A DNA stretch of 64,000 bases. It comes from Mesaphorura yosii. Lineage: Eukaryota > Arthropoda > Collembola > Poduromorpha > Tullbergiidae. A program made the position numbers and the translations under genes. This document shows, piece after piece, positions 1-64,000 of the stretch (within the stretch, counting starts at the first letter, position 1; each line of letters opens with the position of its first letter). Location: NCBI GenBank assembly GCA_009869945.1, contig WIXG01000297.1, positions 1 through 64,000 on the forward strand. The letters are read 5' to 3'. The notes under the pieces were generated by a model. It was not told where the DNA came from, searched no databases, and saw only the letters and a program-made list of their open reading frames with translations.

Positions 1-863
1 AAAATGCTGACCAAAGCAGAGCCCGCTAAACAAAGATAGCTTTTGCGTTGATCTGTGACTGAGCAGCAGAAGGCCCGAATCGAATTCAATGAAAAACTCG
101 AATTAATTTCACCAATTCTAACAATTAATTTATTTATTCACCTGTTACAGTCACGAGTCACAGCACAGTACAGTCGACAGTTCAACACTTACACAGCGCA
201 GCACGCACTGAATGCTTTGTTTCAAATACTTGATTGCAGTCTAAATGCTAATTAGCTTACTAGCTAAGTGCTAAGGCTAAGGCTAGGCTAAGATTTAATT
301 AATTAATTGGCAGAAGATTTTATTTGAAAGCCAAACTAGTACGTTTTACGCTTGACGCATTAATTCCATTGTCATTAGCCGCTCGTTTTGTTCCTTTTCG
401 TAATCAGTAACTGTAATTTTAATTTCTAGCTGAATAATTTCTATTACGAAGTAATTAATCATTGTCTAACGCAACAATAGCACGCATGCACGCTGTTCTT
501 GGCCTAAATTGCCAAATCATGGAATTATTAGCAGCAGGTATTTAAACTCAAGTCAGGTAATTAAATTAACAGTTGTACTTTGACGTTTTCCTAGCTTAAT
601 ACATGGATTTCAATAAATAATAAAGATAAAGACTCTGTTTCGGGTAAAATTAAAAGGAATTCAGCGAAAGAAGCTCCATCACAATATTTGTTCCTGTTTC
701 ACTTACGAAAACTTACGATAAATTACAGTTTACGATTACAATTGCGTAATTTCAGTACAGAGCACATCTGAATTGATTAAAGAATCAAGAGTTAAAATTC
801 AATTAATTCGTTACTCGACACTACCCCATAATTTTGTGTTCATCTTCGGACTTCGGACGCAGC
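1..863. other. AT-rich flank, no gene seen
   Basis: I see no convincing coding exon here. The stretch is AT-rich with short runs such as repeated aatt near 295-305. It lies just past the stop codon of the minus-strand CDP-diacylglycerol synthase gene, so part of it should be that gene's 3' untranslated region. Confidence 0.5.
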
Positions 864-3800
864 TCACATTTGTTGGTAGCCTTGCAGAATTCCGCGATGT
901 GTCAGCGACTCTCGCAGAGAATTGTAGAGCTGGAGCTGGTGTTCCGGTTTCAGGCTGAGCACTTGCTGCAGGAGCTTCGCCGGCGATGCTGTACGGATAA
1001 AACTTGTGATGTACACGTTGACGAATGTGGCCATCAAGAATTGGCAATCGAAGCGGTCTAAAATTCCTCCGTGTCCCGGAATGATGTCGCCAAAATCTTT
1101 GATCTTGAACGCACGCTTGAATCCACTCGCAAAGAATCCTCCGAATGGGCCGATGACGCTGGAGAAGACTGACATTGCGATGGAATGAAACACAAAGGGA
1201 TACATTGTAATGTACGGGCGAATTCCAAGAATCTTGTTGAAACCAAGGAGCCACGATGGAAGAGCATACTGCTGAGGCAGGAACAAGTATGACGGCTCGC
1301 AGTCCAGCCCAAGCGAATTTTCGTCTTCATTGTATTCGATCGGGCACACGAAGAATGAATACTGACAAAGGAAGTAGGAGGCGATGACCCCAAATATGAC
1401 TGTGCTGATTCCGCCTCCGATGAACCCCTCCCAAGTCTTCTGCAACCAATCAGAGAGCAGGACAACAATTAAACAATTTGTTATGCTGATATGTGCTGAT
1501 TGGCTGATCAGCGATTTGTTTGTTTGTAATTAAGTTGATGGAAATAAATTGTTTGTTTGTTGATTTTTCTTGTTCAACCATGTTTGTTTGTTCGATGTAC
1601 GTAATTTACTTAATCAGTTAAAAACTTACTTGCACTTAACACAGCAAATCAGTCGTACGATCAATTTATTATTTGTCGACCTGTCAGGAAGTATAAGAAA
1701 TGTCCGGAATCGGGAAATCCTGCAATCCTAAGTCATGAGAGAGAATCATTGACAGGACTCACACTTATCACTCGGTTAACGACCTGTTCGGCGAAGAAAA
1801 TGGGCAAAATCAAGTGGCATCGTCAACTCTGCAGCAAGCAACCGGAAAGTATCATCCTCATCAGAGCTTATTGTCATTTACTCAGACGATTCCGATTCGG
1901 CGCCACCACCAACTCAAAAGAAGAGTAAACAAGACAGCACACAAGACAAAGACAGCGTTCTCATTACTCCTAAATCGAACTCCGCCGACTTATTGCGTGC
2001 TATGCAATTAATAAGGACACCCGAAAGGATCCACGCAGCCGCTGCAATTTTTCAGAGGATTGAGAAAGTTGGGAAACCAGCAGCTGAATCAAACGATGAC
2101 GAAAGACTTGCCGCAGCTTGGCAATGGAACTTGGAAACTGGAGATCCAATATTTGAAGACGAAACAAAACGTGAGACATGACACAAATTTCTTGATAATA
2201 TTGGGTCAGTTCTAACTCCAATATTTATTACAAGAACTAATTATATTTTACAGCTTGGTGCAGATATGTCCCAGATTCATTCTGGAAGGAATCAAACATC
2301 GCAAGATCGCTTTCGACAAACAAGAACGAAAAATTATGGACGAATTCATGATTAGGATGAAATTTAATGAGAAAATATTCACGATTTCAATTCATGGCGG
2401 TGGTCGCTGGTTTTCCGAGAAGAAACTGCTGAGGCGAATTTTAGCCTCCGACATCAAAAAAAGATACATCACCAGAACAAATGCGGATAGTGCAGTTCGT
2501 ATTCAAGTAAGCTCAATGACGTCTTAAAACCTTAGTCTGATCTGCCAAGTGGAGAACAGTCTCTGAGTTGCCCCAATACTTTGGGTGCACAAGGTAAGAA
2601 TAATGGAACAAAGTTCTAACCGGAATGACAGACTGCAAGTACTGCAAGAGACAAACTAATTTTTTTTTCAGGCATTATCCGTTTGATAAATGAAAATGGC
2701 AAATACGGGCACACTGGCCCCGGAACTGTGTGGTGCCGCTCTCCCCACTGCAAACTTCGCAATGTGATGACCCAGTCCTCACAGTTAATTTTGGAGGTGA
2801 GCAGCCGATTATTCTGAAGTATCGCTACACATGTACTACCATGGACGTTGTGTACGCGCTGCATTGCGTCGACTGTCAAAAGTCGGGGACTTACGCAATC
2901 CACGTGGGATCGACAAAAGATTTGCACAAGCGTTTTCAACGTCATATGGACCCCACTGCTACACACAAGGGTAAACGAAATGTTCAAAAGTATTCCAGAG
3001 AAGAAATCGACATTTCATCGCCACTTGCCACCACCCAGGACAATTTCGGCGCGACTCGCACGACCATTTCGGCTTCGAACGTGACTCCTCATCTGGGCGC
3101 GACCCTGCAAGAGTAACTGTCCTGCACAAACTACGTGACCAAGAGAACCCAAGAACTATTGAGGATCGCTTCAAGCGGGAGTTAGGTGCATTTAATTATA
3201 AGTAGTTGGGACGAGGCGGTTTAAATTCACACGGAGGATAATTTAGTGTAATTACAGATATTCATTTAGGCCACGTAACCATTTAAAACCTACTATGTTC
3301 ATTACAATTTAATTTAATTATGTTGTATTACATAACCTCAATAATCTGTTCAAATAAAATTTGTCGTGAAATCTTACCTTTGGTGACAGTTTAATGAGCG
3401 GAGTGCGGCCAAAGAAGAATCCAAACATGTACGCCATGACGTCGTTGCACACAATCATCGAGACGGGAACGATGAACCAAATCATACCTTCGAAGATGTT
3501 CTGGATGATCAGATAAGACTGCGTGACCACAATCAGGAGCGCGACGTGAGTCCAGGCGAAGAGACTGAATTGACGCATGTAATATCTTTTCACCAAACTC
3601 AGCACGAACCAAACGAAGCCAACAATGTACATGCTGAAGCTCAGGAAACGATGGTACGTGATCAGCCAGCGAAGTATTGTTGTGCGATTGACCAGAACTC
3701 CAAAGTAGTCGATTAAACTTTCGCCGTAGAAGAAGTAGTTTGATGTTACCAAGAAATACCACGACAGCGATCTGAACCACGGCAGATTGTGCACTCGATA

Positions 3801-4199
3801 GACGGAGTAACCAATGTTGATGATCTCGGCGAAGCATTTGACTTGTACAGCGAGTGTCACGAACATCAGTGCGATTGGGCCAATGTAGATCAGTCCGCAG
3901 AAAGCACCAATCATGACCCAGGTGAAGATACCACGAATCACCCAATTCTTCCATCGGTCCGAGAGTCCATGCAGCACCGGGGAGAGCACTTCGGTTGTTT
4001 TGTCGTCAAGCGAGGCGCCAGACGAAGGATGAATACCAAGATCGGCATCGGATTCAAGTCGTTCGTTAAGAAGCTTGATCTCGTCTTCTGAATCAACTTC
4101 TTCGGTGTCGATTCCTCCGGCGGCGGATCCCTCCCCGTCGCCAGCATCACCAGCACCAGTATTCTTAGAGGACTCACCGGCAACGTTTCGTCGCAGCAT
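864..4199 (-). CDS. CdsA: CDP-diacylglycerol synthase (phosphatidate cytidylyltransferase)
   Basis: Makes CDP-diacylglycerol from phosphatidic acid and CTP, the branch point to phosphatidylinositol and cardiolipin, in the ER membrane. Two coding exons: 4199-3378 and 1439-864, 465 aa, close to the usual animal length of about 445-460. Exon 1 carries a charged N-terminal tail and several membrane helices and ends at LSPK before a GTAAGAT donor. Exon 2 resumes at KTWEGF after TTGCAG. The family signature is complete around residues 377-405: KRAFKIKD, then [11 protein letters not shown] with the metal-binding Asp. The C-terminal end (FIR, then a helix rich in Leu and Gln) also matches the animal enzyme. 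The intron (1440-3377) is unusually long for this window because it holds a decayed GIY-YIG gene on the other strand. The start is the first ATG of the open exon. Confidence 0.95.
1815..3205 (+). pseudogene. Decayed GIY-YIG-domain gene inside the CdsA intron
   Basis: Open, protein-like stretches on the plus strand are separated by good splice sites: about 1815-2170, 2254-2506, 2536-2593 and 2672-3205. Stretches three and four join in phase. The last one holds a CxxxxC pair, then VVYALHC, then [11 protein letters not shown] and QRH. This is the GIY-YIG nuclease layout (GIY as VVY, YIG as HVG, catalytic-type Arg), preceded by a Cys-rich lead like that of eukaryotic GIY-YIG families. The tail ([17 protein letters not shown]) also reads as protein. 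The frame is disturbed about two or three times across the locus, so it is most likely a dead copy. It could have come from a Penelope-like or other mobile element, or from a host gene family; the sequence alone does not decide. No terminal repeats were recognised. Confidence 0.5.
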
Positions 4200-5576
4200 A
4201 ATTTAACTTATTGTTGTAATGGGACCTGTTAACAACCATCAGTGAATGATTATGAAACTACGAACCTTAACTTACAATTATGCAATCAAGTTATTCACGA
4301 ATTCTCTTACCTTTGTACTAATTAGTCACAATTTCACATTAAAATCTTGCTGGTTTCATAATTACCACCGTTGACAGTGTTGCGTTGACTTAATCCACAA
4401 TTAATTAAGCAGAAAGCCTTTAGGAATTCCTTTATCGTTGTAAACACGAAATAACCTGATCCAATCCAGTCTTCAGTCACTCTTTAATCTTTAATCTCTT
4501 TCCTGCTTGAATATTGCACATTGAGCTCAACTGATGTGATTTAATTTAAACTAAACTTTCCGGCAAAGGAAGAACTCTTCTGGGTAATCGATTTAATTCT
4601 ACTCTGAGTAAGTTAGGACTAATCCAAATACGTGCCGTTCCGTACGTATGTCACGTCTCGTATCGAATACTCCGTATCCTCCGTATCACGTAGTCTAAAG
4701 TAAACAAATCCGTCAGCAAGAGCTTTGATATCTCCACCTTCGCAAGGAATGCGGAATGCATGCACAGATCATAAGTCCTGTGATCTCTGCAACGCTACGG
4801 CCTGGCAGGGCAGATGAGATTCGCTTTCGTGTATCATCTCACCAAGTAATTTTGTGTTTGTCCCCACCCGACCAAGCAAGCAATTATTAATCAACACCGC
4901 AATTAAATTAAATGCGAAATGCGTGATAACATTTAATCATGGTTTCCCGGGAGTGATACTCGATTGCCGAATATGTGAGAATTTTCCAAATAGGAAAGGT
5001 GACCCTGACCCGAAGATAATGAAACCAGCCTTCACAATTATGCGGGTCGAATTATGACTCAAAACATTAATTTCGCACGACCCACACGTGTGTCAGAGAG
5101 CCGTCTAATTTTCTATCATTTTATAAATTGACAAAATTAAAATCCATTTTATATTGCACAGGAATTACAACTCATAATGCAAGATTTCACAATATTCAAG
5201 CAAATGACAGGGATTGGTCAAGATAATTTCATGACATACGTGAAGTTACGTCAAATTATTGGAAGAATGAGCAAAATAATGCCAGTGTAATGCACCCGCA
5301 GTGTAATCTTGCAGACAAACGTCGAATAAAAGAGTCAATTTTTTAAGAAAACCGAATAAAGTAAGCTATTGCACTACAGTTCGATCGTTTCGTCAAATCG
5401 AGTTCAAGAACTAAAGCAGAGGTTTCAAGTCGATTGACGACAGCCTTGAAATTAAGCTAATTCAAGTTGTGACTCAAGCTAATTGAGAGGCATAAATATG
5501 AGCTGCGCCTTGTGTGATCGAAAACAGACCACCAAGGTCGGTGGAATTGGAACTGTCGTCATTTCAAGTCGACGAA
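4200..5576. other. Intergenic, divergent promoters of CdsA and first receptor
   Basis: No coding exon is recognised. The stretch separates the divergent starts of CdsA (minus) and the first gustatory-like receptor (plus). A TATA-like cataaatatg at 5491-5500 lies about 80 bp ahead of the receptor ATG. Confidence 0.4.
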
Positions 5577-6885
5577 ATGGCCAGCGAGAAGGAACTCGAG
5601 ATTTCTTGCATTTACGCTCGGGTATCCGCCGCCATTTACGCGATAGACGCTGAGTGGAATGAGGACACAAAATCTCTGAGTAGCAGTACATGGAAGCGGC
5701 GACGATTTGCGAACCTCGCGGGACGATGCGCATGGTGGGTGTATTTCACCTTTGCGATCTACCGTTTCCTAACCACATTCGTGCTCAAGAGCCACAAAGT
5801 TGATGTCTCGCTCCAGATGCTGTACATGTTCACGACGATTACGTATTACCTCGCCTGCACCACAATGACTGCTTTGGGGCTCGGAGGGTCAAAATTCGTG
5901 CTACTTTTCAATCAATTGACGCATCTGGGCCGAGAAATCGGTAAGAAAACTAAGAATACGCACAAGCTGCCTGCAAGCCGATGATTAAAATGCTTTTCCA
6001 CTTTACTTTTCGATCGAATTCTTTTCGAAATCAGGAAAATCATCTGCTGTCAACACTCGTCGTGAAAAGGTTTTCACGTACGCTCACTATTTTTACCAGA
6101 CCGTTGCATGGTCAATCTCTGTCTTGATAGCGGCAATTGAAGGCCATTACATGTGGGTGTTGACATCCTCCATCAGCTGCCCGGTGTTATACGCCATTTT
6201 GGTTGTTTACTTGTACGCAATGGCAATCTGCTTCTTTGGGCTACTTCCAACGTACGTTTTCTTGTACTTCGCCATCGTCAAGCGAACCCTTCGAGGATGG
6301 TAAGCGCGTAAGCGGTAAAGTCATTCATTTCGTCTTCGCCTTGCGCGGACCAGAATGAGCTTGCGTCCATTTCCCAGGAACGACTCAGGCGTTGACTCGG
6401 ACGATCTCAACAAAAAAGTGCTCGAGTACAGGTGGCTGACAATCCTGTGCAATAATTTCAACGCAACATTTTGTCGATTCATCGTCCCCATTCACAAATT
6501 GGGATTCTGCATCCTATTCATGGTTTCTCTCTCCATCAGCATTCTGATGAACGACAAGGAGTCGCTGGAACTGTTCATAATCTGCCGAACTCTTTTCCTC
6601 GCCGCTCTTTACTGTCTCCTTGTCCTGGCTTTAACTGCCCAAATGGTGTCCGAACTCTGGTCTCTCTCGACAGCGTCCATTTACAATTTTAAGCACCAGC
6701 AGCGCAGGATGGACGACAACAACAGGGCCCGTAAATTAGTGCGAAGTTATGCGCGATCATTTCCTCCGCTCCGATTTAGTGTTGGAAATTTCTACTACAT
6801 GGAACAGGAAGCGAAGATGACCTTAGCAGGTTTGCTAATGAAGGGGACTGCAGACATTCTGATTGCTTTTAAATCCATCAAATGA
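5577..6885 (+). CDS. Gustatory-like seven-TM chemoreceptor, copy 1
   Basis: Probable ligand-gated chemoreceptor of the arthropod gustatory/odorant superfamily, in sensory neuron membranes. Exons 5577-5940, 6035-6299 and 6378-6885 give 378 aa. Hydrophobic segments in order: WWVYFTFAIYRFL, QMLYMFTTITYYL, a helix after HYFYQTVAWS, PVLYAILVVYLYA with FFGLLPTYVF, KLGFCILFMVSLSI, and TLFLAALYCLLVLALTAQM, then a short C-terminal one. The classic insect TYhhhhhQF ending is absent; the tail reads LRFSVGNFYYMEQEAKMTL. The third exon must start at 6378 (tttcccag) and not at the nearer cag at 6353, which would place TGA at the junction. Its closest relative is the next gene, with the same three exons and the same intron phases (1 and 2). 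Start chosen at MASEKELEIS, shared with that paralogue. Confidence 0.7.
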
Positions 6886-7223
6886 GAAGGAAATAGACAC
6901 AACAAAGACTCATTTTCGTTGGTTGCTCGGTTTTCAATTACAGATTACGGCCGATCATCATTACTATTTGTGACACTTTTCACTGGAATTAATCACGATT
7001 AAACTTAACTGCACTGGCCATTTCTCTGCTGAGATTTTTGTCTGAATGCATGCGGGCGTCTTGAGTCGGTTGAGACTCAAGGGAACCAATTGCTATTGGA
7101 TTTTGGTGTATTTCGCATCTCTGTACGCACGGAAGGGGAACGAACCGGCGTACATAACTGCAGTTTATCAGCTGGCGAGCAGGGGAAAATTTCACAGCCA
7201 CTTCTGCATCGCCGGCTGAGTTG

Positions 7224-7257
7224 TATAAAAACGAGCCTCGGCTTCCGAGAGCTCAGT
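7224..7257 (+). promoter_or_regulatory. TATA box plus TCAGT initiator, no gene attached
   Basis: TATAAAA at 7224-7230 is followed by TCAGT at 7253-7257, placing the initiator A 31 bp after the first T of the TATA box. This is the standard arthropod core promoter spacing. A donor-like GTAAGATG follows near 7389, so the transcript could begin with a short non-coding exon. A pyrimidine-rich acceptor near 9420 just ahead of the second receptor could be its partner. A promoter belonging to a worn repeat is the alternative. Confidence 0.45.
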
Positions 7258-7514
7258 CCGTGTCTGGCTTCCGACCGTGCAGGAACCCTCTACCGCTTAA
7301 CGCACCCGACAGCAGCGCTGGTTGGACTGGTCGTGTAACCGGAAGAGAGGTTATCCTTAGACGGCGGACTAAACCATTCTTAGTAGTGGTAAGATGTTTT
7401 GTTTAAAATAACCAAGCAAACCAACGCTTACCGAGACCGGTCCCCGGCCTCTGAGTTGTTGGTCAAGGTTGGCTTACCACTCCACCGAGACATACATCGT
7501 ACATCTACGTACTA

Positions 7515-7640
7515 CGTACATCTTTCGGTGTGAGAGGTTTTGTTTGACTTTCATGGCATGGGGAAAGGTTTATCTTTTGATTTAAAGATAGACTCTCGGT
7601 GTGAGAGGTTCATCATTCTCATTTTAAAGATAAGTTGAGG
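7515..7640. repeat. Imperfect short duplication
   Basis: The motif tcggtgtgagaggtt occurs twice, about 70-75 bp apart, each time followed by a stretch containing aaagata. It looks like a small imperfect tandem duplication in non-coding DNA. Confidence 0.35.
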
Positions 7641-8152
7641 AAAGTGAGTGGCAAATCTTTCCAAGGGGAAATATAATTCCAAACATTTAAAATCTCAAGC
7701 TAGATTTTTCATTACATTAAATTAAGATTAGTCCTGCTCTAGCATCATTGATTTCCGTTGAGGGGCTGACGTGATCCGAATAGGTGACGTCGTTTGCACA
7801 ATTAAAGCGAGTTTTCCCGAAGTAGAAAAAGTAATTCGACACATATTAGACAGCCGGTGTTTGATTCTGTCGCTAATTACACGGCAGGCAAAATAATTGC
7901 CCCTGCCCGGTTCGCTCGAAACGTCCAGATTATACAAGACGCAATTGAGGCAAAGAACTTCGCGGGTGCCTCTGAAACCAAAACAAAGTCATTTAGCCAT
8001 CAGACACTTGGTGTAAAATATTCAGCACTTTGAGGATCATGCATGCAGCATTCAGTTAGCACGTGCTTTATCGTTCTTGAGAGTCACGAGACAATTAGAA
8101 ATGAATTGGGACATGGTAGGTTAAAATAGCTTTTATTTGTATCTATGTACTG

Positions 8153-8851
8153 TAGAGATGAGTCGGATAGGAATTTTTCATTGTCCGTCCGATCGTTATC
8201 CACCCAAACTCTAAACCCAGTCCAATCCATAACCGACATCTGAATAATTTTATAAATCCGATCCGACCCGAATCCACAGCACATTTATCCGATCCGATCC
8301 GAATCCAAAATTTGTGAAATTTTAATTATCCGATCCAAGCCGGATCCGAAACTATTAATTATTGAATCCACTATCCGACAACTCGAATTTCAAAATATCC
8401 GTATCAGCACCTTCCTGACTTCTAATTCCTTCAGATTTTGTTCGGAATGAAGTGAAATGCGAGACTGTATGGCAGAATAAATTTTGCTTACGATCAATGT
8501 GCACTCAGCCTGGCAACGTTGCCAGTGTGCTCAGTATATTGTGCATTGTTTTTGAGTATTTTGCGTGTTGTTGAACCACCAACTGCTGAAAATTCATTCT
8601 CAGCAGGCCATTTAGACTTTCCTGATATTCTCAAAGAAAAGGTAATGCAACATAGCACTGTCCGTCAAAACCAATCAGAGATGGTAAAACCACCTATCCG
8701 AGACTAACAATATCCGGTCCGACCCGATCCGCATCCATGGAATGCAGATCCGACCCAACACGAATCCGCAATTTAAATATGTTTCATTATCCAATTGGAC
8801 ACGGGTCGGATGCGGTTTATCCGAAATTATCCGATCCACGCCTCATCTCTA
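8153..8851. mobile_element. hAT-type non-autonomous DNA transposon (MITE)
   Basis: A 699-bp element ends in perfect 10-bp inverted repeats (TAGAGATGAG at 8153-8162, CTCATCTCTA at 8842-8851). It is flanked by an exact 8-bp direct repeat, ATGTACTG, at 8145-8152 and 8852-8859. An 8-bp target duplication is the hallmark of hAT elements. The subterminal zones are full of ATCCGA/ATCCGACCCG-type motifs in both orientations, as expected for transposase-binding repeats. A short open stretch in the middle (8519-8707) includes PPTAENSFSAGHL, which faintly resembles the ERxFS motif of the hAT dimerisation domain. The element is therefore probably a deletion derivative of an autonomous hAT. It has no intact transposase and depends on one elsewhere. 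The intact duplication suggests fairly recent insertion. Confidence 0.8.
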
Positions 8852-9458
8852 ATGTACTGCGGATAATTAAATGTGGGATTTTCTGCCCAAGTCAATAAAT
8901 CCGATGACTGAAAATTACGGCTAGCATTAGCAAGTGGTTGTTCAGTTATCGAAAATCCACTAACGTCAAATAACAGTCATTGACAGACGCGAGTTTGCAA
9001 ATTCAATTTTACTCGACAAGGCATAGTTTTTAATTTCATTTACTGCCAATGTTTTTATTCCCAGGCAACAAGTTTTGACTGCCAGAAAAATGGAACTTGT
9101 TTTGATGAATGATCGGCGGCAAGATAACATTTGGGTTTATGGTTTTACAGTTTTGTATATCGGTCGAGTTTCCGTCCGCTGTTTCTCTCTGCTCTTGGCG
9201 CGTAGTTTGTGGAAATTATTTATTGGACACTACTAACGCAAGCTGAATCAGCTATTAACGATGATTGCTGTTCCGATTGAAATTAAATGGATAACGTTAC
9301 AGTTATGGAAAGTAATGTCGACACCTGTTCTATCAGTCTACGTTTTCTACGTTTAATAACTGATCGTTATCACTCCTTCGCTTAAATAAAAGTTCTGTCG
9401 TGGAAGAAAGTCACTTTCTTAGTCGACCTCGACCTTGTCAAATTTGAGGAGAAAAATC

Positions 9459-10781
9459 ATGGCCAGCGAAAAAGAACTCGGAATTTCGTACATTTACGCT
9501 AGTGCGTCCGCGAAAATCTTTGCGACGGAAGCTCGCTGGAGTGAAGACACAAATTCTCTCAGGCGAGAAGCATCCAGTAAAAAGAAACAGGCGCTGGCTG
9601 TCATCACCGTCGTCAGCCGCGTTGTAGCTTGGCTTTCCTTCGCCATTGCAATTTATCGTTTCTTCTTAACGTCCATCCGCAAGAGTCACAAAGTTGACAT
9701 ATCCCTCCAGATGCTGTACGTTTTTAGCATAGTCGGACATTACATTGGATGCACAACGCTGACGGCTTGGACGCTCGGCGAATCGAAGCTTGTGCTCCTT
9801 TTCAATGAATTGACTCGGTTAGGCAGGCAATTAGGTCAGTAAACTCCTGTCAATTGTTAATTCCTTCTTGTGTCTTTCTCTTAATTCATCGCCTTTCTAA
9901 CATTTTATCAGGGAGTTCTCAGGTCAATTTCCGGCGAGAGAAGCTTTACATCTACGCCAAGTGGCTCTACATGGCCGCAGCTTGGCCCGGCCTGTTCTTC
10001 GTTACTGCCCTAGAAGCTCACTACGCGTGGATGATGACCTCCAGCATTTTCTGGACACTCCTCTATGCAACTTCGGTGCTCTGCGTGTACACAATGGCCC
10101 TCTCCCTTCTCGGACTTCTGCCAACATACGTCTTCTTGTACTTTGCCATCGTCAAGCACATCCTTCGAGAATGGTAAGTGCATGATTTGCCATATTTTGT
10201 GCAATATTTGATGTCATTACTTTAAATATATCTAAAATCGTTACTTTTTCCTTTGTCGTTAAAGGAATCAATCGGTTGAACAAAGAGAAGACGCCGAGCT
10301 TCAGCTTCAAACAGGTGATGTGGGTCAGAAAGTGCTCGAATACAGATCGCTGACGGTCCTCTGCAATTATTTCAACGGCTCATTTTGTCGCCTCATCGTC
10401 CCCATTCACAAGTTTGGCTTCTGTGCCCTTTTCATGATTTGCATCGCCATCAGTATTCTGATGAAGGACGGCGGATCCATGGAGTTGTTCATTATAAGTC
10501 GGATGCTCTTCTTCGCTGGTCTGTATTCTCTCCTCGTCGTGGGTGCAACTGCGCAGATGATGTCGGAGCTGTGGTCCCTCTCCTCAGAGTCCATCTGGAA
10601 CTTCAAGCACCAAAAAGGAGAAAACGAACGCACAATCATATTGATAAGGAGCTATGCCAAGTCATTCCCGACACTTAGATTTGGCGTTGGCGATTTCTAC
10701 TACATGGAACGGAAGGCAAAGCTGACCCTGGCCAGTCTCCTCCTGAAAGGGACCGGAGACATTTTGATTGCTTTCAAATAG
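9459..10781 (+). CDS. Gustatory-like seven-TM chemoreceptor, copy 2
   Basis: Tandem paralogue of the receptor at 5577 and presumably the same kind of ligand-gated chemoreceptor. Exons 9459-9834, 9912-10173 and 10265-10781 give 384 aa. Intron positions and phases are identical to copy 1: the first splits a Gly codon, the second splits the Trp codon ending exon 2. Shared landmarks are MASEKELGIS at the start, SHKVDISLQMLY, LLPTYVFLYFAIVK at the end of exon 2, CRLIVPIHKFGFC, QMMSELWSLS and LRFGVGDFYYMERKAKLTL. Both introns are short and have clean ends (GTCAGT..CAG, GTAAGT..AAG). A TATA-like taaataaaag lies about 75 bp before the ATG. No classic TYhhhhhQF motif is present, so the superfamily is inferred from topology and length. 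Confidence 0.7.
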
Positions 10782-11566
10782 CAATCAAATTGTGCACTTT
10801 CAATCAATATTCAAGCCAAATGAACTTTAGCCGCATAACCTTCACGCGTTGCAGCATCGTATGTATTACTTTAGTTGGTCTGCGGTGTGCATGTGGAATA
10901 TAAATTGGCTAATTATAGTAATTGGGTTTGCAATTGGTTAATTTACTTTAATCAACTAACTCTATCCAAGCCAAGAATAGCTGGTTTACTTTATGGCACG
11001 CGTTGTTCGAACGTGTGTCAGAATTCAGGATTAGCATGAGCTATTACATTAGCAATGTCACCCAGTTTTAAACAAAACGCAGTTAAATTGCAGCTCCACG
11101 TGAACAATATTTTTTACGATGATTTTAATGACCATTACAAAATTGTCAAAATTCCATTCAAAATGCTGGTTAGTGAGTGGTTTCATCACGCAGTAACACA
11201 GCAATGGAAATTTAAAGAGCCTTGACATTCGCATTACAGATGCGAATGCTGTATCCTACGAAGTTGCAGCCTGTACTTAGCCATAATTGGCAAGCTATGG
11301 CAGATGTTTATAAAAGTAATGGTGCTACCTTCTCCCGAAATGAATCTGAAGATGGCAAGCAAGCAGGAAGTAGTCGTGACTTTCTCCTATGCTCATTTTG
11401 TGTCTGATACATTTACCCTTAACGTCGACTGGAGTGTGAAACGGAAGGTACTCACCTGCAACACGTCGAAGAAGGCTGTATTCTTTTTGGTGTAATGCGT
11501 CCCTTGGGTAGGGTTTGGTCTGGCTTTATGCCGGTACATGTGCATATCAGTGCTGAAGACACAGTA
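10782..11566. other. Intergenic between receptor copies
   Basis: No convincing exon. The stretch follows the stop codon of receptor copy 2 and precedes a receptor fragment. The first two exons expected for a third copy are not found here. Confidence 0.4.
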
Positions 11567-11924
11567 GGTCCACATATCATTCAAACTGCTGTACACTCTT
11601 TGTATGATTGCCTACGCGTGTTTGGTTATTCTTCATGGCTGTGTGACTTTCTCGAGGAGAAAGCTCATGGTCCTCTTCATCTGGCTCAGCGCAAATATGG
11701 CGTCGGAGCTCTGGTGTCTTTCCAACCGCTACATGTGTCGTTTTCAGCATCAATTTCAGCATGGGAACAAAAAGGGCAGCGAAGAGCTACTTAAATATGC
11801 ACGGGTGTATGCGGAATCATTCGAGCCAATTAGATTTAATGCCGGGAATCTTTACTACATGGACAAGTTGACACTGGCCAATTTTCTAATGGCAGGAACT
11901 GCAAATTTCATAGCTTTCAAGTGA
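11567..11924 (+). pseudogene. Gustatory-like receptor, 3'-exon fragment (copy 3)
   Basis: The stretch ending at the TGA at 11922 resembles the third exon of the two receptors upstream: ANMASELWCLS, then YAESFEPIRFNAGNLYYMDKLTLANF and a GTANFIAFK end (compare QMMSELWSLS, LRFGVGDFYYM and LIAFK). The final FYYM block is shortened and the region between the two last helices is abbreviated. The first two exons were not found upstream. It may be a relic left by tandem duplication or a very diverged short gene. A possible acceptor (cacagtag) lies at 11566, but no partner donor is evident. Confidence 0.55.
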
Positions 11925-12039
11925 TGCTTTTTGAACCTGGTAATTGGTAATTTCTGTGTACTTTTGATTTGATTTAATTTAATTTAGGTATAAGCGATAG
12001 AAAATGTAGACATCTTTCAGCCGTTCTGGTTCTGCTACA

Positions 12040-13295
12040 TTATATTTTCCACTCCACCGAAATAATTAGATCAATCGTGCTTTGCACCAGGAAATTAAAG
12101 CATTTTGGTATCCCGCTTCGTCTGAACTCGATCGCGTTCCCATGAATTCTTACTGAAATCGGGAGGGCAGCCATCCACCTTGACTTTGTCCTCCGCCCTC
12201 GCCCTCGCCCGTGTCCGCCATGTCCGCATCTTTTCCGAGTCTGGTCGATGACTTTCTGGCTGACCGTATGAATGCTCGTCATTTGATCGAGTCCCACGCT
12301 CTGAATGGCGACGAGAACTGTGGTGAGCCCTCCACAAAACGTTAGCAGGAAAGGATTGGCGGAGTTGGCGTACTTGACGAGCACGGCCACGAGCATCATG
12401 ACCATCAGCGACATGACGGATATGCTGGCTGTTAAGCAGATGTCTACGAATGCAGAGTGCGCGCGATGGTTCAAAAGCGACAGCGAGTTGTACGCTAGCC
12501 AACTGCAAGACCGCGATCGTTTATCGGACTTGCCATTGCAATCGCCATCGATGATGGCCTGAAGGCGTAGCTTCGCCATTGTTGCAAACTTGTCGAGCAC
12601 AATCAAATTGAAGGCGATGCCAGCCGCTGAGTTGAGATTCTGGTAGGACTCGCAAATGGCGAGCAGGAGCACAAAGCCGAAATTGTTGGTGTCGAGTGTT
12701 GGGAATTGTATAAGAAGGTTCTTGGGGTGCGAAGAATTTCCTATCAGCATGAAGACTGATGCGGACGCCATCATCTGAAGGGAAAATCGCGTCAGGACGA
12801 TCGTCGACCGTTTGGTCACGCCTGGCCGTTCGCCTACTGTGCACAATTCAGAAATTACGCATAAGTTTGAGGAGTGGATTTTATGTACTAATCTTTTGAC
12901 TCACTGTTCAGCTGCGTTCCCATCTTAAGCACGTTGTTTGTGGTCGAAATAACTTCGTCCAGCTTGAGCAAATTATTGAATACGAAGCAATACATGAGGA
13001 AAGAGGCGGACATGACGTACAGATGGACCACAGCGTGGAAGGCGCTCAGTTGACTCCACACCGAGATGAAGTAGCCAGTCTTGAAAGCTCTGTAGCAGAG
13101 GTCCAGGCCGATGTTCAAATACCAAAGCCACTTGTCGCGTTTTGTCATGTAAATACCGTCCTTGACCGAATTCCACGAGAATGGCATACTTTTGAGAATG
13201 TGGCCATAAGCGAGGACTACCCTTAAAGGGTCCGCGTGCTGACTTCGGGGAGCCTGGCCGAATTTAGCAAGAATTTGGTTTGGGATGGACATCAT
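12040..13295 (-). CDS. Gustatory-like receptor, minus-strand family
   Basis: Probable seven-TM chemoreceptor of a different subfamily from the plus-strand copies. Exons 13295-12905 and 12836-12040 are joined across a 68-bp intron (GTGAGTC..CACAG, phase 1), giving 395 aa. The N-terminal half has MPFSWNSVKDGIYM followed by helices around LWYLNIGLDLCY and FHAVVHLYVMSASFLMYCFVF. The second exon has FGFVLLLAICES, a long helix at VDICLTASISVMSLMVMM and FLLTFCGGLTTVLVAIQSV. It ends with a charged linker and the receptor-like tail LPISVRIHGNAIEF..STIDLIISV. That final pattern is typical of divergent arthropod gustatory receptors. The start is the double ATG at 13295-13290; an upstream in-frame extension lacks a better start. 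Confidence 0.7.
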
Positions 13296-14317
13296 GGCGA
13301 TGTCGCTCTGGCTGCAAATTAACTTGAAAGTCAGAAACGGGCAGTGCAAGGAAAAGGACGAAACATGCCTCTTCTGATGCAGTATTAACAAAATTGATTA
13401 GAAGTCATTGGGTCGTGTCAACAGTAAACAAGACTCGAGACTCTTGACTTTGAGTTCTTTTTTCATAAAATAACTTCCTGACTTTCTTAACAGAAATTCC
13501 AAGGTCCAATGCTTCTAGTGTATTGCCAGCAACTCTGGCGTATTAACCATTAAACTTTCAGAATATCTCAATTTGTTCAAACAATAACATTCTGAATCAA
13601 TAATCAAAACGTGTATCTCAATTTGTAATTCATGATTGCTTCTAGAAATAAATGGTTGCTTTTGTGGAAAGTTTTATAACGTGCCATTGGCATTGCCATT
13701 TCTGTTCGCGACTACGCGACGTTGTTGTTTTCACGGAGGTACAGTAAATAAGTGATTCATTTAAGTGAGTGATTTCCTACACGAGGTACAACTCCAATTA
13801 ATTGAAGACCAGGATAGATTCAAAGTCAACAGTCATTTAGTTTAGTAGCAATTGGTTGTTTACTTGTCCGAACGACGACGACCGAAGCTCAATTCAATCA
13901 TGTCCAATTGCCAAATCAGCTAAATTAGCTTCGTTTTAACTCGAGTTTAATGAGATCACGGCATGTCTGGTGTAGTACTCGAAATTAAAGTATGCTAATC
14001 AGCATAATTAAATGTTCTTGCTGTAAAAAATTCCATGCATCATATATCATGCTAATGCGAGTTCTGCCTTTTAACAAAACTGCTGCTAATTAAGTACTCA
14101 AAATTAATGCAGCCCCTGCTTAGTGAATGTGAATGTCAACAATACTAACCAGATTAATGACTCAAGGTATGATTAGCCAGTGTGACTGTGATCAATTTAA
14201 GCTCGTCAACTGGCTCTGACGTGATTGGCGAGTATCCATTTAAAGAAGCGATGGAGGAAACGCCGTCATCATTTTTTCAGAACATTACCTGAAAGTAACG
14301 ACGATTAACTTCTCGAA
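13296..14317. other. Intergenic, divergent promoters
   Basis: No coding exon recognised. The DNA separates the minus-strand receptor from the knottin gene. A TATA-like tttaaag near 14240 and a TCATT near 14268 have about the right spacing to serve the knottin gene. Confidence 0.4.
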
Positions 14318-14785
14318 ATGGCTGCCAAACTCAGGTTCGGGGTCTTGTTTTTGGTCGGGGCCGTCGTGCTGCTGAATTTCAGCCAGCCTGCCACGGGAAT
14401 TACCTTAAATATCGACCCATTTGTGAGTACTCCACGATATACTTGTGTCTTACCCGCTTACTTGTGGCTATGGCTTGTTTATGCACAGGGTGTCGGAGTA
14501 GCTGGAAACGTATTCGGCCGTCAGTGCACTCAAGTAGGCCAGTCATGCAGGTGGAATTCAGACTGCTGCTCCAACGACTGCACTTTCTCGAAATGCCGTG
14601 GAAGCGCTACGCAATGTGCCAACATTGGCCAGGCTTGCTCTTGGGACCGTGAATGCTGCTCTGGCGATTGTGCGATGCGCAAATGTAGGGGCTCTGCGGC
14701 ACAATGTGCCTGGACCGGGGACGCGTGCACTTGGGACAGAGAATGCTGCTCGAAGAGATGCAGCTTTAGGAAATGCGCTCGTTGA
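14318..14785 (+). CDS. Secreted triple-knottin (ICK) peptide
   Basis: Small secreted disulfide-rich protein. Exons 14318-14422 and 14489-14785 (phase 0) give 133 aa. Residues 1-27 form a signal peptide (FLVGAVVLLNF, then ATG). Three tandem repeats of about 30 residues follow, each with the inhibitor-cystine-knot spacing C-x6-C-x5/6-CC-x4-C-x4-C: CTQVGQSCRW..DCC, CANIGQACSWDRECC, CAWTGDACTWDRECC. The 66-bp intron (GTGAGT..ATGCACAG) has no stop and stays in frame, so retention would insert 22 mostly hydrophobic residues. A poly(A) signal AATAAA lies at 14819. Knottins of this kind serve as antimicrobials, protease or amylase inhibitors, or channel ligands; the sequence does not show which applies here. 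Confidence 0.8.
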   Translation: MAAKLRFGVLFLVGAVVLLNFSQPATGITLNIDPFVSTPRYTCVLPAYLWLWLVYAQGVGVAGNVFGRQCTQVGQSCRWNSDCCSNDCTFSKCRGSATQCANIGQACSWDRECCSGDCAMRKCRGSAAQCAWTGDACTWDRECCSKRCSFRKCAR

Positions 14786-15261
14786 ATAATTGTACTGTGC
14801 TCAAATTCAAAGCAGTGAAATAAATACGAAATGTGCATTAGCATTTGCATTATCCTGAAAGTACCCCACGCGATCATGAATTGAAGAAGCTTTCTTATAT
14901 TTTAGCAGACCATTTAACCCTCCGACTCTCGTGAGTTCTTTTCAGCAATTTTTAGTTTATTTTAGGAAACCCCGTTAACTTTGGCTTTTAGTGTTGATTT
15001 AGTGACCTTTATCAGTTACCATCACCACATCTCTGACGTCTCTGAACATCGCTTGCCGTATCTCTCATCCGTTGATCCCGATTTCGACATCGAAAGCCCA
15101 TCGAATATCAAATTATTTCAACTATAAAGTTCTTAGCACATTGTGGATAACGAAGCCAAGTTCTAATACAACACAAAATAATTAGATTCGAAGCATCGAT
15201 AACATTAGCACGCACGATCTAATCGCACGTTTCAGACAACGAACACATACGTAAGCCAAAA
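14786..15261. other. Short intergenic stretch with poly(A) signal
   Basis: Contains the AATAAA (14819-14824) ending the knottin gene and the upstream region of the first TPR gene. Nothing else is recognised. Confidence 0.5.
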
Positions 15262-17388
15262 ATGATGAAAGGAGTCGCCCCGCTCCGCCGACCGTCAACG
15301 ACTCTCCGCAACTTGAATCCACCCGTATCAATACACGATCTTGACGCACTAGAGACACACAAAAATTGGTTTCGGACATTGTCCCTTCAAATTTTGGAAG
15401 TAGATACGGAGAAGAAATTGAATAAAGCCGTTGAATGGTTTGCTGATGAGATGGGTGAACTCAAGGAAATTCCGCTCGTGGTGATTGGTCACAATTTCTA
15501 CACGTTTTTTCTTCAGAATTTGCTTGGGAAAAGAAATTATGCATGGTGGACGCTCGATTATTTGGGCATTATCCTGGAGGATGTCATCACTGACCAGAAC
15601 TTGAGCCAAGAATCCGTTCAAGCTTTACAGTATTTGTTGGTTTGTGAGAAAGCAGCGCTTTCTTATCAATCCGATAAAAAGGATGGAGCTGAGCAATATT
15701 TGGATGAAATGCGAGCCATGTTCACTCCAAATTTGCACTCAGCAAAGGCTCGTGCCGCAATCTTGTGTATGATGGGCCAATTTGCAGGGAAATGTGATAA
15801 GGAGGCCAGAATTCATCTGCTTCGAGAAGTGAGTCACATTCCAGTCGAACAGTTGGAGATTTTCAAGTAACCTTCTAATTCATTACTTTACAGGCCATCC
15901 ACCTTGATCCAGACAATTGGCAGTTGCAACTGTGCTTGTACCGAGCATTCCGTTCTTATCGCCGTGAATTTGCGTGGGAATCAGCACCTTATGATGAAGA
16001 AGTGTCCGCATGTTGGAAAGGTGTTGAGTTATTCCACAGATTGCAAACGTCGTCTTCGACTGGAGGACTGGACGCCAGTGTCCACCTTTCATTAGCAACA
16101 CTTTTAGAGGAAATCATTTTGGCTGAGAAACGTGGAGTTGTTTACAATTTGCTGGACGGGATTTCCATTGAAGAGTGTTTGCTCTCAAGTGCAAGGTAAT
16201 ACTTGTATTAAGGACTAAGGCACCTATCTGACATGTTTTCTCTAATATTCACTTGGTCGCTAATTGATTTTGTTCATGATTAACAGGAAGGCTGCAGAAC
16301 TGACTCCAAATTGCATTGCGACACAAGTCAGATATGCCGACGTCTTTTCACATGGACCCACATTCAATCTTATTGAGTCAGAGGAGCAGTACAAATACTG
16401 CCTCAAGAAATGGCCGAACAAATCGCGAGTTTCGCATAAAGCTGGCAAATTTTATGCCCAGCACGTGAGTTATAATTTATGAGTTCAGAGTTTACTGCTA
16501 TCTCGTTTCCATTCTTTGTTCTAAGCTCTTGTTGTCTCTGGACAGACTGAGAACATCCAGCATGGCCTTAACCTACTGCGTAAAGGCATCGAATTAGACA
16601 GGGACAATTTCCCCTGTTGGGCCGATTACGTGCGTTACAAAACACAGGCCATCGAAGGTCCTGAAGAACGGGACTCGCTCATTTCCATGCTGGACTCCGG
16701 CATTGCAAATTTCGAGAGAAATCAGAAACAAGTGTTCAAACTCAAATTACTCCATGCGAAGGGCACCATTTTGTGGCATCTTGAGCGCAAGGAGGAGGCA
16801 ATTAACTGTTGGGTTGATGTATTTGAATGTGAACTCCAATCGGGCGTAGTATCGCTAATGGTAATTTAACGTGGTTCTTATTTATCCTTGCTCATCTTTG
16901 GGCATTTAAATTCCAATCTGAATTTTTTCCTGCAGCACGAAATGAAATCGATTTTGATGCTCAAAATTCGCGTAGATTTTACGCAACTGTTGCAAGCGAT
17001 GGAAGAATTCAAGACCAAAAATGCGAGTGAGGCTGATGAATCCCGAATGAGCGCCATTAATCAACTCTCAGATATGCTAAGTCGAGAAATTGCAGCCAAC
17101 GGAACCGGAAGGCGTGAACGAGCCCGCTTGCCTTCTGCTGCTGACATGGACAATAATTGGAGGACTGGAAACGGAGGAATAAGTGAACAGGATCAGCTCG
17201 AAGCAGATGCTAGCAGCCAGAATCAGCTGAACGGCAATGAAAATCCGTTCGGCCGGTTCAGGGTTCAAGAGATCACAACCACTAGACGGGAAAGAAATCT
17301 GAGATGCTTCCCACAAATGAAATCTGTTCGCAGCAGCAATCGTAAATTCGCAGCGTCAAATTTGGATGACAACTGGAGGAAATCATAG
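15262..17388 (+). CDS. TPR/IFIT-like helical-repeat protein, copy 1
   Basis: Likely cytosolic scaffold or RNA/protein-binding protein built of tetratricopeptide-like helix pairs; the actual role is unknown. Exons 15262-15828, 15894-16195, 16287-16464, 16546-16860 and 16936-17388 give 604 aa, with clean splice sites throughout. Repeat-like helices include AIHLDPDNWQLQLCLYRAF, AAELTPNCIATQVRYA, KAGKFYAQH with GLNLLRKGIELDRDNF, and AKGTILWHLERKEEAINCW. The alternation of these with longer helices recalls vertebrate IFIT proteins. The last exon is low-complexity and polar and carries two DxxWR motifs, MDNNWRTG and, at the very C terminus, LDDNWRKS. Its tandem partner at 18279 has the same intron positions for the first four introns and the same ending. 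Resemblance to IFIT is by layout, not a firm family assignment. Confidence 0.7.
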
Positions 17389-18278
17389 TTATAGTAGTTA
17401 CTCCGTTGAACTCTCACGACGACCTGCTATCCAAATTAAGCTTGCAATATTAAACTACATTTTTTTGCTATCGTTTTCATATTTCTCGCTGGCTCGCGCT
17501 CGCTCGTCGTTCTTGACGTTTTCGATTTTCCACCTGTTTAATTTTTAACTGTGTTTTGAAACCTTCTACCAGGTTCTATTTCTAAACGGACTGAGTTTTA
17601 GTTGAGTTTTGACTTTTCCTACGTTGTAAAATATTTGAGACATGCGTCTTACCGTACGCGTACTTTAATAAACGTTAAGATTTTCATCCTTTTAATATCC
17701 TCATCAGCGTTTTTGATTCATTGGATTGTTGTACAGTATGGAGTAGATAGTCAAATACCTGATACCTGCATTTATGGTTTACCGTTAAAGAGTCATAATT
17801 CAAACATTTGATGCGGCATGGAGATTACGATTTACGAACTCGAACGAGTCCAGTCTCCAACCAGGACGCTTTTTGTATGCAAATGCAAGCTGCGTCGCTG
17901 CGAGGCGCGTCCGTGTAGCTTCTATTACGTTGTATCTTTCTTCTGTGGTTGTTAACTGTTAAGTTTTTTAGGATTTTATGTTTTAGACGAATTTCATTAA
18001 CGTATGCGATTACGATTACTAATTATTATCCAGTGATCGGTTATCATCAGCAGCAGCAGAGTGGCTGAGACAGCCGCGGTTCGTCAAGCAAGGAGAAGAC
18101 ATACCTCAATAACTGTTGATTGCTGATATTTAATCTTGTTTTGGCTGAGCGCAAGCAAGATCTGCAAACAAGTAAGTATTAGTGTAAAAGTGTAATCAAT
18201 TGTCAGTTATCGAGCTCCTAGTTTTTGGCGTGTGTGAACCAAAGCTAATGAAGAATACTCCTTGGCATATTTACAAGT
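17389..18278. other. Spacer between the tandem TPR genes
   Basis: No coding exon seen. The stretch includes a small cagcagcag run near 18048 and the probable promoter and 5' untranslated exon of the second TPR gene. Confidence 0.4.
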
Positions 18279-20642
18279 ATGCAGGTCGGAGTGCCACCCC
18301 CGGAGCGCCGGTATGCCACTACTTTTACCTTTGAACCGCCCAAATCAATAGAGGGACTAGATGGAATCGAAGGTCACTTTAATTGGTTCATGAGCCGGAA
18401 GTATGACCTCCACGCACTGGAAATCAAAACTGAGAAAAAACTCAAGGCAATATCAGATTGGTTTGACCATCTTGGGGAACTAGATGCACTTCCTCTTTCT
18501 CGTGTTGGCAAACATTTCTTCAAGTCTTTTCTGGAGCAGGTAGTTGGAGAGCCAAGCGATGCATGGATGACACTGGATACCACCGCAATTGTCATCCAAA
18601 GTTTGCAAGATATCCTCAGCGAAGAGGCCTTTCAAATTCTGAATTACTTGCTGATTTGCGAAAAGGCAACATTCTCTTATCAAGCAAAGAATATGGAGGC
18701 GGCAGAGTACTACTTGAGCGAGATGAGACAATTGTTCACGCCGGAATTGTATTCAGAAAAAGCTCGTGCGACCATCTTGTATTTGCTGGGCCACTTTGTT
18801 GCATCTGAGAAGGAAGCAAGAATTCACTTCTGTCGTGAAGTAAGTCATTTATCAGGGTCAATTTTTGTGCAGCCGTAGCCATTGTATTTAGTTGATTTTC
18901 GTAATTATTTCAGGCTGTGGAGTTAGACCCAGGAAATTGGCAATTACAGTTGGCCTTGTACAGAGCACTTCGGTCCTATCGTCGTAAGTCGAATTGGGGT
19001 TGTGGACCTTACGTCGAGGAAGTGACCACTTGCCTGAAGGGTGTACAGTTGATCAACGAGTTGAATCCAACTTCCGACGGTCTGAGAGCATTGGCAAACA
19101 TTAATTTGACACACCTTTTGGAAGAAGTCTTCATTGCTGCTGGACGTGGAGCTGAATATAATCATCTTATACCAGGACTTCTACCAGTTGACGAGCGTTT
19201 GCTGTCTTCTTCGCGGTAACTGACTAAAATTATACTACTATGTCACTGGCATTGTCATTTCCCCTGCCCCTACTACGTTTGAAGTCTTATCGGGTCTTCC
19301 TAATCAGTTACAACGTAAAAATAGAGACGCAGCCGAATTAACTCCAACTTGTCTGTCCACACAAGTCAAATATGGAGATGTTCTATCACGATTTATCCGT
19401 GGCTCTGCTTCGAAGCTTGCTGAATGCGAAGAACAGTACAAGTATTGCTTGGCGACATGGCCGAAAGACTCACAAGTTTTTCACAAGGCTGGAAAGTTTT
19501 ATGCGCAGCACGTGAGTAGGAATTTATATTGTACTCTTCTACTTGCAAGTTTTATTTGGCCATTTGGCTAAATCTGTCTTATCTTCTTATATCCCCAGAC
19601 TCAAAGGACCGATTACGGTATTCAACTGTTATGCATCGGAATTGAACTGGAGGAAGACAACTTTCCATGTTGGATGGATTATTTGCGTCACAAAGTTAAA
19701 CATTTGTTGCTACGCGAAAACGAAAACATCGAAGAATTTGAAGAGTGGGAATTGCTTTTGGCCAAGTTGAAGGAAGGGATCGCCCATTTTGACTTGACAC
19801 ATAAGCCCGTATACAAACGAAAACTACTTCAAGCAAGGGGCGCGATTCTCTGGAAGCGTGGGTATACTTGCGAAGCACTTAATTCCTGGATTGATGCCTT
19901 TGAGATCGAGTTTAACCCGGAAAATTGGAAGGTAATTCAATTTACTCAATAGGCGAAGAGGATACCGGCAAGGAATGGTCGTGTATTTACGTTGTCTTTT
20001 CTTTTACTTTTAGAAGGACATGGCTTCAAGTTCAATATTTTCAGTCTACGTCAATTTTGGCAAAGTTCTGGGGGAATTGGAGAAAATGAAGGCCGCAGAA
20101 GGAATTCCGACCACACGTGCAGATGTTATGAATCAGCTCACCGAACTTCTGAAGGCAGGCAGAAAAGAACGCAATCGGAACTGGAACAATGACAGCAACG
20201 AAAACGTAGGAGGTCGTGGTAACCGGGGACAAGGCTATACAACGTGCGCTGCTGATAAGGATGGCGATTGGAGAAGACCTAGACCAAGAGCAAGCTCCAA
20301 CGATGTTGAAAACCTGAGCGACGCGTTTGTTTCATGGCGACTTGGTGAAGGCGCAGCTGCAGCTCGAGGAGACACGGCACAGAATTCTGATCACGCTCCT
20401 TATCCATTGAGCGGCAGCTGGAACGATAATGGAAACGGACAAAGTTCTGCGGCTCATGGAAAGCGTCGTGGCAATGACAATGACTCCACCACCGACAAAG
20501 GACGGTTCGTAATTCTTCTAAATGTTCTAAATACTTAATCAATTTCGATTGCGTAGTTCATTCTTGAATCTTGATTGGAACTTTTTATTGCAGTATTCGT
20601 AAGACAAGCGAATCGGATTTCGACGACAATTGGCGGAAGTAA
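18279..20642 (+). CDS. TPR/IFIT-like helical-repeat protein, copy 2
   Basis: Tandem paralogue of the gene at 15262. Exons 18279-18839, 18914-19215, 19325-19511, 19599-19931, 20014-20504 and 20594-20642 give 640 aa. Conserved blocks are AVELDPGNWQLQLALYRAL, AAELTPTCLSTQVKYGDV, YKYCLATWPKDSQVFHKAGKF (given here in part) and DNFPCWMDYL. The last intron uses a weak donor (GTTCGT); phase forces this choice, since the nearby GTAATT would give an immediate stop. The tiny last exon supplies only the end of the protein, ESDFDDNWRK. An earlier DKDGDWRRP matches the DxxWR motif of copy 1. The tail is long, polar, Asn- and Gly-rich, and more diverged than the helical body, yet the DxxWR motifs are kept, which suggests a conserved docking peptide. 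Confidence 0.7.
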
Positions 20643-21442
20643 TCGCTCCATGCCTTCACTTTTAGTGACTGCTGATTCAAGATTTACTGAGAAGAGGAGG
20701 AACTGATTACCGTAAAATCCATTTTACTACGGCAGCCGTTGTATTGTTTCAATACCTCAAATTCGGCGTGATCACAGCAAAATAGAGCGACATGCCAGTG
20801 TATTTAAACTCGTAAACCCGTACTGATAAATTTGTGATGGTTGCAGAATATTTCTCAGTGTTTCTGATCGTTCTTGATCATTCGTTTCATTTTTGTTAAA
20901 GAAACAACACTCGACTTCCTAATTCCTGCCAACCAGACTGACTGAATTTATTGTCAAGTCGTTGACGTTTCGTTATTGTTTGTTTTCTTTTCGAGACTTC
21001 GATTCTGTAAATATTCTAGGCATACAATAAATTACGCTAGACTTATAGTTTATAGACTTATTTTCTTGTTCTCGTTTAATGAATTCCAACTCCAAATGAA
21101 GTTGGTACTACTGGAAGTTTTATGTTTATCACGATCGAACCAAACAAAGGTGGATCCGGCCGTGAGACTTGAGAATCCTCGCGTCTCTGGAGATCCATAC
21201 ACTAACGCGCCATTTCATAGCTGATGATCTTCCCCGGCTTAACATATGGCGAAAAATAAGAAAGTTTGCTGGAGCTGATTTGACATTTGATACGAGGAAT
21301 CTGTGATTCATTTCAGTTGGTCAGTTCGAGAGTGAAAAGCGGACAGCATACTTAGGTACACTAAGCAAATCAGTTGTTGGAAGGAACATGAATCTAAGTA
21401 TTTTATTTTTCGATTTTACCTAAGGTCGTTCATTGACTAAAA
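20643..21442. other. Intergenic before the methyltransferase gene
   Basis: No coding exon recognised. Should hold the 3' end of TPR copy 2 and the 5' region of the methyltransferase gene. Confidence 0.4.
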
Positions 21443-22282
21443 ATGACTACCCAAAATCTGGACACGCCACAGCCAGAAAATGACGTCAAGTACTGGGCAA
21501 ACCGATGGGAAGAAAACAAAACGGGCTGGCATCTTAATGAGGTCAATCCGCTGCTAATCAAATTTATAGGCGCGCTCGCTGAAACTGAAGACTGCTCGAA
21601 GGCCGGAGTCGGAGAAGGCAAAATTGTCTTCGTACCTTTGTGTGGGAAATCAAAGGATGTGGCTTATCTGCTCAGCTTGGGCTTTCGCGTCTTCGGCATC
21701 GAAGGAGTTAAAGAACCCATTCTGGCATTAGCGGAAGAAGCTGGACTAACCTTGCAATTTAACGAAACTGAGTCAACCTATTCTACACCTGACAATAAGC
21801 TTGTGATTTATTGTGGAGACTATTTCAAATGCCCAGTGCAAAAATGGGGCCCATTCGATTGCGTCTGGGATCGGGGGTCGTTTATCGCAATGGAGTATGC
21901 TTCCAGAAGGCCGTACATTGAAGTCATGAAACGGAGTGTGAGGGACGCAAATGGAAAATGTAAGACACAGTCTTAATCTTAAACAAGGATTTCTGTACCT
22001 TATTTTCGCTAGAAGTCAGCTAGATAATAAGTTCTTTATTACATTGCAGACATCAACTTTCGGTATTTGATGGAGACAATCTGCTACAACAAAACATTGT
22101 TCCCTGGACCGCCACGGTCCGTGGATTCCGATGACATGGCCGAATTCTACGGGGACTGGACTGATTACGAAGCCTTGTACACTGAAGTAGTATCAGAAAC
22201 GAGTGGTGTACGCCGGAATGTGGGCGACGATGTCCAGGCGAATGTTTACTTACTCAAGCCAAAGGAATCCAGCCACCAGTGA
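21443..22282 (+). CDS. Tpmt: Thiopurine S-methyltransferase family enzyme
   Basis: SAM-dependent small-molecule methyltransferase, cytosolic. Exons 21443-21959 and 22050-22282 (phase 1 intron GTAAGAC..TTGCAG) give 249 aa, near the usual 245. The family's opening block is present: YWANRWEENKTGWH..NPLL. Next come the SAM-binding glycine region (FVPLCGKSKDVAYLLSLGF and FGIEGV) and the FDCVWDRGSFIAM motif. The C terminus has YNKTLFPGPP and ends with VYLLKPKE, as in the animal and bacterial enzymes. In vertebrates it S-methylates aromatic thiols; the natural substrate in arthropods is not settled. The start is the ATG directly before the conserved N-terminal region. Confidence 0.9.
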
Positions 22283-22852
22283 CGGAACGACGTTTATGTA
22301 TTTAACTCCATTAATATCATAAGTTGGCCAATAAACCCAGTCTCGCATGTATTGATTAACCACAGCACGTGTATCTGATGATTCCTCAATTAAGTAGTAA
22401 AGAAAGAGAAGGTAATTACGAGATTTAATGGTGGAAGATGAGTGTTCCAAAGTAGATTTTACCGAATGCAGATTTGGAGGAAGGTGGCTGGAATTCTCAA
22501 AAATGTTTACATACTATTTTAATAATTCGCACAAACCACAACCGCGATCCATATTATGAGTAAACTTTCCTTGATGATTCCAGAAATTAAGTATTAACCA
22601 GTTGATATGATTTTCATGAGCGGACGTATTTCGAGATATTGACTGATTGATTGATATTGATTGATATTACAAGTTAATTATCCAGTCACACAACCTGGAA
22701 CGCTAATAATAAGAGGCCTTTTGCGTCTGATTGCCAATCAGAAAGAGTATTTAAATGTAATTAGGGAGAAATTATGCCGAGTGGAGCCTGAATAATTTAA
22801 TATTGTCCAGCACTAGTTTGTCCAATTTGCTGTTCACTCGTAAAGAAAAACG
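22283..22852. other. Intergenic, no gene seen
   Basis: AT-rich, with gattgatt repeats near 22640. No exon recognised; exons 1 and 2 expected for the receptor relic that follows are absent. Confidence 0.4.
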
Positions 22853-23317
22853 TTGGAACTCGGCTCAGCAATCATTGAGATTCAGCAGGACATTTGTGCA
22901 AAATCAGCCATAAAGTCGATAAATATCGTCCCCGTCCAAAAAATGCTCTACTGCATCTTTTTTATGATTTCCATGCTCATAAGTACCAGAATGCAAACGG
23001 ACCATTCGTTTGAGTTGCTTATAATCGGTCGAGTGACTTTCTTCGCTGGGATATACTCTCTGCTGGTTCTCGCTGCAGCTGCCCAGATGATGTCCGAACT
23101 GTGGTCACTCTCCTCTGACTCCATTTGAAAGCTTCAGCATTAAACTGGGGCAAACTTGAACACAAACACGCGAGAATTAGTTCGTCGATGTACCAGATCA
23201 TTTATGGCGCTGAGGTTTGGCGTTGGCAGATTCTACTACATGGAACCGGAAGCGAAACTAACGTCGCTCAGTTTACTGATGACGGGCACCGGAAACTTGC
23301 TCATTGCGTTTAAGTAA
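22853..23317 (+). pseudogene. Gustatory-like receptor, lone third exon with two stops
   Basis: Matches exon 3 of the two receptors at 5.5 and 9.5 kb: NIVPVQKMLYCIFFM, FFAGIYSLLVLAAAAQMMSEL, WSLSSDS, then ALRFGVGRFYYMEPEAKLT and LLIAFK before TAA at 23315. The frame is continuous but broken by TGA at 23126, where the paralogue has Trp, and TAA at 23141. The first two exons are missing. It lies about 12 kb from the intact pair, beyond unrelated genes, so it is a dispersed, dead duplicate. Preservation of the frame either side of the stops suggests moderate age. Confidence 0.8.
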
Positions 23318-23494
23318 AAGTTCGTAGTCACCGTAGTCGTGCAAGTCCGCAGTGTAAAATTGGAATTCGATTACCAAAACATTGTTATAAGACAATTCAG
23401 CTTTTATTAACCACTAATAAGAGTTCTAAAGTTCTAGCTGTAATAAATAAGGTTGTACAAGCAAATGAATGCAAACTGAGCTGGTTTCTAGCGA

Positions 23495-23878
23495 TTATTC
23501 CCTGGCAGCGTAAGTCGTGGTGAAGAAACGCCGTCGGAACATGTCTGAGAGTCTGGACATCATGGTGGCAATGTACGGTCGCGCCATTCCCATCTTAATC
23601 ATCCCGGGCGGAGTGGGCATCTGGAGCTGAATGATGAACGGGCTCCGTCGTTCTCTCACAACTGTAACGACAGCAATTCACATTCGCAACTGTGGTACGC
23701 TACGCCGCTGATTCTGATCTAGCCAGACTGTGACGAACGAAATTCAGTTTTTAGCAGTTTAAGGTTTCTTACCACTTCGACCATCGACTCCTCCACTTAA
23801 CAATCCACAACAAGCAAATACTGCGCAGACGACCAGCAAAAGCAGGCTACTTCTACTGATTATTACGTTGACCTTCAT
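23495..23878 (-). CDS. Small secreted peptide precursor with dibasic sites
   Basis: Not recognised as a known family. Exons 23878-23773 and 23661-23495 (phase 1, GTAAGAAACC..TTACAG) give 90 aa. The protein opens with MKVN and a hydrophobic signal core, LLLLVVCAVFACCGLL, probably cleaved after GVDG. The second exon has two strong proprotein-convertase sites, VRERR-S and FRRR-F, bracketing a segment that begins SPFIIQLQMPTPPGM and ends RLSDMF. This is the architecture of a secreted peptide hormone or neuropeptide precursor. No cysteines occur in the released segment. Both exons are too short to stand out as long open frames, but the signal peptide, splice sites, phase and stop all agree. Confidence 0.6.
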
Positions 23879-24880
23879 CTTGGAACCAATCTTGAATTCG
23901 AATTGGGTGAATTGGTGATGGCGAAGAAGATCCACTCCAGAAACAGAACTTCAACTCGAACTTCACTGGCTGAGGCCCGGATCAACACTGATACAGTCCA
24001 ATGTCATTGTCACTTTCATAAAAGGCAAGGCGCCTGCACGCACACCACACGCACTATGTTAATAGCTAATCTGAATCACTGAACAGGATTTTGCCGAAGC
24101 CAAAACCAAGACTTTTGGTTTCTATATTTAACATTATGTTGAGAATGGGCGTCGTAAAAGGTAAAAAATAACAACAACAATGAGTAAGAAGTATAAAAGA
24201 AAGGGATAAAACATAAAAGATGAACGAAAATACCAAACCCATCATCATAAATGCCAAATGCGTGAACGAGCGTTGCGTTAACTGCGCCCTTTCACTGCTG
24301 CTGCGTGAGAAATTCAAAAGATTGACTGACTTCTTTTCTTCATGATGATGGCTCCATTCAAAGTCAAGGCGAGGCAAAGAGTATATCTTGTCATCATATT
24401 ATGAGCTGGGCTGCTGAATTCTCACGAGTGACGAAGACAGGAGTCAGCAGTACACACGTCAACGACGACACGTTAATGAGCCACTCTCAACAACACAACG
24501 CCAACGTGTGACCCGCTTAATTTGTAGTACGTGTTTGAATTGTGTTGAATTCAGCAAGCTTCAGCCTCAGCCAAGCCGAGAATCGAAGCTGCCGGCCGGC
24601 CCACCAAATTGGTTCATGGGAGAGAAATTTGCATTCCTCTGTTGGTTTTGCAATTCAGCGATTCTTTTTATGACACTGAATAATTTCCTTTTGTTCTCTT
24701 TTTATGGGTTTTACTTTCAGCACCCAACGAAACCAAGATTAGCAATTTTATTGACTTTGGCTCAAAATAAGTCAAGTTAACGTTGGGAAATTCAAGATTT
24801 CACCAGAGCTAAGAGACCCAGCTAGCTACTACTAATCACATACTGAATGTGAAATGAATCTAATCTACCTAATTATTAAC
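23879..24880. other. Intergenic, no gene seen
   Basis: Short open frames on both strands show no family resemblance, no signal peptide and poor codon character. Nothing is supported here. Confidence 0.4.
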
Positions 24881-25085
24881 CTTTTCACAAATTCGGTGTA
24901 TGTGGACACCAGTTCGATCAGCAATGCAGCGAAGGCCGTCAGAAACCCGAAGCACAACACGTGAAACGCTGTTCGCAGGTTCGAATTAATCGACTATGCT
25001 TCTGGCTCTTTCGACGTGGAATCTGCCCTTCCCATTGCAGCAGTGCCATTGCCGTTCGTTGAATTGCCACACTCATTGAAAATTC
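24880..25085 (-). pseudogene. Duplicated 3' end of an ionotropic receptor
   Basis: About 200 bp closely matching the 3' end of the adjacent minus-strand ionotropic receptor. On the minus strand it reads NGNGTAAMGRADS, a TAG stop, then NSNLRTAFHVLCFGFLTAF and a further hydrophobic stretch ending at a stop near 24884. This is the last linker plus the final transmembrane helix. The rest of a receptor is absent, so it is the leftover of a partial tandem duplication. It also shows the ancestral reading frame at the spot where the neighbouring gene is shifted. Confidence 0.7.
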
Positions 25086-25224
25086 AATCAAATTAGAGGT
25101 GTTTGGTTATTCAATGGAATTCATGGTTGATGGAACCACGTGTCACTCGAATCTCGTCCATGGCATGGACTTTGGAACAAGGCGAAAATTACTAATCAGG
25201 CGTTTCAGGTGCTGTCAAATCTAC

Positions 25225-27806
25225 TTAATTAAGCTTCCTATCAATTCTTTTACGAATTTGAGATACAATCAATAATTCGAGGAGGAACGCGACAAAGGCC
25301 GACAGCAGCCCGAAGCACAACACGTGAAACGTTGCTCGGACATTTTGAATTCATCGACAATGCAGCAGGCGCTGGCTCCTTCGACCGGAAATTTGTTCCT
25401 GTCTTCCCCATTGCATCAGTGCTGTTGCCGTTCGTCGCCTTCATTTTCTGAACCTCGGCCTGCCACAGGATTGGCTGCTTCTCATTGCACCACTTCTCCC
25501 AAAACGCGTATATTCCTATGGCAATCATGCTCTGTATCCTTTTGTACACGTACTCCACGGCGAGCCCACCGCCATCGAACCGGAATCTATAGTGGATTCG
25601 GCTCGTTGCGATCGGGTCCTTGAATGTGATTAAAGACACTGGTTTCCGTTTTCTTTGGCTGTCGCCATTCATTCCTAAGTACTCTTTGAAATACTTCATC
25701 TGATCCTCAGTTTCGGCGATGGCGCTCCGATCACAGGTCGAGACAGCCTCAACAAACATTCTGGTCTGGTTTGGGGTAAAGTCTCTGACCTCGTCTTGCG
25801 GGAAGTTTGAGACGACTAGGGCGAATGTGCTGGGAAACTGCTTTGATTCGCCCTGGCTGTTGGCTCCATGGGATTCTGAATCTGGCATCGGCCTCCTCTT
25901 CAGCGCCTTCCAAAGATTCCACTTGGACACCTGCTCAGACGCGAGATCCACTCCACAGCTTACGAGGATCCGAGGGCCTTCACATCCGTCTTTGCGGGAC
26001 CAACCATTTACTGCTGTTGAGTTCGCTGAAGCCGGAGTCTTCTTTTCCGTACTGCAATTTCCATTTCGATACATTTCCAACTCCTTTAGACCTACCGAAT
26101 ATTGATCAAACTCGCCTGTCACCACCACAATTCGCAATAAGGACGTCCGGTGCACAGAATAAATGCGGAATCCTTCCAGTTCGGACAGAGAAGCCCACGT
26201 TACATGTATTGGAATCGAGCTGGCTAGTTCCGAGACGATGAGCCCTTTGTAGGCGTTGGTGAGGATGACCGACAACAGTGTCCAGAGACCAATCGTCAGC
26301 ACGAAGCAGTACTTTAGCTTCCAACTTAACTGTACGGCTCGAAGAATGAATGGAGACTGCTCCAGAATGACGCTGATGGCGTTCGCAAGAAGATTGTAAG
26401 CCGTACGCGTATTATTCCAGGATGAGCTCCAAGACGATTCCAGATAAAATGCAGCCAGGCACATAAACGCTACAAGCGCTCCAATTGTCGCCGCAATGAG
26501 AATCCATGACGTCTCATCAAAGGGGTGGAGGAGAATAGTTAGGTCAAGATTTGTCCCTACGCCGTCACAAGTAGCCACGTGCAGGCGGACAACCCCGATT
26601 AGAAGGAGCACGGCCTGCATGGCCATGCCGTCTGACCATGCTTCAGAGAATTCCTCTACGTAAAGCCATTGAAAGTACTGGAAAAGACGCAACTCAATGC
26701 TGGACGATCGCACAGCAGACAAAGCACAAATCTTGTCACCATGCGCGTAATATTTGAGGTCCTCCAGCGCCAGGTACCTTATAATGACTTGTAGCGGCAA
26801 AGGAGGTGGCTTGAACGGGTTCGAAGTATTTGGCTGCAGATTTAGAAACTCCAGCCTGTTGCTTTCCTTGAGCAGAGCGGCGAGATAAGATTTGGTGGAA
26901 TTGTAACGCGTGGTGGACATGACACAGGATCCGACGTCTTTGCTGAAGGAGCCCTCAAACAGTACGACTTTCCTGAGCTCTTCGGTTTGGCTTTCCAAGT
27001 CTTGACGGAGTGCATCCAATTCAGCTCGCCATCGGTACGCATGGACTTCGTTGTGGTTTTCGTCCAGCATACAATTTGTGAGGGGAACATCGAGGAGCGC
27101 GAACACCCCAGCCGATGCTCTCCGAACGTTATACGTCGTACTAGGCCAACTTGACCAGAGCCCACCATGCGGTTGTCGTTGAGGGTGCCGCTGCGGCTCC
27201 ATTTCAAGTAGCATGTAATCCAGTCGTCCGAACCAGTTGGAAGTGGGGAGTGGCCTTTGGCTTGCTCCTTGCGAATTAAGTTCCAAGGTCACAAATACGT
27301 ACAGGAATGGAAACCGAAAGCAAGATGGATTATTGAAATCAGAAAAGTCTCCAGTCGAGATGCAGTCCAGCCGACTTGATTTAGGGTTCCATTTCCAGTC
27401 AACAGATGTGCCCGGTTCTCGCGCCGTGTCCGTGATGTAGGCTGTGATGATCTGCTCGTTGTACGACGGAAGGATTACGATGATGGTCCTGCAGGGGAGC
27501 TCGACGTGCAGGTGTCTACTGGGCAGAGAATAATTCTGCGAAGCGTTGGAGATTGAGATTGGGTCCAGAGGAGGGTCGAATGCCTGAACGGCTGCGGCGG
27601 CTACGTCTGTAGCAGGAAAGATTACGTGGATGAAGCAATTTTTGAATTCTGTTGTCAGACGATTCAAATGTAGAAATGTGGTTTGTTCAGAGTAAATCCG
27701 AATGCCGTTAAAAATGTTGGGATTTCGTGACTATAGACCCGTTTAACCAAACCAGATAGAAAATAAAGAGACGCAAAATGATCCATGCCATTGTAATGGC
27801 ACCCAT
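25225..27806 (-). pseudogene. Divergent ionotropic receptor, apparently frame-disrupted at both ends
   Basis: Variant ionotropic glutamate-receptor family member (chemosensory ion channel subunit). The central open frame, 27667-25250, carries the extracellular ligand-binding halves, M1 at WILIAATIGALVAFMCLAAF, M3 at LSVILTNAYKGLIVSELASS and the second ligand-binding lobe. It lacks a start. A good signal peptide, MAWIILRLFIFYLVW, lies just upstream (from 27806/27786) but is one frame off. The last transmembrane helix, FHVLCFGLLSAFVAFLLELL, ending at a TAA at 25225-25227, is also in another frame. Comparison with the duplicate at 24880 points to one extra base near 25345-25355. Either a recently dead gene or two sequence errors; the long clean central frame fits either. 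Its head-to-head neighbour is an intact paralogue. Confidence 0.65.
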
Positions 27807-28138
27807 GCCTTGAGTCACCGAAAATAGAAAATCACGAAATATTCAAATCAAGAAGCCAAAATTCTTCAAAATTAAATCAATAAAGGAAGACAGCGCCCAT
27901 ATGAAAGAGTTTAATTTTCATTACTTTAAAGAGACACTTGAGTAAAGAAGTGCAAGGCATGAATGAACGAGCCGACAATGATGCAATCACATTTGGCACT
28001 TGGTTAGTCAAGCGTCGATTACACTGCCAGCTTGGTTATCGACGGAGCCACATATCACACGAAATAGAAGTTAATGACGGTAGTTACAAAATTATTTGCT
28101 CCAGATGGAACGTAGTCTGAAGGTGAACAATCGCGAAG
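27807..28138. promoter_or_regulatory. Head-to-head spacer between two ionotropic receptor genes
   Basis: 332 bp separating the divergent starts of two paralogous ionotropic receptors. It must contain both promoters if both are transcribed. No clear TATA or initiator was recognised. Confidence 0.4.
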
Positions 28139-30697
28139 ATGGCTGCCCGTACAAGATATGGATTGCTCGCCGTTCTTGTCAATTTCTATTTTTACTTCTT
28201 CGCAATTTTTGCGTTTGAGAAGGTAAATCTAAGACACACTTATCCTTCAATCGTGATCCAAGACCTAAACGCATTGATGACGGAATTCAGCGGCTGTTTC
28301 ATACATATGATTCTTCCTGGCAACGACAATCGCAATGCGTCCGACCAGAAACCCTTCGACATACACATTGAAGAGCCACTGCACCCGGTGTCCATCTCCG
28401 TCGCAACAGGAAAGTATGCGCTTCCCAGTCGCCATCTGCGGGCAGAGCAAGTCTGTAGAGCGATCATCGTTGTGCTGCCTGCGTACAGCGAGTTGACAAT
28501 CGCGCAATACGTGTCAACCGGAATCTATCCGATCGATCCGTCGAAACTTCCTTTGAACTCCGCCGTACCTCCCGAATACACTCGGCTGGACTGCATTCCA
28601 AGCGAGAAACCGGATCTGGCCGCATGCTTCAAATTTCCGGTGTTGTACATCTTTCTGGCACTTGAAGGTGAAGGCAAGGAAGCCATGGCCCAGGGTGTGC
28701 CACTTCCTTCCTACCGCGACAATTTGTTCACCGTGCTGGATTTTGTGTCATTTGATCTGGAGTCGGTGCAAATGGGAGTGACAGAGGAAGCAGGGAAGCA
28801 GCGTACTGAACTTGAGCTTGGGTTTGTGCTGAAGGGAGGAACGACGGGAAAATTTGGACTCGTTCACATTCCTCTGCAGAATTGCTCGAGTCTCGGGTCG
28901 AAAGATACATCTCCAGGAATTTGTCAGAGCGAGCTTGAATCACTGCGCTCCGCCTTGGACTCTCCTCTCCTTTCAAATACTGTTTACTTTTACGGCGTGT
29001 ACAACAAAGAGATGGGATTTTGCACCTTGAAAGACGCCTACGCACGACAGAATTCAACTACGGCCTACATTCAAAATATCTTGGATCCAGGAAAGCGGAA
29101 GCAGATGCCCCTCTTCGACATGCCCAACGGCACCGACCCTTTTTATCCACCGAGAATTCACCCAGACGTTGTGCTCTGGTATTTGGCGCTCTCGACGCTC
29201 TCCTTCTATGCTGCTGCTATTGGATCAAAAGAATGCATTCCCGACCGGTACGAAGGCGATGATACGGCGTTGGCATTGGTGAACCTTTTCCCGTGGATGA
29301 AAGTCCAGCAGGTCAGTGAGTACGACGATGTCGATCAGCACCTCGTGCTGGTCAGGACCGTCAACATGCAAGCGGCGACGTGTGACGGTGTTCGGAAGGA
29401 GCTTGACTTCGAGTTTCTGCTCGACCCGTTCGACCACGAGTCGTGGACGCTCGTCGGCACGGCGATGGTGCTCCTTTCGGGCTTAGTGCTGGCGCTCGTG
29501 ATGTTTCTGGGCTTGGCAAGAGGCTCCTTCTGGCATACGACCTTCATTTTACTTGTCTCAAACTCTTTCGGAGTGCTCGTCGAGCAGCCTCCATTCATTC
29601 CTCGGGCACTCAAACAGAATGCAACCTTGAAAAGTTGTTTCGCGTTCACACTCACTCTTTCGGCGCTGATGGCTGTCATTCTGACCAACGCATACAAGGG
29701 GCTGGTAGTTTCGGAGCTGGCTAGTCCGATTCCAGTACATAGCAGATGGGAGTCGTTCTCCGAACTCGAGGACTTTCGCCTGTACACGATGCACTTGTCG
29801 ATGGCGTTCCAAGACTGGATGTGGGAGGGACACGATGCAGTTCTCGTCGGGAGCGAAGGGTGGCTGGATGGAGCCTGTACAAATACAAATCGTTCAGCCA
29901 CCCGCGCCCGGACACAGAACTCGGAGTCTAAGTCCGACAATTGCGACCAGCTGCAGGCACTCCTGGACACAGGCCTCAGCATGGACGACGTGAAAAGGTG
30001 GCAGTTCTGGGTGACACTACGGGCGCGGCGCAAACAGGTGCACAAGTCCGATGAAGCAAACATGGCGGCCACGACCACTCGTCGGCTCGTTCCTGGTAAG
30101 CTGACAATCGCAGTTGCGCACTCATATCATGACGTTATGAACACGCTGACCCCCAATCAAACCCGGGATTTCGTCGCGGCAATTTCGAACTGCCACAAAA
30201 CCGGGATCATCGAGACGGAGGAGCAGCTCCGCCATTTCATTCGATTCATAAAGGCAAAGACGCGGGGGAAGAGTATTCCGGTGCAGGTTGGGGACACACT
30301 GACAATAAGACGGGTTTACTACGCGATTGAGTATGCCCCGAGTGGACGGGCAGGTTTGAAGGTTTACAAGAGAGTTCAGAACATGCTTGCAATGGGGATC
30401 TACGAGCTGTGGGACACGTGGTATAGGGAGAAGCACGAGACGATTTGGGAAGAGGAGGCGGAGAGGGTCCACGCCGCCGACTACGATGACGATGCAGTCG
30501 TGGAGTACAACGAGAACAAGCCTATGCCCCTGTCCTTGAACTCCAACATGCAGGCGCCATTCTACATACTTGGATACGGTTTCGGAGCGGCGGTTGCGAG
30601 TTTTACACTTGAAATTGGGTTGCCGTTGTTGAGAAAGTGGGTGGCGAAGTTTATCAGCTATGTAATAGTACTTTATTGTTTCGATGATTCAGAATGA
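28139..30697 (+). CDS. Divergent ionotropic receptor (IR), intact, single exon
   Basis: Chemosensory ionotropic receptor related to ionotropic glutamate receptors, expected in sensory cilia. 852 aa with no intron. The signal peptide (LLAVLVNFYFYFFAIFAF) precedes a long extracellular region containing the first ligand-binding half. M1 lies at about residues 435-460 (WTLVGTAMVLLSGLVLALVM), a pore-loop region near residue 480, M3 at about 500-530 (LSALMAVILTNAYKGLVVSEL) and M4 at about 805-830 (FYILGYGFGAAVASF). The M3 end reads NAYKGLVVSELASPIP in place of the SYTANLAAF of true glutamate receptors, as in divergent arthropod IRs. The glutamate-binding Arg/Thr/Asp set is not recognisable. The paralogue at 25.2-27.8 kb is divergently oriented and disrupted. 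Confidence 0.85.
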   Translation: MAARTRYGLLAVLVNFYFYFFAIFAFEKVNLRHTYPSIVIQDLNALMTEFSGCFIHMILPGNDNRNASDQKPFDIHIEEPLHPVSISVATGKYALPSRHLRAEQVCRAIIVVLPAYSELTIAQYVSTGIYPIDPSKLPLNSAVPPEYTRLDCIPSEKPDLAACFKFPVLYIFLALEGEGKEAMAQGVPLPSYRDNLFTVLDFVSFDLESVQMGVTEEAGKQRTELELGFVLKGGTTGKFGLVHIPLQNCSSLGSKDTSPGICQSELESLRSALDSPLLSNTVYFYGVYNKEMGFCTLKDAYARQNSTTAYIQNILDPGKRKQMPLFDMPNGTDPFYPPRIHPDVVLWYLALSTLSFYAAAIGSKECIPDRYEGDDTALALVNLFPWMKVQQVSEYDDVDQHLVLVRTVNMQAATCDGVRKELDFEFLLDPFDHESWTLVGTAMVLLSGLVLALVMFLGLARGSFWHTTFILLVSNSFGVLVEQPPFIPRALKQNATLKSCFAFTLTLSALMAVILTNAYKGLVVSELASPIPVHSRWESFSELEDFRLYTMHLSMAFQDWMWEGHDAVLVGSEGWLDGACTNTNRSATRARTQNSESKSDNCDQLQALLDTGLSMDDVKRWQFWVTLRARRKQVHKSDEANMAATTTRRLVPGKLTIAVAHSYHDVMNTLTPNQTRDFVAAISNCHKTGIIETEEQLRHFIRFIKAKTRGKSIPVQVGDTLTIRRVYYAIEYAPSGRAGLKVYKRVQNMLAMGIYELWDTWYREKHETIWEEEAERVHAADYDDDAVVEYNENKPMPLSLNSNMQAPFYILGYGFGAAVASFTLEIGLPLLRKWVAKFISYVIVLYCFDDSE

Positions 30698-31716
30698 GTG
30701 TTGGTTGAATTACTGTGTTCCTGGACTCATATGACTCATAAATGCCGTCTGGTCATGTCTTGGAAATTGATGAAACAATGTTAAATTTTAATCTTGCTGT
30801 GCGGAAGCACCATAAATCGAATTCGAAGTAAGAATTGAATTGAGATTAAAATTATCGGATTATCAGGAAAACTTCGTCCGAAGGGACATGGAAAATAGAA
30901 TGCCAGTAGCCAGAACACCACGATCCGATTTCTCCAACAAAGCCACAATCGAATCCGTGTCTCTCAATCAAGTCGTTCTTACTTGCTGCGGTTGGCTAAT
31001 TAACTCCTTCGTTGAAATGTCTCACTTCTACGTCTTTCTTACCTCACTCCTGGAAGGTATCTCATGACATTCGACTTGCTGAGTTGTATTGCCGCAGAAT
31101 TCGCAAAAATATCCGAAGAGGGTTCCAATTAGCGTTACCCACCCCGCCAAATTCTCTTGTCACTTGAACTAGCAGCACCAGCTTACTGAATACAGATATT
31201 TATTAAAAAGTAGAAATTACATTTTAAGGCTTATAATAAAAAGCTACCAATTAACAAAAATTTTTTATAAAAGTTGCAATACAACTTAAAAAGAGATCGG
31301 CCAAGATGAGGCCACATAAATTGGGAAAATATTATGTAAAGACTGCAAAGTGAACACTCCCGACTGACTCGGTTGATCTTTCCCCTTCCTCGACAAAAAT
31401 AGACTCGGGTATCTGCTAGGCAAAAGTAGTGTCATTTAGATTCATCATAATATTTACATTTTGGATTCGTGAAACTCAGTTTGAGACTAACCTCTGCCTG
31501 AATTTTCTAAGACCGCTAAGACTAAGCTGGCAACCATTCCTGCATTTTCAGTAGAATGAACTCCTGCAGACTTCTGATGCTCTCCTCCACTGATGCAAGA
31601 GTATTCACATTTCCGCTCACTCACTCTGGGAGCATCAAGCGAGGGCCTGCCCATGAAGACTCGAACCGTTTCTCAACAACGAAGATTGCTCCCCAATCCC
31701 CAATATGCCGGGTTGC
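30698..31716. other. Intergenic, no gene supported
   Basis: One plus-strand open frame (30840-31067) has no recognisable domain. AT-rich DNA near 31190-31330 looks like untranslated or non-coding sequence. Nothing firm. Confidence 0.4.
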
Positions 31717-32312
31717 TCATCCAAAGCCTTGATTTAGTGCCAGGTAGCCTTGACCGTCGTACCAGTCCCGACCAGACAACGGAGGTAACCTGTTGGGGAG
31801 TCGAGTGAACGGGCTACTGTACGTCGTGCATTTGCCATTGTTGTATCTCATTTTAGGCGAGACCTCCGGAGAACCGAAGGGAAGTAGAGGTATTCCAACA
31901 CTAACGACGGCTCGTGCCTGGTCATCAGCGAAATCCATAGTTTCACTTTCGGGCGTACGAAAGCTGGGAGAATAACTAAAGGCCAAATTAATAAGACAAT
32001 TGTTGAATTACCAAAATAGTCAGCATCACGAACCGAATTCAGTGCTCGTAATCTAATCTTCTCTTCTCCCCAATCAATTTCCATATCTCCTTACCCTACT
32101 CTTGGCTCTTGGACGGTGACAGTGGACTTGAACCTGAAATGAAATGATTCAGTTAGCGTTGATGGTCCCTATGAAGATAAACTTCGCAATAAAATAATAA
32201 AACACCACAAAAAAAGTACATGAACATGATCAATGAAACCAAACTTACTTCACTACAAACGTGGTCAGTGGGGAAGGTACAGATTTGTTGATTGTGGAAT
32301 GTCTTCTGCTGG
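31717..32312 (-). CDS. Small spliced gene of unknown family (5' end unresolved)
   Basis: Three stretches on the minus strand join in phase through good splice sites: exon ending 32249 (GTGAA, then GTAAGTTTGG), exon 32133-32095 (CATTTCAG, then GTAAGG) and exon 31975-31717 (CCTTTAG to the stop). Read together they give RRHSTINKSVPSPL, TTFVVKFKSTVTVQEPRVG, then YSPSFRTPESETMDF and a further 70 residues ending GYLALNQGFG. The protein is polar, Ser/Pro-rich and without membrane segments or a known domain. The first coding exon with its ATG was not identified; the open frame is blocked by a stop near 32331. Agreement of three exons in phase is the main support. It could also be chance in a non-coding transcript. 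Confidence 0.4.
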
Positions 32313-32848
32313 TGACATTTAATTTACGTACACATTAGCTGAAACTTTAACTGACGAAAAGGCAAAAAGACTTTTAAAAGGAAAAAAAGTGGTAAAAACA
32401 GTATCGAGTGAGTCGAGTCGTTCGATACTTTCGAGTTTTGAGTCTTTGATTTTTGAAGTTCTTGACAGCAGAAGTTGCCGCCGCCGTTGAATTCAAGCTC
32501 GAAACAGGGGAATAGAAAAGAAGAATAGAGAAAGGTGGCACACGTGCACGGCTGCGTTAAAGTGACAATTACGAGTTGAGAGGAGCATTTAATAATTAAA
32601 TTGACGTTGATACTTTGATACACCGTTGGCCGATGGTGTCTTGAATATTGAGCACTGGTGATTTCAATTTCTGGAGCAGATTAGATTTCGATTTGGTAAG
32701 GTGTGAATTGAATATTCAATTCAATATTTTCTGCAACGATTTCGATTGGTTATATTTAATATTAATGCGCATTGTACTAATTTGCAGCACTTTGGAAGGA
32801 AGCTCGTTACTCTTGACCAGATCGACCACTGCTCACTGATGATCAAGA

Positions 32849-34690
32849 ATGCCTCGAAGTAAAGCGTTTAGTGGAAAGCAGAAGAAGGCACAGTTGCAAG
32901 AGAAGAAACTCCGCAAGCAAGGTCAGCAATTGGAGTCCTTGAAGCCCGAAGTTGATGAAGATTTTGACGATCATGATACCAAGCAGCAGGATCACTCTAG
33001 TCTCGTCGCGAAAGCTGGTTTGAACGATCCATCGACAAGTAGCCAAGGCCGAAATCGGTACGCCTTGAAATTCCGCTCCGAAACCGAAGAGAGCCTGAAG
33101 CAAAGTAAGAAGTTGGCCACCAAACCAATCGTGCCGGTATGTCCAGAATATTTGGAATGTCAAGTCGACGATTTTTTCACGCCCGAATTGAGCATTCCCA
33201 TCCGTCCTGCATGGGATTATTCGCTTTCGAGGGAAGAGCTGGATGCCCAAGAAAGACGATACTTTGCCCGCTATCTCCAGCAAATCGAGACGGCACACGA
33301 GTCGTCAATGGCGGAGCTCTCCTACTTTGAGCTGAATCTGGAAACATGGCGTCAATTTTGGAGAGTGCTGGAAATGTCCGATATTCTGTTGTGTATCGTC
33401 GACATTCGCTACCCAGCTCTGCTCTTTCCGCCAAAGTTGTACGAAGTTGTGAGCCAGGGTCTGGGCAAAAGCATCATCCTCGTCCTGAACAAGATCGACT
33501 TGGCACCCGCTCCACTTGTCTTGGCCTGGCGAGAACATTTCAAGAGCAAATATCCAAAACTACAAGTGATCTGTTTCACGTCATATCCTTCATACAATCT
33601 GCGGGGCAACCAGCAGACTAAAACGAAAGGCAAACGAACGAAAGGGCGCATGAAAATGGCCGCTGAAGGAGCAATGAGTCTACTTCAAGTTTGCGAAGGG
33701 CTTGTCGGGACACAGCTGGACTTGTCCTCTTGGAGGGAGAAGATTACCGCTGAAATGAGTGACGCCGGACAGGAAGAGGCGGACACCGACATCAAAATTG
33801 GGGCAGTTGTTGACACTCCAGTGCCTGATTCTAGCTACTACGAATTCAAAAAGTTCTCTGGAGGTATCCTGACCTTGGGATGCGTGGGCCAGCCAAACGT
33901 TGGAAAATCATCCGTCATCAATGCTCTCATGGGCAAGAAGGTAGTCAGCGTCTCCAAAACACCCGGACACACAAAACACTTCCAGACAATCTTCCTTACT
34001 CCGAATGTGAGGCTCTGCGACTGCCCCGGTCTCGTGTTTCCTTCCAAAGTGCCGAAACCCCTTCAAGTCCTCTCAGGAAGCTACCCTGTTGCCCAGTTAA
34101 GAGATGCTATTTCTGTCGTGCGATATTTAGGCGAGAGACTCAACCTTCCAAAGATCTTGCAACTAAATCATCCTGAAGGCGGTGGGTGGAACTCCGGGTC
34201 GTGGTCAGCGCACGACATCGCCGAGGTTTGGGCAATTAAACGTGGGTTCTTCACCGCCAAAGCATCCAGACCGGACTCAAACCGTGCAGCAAACCACATC
34301 TTGAGGCTTGCGCTGGATGGACGCGTCTGCTTGTGCTTGACTCCTCCCAATTACCATGCCGAGCAAGAGAAATGGAGTCGAGACCAGGCGTTGGGAGAGA
34401 TTGAAGCTCTGCAAGCAAAATCAACGAGGGAAGACAAAGACAGTCGGGCGCTAGACGAAGAAGGGCAAAGTCAAGAGTCCGAGTCAGAAGAATCTTCTGT
34501 GGAAGGTGCTCCAGAGGGTCGCGAAGCGGAAGAAGAGAGCGAGAGTGAAGAAACCGAATCCGGACAGGAATTAAATAATGCGCAACACCAAAGCAAACCG
34601 ACGACCAAAAGCAAAGGAAAGTCGGCGCCGCCTCCTAAAGTCAATATCAAGAACAAGTTCGCAATGCTTGAAGAAGCCGAATTGGAATAA
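32849..34690 (+). CDS. Gnl1: GNL1, circularly permuted nucleolar-type GTPase
   Basis: YlqF/YawG-family GTPase with circularly permuted G motifs; relatives act in ribosome assembly and nuclear-cytoplasmic shuttling. 613 aa in one exon, against about 607 in mammals. The basic N terminus, MPRSKAFSGKQKKAQL, matches the GNL1 start. The conserved LETWRQFWRVLEMSDI block precedes G4 (NKID, near residue 214), then G1 (GQPNVGKSS, near 347), the TPGHTKHFQT switch and G3 (DCPG, near 390). The tail is an acidic Glu/Ser-rich stretch and ends NIKNKFAMLEEAE, as in orthologues. No coding intron is present, unlike most genes here; a 5' untranslated intron is possible, since a cag acceptor lies near 32787. Poly(A) signals AATAAA follow near 34810. 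Confidence 0.95.
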   Translation: MPRSKAFSGKQKKAQLQEKKLRKQGQQLESLKPEVDEDFDDHDTKQQDHSSLVAKAGLNDPSTSSQGRNRYALKFRSETEESLKQSKKLATKPIVPVCPEYLECQVDDFFTPELSIPIRPAWDYSLSREELDAQERRYFARYLQQIETAHESSMAELSYFELNLETWRQFWRVLEMSDILLCIVDIRYPALLFPPKLYEVVSQGLGKSIILVLNKIDLAPAPLVLAWREHFKSKYPKLQVICFTSYPSYNLRGNQQTKTKGKRTKGRMKMAAEGAMSLLQVCEGLVGTQLDLSSWREKITAEMSDAGQEEADTDIKIGAVVDTPVPDSSYYEFKKFSGGILTLGCVGQPNVGKSSVINALMGKKVVSVSKTPGHTKHFQTIFLTPNVRLCDCPGLVFPSKVPKPLQVLSGSYPVAQLRDAISVVRYLGERLNLPKILQLNHPEGGGWNSGSWSAHDIAEVWAIKRGFFTAKASRPDSNRAANHILRLALDGRVCLCLTPPNYHAEQEKWSRDQALGEIEALQAKSTREDKDSRALDEEGQSQESESEESSVEGAPEGREAEEESESEETESGQELNNAQHQSKPTTKSKGKSAPPPKVNIKNKFAMLEEAELE

Positions 34691-34984
34691 TTAACATGAT
34701 TAATTATATTTTGAGGTCGTACGGCTTCATGTGAAAGTTCGCATGGGTTTTTATTTCTTTCTTTAAATGCTTGTTATAGTGCTTTTATGAAAACCAATGC
34801 CAATTTGATAAATAAATTCTTCGTGCCAAATTCATGCCATTTTTGTTAAATTATTTTATTGTTTTATCCAGATCCCATTACCCCATCATTTTAGTAATGC
34901 TATGCCTCACAAAACGTTAAGATAAAGTGGTCGCGATTTTGCTCACTCACAATAGCAAACATGGACCTGGGTAAATCAAGTCGC

Positions 34985-35265
34985 TGATGACTGGCACGTT
35001 GAGCACCTTGCCCAGCGTATTCCAACAAGCTATTTCGCTACAGTCCTCTACGGTGGAAACGCGCATCGACCTTCTCCCACTTCCAAATCCCTGTGATTCG
35101 CGCTGTGACTGGCCCGCCATAGTCGACTTACCCAAGTCGAAGGGCCGTTCCCAGCCACGAAACGGCTGTCCAGCTGGGCGCAAGCTCCATCTGGGTCGGG
35201 ATGGTTTCCTTTGGTTGGGTGGCATTCCAGAGTGTAAGAATCAGAAGATTGGTCTCTGTCAAAGC
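34985..35265 (-). pseudogene. Decayed SSI-type subtilisin inhibitor copy
   Basis: Minus-strand sequence resembles the intact inhibitor at 38.3 kb in the same order: DSYTLECHPTKGNHPDP and GACAQLDS, then DYGGPVTARITGIWKWEKV, then DCSEIACWNTL. These correspond to TYTLGCNPATGTHP, MQYGGPNTATVTGTW and NGCEISRWNLL of the intact gene. The pieces lie in three different frames, so the reading frame has been lost more than once. The cysteine-containing reactive-site loop before YGGP is missing. An acceptor-like ttgacag stands just before the first piece, in about the place of the intact gene's intron end. No signal-peptide exon was found. It is a dead paralogue about 3 kb from the living one. Confidence 0.6.
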
Positions 35266-35689
35266 GGTCAATTTGTCTTGTCTCGGAGGTGGCGGTCTCA
35301 ACTTGGCCACCACCGTGAACGGATTTTCCTCCGGCCCTTCCTGCTTCTCCCGCACTGAGGAAGAAGCATTCTCTTTAAGCGCGCAATTCTTCAGTAAAAT
35401 GGCGTCAGATGTTAATTTATTGCCTATTACCAAATCCGGCACCAACCAGAAGCAAGATGCAAGCTGTCATCGCTATAAACTTAAGAAATCTACTTTCGGA
35501 GGATGACGCCATGCCTATGGCTGCTACTTTAACTGATAATCTTTGACGTCTTTACAAATTGACTCTTACGAAAGGATTGGGCAAATCGAAGCTTGGTTGC
35601 TTGAAACAATAGAAACAATACCTGACGCCTTAAAATATAATTTAAAGGCCTTATTATAATGTGAGGTACTTCTCGCCTGAAATTAAAAA

Positions 35690-36190
35690 AACAACCAACC
35701 AACTCTTTGGCTGACATCTTCCGAAGTGGCGTGATCATCGGTCTTTGTATCGTGGCGTGAGTCAGCTCTCCGTGCAAATCAACAGGAAGCCTTTGTCGGC
35801 TCCGCGGACGTGGAGGTTGATATTGAAGCTGGTCGAGTGCTGGTTTTCCAAGCGTCAGGGTGCCATTCACAGAAGTAGAATTGCTTTTCGATGGCCACGA
35901 GCTTACCAAAAGAAGCTGGACCCGTGCCATATGAAAAGTCTTGCATTGACGTTGAGCGTTAATGGACAAATTCCTAGTTTTCGAGCCAACTCAAGCGCTC
36001 AAGTTGGAAAAGATTCAAGATTTCAGCATCAATAATCAAGTTGCAAACGATGTTTCCTGGTCTGGGCCTGCCAGAACGCGACTGAAACGACTGAAATCGG
36101 TCCCAACTTTCGGCTATCGGGGACAGGATGGTTTTATGGTGTCGAAGGTCATCATCAGAAAATTGGCGAGCTCGAACACAAACTGAAGTG
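35690..36190 (+). pseudogene. Degenerate coding sequence, family unknown
   Basis: Several protein-like stretches follow one another in different frames: ANQQEAFVGSADVEVDIEA, VRVPFTEVELLFDGHELTK and FEPTQALKLEKIQDFSIN. They have plausible codon use but no single open frame. I do not recognise the family. The pattern suggests a decayed gene rather than chance, but support is weak. Confidence 0.25.
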
Positions 36191-36531
36191 CGAGGACTTG
36201 AAGAATTCCGTTTTGATGCAGGTCGTATTTTAATTTTAGGACACTTTTCAAGCCATTTCGAAGAAAATTGTAGAACATTTCCAAATAATTAGTAGAGCGG
36301 GATGGCCAAAATCACGTAAAAAAAACTTGTCAATGCATATATGGCGAGAACGCCTGATCAGTTGTCAATATAGAGCCTCATTTTTAAACTGCTGAGCAGG
36401 TGCAGACCAATGTGACGGCGATAAACTGATTACGCAAGACCAAGTCAACATAAATTATAAATTGATCCGTTTAGTTCTGTTTCTATTTTTGTAAAATGGT
36501 CAATGTTATATTTTCATAAATCGTTTTCAGC

Positions 36532-37968
36532 TTAAATTACAACCCGATGATGTTGTGGAAAAGGAAATACACAGAGTAGTAGAATAGTTTTGTCAACCAC
36601 AATGTCCCAAAATACCAGCGGACTAATTTCATCGCAAATGTACATCGAGCCGCTGAATCGAGTTCGTATTGTACGTAATGTACGAAGTTCCAGTCGCGCG
36701 TGCAAAAGTTTCTTGCTTTGATTGCTATCGCTTCGCTGTTCGCAATGCCGTACCAGACAGTCCGAACTCCAAACGGCGAGGAGCTGCTTGGAGTGCGCGT
36801 ACAAATTCCCAAACATGTGAAGGAGGAAAGTGGCCAACGCGCAGCTGCCACCGGAAATAAAAACGAAAACGAGGCGTTCGTAGGAAGGGCCACGGGACGC
36901 GACTGTAAAGTAGCTGCCGGTACAGGAAAACAGAACACCGAGCAACATTCCAACGGTCAACAGGTGGGAAGCCCAGCCAACAAATGTCTCAAATCCCGCA
37001 TAGAGTGCTTGATAGGCTTGGAACAGCTTGCTTGTATTCCTCAGGCTGCCCACGCTCAGCGAGCCGCTTCCTAATTTGGCGGTCAGGGCGTCGGTGGAAG
37101 ACCACAGAAGCATTGCACACATCATCACAAACACACTCCAGCGCACAAATATTATTACTGTGATGTACGCAAACAGCAAATACGTGCAGACGGTTGCCGG
37201 GTACAAAAGGTATACTGGAAATGTGGCGTCGGCGTAGTAGAAAAAAACAACTGGTCGCAAAAGTTCCACTGTCAAGCGCAGGAGAATGTCCAGCCTCGTG
37301 GCGAATCCAAGCGAGAAACTCAGCGGCAAGGCGTACACAATGGACGCGTGGACAAATTTCAGAAGGCGGTGCAATTTGGCTCTGCTTCGCTTCTCGTTCG
37401 TCCATTCAACAATGCTCCAACCATCCGAGAACCATTCTAGGCCAAAAGTTGACAGTTTAACCCAATTTCTACATAATCAAATTTCCTTACCGTCTAATCG
37501 CTCAAGAAATCGCAGCAGAGAGTTGAGGATGTAGACGGGCATCTTTGCGCACTGTCTCCAGCCCCACAGGTAATCCAAATACATTGTATAGCCATGCAGA
37601 AGGAGCCCAATCAGTGAAAGTAAGAATGTGACAGCCGGTAACTCCTGTGACGTGGTCAAATTCCAGGAAATGCAAACGACAAATGCGACCAGAAGTTGAA
37701 TCACGAAGCCCAAGGCAGTATTTACACGGAAATGCCACCAGAATAAGCTGGACTCGTTCCATTTAAAAAGCCGAGCCTTGGTATTGAACTCTATTGGACA
37801 CAGGCCAAGTTTTCCAGCCAGGTGAAGTGTACGTTGCAAAAGTTTTAGGATTTCGTTGTCAAGAATCATTTTGCGCGCGTACCCTTTTGTTGTGTTATCA
37901 TCTGGGTGAGCCTGAGCAGACAGTGACTGAAAGCCTGACCAAGGGAAGAGTGCATACAGTCTGAACAT
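36532..37968 (-). CDS. Gustatory-like receptor, long form
   Basis: Probable seven-TM chemoreceptor. Exons 37968-37491 and 37436-36532 (short phase-1 intron, GTAAGG..CCTAG) give 460 aa. Helices are visible at NTALGFVIQLLVAFVVCISW, PAVTFLLSLIGLLLHGYTMY, ASIVYALPLSFSLGF, YPATVCTYLLFAYITVII, FVGWASHLLTVGMLLGVLF and FVFISGGSCALATFLLHMF. It ends with a C-terminal block, LRTIRTRFSGSMYICDEISP and VDKTILLLCVF, that has the pattern of divergent arthropod gustatory receptors. The start is taken at MFRLYALFPW, the first ATG of the open exon. It is only distantly similar to the receptors at 5-13 kb and represents another subfamily. Confidence 0.7.
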
Positions 37969-38270
37969 CAGGCTGGCCGACAAGAATTACAAATTGGACA
38001 AGGCAACCGAATGTCAATGAGAAAATGAACTGAAAATATTATACTGTAAGCTTCCACTACTTTAATATCTAAAGTCCAGAAGTTCAAAGTTGACGATTTC
38101 CAATTTTCATGCGATAAACAAGTCAATTGATTGAACTACGGATATTAATCGACTGGACATGGAATTTGCCTTTCGCCACTTGTAGTAAACATGTACGACC
38201 TTCGACTCCTCCTCGAAATTAAATATGTTCCAAACAACTGATGACTGGGTTTCTTCGGCTCCCTGGCGGT

Positions 38271-38753
38271 CTACTGCCTATTCGTCATGAAGACAGCCGC
38301 CAAAAGGTTCCAACGGCTGATTTCGCACCCGTTCGTTCTGCGGAAGACCGTATTGACCTTTGCTCCTGCCCACGTTCCAGTGACGGTGGCCGTGTTAGGT
38401 CCTCCATACTGCATGGTGCACATTTCTTGTCCCGTACTGTTGGTGAACGGCTGGACTCCAGTAGCGACCGCTGTCGTGATGGCTTGGCATGCAGCAATCG
38501 CGCTCGGATGGGTTCCAGTCGCCGGATTGCAGCCCAGCGTGTATGTCCCGTCCAGTTCGCCCGAGTGCTCAATCTTGATGTTCAAATTGTAGTCCGGGCT
38601 GGCGTTCACTGTATAAGCTTCGGGAAAAGGATCACACGCTTATTAGCCAAATTAACCAAAAACTTAATTACTCGGTCGTAAAAACTTACCTGTAATCAGC
38701 AACCACACGAAGATTTGATTGTAGGACTTCATTGCAGAGAGTTTTCCAGACAT
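38271..38753 (-). CDS. Secreted SSI-type subtilisin inhibitor
   Basis: Predicted secreted inhibitor of subtilisin-like serine proteases. Exons 38753-38690 and 38608-38271 (81-bp phase-1 intron, GTAAGT..TATACAG) give 133 aa. The N terminus has a signal sequence, NQIFVWLLITV. The body follows the Streptomyces subtilisin inhibitor closely: TYTLGCNPATGTHP (first Cys), ACQAI (second), EMCTMQYGGP (third Cys plus reactive loop, with Met at the P1 position by alignment), TVTGTWAGAKV, then RRTNGCEISRW (fourth) and an AVF end. Four cysteines match the two conserved disulfides. The fold is best known from actinobacteria, so an intron-bearing eukaryotic copy suggests old horizontal transfer. A broken sister copy lies at about 35 kb. 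The start could instead be the inner ATG at 38732. Confidence 0.85.
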
Positions 38754-40683
38754 GGGGCCAGAAATTCCGATTTTAAGTTAAACAGAGTTAACCTTTCCAG
38801 CGCTTAAATAGCTTTCGTCCAAAAAATACATGAAATTATTACGCAGCGTTCAATTTAGGCACACTAACCACAATTTTCCTCAAATGAATTAAACATGAAC
38901 ACGAGCGCCAGAAACTACGTAAATACCTTGACTTTGTGCATTTGGCTAGAGCGCGACATAATTTAATTCATTCTGTTCCCATTATCATGCTGATTTGAGT
39001 CATCGTTGGCCATCATGAGTAAATAAGATAAGAATAGTAACAAATTGTGCTTCTCTGTGAAGCGCAGTTCGCCGTTGGACCATGCATGTTAATACAAACT
39101 GACACATGTGCACAAGTGCAAAATCAGTTGTTAGTCAGTATTAATAGCAATTGGCTACGATTAGGAAATTCATTCCCTACATTTAATTTTTAATTATGCT
39201 CTCAACTCGCGCTGAATGAATTTTGTATCGAAAATTGAAGCAAAGCCTGAGAACGCCGTATCTGGAAAAGGTGTTCGTAAAAGGTGGCAGCGACCAGCAT
39301 ATTTTCAGTTTCTGTTTCAGGATCTGCGAATCTACGCTTCTGCTTCGTAGTTCATGTTAAAGCCATAAATAAATGACGGAACATGGGCGCAAAATAGTGG
39401 TGAAATCAAATGGCGACCTTGATGTTTGACCTCCACCTCTTTTACCAGCAATTCACAAACTCTCTCAACAAACCCTTCAATTTACGTGATTACCCGGAGT
39501 GGCAGATTTGGCAAAAATCCTACAGTAAATGATCATTGGCTGCCTTACTACTAGCTACCCAATTCTATTTTTAAACTTTAAGCCTGCTCACTCGACTTAC
39601 TTTGTCAGTTGCCAGTCCTGTACTCGCCAATCGTTATGCCTGTCACCAGCAAAGAGGCTTGATAATTCTAATCATGGTTCAATGTTCTTGCTCAAACTAT
39701 TTTTGGGTTAAGCTTGTTGTGGTATGAATGTGTGTGTGTGTGTGCTAGGCTTAAAATTGCTGTGAAGCTATAAATAAACGTTTGGGTATAAATACAAGAT
39801 AGTGCCAGAGCATGCGTTCTAGTCTCGGTCATTCTGGTTTTGGCATTCTTGCTCTAAAGTAGATTCTTATTCTTGCTCGTAAATAAAATGTGAAGATTTT
39901 AATTCTGTCTCGTCAAGCCTCAAGTTTCCCAATTCATTTCCTTGTGGTCAGTTGTCTCATTCGTCGTTGTCAATTTGTCTCAAATTGTAATTTGTGTCGT
40001 GGTCATCATTCTGTCTCAACTTCTCTCATCAGTGGTTGCAGTTTGTCCCCGAACTCAGGGTTTCAGTCCACAAGTCATGTCTCACATTGGTCAACAATCT
40101 CATCTCATCAGTTTGGTAACTAACCGCTTAGCATTCTATCTCTGTCCTAAATTCTGTCTCAAACTTCTCTGAGTCTAATTGAGTAACGTGCTGTGAATAG
40201 AACTTGTGTAGAATCTTCTAACTTGTAGTTTAATCCGTTGTAATTCTCTTGGAATGTCCGCGGATGGACAATCCAACATTTCCCATGCACTTGGCATGGG
40301 TGGCGATCACCATTTTCTCATTTAAGGTAGTTAACTAGTCTCATGCAGGCCAATCTTTCTCATTCGTCAGGCCCCGAGAGAAGGCATGCATCCCGCGTTT
40401 TGAAAAACTTCTCACCGCTTCGAATCAGCGTCGGAGCGTAGCGACGCTAACATTCGCAGGGTTTCTTGTTTATGGCACGAGGCAGCTCGTGATTACCTTC
40501 ACATAATTTTATGGGCTACTCCAACTCGTGTGAAGGGTAAACTAAGGCAAATAGGCAAATTGTAGATGAATGAATTAATGACACCTGGACACGTGTTCGT
40601 CCCAGCTTTCAAATGACGTAAATGATCGCCTTGAACAGGAGCACCACCGAGTTTAAGAACTAAATGAAGCGGTTATATTTTAT
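38754..40683. other. Long non-coding stretch with possible worn repeat
   Basis: No gene found in 1.9 kb. A (gt)n run sits near 39731. Between 39780 and 39890 a TATAAATA box, a TATAAATAC and an AATAAA lie close together. The outer ends tgttgtgg (39715) and ccaaca (40278) are inverted complements, which recalls a solo LTR. No matching target duplication flanks it, so this is not claimed. A small palindrome, cccatgc..gcatggg, lies near 40282. Confidence 0.35.
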
Positions 40684-43600
40684 TCATTCATCCAATTCAT
40701 CCTCAACTGCTGCCAACATCGTCTTGAAAGAGAATGGAACAAATGGATGCCCTTGTCCTTCGTAAAACTTTGACTGGAACTCGACCCAGTGCAGACGGAG
40801 CGTGTGCAGGAACGCACTGAGTCCCTCCATCAGACACAGGATAAAAACGGTTAAAGATGACCAGAACATGAAGATGGCGTAGAGGATAATTCCGCCCCAC
40901 CAGTGGTCTTGTGCCAGGCCGATGCGGAGCAGCATCGACCAGAGCACGTCGGAGAGCTGGGCGTGGGCGAGAGACAGCGCCCAGAGACGGAGGTAGGATG
41001 CCGTATGCGAGACGGCCTCCAGAACAAACTCTATCGTGTGGATCCCTTGGTAAATCATTGTCTCGCCAAAGTCGAACTCGCCTGCTACGCCGTGGCCGTG
41101 TGCAGCATCACTCGATCCGTGCCCATTGCCAGACTCACTGGCGCCGTGGCCGGGCTCTTTTGTCATTGGCGATGAGGGCGCCCCGTGCGACTCATCTTCG
41201 TCTTCATCGTCGCTCATCAGCATCGTCCGTATGACGTCGTCCGACCACCTCTTCTTCAACCATCTCTGCCGCAGGATGAGGGGCTTCATCAGAAGCATCC
41301 ACGGGATACAAAGCAGGGCGATGACGAGGAGAAACCACTGCAGTGTCTCTTGTCCAGTATAAAAGGAGCCACTGGACTCGTTGCAACTTTTTGGGTGCGG
41401 TGGGATTCCCTTGAAGAGCAGCATGTTGATGAATGTGATTAGGATCGACGGTGCGCAGAAAGGGCCTGAAAAAGAAATGTGATAGAATTAGTGCCATTGC
41501 CAGCCATAATTTTGGCCTTTATTTGTAGGTTCGGCTGTACCTGTCTCCTCTCCGCCATCCGCGCTGTACCACGCCCATTTGTGAAACATCAGCACAACCA
41601 AGTAAAAGAAAATCAGGCATTTGAAAAGGATTCGAGGAACAAACTCGCAGTACATCTCCAGCGAGCGCCGATAGTTGATGTGATTCCAGAGCGAGAGGCA
41701 GATTCCAAAAATCATGTGAATCACGCCGATGATGATGGAAATCTTCATCTTGTACGAGTTCAGAAACTGGATTTTGTTATCAGTCACCTGCCAAATTGGG
41801 TCCACTCCGACCGGATACGGCGTGCCTTTGTATCCTCTGAGAGGGTCGAGCATGAAGTCCTTTCGGGTGTCTTCGTCTTTCAAAAGACTCATGTCTTCGT
41901 AATTGTACCAGCTGGAACCAAATATGTTAATACTTTTGCTGAATATGTCATTGTAGATGAGTCCCGTGTAAAATGAAAAGACGCCCATCAGCAAGATGAT
42001 GTATCGGCCGTTAAAGAAAATGTTGAAGACCTACAAAATGTTAAAAAATTAATACGCCCGTACGCGAAAAAAAACAAATGCAAGAATGCAAATATTCTTG
42101 TACGCACTTCTCCAAGCTTGTTGTTGGCCAGCTTCTCCTCGTTTAGCACCATCCAGCCCGCAAACAGGAAGATTATCATCGCGTGTCCAATGTCACCAAA
42201 CATCACGGCGAATAAAAACGGAAATGTGATGATTGTAAATGGTGCCGGATTAATTTCTCGATACGTGGCCATTCCGTAAGCGTCGACTAGATTTTGAAAG
42301 CCCTCCGTGAACTTGTTCAGTCGATGGTAAGTCGGTGGCTGTTCTTTCGTTCCCATTCGATGTAAAATTGGCGGGACTGAGCTTCCAGTCCGATCCTGCA
42401 AGAAAATTGAAGCGTAATTAATTTTTCATTTTCACTGCGTGCAGTGAATTGCATATCCGCCAATTTACCGTCCCACGTCTCAGTGCCGCGTGCACAGACT
42501 CCATTTCATTTGTTGGTAGCCAGCACTCAGCAATCAAACACTTTTGTGTCACATCCAGATTGAATAAATTCAGTGTGTGATAAATCGCCTTGATCTTCCG
42601 TACTTTGATGAACCAAACACGAATCGACTTTGCGGCAGAGATCAGAACACGCTTTCGGTGATCTTTGGTCTTAGAGAGAACGACGGTTAGGTCTTCGATT
42701 CGCGTCATGACGCCAATGGACGTCTCACGTCTCTCGACGGCAGTCTCAGGGCAGGGGTAAACTGTTGCACGGAAGCCCTCGGCTATTTTCTTGACTCGTG
42801 ACTTGAGTTGATCTCCTTGGAAGAAAATTATGAACACTGTTTTGTAAACCATATCACCCTGAAACAAGAAACAAGCCATAAGTTAAGCCCGACTATTCAT
42901 TCAAGATCATGGTAACAATTAAATGATGTCAGCTTACGGTTGACGGATCCTCGAGCGGAGTCTCAATTTCTGACTGACGAAGAAATACATTACCACGACA
43001 TGCACGCCAGAGTAGGCGTTCAAATGCGGGCAACTTCTCACGTAAAATGACGCCAGCGATGAACCTACGGCAAAAGAAAACAGCATTTTAATACCAGTTT
43101 CATTTCCACGCCTCGGCTCGGCTTCAATTCAAGAATTAGCAACTTACCCGAGTCGTGCAGAGGGCGGTGGCTCCCGCCCTGTTGGCCTCACACTGCTGCC
43201 AGCAGACAGCCCCTCTTCACTTAGCAGCTCAGTCCGTTCATCAATGCTAATCAGCGGACCTCCTTCGTCCATCTGTGAGACCATCCATGTCAACTTCAGG
43301 GCACGCACGATCACGATTTAATTACAGGGTTCGTTTCAGACGTTGGAGGTAGCAGTAGCAGGATGGCGGTGGTTCAGGAACAGAGCAGCACGCATCACGC
43401 ATGGCAATTCGACAAGTCGATACAGGCGGAGGCGTAGGCGGAAATAAAAATGAATACAACATCTACGATTAGCTGCTGCAATGCAATCAATTAGTGATTC
43501 AACAACAAGTACAGTAATTATAATACAATTACTAAAAGCATAAAGAAAAAGCGCCAACAGAACAGATAAGAATTACCTGGCAGAATTACACGAGGGTTAA

Positions 43601-44281
43601 TTAGCGGCACACAAGAGAAGGCTGGACAGTAAGACAAAGAATAATGCAGTGAAACGGAGAGATAATAGCGATAAGTAGAGAGTTTGATTGGTTAGGCAGA
43701 GCGGGTTGGTTAAGTAAGTGCAACATATAAAATTGAGGACATTTAATGGACATATTTGTTTATAACTAACCTCATCAAAGAATACTTGTGTCTTTCTCAT
43801 AATGTGCTTAAGCTCGGTCAACTCCAGAAAGTTGCGCTTCAGCCCTTCAGCATTCTGGTTGACTTCCTTCAGTTCTGACTCCAATTTATCCAATGTCGCT
43901 TCCAAGTCAATCATTTCTCTCGAAGCTGGTGCATCAGGGTATTCTTTGGTGTCTAGGATTGGAATATCATCCTTCTTCATCTCCGTCTCCAGATAACGCA
44001 GCTTCCGTTCCATGTCATCGCACCGTCTGACTTCTGTCACGAATTTCCGCTGAAATGCGTTGACGTCGGGGTTTAACTGCAAAATTAATACAAATATTAA
44101 TTAATCCGATCTCGATCTACGCCAATAATTAGTCAATTCGTGTTTGGTCACTTACATCCCGAAACTGCACCAAGCCGACTTCGCCCAGTTCGGAAACGCA
44201 ATTGTAGGCGGCTTCTGGCTGGAGGAAGAGTTGACACAGGGTCATCTCCTCGGACTGAAACAGTGACGATGTTGGCTTCAT
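40684..44281 (-). CDS. Vha100: V-type proton ATPase 116-kDa subunit a
   Basis: Membrane stator and proton half-channel subunit of the V-ATPase. Eight coding exons: 44281-44156, 44076-43771, 43272-43148, 43064-42938, 42858-42469, 42395-42108, 42030-41541 and 41465-40684; 877 aa, slightly long for the family (about 830-870). The N-terminal cytosolic half is highly conserved: [41 protein letters not shown]-like sequence, and [19 protein letters not shown]. The membrane half has [33 protein letters not shown] and the helix [15 protein letters not shown] with the Arg essential for proton transfer. It ends with [12 protein letters not shown] loop of about 60 residues before the penultimate helices is His/Gly-rich and specific to this gene. 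No alternative exons were identified. Confidence 0.95.
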
Positions 44282-46537
44282 TGTTGTGTCTTGCAATTGT
44301 TGATCACAGACTGTATCACTGGTTAATTACTCCTGGGTAGTTGGCTAGTACTTAAACTATTCTAGCGTAGTTATCTATCGTGCTAATTAGTAATACTTGA
44401 TTAGATTGTGATATGTGGATCACTTGTAATTGCTACTTGCTATTTACTTGGTTCCCAGAATTGCATTCAGTTCAGAAAGCACTTACAGTCTACAGGTAAG
44501 TTAAGTTTGGTAAAAGTCATTGCAATCGCCAGTCACTCGTAGTCGAATGCATTCTAATCAATTAATTAATTAATCCATAATCTGCTCCGTCTGTTGGGTA
44601 GTAAAAGAGAGCAAATCACTATACTATCACATAAATTCGTAAGTTCAGTTCAGAGGTACAAGTGTTTTAGCGTTACGTGTGTTAACATAGTGGTGCTCGA
44701 GTTTGAGTTTTCGAGCAGCTGACAGTTTTTCCACTGTCAAATCACACAATATTGCGTTGAATGTGAGTCACGATGATCTCATGCTGGTCGCTTATGTGGT
44801 GGTCGTGCTTGGTGGTTGTTGGCCTATTTTGTACCTGCATCCTCATTGCTTTTGCTGCATGGGGCTTTGCGTGGTTGTGGCGTAAACCGCACTCGCACTG
44901 AACTCGAAATACTCGAACAGCGAACAAGGAAACTTTATGTGCAAAATTTCCACTTACTACTGCTTCTCCAATTGGTTTATGGTTATGACTGTCTTTATGG
45001 ATGCTGGCTGTAATTTATTAATAAGATTCCAAGTTACGTTCCGGGAATAATGCCGGACGCGGGTTGGGGCGCGTGGGACAAGGCAGAAAGTATCAGGTAC
45101 AATTATTACTTCGCCCTGCCCTACTTGGTTTCGCTTAAGCTGCGTAGGGAATAATTTTGGTTACGAAAAGATTGTGCTGGAGTTTTCTGTTGTCGTCATT
45201 AATGGTCATGTGTGTGGTGAACATGACCAAATATTTGTACTTCATTACCCAGCGTTAAGCGTTATCGCTCAGGCCTTTGGTGGGTCTTATCTCGGTCGCG
45301 GTTTCTGATACGACGCATCGGTTGATGGTTATTGTGAGCTGAGAGCTAATGCGATGGTTCTGTGGTTAATGAGATCCCAGAAAGGAAAATTGTAGCTCGC
45401 ACTTCGTTGCTTTGAGTAATCACGAGTCATATGAATCGACCCGCAGTCCGCTGCTCCAGCAAATAATAAAAGTTCTGAATGAAAATGGTTGTCGAATACT
45501 GACTTGCTTGCAGACGCTGACAGAATTTACTAATTCACGATTTGTTAAGGGTCTGGTAAATAACGGTGTTTGGTGGGGCTCATTACCAGATAACCTTAGT
45601 TACCACGCCCCATACTCGGAAAAAGTGAACTAAAATGTCCCACGTGGAACCAGCGTCCATCCGTCCATCAATAATGATTAGATTCGCTTAGGGTTGGGTT
45701 TGTTGGGCTCCCAGATATCGGGACTAGAATAATCTTGGCTCACTTTCCTGGAAAATTTGCACTGAGAGACTTGATAGGCGATCAAACACAAAAAATGTAT
45801 GAAAATTTTTTTGAAAATCTGTAGCAATTCCCAGCCACAACGCGGAAGCAAGTTGTACCTACCTTGAAGCTGGCTACGATTGGTGGAATTGATGTACGCG
45901 TACACGTAGATTGAGTGTAGGCGATCATGCTTGCTTGTTTGCTGAAGTCTGTATCCACCGAGTCACTCGTCTACTAAGTCGTCATCGCCACCTTACTTCT
46001 GGTATTTGCCATTCATTAATAGATTGCTAATGCAGAGCATGGTGAATACAGTTGAATGCTACGTGCGGTCACCTGTCCAAATACGTTGCGCCTATTGTTT
46101 CGTCTGCTAGTCTTCGTCTCTGGGTAAATTAAGGGAGTGGCTAATTGAGTGAATGGAGAATGAACGAGGACTACTCAAAAATTGAAATACGAATGAGAAA
46201 TCGATGAAATGATTGGAGACTGAGCAGCTTCCTGTGGCTGTTTAAACATTACGCTGAACACACTGAAACACATGAATGAATGAGACCCCTGATGAAAGAG
46301 CAACGATTCCGGGGTTTCATTCATTTGTCATCTTAGCTTGTCTTTTACAACCGGCAATTGTCTATTTGTGGTTTGGTGCTCGCAAAATTCTGAGAAATCC
46401 AAGCACCTGTTCCAAGTCTATCAATCAATTATTTGACACGGAGCGTCTGATGGTGGGTGTATCAAGTCGTTGTCTTACCGTAATTGCACCCCGGTCTGCA
46501 GCAGCGTATGACGCATGGCTCCCTGCCCATTGCCCAG
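44282..46537. other. Long intergenic stretch, no gene seen
   Basis: Open frames here are short and lack signal peptides with good context, domains or splice partners. The DNA next to 44281 must hold the V-ATPase promoter and perhaps non-coding first exons. Nothing else is supported. Confidence 0.4.
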
Positions 46538-46576
46538 TATAAAACGACAGGAAGAGTCCACTGAATTTCCATCAGT
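46538..46576 (+). promoter_or_regulatory. Core promoter of the small secreted peptide gene
   Basis: TATAAAA at 46538-46544 and an initiator TCAGT at 46572-46576 stand about 70-100 bp upstream of the ATG at 46643, in the right order and orientation. Spacing from the first T to the initiator A is 36 bp, slightly long. Confidence 0.6.
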
Positions 46577-46642
46577 CACCCGATTCCAGACTCTCAAGCC
46601 TCCAGCATTTCCGCCAGCCGTCTTCAACTCCCCTCTCTCGCA

Positions 46643-46846
46643 ATGGCAGCCTACAAGTCCACATTTATCATCTTCCTCGTCGTTCTGGCGCTCGTCATGT
46701 ACGCAGCAGCCGAAGAATCTCAACCGGAAGCCCAGCCATCAGATAACCGTATTTTCGGATGGGCGTACAATGCCCCGAAGCCGATTCCCAACTCGGCCAA
46801 CACAGTCCAACTCGTCCCGGTCGGTACTCTTCTCTTTGGGCGCTGA
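46643..46846 (+). CDS. Small secreted peptide precursor, probably C-terminally amidated
   Basis: 67 aa, single exon. The signal peptide is MAAYKSTFIIFLVVLALVM, cleaved near YAAA-E. An acidic spacer (EESQPEAQPSDN) is followed by an uncharged segment from IFGWAYNAPKPIPNSA to the end, VPVGTLLFGR before the stop. Ending in Gly-Arg at the stop codon is a classic signature of a peptide that loses the Arg and is amidated at Phe. No cysteines occur, so it is not a knottin or defensin. It has its own TATA promoter and an AATAAA downstream near 46930. The family is not recognised; a neuropeptide or small antimicrobial or cuticular peptide is possible. Confidence 0.65.
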   Translation: MAAYKSTFIIFLVVLALVMYAAAEESQPEAQPSDNRIFGWAYNAPKPIPNSANTVQLVPVGTLLFGR

Positions 46847-47214
46847 GCACGCCTACGCCTAAATTAAGACAGCATTTAATTGACACATGGACACTGAGTG
46901 TATGTGAGTTGTTTACTGTTATTTTTGGATAATAAATGCGAGGATGAAGTGCAAAAAAATACGCGCAATGCGTAACGCGTATGAATATATTGTTGCCTGT
47001 CGTTTGCAGTGCAGGGCATTCACATCGCATGTGCGAATTTAATTTTGAGAAAGTTTATCCAATGAGCCATGCGTGATTTTAAATGTGGGAACTGTTTACG
47101 TGTATTAAATTATTTAAATCCTATCCAATTGTCACTTTCACTCTCATTCGGCGTTTCCAACTTCAACTTCGAATTACTCAATTATTTCCTATTCCACTGC
47201 CAACTCAAGTCATC

Positions 47215-47873
47215 ATGAAATTCGCGTCAGTGTCCGTGCTAATGCAGTCGCCATTTTCTACTTTACTGGCTCTTGTTGTCGTCTTCTCTTTCTCCGTTGG
47301 ACCCAGCCAAGGGGTAAAGTCTAAGCGTAAACATGCTGATTGTCAAGAGCATTTGTCTAACTATTCATAAGACGGTAACATTAACAGTAACATTTGCAGG
47401 TGCCTGACTTTTCAATTCGCACTTTCCATGGCAAGCAGTGCCTGACCGCTGTCGACGGCTCTTCTGGCTCGCGAGTCGCTATTGCAGACTGCAGCAGCAG
47501 CAGCAGCAAGTCGCGTGCCCAGACCCAGGTCCAAGCCTGGACGTATTATGGGTACAAAGAAGAGACGCCGACCTCCTCCTTTACTCAGCTGCAGCTGCAA
47601 GGCTCCACCAAATGCCTGACGATTGTCAATGGCAGAATTATCCTTTACACATGCATGAATGGCGGGGTTCGAGGTCAAGTGTGGAACCTTCGGCGCTTTC
47701 AGCATGTGACGAGGATACTCGTCCCAGGCTACAGGAACGAGAATGGCACCGCGATTGGCTGCTTGGCAGTGCAGGCGGCGGGGTTCGAGCAAGTTTTTGG
47801 GAACGGGACTCCACTTGTCCTGGAAGAATGCGATGAGAAGAAGAACAAAATGTTTCTGCTCAAGAGTGGTTGA
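47215..47873 (+). CDS. Secreted beta-trefoil (ricin-B-type) lectin-like protein
   Basis: Secreted carbohydrate-binding-type protein. Exons 47215-47313 and 47400-47873 (phase 0) give 190 aa. Residues 1-33 form a signal peptide, STLLALVVVFSFSVG. The mature part shows the repeated ricin-B pattern: GKQCLTAVDGSSGSRVAIADC..VQAW, STKCLTIVNGRIILYTC..GQVW, and a third, more diverged subdomain, IGCLAVQAA..TPLVLEEC. Two QxW motifs (QAW, QVW) and paired cysteines support the trefoil fold. There is no enzymatic or membrane domain. A CAG run in exon 2 encodes poly-Ser in the first subdomain. Such lectins act in glycan binding, often in immunity; the ligand is unknown. Confidence 0.75.
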
Positions 47874-47992
47874 ATAATTGTTTATTGAATGTCATTGAAT
47901 AAAATTCTTACGCCCAATTCTATGCACTGTGGGCTTAATACAATTAATTGAAGGATCCAAAGGCCTGCCTGTCAAGAGCAATAAGAAAGCAA

Positions 47993-49691
47993 TTACCACG
48001 AAGTCAATTCCATCATCGTGCCCGACTGCAGCTGCCCGTAGCCATATTCGGCATATTCCTTGTCGCAAGTCGACAGATGCTGCTGCAAATAAATGTCCAG
48101 CGCATGCATTTCATCGGCCGGAACCAAATCCATTGCATCCAACTCGCTTTCTAGGCGCTGCGGGCTGACCGGCCCAAGTCCATCCAAATCCAGCTCCAAA
48201 TCAAAGTCCAGGACGTCGAAAGAAGTGCCTGACGTTGACTCTGCTTCTGATTCTGAACTGCAACGTGATGACAGCGGCGAATCCGAAGCTGACGGAGACA
48301 AGAACTCAGCAGAGGCCGGGGAATGCCGCTGCTGTCCATCATCGTCAGCATTAAGCTGGATCCCAGCGACAATCTCGTCAGTGTCGTAGACATTGATCAC
48401 ATGATGCCGGCAGATTATAACAGATGGATTCCCTGCCGTGATCTTCCCGTTAGCATCAAGCGCAGTCGATTGCGTGAAAACTTGCACAAACCCACCATGG
48501 CGGCGCAGGAAGCGGAAGTACTCGACGCTCTGGCCTTTGGAGTACACTGCAGAAGTAAAAGAACAAGGATCAAGTCAAAATCAGTATAAGAATTCTTCTC
48601 GGCAGACCCACAATGCCAAAACTTACCCGTCTTGACACTTTTTGTGACAGCCTGGGCATCCTCCGGATGAATGTAATCATAGCAAAGTCGCCCGAAGCGA
48701 TCTCGAGTCGAGAAGCCAAGAAACCGGTACAGACTGCAGAAAGACAATAGCAAAGTCAAATTTCCCGCAAGTCCATTCAAGTGGTAATCCGAATTCTCAC
48801 CACTCACCTTTGCGAATCCGCCTTCACAAACTGCATGAACGCGTCCGTCATGCAGCGCATGTCGGGCGAGACGAACGTCACGAATATTTGCTGGCTGCAC
48901 CACACGAAGAACGGGAATCCATTGTCAGCTGGGTGCGGGATCGGCTGGACCATCCCAACGAAGAAATTGCCGGTGGCCGGCTCCTGGAAGAGTTTCCCGC
49001 TGACCTGGAACACTTTGTACGAGCTCGGCGCTGCTGCGACAAAGACGGAGAGCCTGAAGCGGACGAGAGCAGAGCGGACGCGGACTACACGGCTCAAACT
49101 TGACCGCTTGGCACGGAGAAGCTGCTGAATATCGGCCTGGTCGGACGGGTGAGTCCATTCGTAAATACTCGCACCAATCATTTCTGTGCTGAGGAACCCA
49201 AGCGAGTTGAGCGTTTCGCGGGAGACGTACACCATGTCGCCGTCTGCTGCGACGACGATCAGGAACCCGTCGCCCAGCGCATTCTCGAAACTGCCTTCGA
49301 GTCCCGGCGGAAGTCCCGGCGAATGCGAATGTGAATTTCTAACACCGCCGACGCCTGAATTTAATCCGAGTCTTTGAAGAATGCGAGTTATTTTCATGTA
49401 GCTCACGGCCAGCCTGAGAATGGACGCTTTGTCCAGTGGGCGGCCTTTGGATCCGGAAAGCGAGGGCAGGGGCAGCGTATGCGCAAGCTGCTGCATGAGC
49501 GAAGACTCGCGCTGTCGCCGTGCCCTGCTGAAGAGTATCGTTTTGTTGTGCAGGGCAGAAGAAGCCCCCAGATCATCATCGGGTGAAGTAGCTGAACTGC
49601 AGCTACTGCTGCTTGGTGATCCAAAGTAGCTGGGCACGGAGTCGCGCTTGACCTGAAATGGGTCACAGCTGTCGTATTCTGGGTCCCACAT
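47993..49691 (-). CDS. Class I bHLH-PAS transcription factor
   Basis: DNA-binding regulator that would pair with a class II partner (ARNT/tango-like). Exons 49691-48808, 48733-48627 and 48546-47993 give 514 aa. The bHLH region, about residues 55-105, reads SRARRQRESSLMQQLAHTLPLP and LDKASILRLAVSYMKI, the class I pattern of HIF-alpha, single-minded and trachealess. PAS-A has DGFLIVVAADGDMVYVS and IGASIYEWTHPSDQ. PAS-B has FVSPDMRC, CYDYIHPEDAQAV and YFRFLRRHGGFVQVFTQST. The tail is Ser-rich and strongly ac­idic (DFDLELDLDGLG), like an activation domain. It is short for HIF-alpha and I see no clear oxygen-degradation LxxLAP motif, so the orthologue is left open. A TATA box at 49790-49784 places the transcript start close to an upstream ATG at 49763, so the ATG at 49691 (MWDPEY) is preferred. 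Confidence 0.85.
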
Positions 49692-49783
49692 GGCGAGGAC
49701 GGTGAGTGGAGGTTCAGAGAGGAGCGGAGCGAAATGCGGGCGCGACTGTGTTGTGTGAAACATTGACGAAGACTTGACACGGA

Positions 49784-49790
49784 TTTTATA
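49784..49790 (-). promoter_or_regulatory. TATA box of the bHLH-PAS gene
   Basis: TATAAAA on the minus strand, about 100 bp ahead of the chosen ATG. A start site 25-31 bp downstream would fall at about 49760-49765, on top of an earlier in-frame ATG, which is why the later ATG is preferred. Confidence 0.55.
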
Positions 49791-50500
49791 CTTGACAATG
49801 GCATTGATGAATGGCAATTGGCGAGCGTTCACGATGACAGCGGCTGATCGCTGAGTTCCTGATGCAATATGAGCTGCTTATCAGTAATACATTAATTGTA
49901 GTTATTTATTTGTAACGCGCAAGGTATCAATAGACAACACGTACGCTCACACGCTCGAGACAATGGAGGTAGGTATGACGCTTGAGTCGCGGGTCGCAAT
50001 TGAGAGTGAGATCAGCATTTTATTTCGGTATTCTCACCTTGAACCTCAACCTTCACACAAGAGCAACAGTTGAAATTGCTAATTGCGCTTGGCGCGTCGA
50101 CGTAGGCGCGTGTGTGCTGTTATCAAGCATGTAACGTCTACGTGGTCAGAACAAAGTTGTGAAGGTTGGCTATATTATTGTCTAGCTTCTAGTTCGTCCT
50201 TAGTGCTTACTAACCCAAACAAGCTACAACTTACAAGCTTACAACAGCACAGTTCATTGATAACGATAGCAGGGAATTTTGGAAAAGGATTGCACGGGCT
50301 AAATAAATCAATTTCAGCTTAAATCACACACCCAACTTGTGGCCAGGCCAGAGTGGCTGCAGCGATGACTTAAAGTAAGATTCATAAAGACGAGAAAGGT
50401 AGAAGTCGAAAGGTCTGAGTGTTTAATCACAATTGATTTTAAAACGTGCATATTCAAAAAAAGAATGACTTCAGGCTTAAAAATGAATTGTAAAACTTGG
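49791..50500. other. Intergenic, no gene seen
   Basis: Lies between the promoter of the bHLH-PAS gene and the stop codon of the DOCK gene, both on the minus strand. No exon recognised. Confidence 0.4.
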
Positions 50501-53500
50501 TCATTGTGGCAGCTTCCTGAGAATTGGCTTCGGTGGAGGTTTCGGTGGAACAGGCCCGAATCCAGTTTCGCTCTCAACAACCTGCGATCGGAACAGAATC
50601 AATAGTGCAATTAATTTTAAGTTTAATGAATTTCTATCTATTTCATCAAATTACTTGCTGATGCTGGTTGGGCTGGTTGTGTGACTTTGGGGGCAGCGGT
50701 GGTGGGAGCATTTCTTCCTCGGGCTCGGCCACCGGCGCCATGGCCATGGTCAGAGACGCCGAGGCGGACTCGATCGATGTGCTGGATGAGTTGGTTGTGG
50801 TCCCACTTTGAACGGACAACGACTGGGGCATCTCCGCGACAGAAGTTGTTAGCGAGTGCGTTGAGTTCCGCTTGCCCGCACCAGCATCGTTCCCGCTGCC
50901 GGGGCCTGGGCTGTGCTGCGCCCAAGTAAAACTTCGACGGTTTTCTAGGATGCTCGCAGACTTTGCGCCCTGCAGCACGCAAGCAAATAATGCAATGAGT
51001 AATCATCATTTCACAACTACACACGAAATCACGTTGCGTTGACTCACCTGCGATTGTTCAGTCAGCGGATGGAACGAACTAGAGTCACGACTTTTGCTCA
51101 GATCATTCGCTGATGAATCCAGAGCTGGTAATTTCGCGTATGAACCGAAGGCATTGGCATTGTTGTTGCTCGCATTCGCAATTCCACTGCCGTAAAATCC
51201 GCTTGAATTCGTACTGCTGGCACTATGCAGCATTACTTGATGATACGTGTTCTCATCCAATGAGCCTTGAGTGGACCGTCGGTGCTTTGACTTGGACGTA
51301 GACATCTTGGACGCGAATCCCGAAGAGTACAGGCTCATCGTGGAGGACGAGAATGAACCTTTGCTTCTCAAGCCAGCGCCGTGTGGATGTCCACCGCTGC
51401 CCGCGCCGCCACCGGACGACGACACTTGGTTGCTGTAAATGTGTCCGTGGCGAGGCTGCACGAAATTCAAAGCGGCAGCGCCAGCACTGAGACTTGAGTC
51501 TTCATGGTGCCTCGACTGTGCCTTCTTCCTCCTCATGGCCCGCTCAACGTCCCTCGTCAGCGACTCGTCTTGCACGTTCTTCAAGGAGACTCCGTAGACT
51601 TTGGTCATGTGCTCCACCAAATTATTGTAGCATCCCTGCAAGTGGCGGTGGAGATCCGCCAACGACTCGGGCGCCTTCCTCTCGTGAATAAGTAGGCACT
51701 GATACACAATCGGAACTTGGTTGCAAATCAGCGTCTTGAGTCGATCCACCAAACTCGCGTCCTGCGGTTCTCGCTCCAAGTACGCAGGGCTCAAGAACGC
51801 TGACTCGTAGTTGGAAATTCCGCCCATCACGGCAGCATCCAAAATTCCACTCAGCTTCATCGTCAAACTTCCCAAATCCTCATTTGGGCTCATCGAATGC
51901 ACAAGAACCATTTCTCGAAGCTTCTCGTTGACCTCTTCCATTGTCTCAATCGCTTTCACGATTGGTTTGACTTGTTGTGAGCATTCTTTGATGATCGGGA
52001 ACCAATTCATAATGCCCGGGAAAGAGTTTGAAGTCCAAAGTGTGTAGCGATCCAGCCAGAGTGAAGCGAATTCGTTCGTGGGATCCTTCGGCTCACGGTG
52101 GTAAGGTCGCGAGAAGGCGAATCTAAGAAATCGAGACGTTTAAGAATAGGACGTTTAATCGGCAAAAGCAGGAAATTGGGACTAGAAATCCCAGGCGATT
52201 GACTCACTTGTTAACGTTGTTGGCTCGATAATACTTTCGAATCGACTCATCCGCATATTTCATGCCACTCAGTCGATTTCCGCTTCCAAGTCCGGTGTTC
52301 ATAATTGGATCGACCTTACAAATCTGCAAATCTGTGAGGACAGACGCCAGAAGCAGAAGCAGAAAGAATTATCTCAGTAGAACTTTATTTAAAGAGCTGC
52401 ATGCTCTGAATTTGTTTTCCTTACACTGCTTTTCACTGTTTCTAATCTCGTCCGATGGTCTATTCAGAGAGCGCAGCAGCTCCGCCTTTGGAAACCGCTC
52501 GAGCATCCGTGCCTCAAACTCCGAAAGCTTTTCGTACTCTTTTCCTCGATAGACGAACGCTTTGTCCTGGAGAAACGCCGGGAATTGAGTGCCGAAGAAG
52601 GCGACTCGGAAGTATTCTGGGTCGCACCGCACTCCTTTCAGGATTGAATTGTAGAACGAAGCCATGCGGTGAAGCAACGGAGTGAGGAGCGTATAGTTGT
52701 AAGTTTCTTCTGCGTACTGGCTTCGAAGCTCGTCACAAATCTCCAGTGCACACTCCCACATTTTCGCCTTGTCAAAGTAGTTGATGATTTCGTAGTACAG
52801 CGCTTCTTTCATTTCCCACTGCGACAGGCAGATTGAAAGGCCCGGTAGCGGACTGCGCAAATGCATCGGGCATTCTTCCTCGCTCCATTCGAGTTGTCTG
52901 GAGTGAAGCTTGAGTGTGAAGGCGGCTTCGGTGAAGTTGCCCGATTTCACATGCAGCTCGTGTAATTTGTACAGGTATCGAAGGTAAAGCTCTTTGCGTC
53001 CGATTTCCATGCTGAAGTCCAGCAGGTTGACGATGCAGCTCATTGTGTTTCCAATCTCGGCTTCGAATATTACGGAACGGTATTCCAGGAGCAGGTCGAT
53101 GAGGCGAGTGAGCATCTCAATCATGCCAATGCCCAGTTGCTGAAGTCCGCTGTTGTCGTTCAGACAGCATTCGTACATCGTTTCGCGGAATACACCACCA
53201 AATGTTGAGTCCCCGAACCCGCCTTCAATGAACTCGACGAGGCGCCTGACGAGCTCATCTTCCATCTTCAGGAGGCTTTTCCCCGAGCCACTGCCAGTCG
53301 ATCCGTCACCACTGTTTCTTTCTCCGTCCGATGTACCTGAGGACGCAGGCATCGTCACAGCCACGGCTTCATCAAACTCACACCGCATCATGTCAAACAA
53401 AATGGTGACGACAGCCTTCTGAATCTCTGCGTCCCGAACGAAAGCCATCTGAAGCCATACTCCGACCATTTGCGGCACGAAACGAAGGCGTTTTGATTGT

Positions 53501-56500
53501 CCCAAACTAAACCACATTCCGTGTGTGAGTTCTGCAGCGATCCGTCGCATATCTCCGTACAAATTCAGAATGTTGATGCGCTTAACACGGCTAACGAGCT
53601 CCAAACAGAGCGAACCTTGGCTCGCGAATGTAACGAGGCACGAGAAGAAATTGTGCCAAATACTCACGACAAATGCGTCTTCGTCGCTGTACTCCGACTT
53701 CAAGATGAAGGAGAAATGTTTCAGGACGGTGAGGACGATCGAATTCTGAAGTCGGACCATTTCCGCCCAAGTCGGTGGGAACGTGGCGCAAGTTGGCGAC
53801 GTGAGTGACTTGAGTGTGACCAGAAGCTCGTTGATGAACGTGATCAGCTCCAGTTTGCCGTTCGGCTTCTGGCGAAGGTTGCCGACAAACTTCAAGTAGT
53901 GCTTCGAACTCATTTGCCGGAAGAGGCCAAGTAGGATTGCGACCATGTTCCCTGAGACAGGGTCCTTGTCTCCAATCGTCGCGATAGACTGAATCAGCGG
54001 CTGTAGCAAGAAGTGCATGATGAAAGTGATGTTTTCCTCAATTGGGCCAATGTCGGGGCTGAAGAGAGTGTCCATCATGTCGCCCAGCAGTTCTACACAT
54101 TTCATCGTCTATAGAAATGAACAGCAATAATTAATGAACATTGATTCAAATATTAAAGATCATTTTCAATTTAGCTTACGGCTGGCGAATGTGGCGGCGT
54201 TTCAGAAATCTTAAGCGGTCGTTGAGCTTCTTCGCCAAGAGTCTGAGTAATTTTATTCTTGGATTTTATTTTGGTAGTTTCGTTCATCCGCCGTTTCATT
54301 TCCTGTGAAAAACCAGTGCAATGAAACCTCATGTCAGTTTAAACTACGACTGATTTGGCTTACGTTGTCATTTCCAGGCAAATGTTCTCTAATCGCCATT
54401 AGAATGGTCGGCTGCAGCGTCGTCCGGCACTCCGTATTTCGAAATAGGCTCGATCTGACAATTTCGCCAATGGTCCCCAGTTTCTCATGCGCCAGTTGCT
54501 GAGGATGCACCCAACGAAGGAGATCGACAAGGCGTTCACTCAGTTTCAAAGGCGAAAGCACCGTCACGAGCGGTTCGATGATGGATGGAAGGTATCGGAG
54601 CACAGCGCCCTGGGCCGCCAAGTACTCGCGTTCGGTTCGGGCCACGAGTTGATTGATCGACCCAAACAGGCTGACGATGAGATGCTCGAATTCGTTTTCA
54701 GCCTCCACTTCGCCTTCTTGCTCGATTACTTCAACACTGAAGAAAATGAAATTAAAATCGGTGCAATAATGAAATTAGTTTCCGTCTTACTTCATGCGTT
54801 CAAGTTGCAATCGAATCGAGAATGACCGAATCACGAATTTGAAGAACCATTCGAAACTTTTCATAATCTTGAGCACTTTGTCAGCCACCGGCTGCTGGAA
54901 GAAGTGGTCTAGCTCCTTGATCAATTGCCTGCAAAAATCGGTAACGGCAAATTAAAATCTCGGTTTCCATCAGAATTTGTTGCTCAAACTGAAAAATGTG
55001 TACTTGTAAGCCAAAGTGGCAGTGAACCCATCTTCAATGTAATGTGCAAGCACAGATTTGAACTTTTGGTATTTTGGATTTAAAACAACTTCGAAAATAT
55101 AAATCTACAAAAAGAAACCCAAAAAAAAATGCATACAAGTGAGACATGCAATTGGCAATTAGCAATAAAATCAAAGCAACAATCATGCATTTTAAACCAA
55201 ACCACGAACAGAACGCACAGTTCTTTCACGATTGGCTTACCAAACAGTCGAAAATTGTCCGATCGCACTTGTTCTTAATGTCAACAAAGCTTTTCAGGAT
55301 GCCAGGAGTCCATTCGATGTTCAGCTCCTGTAGAATGGCTTCAACGGGCTTCACGAGCACGTAAAAGAGCGCGTCAAAGACGTCAGGCAAGAACTTGACG
55401 ATTTCGGCGTCCGGCACGCAAATGACGTTGTTCATGATTCGATTCAATTCCTGGAGCATGATGGAGCCCAGATGAATGCGGCGGTCGTTCGTTTCCGCCG
55501 TGTCGCCCGACGCCGCCTGCGATTTGCTACTCCACTGCAGCAACTCCAGCAAGTGCACATTTTGTGTGAATTTCGTCGAGCAGAGGATCGTGCGGACGGA
55601 GAAAGAATCCTTCAGTGACCAGCTGAAGACTTGATTCTGTGACTTCAAAGCGGCAGCAGCGGAGGAGGCTGGGAGCTGAGCCGGAGCGAGCGACGGCAGC
55701 GCCAAGTACGAAACATCGTTCTCACGGTACTGTTTTCCATCAATTTTGTACACTCGCAATTTGTGCTCACCATCCGGCATCGCAGTGCCTTTGTCAGCCC
55801 TCAGCTTCAAGTACGCCATCGCAAAAGGTTTCTCAGCCTTGTCCTTCGAGTCGCTGCTGGAGCGGTGCTTGAACGTGAATTTGAGGTGGGTGGAGGCAAA
55901 CTCCTCGATCACCATCGGAAGCGAGACCTTGACCACTTCGTACCATTTCGGCTTGTCATCGTGGTAGTACACGACTGAGCTGTACGTGTCGGCTCCTGAC
56001 TTGGTCCCGGAATACAGGATGCCTGGCACAAGCCCTCCCCGCTCGTTATGGCACGACATTGTGACTTGGACGTTTTTATCACTTGTTTTGGCACCGCGAC
56101 TGAATTCTCCAAAACTAAGATGTACGTAAAGCTCGTTGCGGACGTCGTTTGGAAAAATTACTTCGGGAAATCCCATTTTACGGACGATCACATCACGCAT
56201 GGCCCCTGCGCCGTCGACGAGATCGCCAAACGTGATGAGTCCATTGACGCCGACGCCTGTCCCATCCCCAGTCAGCACTTCCGCACCAGCGACAATTTCG
56301 GGTCGCACATTGAACAAAACGTTAACGAGGCAATGAAACGAGCCTTTGTCCACCGCATTCTCCTTCGCGCTACCTGCGCCCTCAATGCACTTGACCATGG
56401 CTGACTTGAGCGATTCCGATTCCCCAAATCTACGCGATAAGAATAAGAAACTCCTCTCTCAAATCACTGCAAGAAGGGCAAAGTCGCATTGTGCAACTTA

Positions 56501-57984
56501 CGGGACGAAAGGAAAGTTCGCATAGAATTCATTTCCTTCTCCCTTGCTGGTGCTCTTGAGTAATTGGGTGATGTTGCTTGCTCCAACGCCCCAAGGACGT
56601 CTGACTTGGATGCCAGACCCACGACTTGAGAAAGGCGCCGAGTGCCCGCCCGCCCCACCTGATTTTTCTTCGCGGTACTCCATTGCGCCAATGCGCACCA
56701 CGTAAGCGATGAGGTACACTCGACCTCGTTGAATGTCGTGGCTGCTCAAATCCTGCAAAAATATGGTATTTACACGTTAGTGATGAACGGGGTCCTGTGA
56801 CTCTGACTGAGCATGAACACAATGCAGATTTTTTTTACCGTGAACAGAAATCGAGTTGACTTGAGCTGGGTTTGATTGTGGTTGGTGTTGGTATTCAGCT
56901 GAATCAGCCCGCATTCTGTGAACACGACGTCCTCATCCGCATCGTATAAATAAAATCGGACTAGACATTCGTCGACAACTCTTAAATAAACAATCGAGGC
57001 GCGAGGCCATTAGCTTTTAATCTGCATCGAAAGTCGAAGGAGCGAAAGGAAAGTCTATACCTCCATGTAATTCTTCCGCATACGACTGCTATACAAATCG
57101 TTGTCGATTTTCCAGGCCCGACATCAGCTTGCGCATGCTTTTTCTCCAGCCTCTCTCGAGCCTTCTGATGCTGGCGAAAAAGTTCGACGGTCGACGTCAG
57201 TTGAGGATTTAACGCATTACCGGCGTCGTCACGAACTAGCATGTCCAGCTTCAAGAGACTGAATAAAATTAGAGAGGTCTAGTTTAGTTAACGAATATTC
57301 TCAATTCTCAGACTGAAAAGCCTATCAGTTATATCTTACTTATTGCCAGAGTCGATGCACTCCGCCACCTGCTTTCTGAGCTCGCGTCGCCCTTCGACCG
57401 TCAGCTCCGGGGACGTAATACTTGATCGGTAGCTATGCAGTTGCAGAATTAATGACTTGATCGTAGTGAATGTGGACAGATCCCCATCGACAAACAGCTG
57501 TTTCGCAGCCTTGTGCCATTCCCTGAGCGTGTCTGTAATTTCTTGCACGAGCGGAGGCCGCCTTGGTATGACCAGATTGTCGTGCCCGTCACTGGAAAGT
57601 TAAATGTGAAACGTGCCAATTGAACAATCGAAAGGAAATGTTGAGTACGGCGTTTCTTACCTGATGGGCAATACGTACGCAACCTGAACTGAAACATAAC
57701 TCTTTGACACAATTCCAGTCTCTTCCACCGACTCCTCATCGGTGATTTTTGTGCACAGGAACCAGTCAGCTGTTTCTCCTCGAATGTGAACCGTGTCGCC
57801 TATCCAGACGCGTAGAGAGTTCTTGGGACCATTGTCAAAGTTCCACTTCACTGCGTAGTAGAAAAGAAATGAAGGGAATTAGTATGCGCTCATCAGCAGT
57901 GTCAGCTGGTTACCGAATGCTGAAGCTGAACTACTTACCGACTCCGAAGCACCGAGCTTCTTCAACAGCGGTCCAAGTTGACAT
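50501..57984 (-). CDS. mbc: Myoblast city/DOCK1-type Rac guanine exchange factor
   Basis: DOCK-A family activator of Rac, working with ELMO in engulfment, migration and myoblast fusion. Sixteen coding exons: 57984-57939, 57850-57661, 57591-57340, 57258-57061, 56980-56839, 56752-56502, 56429-55241, 55104-55004, 54928-54791, 54736-54364, 54302-54180, 54108-52425, 52331-52208, 52122-51048, 50969-50655 and 50581-50501; 2093 aa, longer than human DOCK1 (1865). An N-terminal SH3 reads IGDTVHIRGETADWF. DHR1/C2 begins at GFPEVIFPNDVRNELYVHL. Further conserved blocks are DALFYVLVKPVE, YGDMRRIAAELTHGMWFSLGQ (in part), FDKAKMWECALEICDEL and VFYRGKEYE-like sequence in DHR2, and AAVMGGISNYESAFL. The tail is Ser-rich with SH3-binding prolines, PPPLPPK and PVPPKPPPKP, the latter at the very end. 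All junction phases agree. Confidence 0.95.
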
Positions 57985-58625
57985 GATTTCAGTCTTTCGA
58001 CTTCCGGTACGTCACTGCTTCCCGAATTTCGACATACGAGGATACGACGACGGTGAAACTGAACCTTAACTATACTTAACTGGAATACTATTTGGTTTTG
58101 GCTTTGGCATGATGTAATTTCATGTGTACTTATAAAACGACAGGGCAGGAAATGAAGAAGGAAAACAAATGAACCTAAATTAACCAAGCACTGAATGACT
58201 GGACTGGGCTGGGCTGTCTATCGGCTGTCATTGTCGTTGTAGTTAAGATATGTGTGCATAAATATTATGACTAGCATAGTAAAACTAGCAATACATTATT
58301 AACAAATAACAAGTATGTGCTAAAGTTGACAGCCTTTATTAACGTGCTTGCGTTGCATGCACTCATCGGATTCAAATCACATGGCTCACACCCACGCCTG
58401 CCTTTTGCTTCGTAAATTAGTTTCAGCACTGACGAGTTAACAAAGAATCCAATTCTTTCACCATCAGGGTTTTTTATTCAGTACGCAAGTTTATTAACTT
58501 AAAATTCAGATGTATCAGTATTTTGTCCAATAATTTCTGCAAGGGCAAATACAAGCAGTACAATTTATTATCAATCTTTTACATGGCACGTCGCAGTCAG
58601 TGATTTACTCAAACAAGGAACTTAC
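57985..58625. other. DOCK upstream region and peptide-gene 3' exon
   Basis: Contains the DOCK promoter side. On the minus strand, an acceptor (CCTTGCAG near 58543) followed by an AATAAA near 58490 probably forms the 3' untranslated exon of the small peptide gene at 58.7 kb. No other gene seen. Confidence 0.4.
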
Positions 58626-58767
58626 ACCAATCTCGGTCGTCCTCGCTCTTCTGCACGCCGACGCCAGGCGCCCCTGCCCAGGACCCTTCAACTCCGGTGG
58701 GCAGCGCAATGCAGACAAGAATGGCAACTGCTGCCGCCAGCATCGATAAGAAACTGCCTGAATTCAT
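58626..58767 (-). CDS. Tiny secreted peptide, stop codon formed by splicing
   Basis: Opens MNSGSFLSMLAAAVAIL with a clear signal peptide cleaved near VEG-S, leaving a mature peptide of about 19 residues, SWAGAPGVGVQKSEDDRDW. The exon ends one base past the Trp codon at a GTAAGT donor. Joining that base to the acceptor at about 58543 (first bases AA) makes TAA, so the protein would be 47 aa. Without splicing it would run four or five residues further, to 52 aa. Upstream, CATAAAA (58880-58874) and TCAGC (about 58852) form a core promoter. Family unknown; no cysteines in the mature part. Confidence 0.55.
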
Positions 58768-58849
58768 TCTTACTCGATGCGATGCGATGTTTCAGTTGGT
58801 TTTACTTTTAACAAACAGGATGAAACTATGAAACAAAATGCCTTGTAGC

Positions 58850-58880
58850 TGAGTTCTAAGAATTATGAAGCCTTTTTATG
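58850..58880 (-). promoter_or_regulatory. TATA-like box and initiator of the tiny peptide gene
   Basis: On the minus strand CATAAAAAGG starts at 58880 and TCAGC lies at about 58853-58849, a spacing close to the canonical 30 bp. The ATG follows about 85 bp later. Confidence 0.5.
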
Positions 58881-59153
58881 CCCTCGGTGGGCGCACCACA
58901 TTTAGAACGTGTTATCTCGATTCTTCAGCGCTGTCGTTAACCGCATCAATTGCGGAAGTCGAGCCAATCATTTTAGTTTGGTTTTTAGTGCGAGGCTTTA
59001 TCGGCCTCGTTTGAGGAGGCGGCAGCTACCGCAAGAAAGAAAATACAAATCATTTGTAAGTATACCGAACTGAAGATTTTTTTGCATTCTGATTCACAAG
59101 TGTAATTTCAAATAATATTGACAAATCCAAGCTTATTTAGCAGAATCACTGAT

Positions 59154-60942
59154 TTATGCTTGATTTCTCTGCTTGAAGAGTCTTGCGTATCTGTCCGTCA
59201 AAGGCGAGACATCCCGCAGGCATTTCCGCTCATTGAGCAGCGTGTGGGCCAGCGATCGATGCTTGCTGCCTGATTTGATGGCTGCAATCAGGAGGAGCTG
59301 GTAAAATACGTCCCGTTGAGCGTGGCTCCCGCCTATGTCGATAATGGAGTGACGAACAGGGTACAACAGCTCCACGGTCTCCGCGTACCGGCCTTCGTTG
59401 TATGCGATCATGGCTCGGAGCAGTGCGCTGGTTACATGCACCGTCTGCACATAGTTCAATTTTGACTCCGAACCCGGTTTGTTTGCTTGGCGCGTGCAAT
59501 TGGTCAGCAGCGTCTGCACCGCTGCCGCCGCCGGATTCTCCTTCGTCGTCTTCGTCTTCGCATTTAAGAGCGCCATCATGAAGTGTACATCGTTAAATCC
59601 AAGTATCTGATCATGTAGATGCGGCTCGCAAATTTCGTGCACATCCGCCCATCGTCCAGACAGATTGAAATCGCCGGTGCCACTTCCGTCAAGATCCCGA
59701 GCCAACTCCAGGCGGTACAGCAACGAGGTCGCGTCAACAATGTCGAGCATTCCTCCAGACGCTTTGGCCCGTGGGATGATCTGTGAGTCGAAGACTCCGA
59801 TGGCTACGTCCAACTCTCCGCGCTCGACGTGGTACAGGCCAAGATGCCAATAGTTGTGGCAGGCGAGGTAGTTGGCGGGCGTCCAGTCAGCCACGGTACC
59901 GTTCAAGTAGGAGATTCCCGCTTCAGTGCGGCCTTCCATCTCGAATACGTGGGCCAGCGAGTGAGTCGACCATGCATCACCGGGATTTAGCTCCAATCCC
60001 TCAAAGAAGTCATAAAATTAAGCCAACCGCCAACTTAAACTAGAACTGATAGGTAATTAATCTACTAATCTTACCGTCCGTGCCTCGCGCTCCGCCTTTT
60101 CGTATAAATTTGTCTCCTCCAGCCCAAACGCAAGCATTCCATGCAAGTAGCCAGTCAGAGGAAGCTGGCTTGCTCTGGATTTCCATATTGGTAGCACCCT
60201 CGCGACAGAATCGCGAATTTGGACGGAGTCCCCCATGTAAAAGTAGAGGTCATGCACCACCTTCAGGGCGTGGACGTCGGTGGGGTGCTCCGCCAGAATC
60301 TCCTCGTACACCACAGCCGATTTATCGAGCTCACCCTTCGCGAAGAGCAGGACCGCCTGCACGTGCTTGTATTCGCGACTGTTGAGCTTCGTCTTCGGAA
60401 CTGTTTCAAGAAACTCGATATCTTTTTTCAGTTCCGGATCCGTTTGGACGGAGACAGCAGTTCCGAGCAGTTTGAGGCCGGCGGATAAGACACGTGCCAT
60501 TACTGAGAGAACGATAGAAATTACTTGAATCTTCAGATCAAAGGTCGGGATCGGGGATTTTCGTTTTTTACCAAATTCTGGGTCAGAACCGAGTAATTTT
60601 TCTAGCGTTCGTTCCAGGCCGTCGAGCTGTGGATCATCGTACCACCCCACGACCTAAGAAATGCAAAGTACGCACCAGCGTGAGCACAACTTCTTAATAG
60701 CACTGATAATCTAGAGCATTGGATCCGATCAATTTTCAAAATTACTTGAGTAATTGCCGCATCGTAGAGTTTACCGGCTTCGTTGGACGTGGTCGAGAAC
60801 TCGAGGCCTTCGGATCTCCATTCCTGCACAGCATAAAACGAACCAGCGTCAATGATGTCCAATGAAATGAAATCTTCTAATCAATTCCTTTATTCCTTCA
60901 ACACAATCGAACCTGCAAATCTCTCCAGTTATGCTGCCTCAT
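59154..60942 (-). CDS. Ttc38: Tetratricopeptide repeat protein 38
   Basis: Orthologue of animal TTC38, a cytosolic all-helical TPR protein of unsettled function. Exons 60942-60913, 60823-60746, 60653-60572, 60502-60075 and 59999-59154 give 487 aa, against 469 in human. Diagnostic blocks appear in order: RDLQEWR, FSTTSNEAGKLYDA, LAEHPTDVHALKVVHDLYFYMG, IRDSVARVLPIW, GLEETNLYEKAEREA, LNPGDAWSTHSLAHVFEMEGR, ACHNYWHLGLYHVERGE, MLDIVDATSLLYRLEL, FNDVHFMMALL and GGSHAQRDVFYQLLL. The first exon is only 30 bp (MRQHNWRDLQ) and was located from the conserved start. The short intron 60503-60571 splits a Val codon. Confidence 0.95.
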
Positions 60943-61552
60943 ATTAATTGTCGAATACTGGTAACCGGTACGCACCAAACCACCAATGCTAATTCAGTGC
61001 GGTTCAAGAAATACTAAATTCTGAATTCAACCGGCCAGATGACGACGATAGAAACAGAGCGTTCAAGTGAAAGCGAAACGCGCACCTGTGCGACGTCAAT
61101 TATCGATTCCTTTCTTGTAATTTATGCAGGAGCAGTCTCAGCACTCAGCTTATTAGTGAATCTCACGTACAAATGATTGTGGTTTGCCTCTGTTACCAAC
61201 CTCCAACTGGATTACCTTCACCTGACGGCTGCAACTTATGTAAGAGGGCATGGAAAAAGCCAAAGGCGAGCTGCGGGTTATAGCCGTGGCCTTGCAGTTC
61301 AGCTTTGAGATTAGAGTTTATCAGCCGTCAGCCCAACCTCCAAGCTCGAAGTAAACACTTCAAACCAAATGAGCCATCATCAGAAGCTTCACCGCTCTGG
61401 CTTGGCTTGAGTGAATGCAGATACATAAAGGGGTTATTCTTATTAAGCTAAAGCTATAAAATCACCATCTTAATCAAGTGTTAAGAATCATCTAGCATGA
61501 ATTAAAAACAGTCCAGTGCTTCTTTACTGCATAAATCCCGCCAATTTGGAGG
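60943..61552. other. Intergenic, TTC38 promoter side
   Basis: No exon recognised. Holds the upstream region of TTC38 and the 3' flank of the receptor kinase gene. Confidence 0.4.
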
Positions 61553-63807
61553 TTACTTATTAGGCGGCGCTTGATCGTCGTCGCCGCCCGACAGTTGCGC
61601 GACCAACATCTTGAACTGAGGGCGCTCGTACTTGCTCCAGCTCCAGCATGCCTTCATGATTTCGTATCTGTAAAGGACAAGCGCAGAATTTAATGAGAAA
61701 TTTTAACGAATTTTACGAGTTTCTGTCCCAAAGTTTGAGAAATCATGTCACCAGTAAACGAGCACGAGCTTACATGAAATCGGGCGCAATCTTCGGCTGC
61801 AGGAGTCTCAGGCCATTCTCCAGCTCCGACACAAAATCCAGCGACCACGACCTGCCGGGGTACGGAATGTCTCCGAGGCTGAATACTTCCCAGATGGTCA
61901 CTCCAAAGGCCCAGATATCAGACTCGGTCGAAAAGCTCATTTCACGGAGTGACTCGATGGCCATGTGGCGCCAAGGTAGCGGAGCCTGTTGCTTCTTGAC
62001 GTAGTTGGTGTAGTCGTATAGCTGGCGTGATAGGCCAAAGTCTGTGATTTTCGCTGTGAGGGTGGAAGTTAGGAGAACGTTGCGTGCGGCTAGGTCTCCA
62101 TGAATTACTTTCTTCGACTCGAGGTACTCCATACCCACGGCAATTTGGCGACACCAATTGACCAGTTGACCCGTCGTGATCGAATCGGCGTTTTGATAGT
62201 CCCTGACCCAAAGTCAAAGCCAATCAAGTGGTAAGGCCAGGCAATTAATTTAATTAATTGATATTCTTGCTTACTGGGCAGCAGTGTTTTGGTAATCATG
62301 AGCCGGGCCCGCAGTAACACACTGCTTGCGACTCCTCAAATAATTCATGAGGTCCCCGAGCTCACAGAATTCCACGACGATCAGCAGTATGCCTGAGAGG
62401 AATGTACACTTGTATTTACGCAAATGAAAAAGCTGGCTTTGGGCACCGCACAAGAAATTATTACCGCCCAGCCTTGGCCTTACCATTGTTCAGTCCGTTC
62501 GTCACCGCCCCGATGAGTCCAACAATATTTGGACATTTCCCCAGGTAAATCATAATCTTCAGCTCACTCAGGAGTGCTTTGATGTACATTTTATCCGTGT
62601 TGGGCTTCACAGCCTTGACTGCAACTGGGGCGCCGTAGCCAGTCAACTCCGCTCTAGTCACAAAACCATACTGGCCCTCGCCGAGGATCTTCGTGTTGTC
62701 GCACTTGAGTTTACCCATTGGGATGTCGTAGTCCTTATTGTAAGGCATGTACTGAATGTTTTCATGCAGAGGAGCCTGATCGTCGTCGGTATCTCCGTTG
62801 CCAGCGCCCTTGTGCGCCTTCAGCCGGTCAGGAATCCCTTCACGAAACTCTCGGATTTCTGCCTCCGTGAGCCCGTTCAGTTTGAGCAGAATTTGCCTAA
62901 AGTAGTACGCAATCGAGGTGCCGATCGCCGCCAGAATGGCGAGTGGGAGCCCGATGGCGAGGGCGTACGACAAGGCGCTCATGCCGCCGCCTGGCTTAAC
63001 GGTCAGGTGAAACGTTTGACTGCTCTGTCTGTAGAAATTGCGGGCGTTACAGATGTAAAGTCCGGCATGGTATGCCCTCACGGTTGGAAAAATAAGTCTC
63101 ACTGTCGGCAGAGGCTCTTGCGTCATTGTTTGGTTGCGCAGCTCATGAAGAGCATTCCGGTCGTACTCCCACGTCAATTCCGGCGGTGGAGTTCCGTTCC
63201 CTCGACAGTAAATATACTGGTCATTTGTTCCGGCCGTGAATGTGATATTGAACGATTCCCCTCTCGCCTCCAACAGCGTGATGGTGGGCACCGTTGGCTG
63301 AGGCGTCACCGTACAATTGTCTAAGTATTTGTACTGGTCTAGGTTCTTTTCCTTGCACCCACGGACCCAGCCGTTCCAGGCCTTGAACGGGGTATCCGTG
63401 CTCTTCTTGATTTCGAGGGCACATGCCACGTCGTCGGTGATGTCCTCGTCGAGGAAGTCGGAGCAATTATTGTTGCAGGGGGTCTTAAGGTCGCCATTTT
63501 TACTGGACATGTCATCCTCGCACCACCAAAGGTTGTTGATCTGGAACACGCCGTAGCTCCTGCTGGTTGGGTCTTCGGATGCTGTTGTCTGTAGCGAGGA
63601 GTCGATGCCCGAAAGCTCTTCTGCGGCGCAGATCCAGTCGCCGAGACGTGCCCAGTCCTCTGAGCCGAGGAGGGGTTTGAGTTTTGTGGCGAACTCACAT
63701 CGCGACAGACGCTTGGCTGAAACGAAGGCAGGATCAAGGCTAAGCCGAAGGTGGGTGAAGGTGATTATGCAGAAGAATATAATCGATTGCACGCGCGTCT
63801 CTGGCAT
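61553..63807 (-). CDS. Receptor tyrosine kinase with C-type-lysozyme and Ig ectodomain
   Basis: Single-pass receptor kinase of novel architecture. Exons 63807-62484, 62392-62275, 62202-61774 and 61667-61553 give 661 aa; all junction phases agree. Signal peptide about 1-31. Residues 33-165 form a C-type lysozyme domain with all eight cysteines (37, 60, 96, 111, 115, 129, 151, 165) and the motifs GDWICAAEEL and SYGVFQINNLWWC. The catalytic Glu and Asp positions are Leu65 and Ser84, so it should be inactive. An Ig domain follows (about 172-272; Cys201, Trp213, YIC to 253), then TM about 279-303, a VEGFR/PDGFR-like juxtamembrane (QYMPYNKDYDIP) and a kinase: GEGQYGFV, VAVKAVK (Lys398), HGDLAARNVLL, DFGLSR, MAIES and SDIWAFGVTIWEVF. 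The first exon codes for lysozyme, Ig, TM and N-lobe continuously, so the fusion is not a mis-joined prediction. DDDQAP occurs both in the juxtamembrane and near the C terminus. Confidence 0.9.
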
Positions 63808-64000
63808 TCTTCACCTGAGCAAGTTACCGACTGAAATGTCCTTCAAACAAAACGAGGAGAGGCAAATCCAGAATCTAAACTAACGCACTTGTGCAGTTGC
63901 GATCTGAGCGAACGCGAATTGCAAATTGCGAAATCCATTCGAGAGGCATTCGGAAGAGGAGACCACGGGACCAGGACCAAACATGACCACAACATCCAGG
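63808..64000. other. Upstream region of the lysozyme-kinase gene
   Basis: Promoter side of the receptor kinase. Too short to judge; no clear TATA or initiator recognised. Confidence 0.3.

Follow-up and report, generated by a model that had tools for sequence, protein, structure and literature searches.

The 64,000-nucleotide stretch of DNA analysed here (the window) encodes a receptor tyrosine kinase (RTK) that carries a C-type lysozyme outside the cell membrane, and it is one of at least nine such genes in the same genome. Judged by its sequence, the protein is an RTK variant with a strong pseudoenzyme signature, and we are close to certain of both the fusion architecture and the catalytic death of the lysozyme. 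The two catalytic acids are gone and the catalytic residues of the kinase are kept, so that the enzyme appears to have been lost and the signalling end retained. This pattern suggests that a retired germ-digesting enzyme has been turned into a sensor. If true, an animal would have made a signalling receptor out of a digestive or antimicrobial enzyme whose fold was kept while its acids were lost, and the same kinase chassis also bears other hydrolase-derived ectodomains. The detection of bacterial or chitin glycans in animals is generally credited to receptors of other types, and the family would provide a direct test case for whether RTKs can do it too, with nine natural variants at hand and the four free-standing lysozymes to serve as controls.

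The window gene, with all the features listed here, is encoded on the minus strand. Its four in-phase exons, all with GT-AG borders, encode a 661-residue protein that ends at a TAA stop and reads signal sequence, C-type lysozyme, immunoglobulin (Ig) domain, transmembrane (TM) helix and kinase. Exon 1 (62484..63807; gene model and Pfam) runs from the signal sequence through the juxtamembrane region into the kinase N-lobe. The start codon and presumed signal peptide (63715..63807, about residues 1–31) were recognized by eye; the hydropathy of this segment stays below our threshold of 1.6. The C-type lysozyme domain (63310..63723; Pfam, 80.9 bits against a cut-off of 27, and alignment) has eight cysteines, a DEDITDD calcium-type loop, and Leu65 and Ser84 at the positions of Glu35 and Asp52. 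It is followed by an I-set Ig domain (62992..63312; Pfam, 32.4 bits, cut-off 23.7; modelled with a pLDDT of 79–90 per block), the core of the TM helix (62908..62964, residues 282–300; Kyte-Doolittle mean 2.11 in a 19-residue window) and the kinase N-lobe (62484..62712; Pfam, 33.5 bits, cut-off 23.1, and alignment), with its GEGQYG glycine loop, the Lys of VAVK and the Glu of helix C. The gene model places the hinge and an insert of the kinase in exon 2 (62275..62392). Exon 3 (61774..62202; Pfam, gene model and alignment) encodes most of the C-lobe, including HGDLAARN, DFG and PLPWRHMAIES (160.5 bits), and exon 4 (61553..61667; gene model) the kinase end, the C-terminus and the stop. A second hydrophobic segment, at residue 428 (mean 1.61), falls inside the kinase. 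A sequence-only reading of this DNA had proposed one exon from signal peptide to N-lobe and three further in-phase exons finishing the kinase; Pfam, hydropathy and the 661-residue model agree, with the signal peptide seen by eye only.

The window protein has what the sequence of an RTK should have: a complete kinase with Lys, Glu, Asp, Asn and DFG, an ectodomain and one TM helix. The kinase has HGD in place of HRD and is not an RD kinase. Its lysozyme belongs to PF00062 by score and by its eight cysteines, which are four disulphides' worth; with Leu65 and Ser84 it lacks the Glu35 and Asp52 of an active GH22 muramidase. In sequence it also resembles alpha-lactalbumin, since DEDITDD fits the pattern DxDxxDD and Glu35 is replaced by Leu. 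Alpha-lactalbumin partners a galactosyltransferase, which is a further mark of membership, and we therefore do not file the window domain as a member. The PDGFR/VEGFR class has an ectodomain of several Ig domains only, and one Ig domain plus a lysozyme does not fit it. AlphaFold gave the ectodomain a mean pLDDT of 52.7, with the lysozyme part below 50, and the lysozyme domain alone 42.9; because both runs are of low confidence over the lysozyme, we assign its fold from the sequence.

The window gene is not the only one of its kind, contrary to what the sequence-only reading had implied. In the genome to which the window belongs (93.0 Mb, 1127 contigs), contig numbers carry a C, the window's contig being C297; C1b stands for C1 near 659 kb and C604b for C604 near 17 kb. 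A genome search with PF00062 and single lysozyme proteins found at least 14 lysozyme loci, a lower bound for an exon-by-exon search. Nine are lysozyme-RTKs on nine contigs (C297, C328, C176, C535, C346, C313, C1b, C966 and C604b), each with the kinase on the same strand. Another, C549, stops partway through the Ig domain that follows its lysozyme, and no kinase turned up in the 6.7 kb of downstream sequence examined; it may be a truncated gene, a pseudogene or a secreted decoy. The other four (C1114, C167, C1 near 552 kb and C118) are free-standing lysozymes, with no kinase in the stretches fetched around them. We refer to the domains of the nine lysozyme-RTKs and of C549 as the ten RTK-type lysozyme domains. 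C297 and C328 score 80.9 and 82.1 bits with PF00062, and the other eight 62.5–80.5 bits, all against the cut-off of 27.

Two architectures occur in the family. Four genes read lysozyme, Ig, TM, kinase (C297, C328, C176 and C346, with the Ig above the Pfam cut-off in all four), and five read lysozyme, TM, kinase with no Ig seen (C535, C313, C1b, C966 and C604b). At the N-terminus, C535 resembles C297 in staying below the hydropathy threshold; C328 (2.15) and C346 (2.91) rise above it. C328 repeats the domain order of the window gene, with lysozyme (82.1 bits), I-set (25.9 bits), TM and kinase N-lobe (35.1 bits) in one 441-residue frame. The two proteins are 51% identical in the lysozyme, 51% in the Ig domain and 82% in the kinase, so that in this pair the ectodomain has changed faster than the kinase; in C535 and C346 it has not (67% against 68%). 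Prokaryote genomes gave 14 pattern matches, none of them confirmed as a relative, and viral contigs gave no relative.

Could the fusion be an artefact, that is, a mis-join or a pseudogene? C549, which breaks off inside its Ig domain, is the one locus that looks that way. The window gene and eight others, however, lie on separate contigs and are open over the parts read. Moreover, single frames span the junctions, from the start through the lysozyme to the N-lobe in C297 (449 residues) and C328 (441 residues), and from late in the lysozyme to the kinase end in C535 (500 residues) and C346 (674 residues). The same domain order in C328, on another contig, means that the window gene is due neither to chance nor to misassembly, and it excludes an assembly join inside exon 1, which would have undone the sequence-only reading. 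As far as DNA can tell, misassembly and pseudogene are rejected for the window gene, and we regard an artefact as extremely improbable.

Loss of the catalytic acids is a property of the whole family. Both Glu35 and Asp52 are absent from all ten RTK-type domains. The residue at the Glu35 position is Leu in C297 and C176, Ser in C328 and C604b, His in C549, Ala in C535, C313 and C346, Gly in C1b and Cys in C966. At the Asp52 position stand Ser (C297, C328, C549), Asn (C535, C346), Tyr (C176), Glu (C313), Leu (C1b, C966) and Met (C604b); the counterparts are less sure in C966, which has a two-residue insert near Glu35, and in C176, which has a long insert before Asp52. Residue numbers are those of hen lysozyme, which was used in the comparison together with alpha-lactalbumin. 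The free-standing lysozymes keep Glu35 in four of four cases and Asp52 in three, C118 being the exception. Acid loss in ten domains out of ten points to a settled pseudoenzyme and not to a single decayed copy; the replacement of both acids with retention of the eight cysteines, proposed for the window gene from its sequence, thus extends to its relatives.

All ten RTK-type domains keep the eight cysteines and Trp108, nine keep Trp63, and nine have an aromatic residue or His at position 62. Three further cleft residues of hen lysozyme, Asn46, Gln57 and Asn59, are not invariant. The DxDxxDD calcium-type loop is present in C297, C328, C176 and C966 and incomplete in the other six. At the other end of the protein, every one of the 36 kinases that we examined, the nine lysozyme-RTKs included, retains the catalytic Lys, Glu, Asp, Asn and DFG, and from these residues the lysozyme-RTK kinase looks alive. 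Comparing the three window-clade copies with one another gives a dN of 0.38–0.42 and, where it is defined, a dS of 1.5–2.5. A dN well under dS is consistent with constraint, within the limit that dS is saturated or undefined in most copy pairs.

Known proteins resemble the window receptor in parts. Among solved kinases, those closest to the window kinase over its whole length are CSF1R, FLT3, KIT and VEGFR (190–209 bits); the top row is an EGFR chain, which scores by two kinase copies. These receptors share with the window receptor an outer Ig region, a single TM helix and the kinase; they differ from it in that the window receptor has an extra lysozyme outside the Ig domain, and HGD for HRD. 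The link to the C-type lysozyme/alpha-lactalbumin family (PF00062) lies in the eight shared cysteines, scores of 62–82 bits for the ten RTK-type domains and an intron at the Trp28 site in four copies. In contrast to that family, the RTK-type domains have both acids replaced and are joined to a receptor kinase.

Among systems known to work, the nearest parallel, as an analogue only, is tobacco CHRK1, a plant serine/threonine-type kinase. PMC10573068 describes it as a kinase with a chitinase ectodomain that is inactive for want of Glu, and on that account a glycosidase-fold ectodomain without its catalytic Glu, a membrane location and a kinase would work alike in outline. According to PMC5485988, ectodomains of the CHRK1 kind, which are GH18, are instead predicted to be active. 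The CHRK1 ectodomain is GH18 and that of the window PF00062, and the two fusions do not share common descent. Diversity of ectodomains on a common kinase is also known from holozoan RTKs with shuffled ectodomains, as described in PMC8662651; the word lysozyme does not occur in the main text of that paper. In line with the statement of the sequence-only reading that no such receptor had been described, the open-access full-text literature, with subscription journals mostly outside its scope, yielded no RTK with a lysozyme ectodomain among the matches listed.

How might such a receptor work? We propose that it would sit in the plasma membrane, where the dead lysozyme would bind a ligand without cutting it and the Ig domain would serve as a spacer or second contact. 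Ligand binding would cluster the receptors, and the clustered kinases would phosphorylate each other and downstream partners. We give this whole chain, with the ligand left open, a probability of about 0.6. Sensing of a ligand by the lysozyme domain is in our estimate probable to the same degree.

For the ligand itself we tentatively favour a GlcNAc-containing glycan, a fragment of peptidoglycan or chitin, though we would put this at somewhat less than even odds. The argument is that the sugar cleft has kept its aromatic wall, in Trp63, Trp108 and position 62; the variation at Asn46, Gln57 and Asn59 speaks against it. Such a receptor may act in immunity, the gut or development, as the sequence-only reading had suggested. 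Alternatively, the dead lysozyme could bind an endogenous protein, or calcium together with a protein, and the receptors could act in development or tissue maintenance and not in microbe sensing. Alpha-lactalbumin itself is a dead lysozyme that works by protein binding, and this precedent, with the calcium-type loop kept in four of the ten domains, favours a protein ligand in some copies. The nearest solved relatives of the window lysozyme include milk lysozymes, horse among them, with alpha-lactalbumin further down; the best of the milk lysozymes are from dog. These milk lysozymes bind calcium. The kinase, too, is closest to receptors for cytokines and growth factors. However, the calcium-type loop is incomplete in most of the family, and the cleft tryptophans are kept more widely than the loop; on balance we consider a protein ligand possible but rather doubtful.

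Introns tie the ectodomain to lysozyme genes. In the free lysozyme C1114 a phase-1 intron splits the Trp28 codon, and a phase-1 intron at the same site occurs in the lysozyme-RTKs C176, C313, C535 (which has Phe there) and C346. This common position supports descent of the receptor domain from a lysozyme gene. A phase-1 intron at the Ala82 site is present in C176, C313 and C346. Hen lysozyme has introns at both the Trp28 and the Ala82 sites. As far as their ectodomains were read, C297, C328 and C549 are free of introns.

The kinases and the lysozymes tell different histories. On the 36-kinase tree, lysozyme-RTKs occur at three separate positions. C297 stands with C328, and C176 is near them (the test does not reject a clade of the three, p 0.13). 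C535 and C346 lie within the Kelch receptors (100/97), and the other four, C313, C1b, C966 and C604b, make up a clade of their own (100/99), found at the midpoint root. A single kinase clade was rejected for all nine (AU p 8.6e-61), and also for the five rows without C313 (AU p 2.2e-13). The lysozyme label changes at least five times on this tree, with well-supported branches alone forcing two of the changes. In the lysozyme tree, by contrast, the ten RTK-type domains separate from six free ones with weak support (63/78), and C297, C328 and C549 group with C535 and C346 (92/92), although the kinases of C297/C328 and of C535/C346 lie apart. In both sets, unread stretches were entered as gaps or X (the middle of C167; the joins of three late-found copies). 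Since the lysozymes group, if weakly, and the kinases do not, either the ectodomain has been exchanged between kinases or it is ancestral and has often been replaced.

A lysozyme-RTK could have founded much of the expansion, its lysozyme later giving way to Kelch, Ig, GH17, subtilase and other domains, with the present lysozyme-RTKs as relics. The scatter of the family over three parts of the kinase tree, with a four-member clade at the root, and the nevertheless single, weakly supported group of lysozyme domains both agree with this history. Yet the root is a drawing choice, the 36 kinases come from a larger set, and the trees are also explained if an already dead lysozyme-Ig ectodomain moved from one paralogue to another; we regard an ancestral lysozyme-RTK as a fair possibility that falls a little short of an even bet. 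It is compatible with either a glycan or a protein ligand. That ordinary lysozyme genes joined RTKs several times, each losing its acids separately, would also leave the lysozyme-bearing kinases in more than one clade, as the rejected topologies show. Such repeated capture is improbable, because neither acid is present in any of the ten domains, because these domains group, if weakly, against the six free ones, and because the lysozymes of the window clade and of C535/C346 belong to one lineage (92/92) despite their separate kinases.

Lysozyme is one of several ectodomains on this kinase type. Kinases like that of the window match at least 148 places in the genome; of 198 first-look candidates 150 were scored, and the 36 that we read come from the top of the 148 listed, together with loci from the lysozyme search. 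The HRD Arg is absent in all 36. Over the whole genome, an exact-motif count gave 59 HGD/HAD kinase sites against 29 HRD and two HSD (the last two classes came as 31 sites, two of which have Ser by codon); the pattern is exact and misses other spellings, and only part of the 59 sites is on the tree. A reversed-pattern control for these counts found none. Among the receptors with other ectodomains, a Kelch domain is above the Pfam cut-off in five of five. Ig domains are above it in three of the eight receptors so labelled (C328b, C285 and C489), below it in four (C636, C651, C618 and C611) and not found in C259. The EB module passes in C553 and C799 and not in C727. The CLCA-like region is a label given by eye, with no Pfam match in the four stretches scanned (C610 was left out).

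Other hydrolases occur among these ectodomains. C789 (L048, 854-3427) encodes a subtilase, a TM helix and a tyrosine kinase in one 858-residue frame (subtilase 98.2 bits, kinase 255.5 bits). By eye from the alignment, its subtilase triad keeps Asp, has Met for His, and has Asn at the Ser site; this site was placed by the usual Ser motif, and the aligned chain itself has Ala there. From these residues the C789 subtilase is probably a second dead hydrolase. C981 (L054) encodes a related kinase with a subtilase end recognized by eye, with no Pfam match in the part read. The two receptors of C175 have GH17-like ectodomains (29.4 and 30.2 bits, cut-off 28.2). One of them, C175b, keeps the Glu of GETGWPS, which means that hydrolase-derived ectodomains are not all dead for sure. 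The C175 genes (L019, L037) form a divergently transcribed pair. GH17-like frames with no kinase seen are present in C154 and C169, and the free GH17-like protein of C154 found no match in the PDB.

Taken by their sequences, the HGD/HAD kinases are a wider expansion with exchanged ectodomains, some of them apparently hydrolase-derived. Among the immune receptors of plants, kinases that lack the HRD Arg are frequent. An animal lineage may have built a plant-like set of pattern receptors, with the 59-site HGD/HAD kinase chassis bearing retired hydrolases (lysozyme in nine genes, a subtilase without its His and Ser, a GH17 glucanase-like domain) and other modules as sensors of microbial or dietary polymers; we offer this as speculation and think it on the whole unlikely.

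Elsewhere the window has the look of an unremarkable animal contig, with genes for DOCK, a HIF1A-like bHLH-PAS protein, V-ATPase subunit a and a cytidylyltransferase. Two long divergent frames, at 25253-27730 on the minus strand and 28127-30694 on the plus strand (826 and 856 residues), are alike by eye and have no Pfam match. Two plus-strand frames of about 210 residues, at 15223-15867 and 18252-18875, are also alike by eye, the first of them without a Pfam match. Outside the window, the same contig bears a further HGD tyrosine kinase site, at C297:88199-88621.
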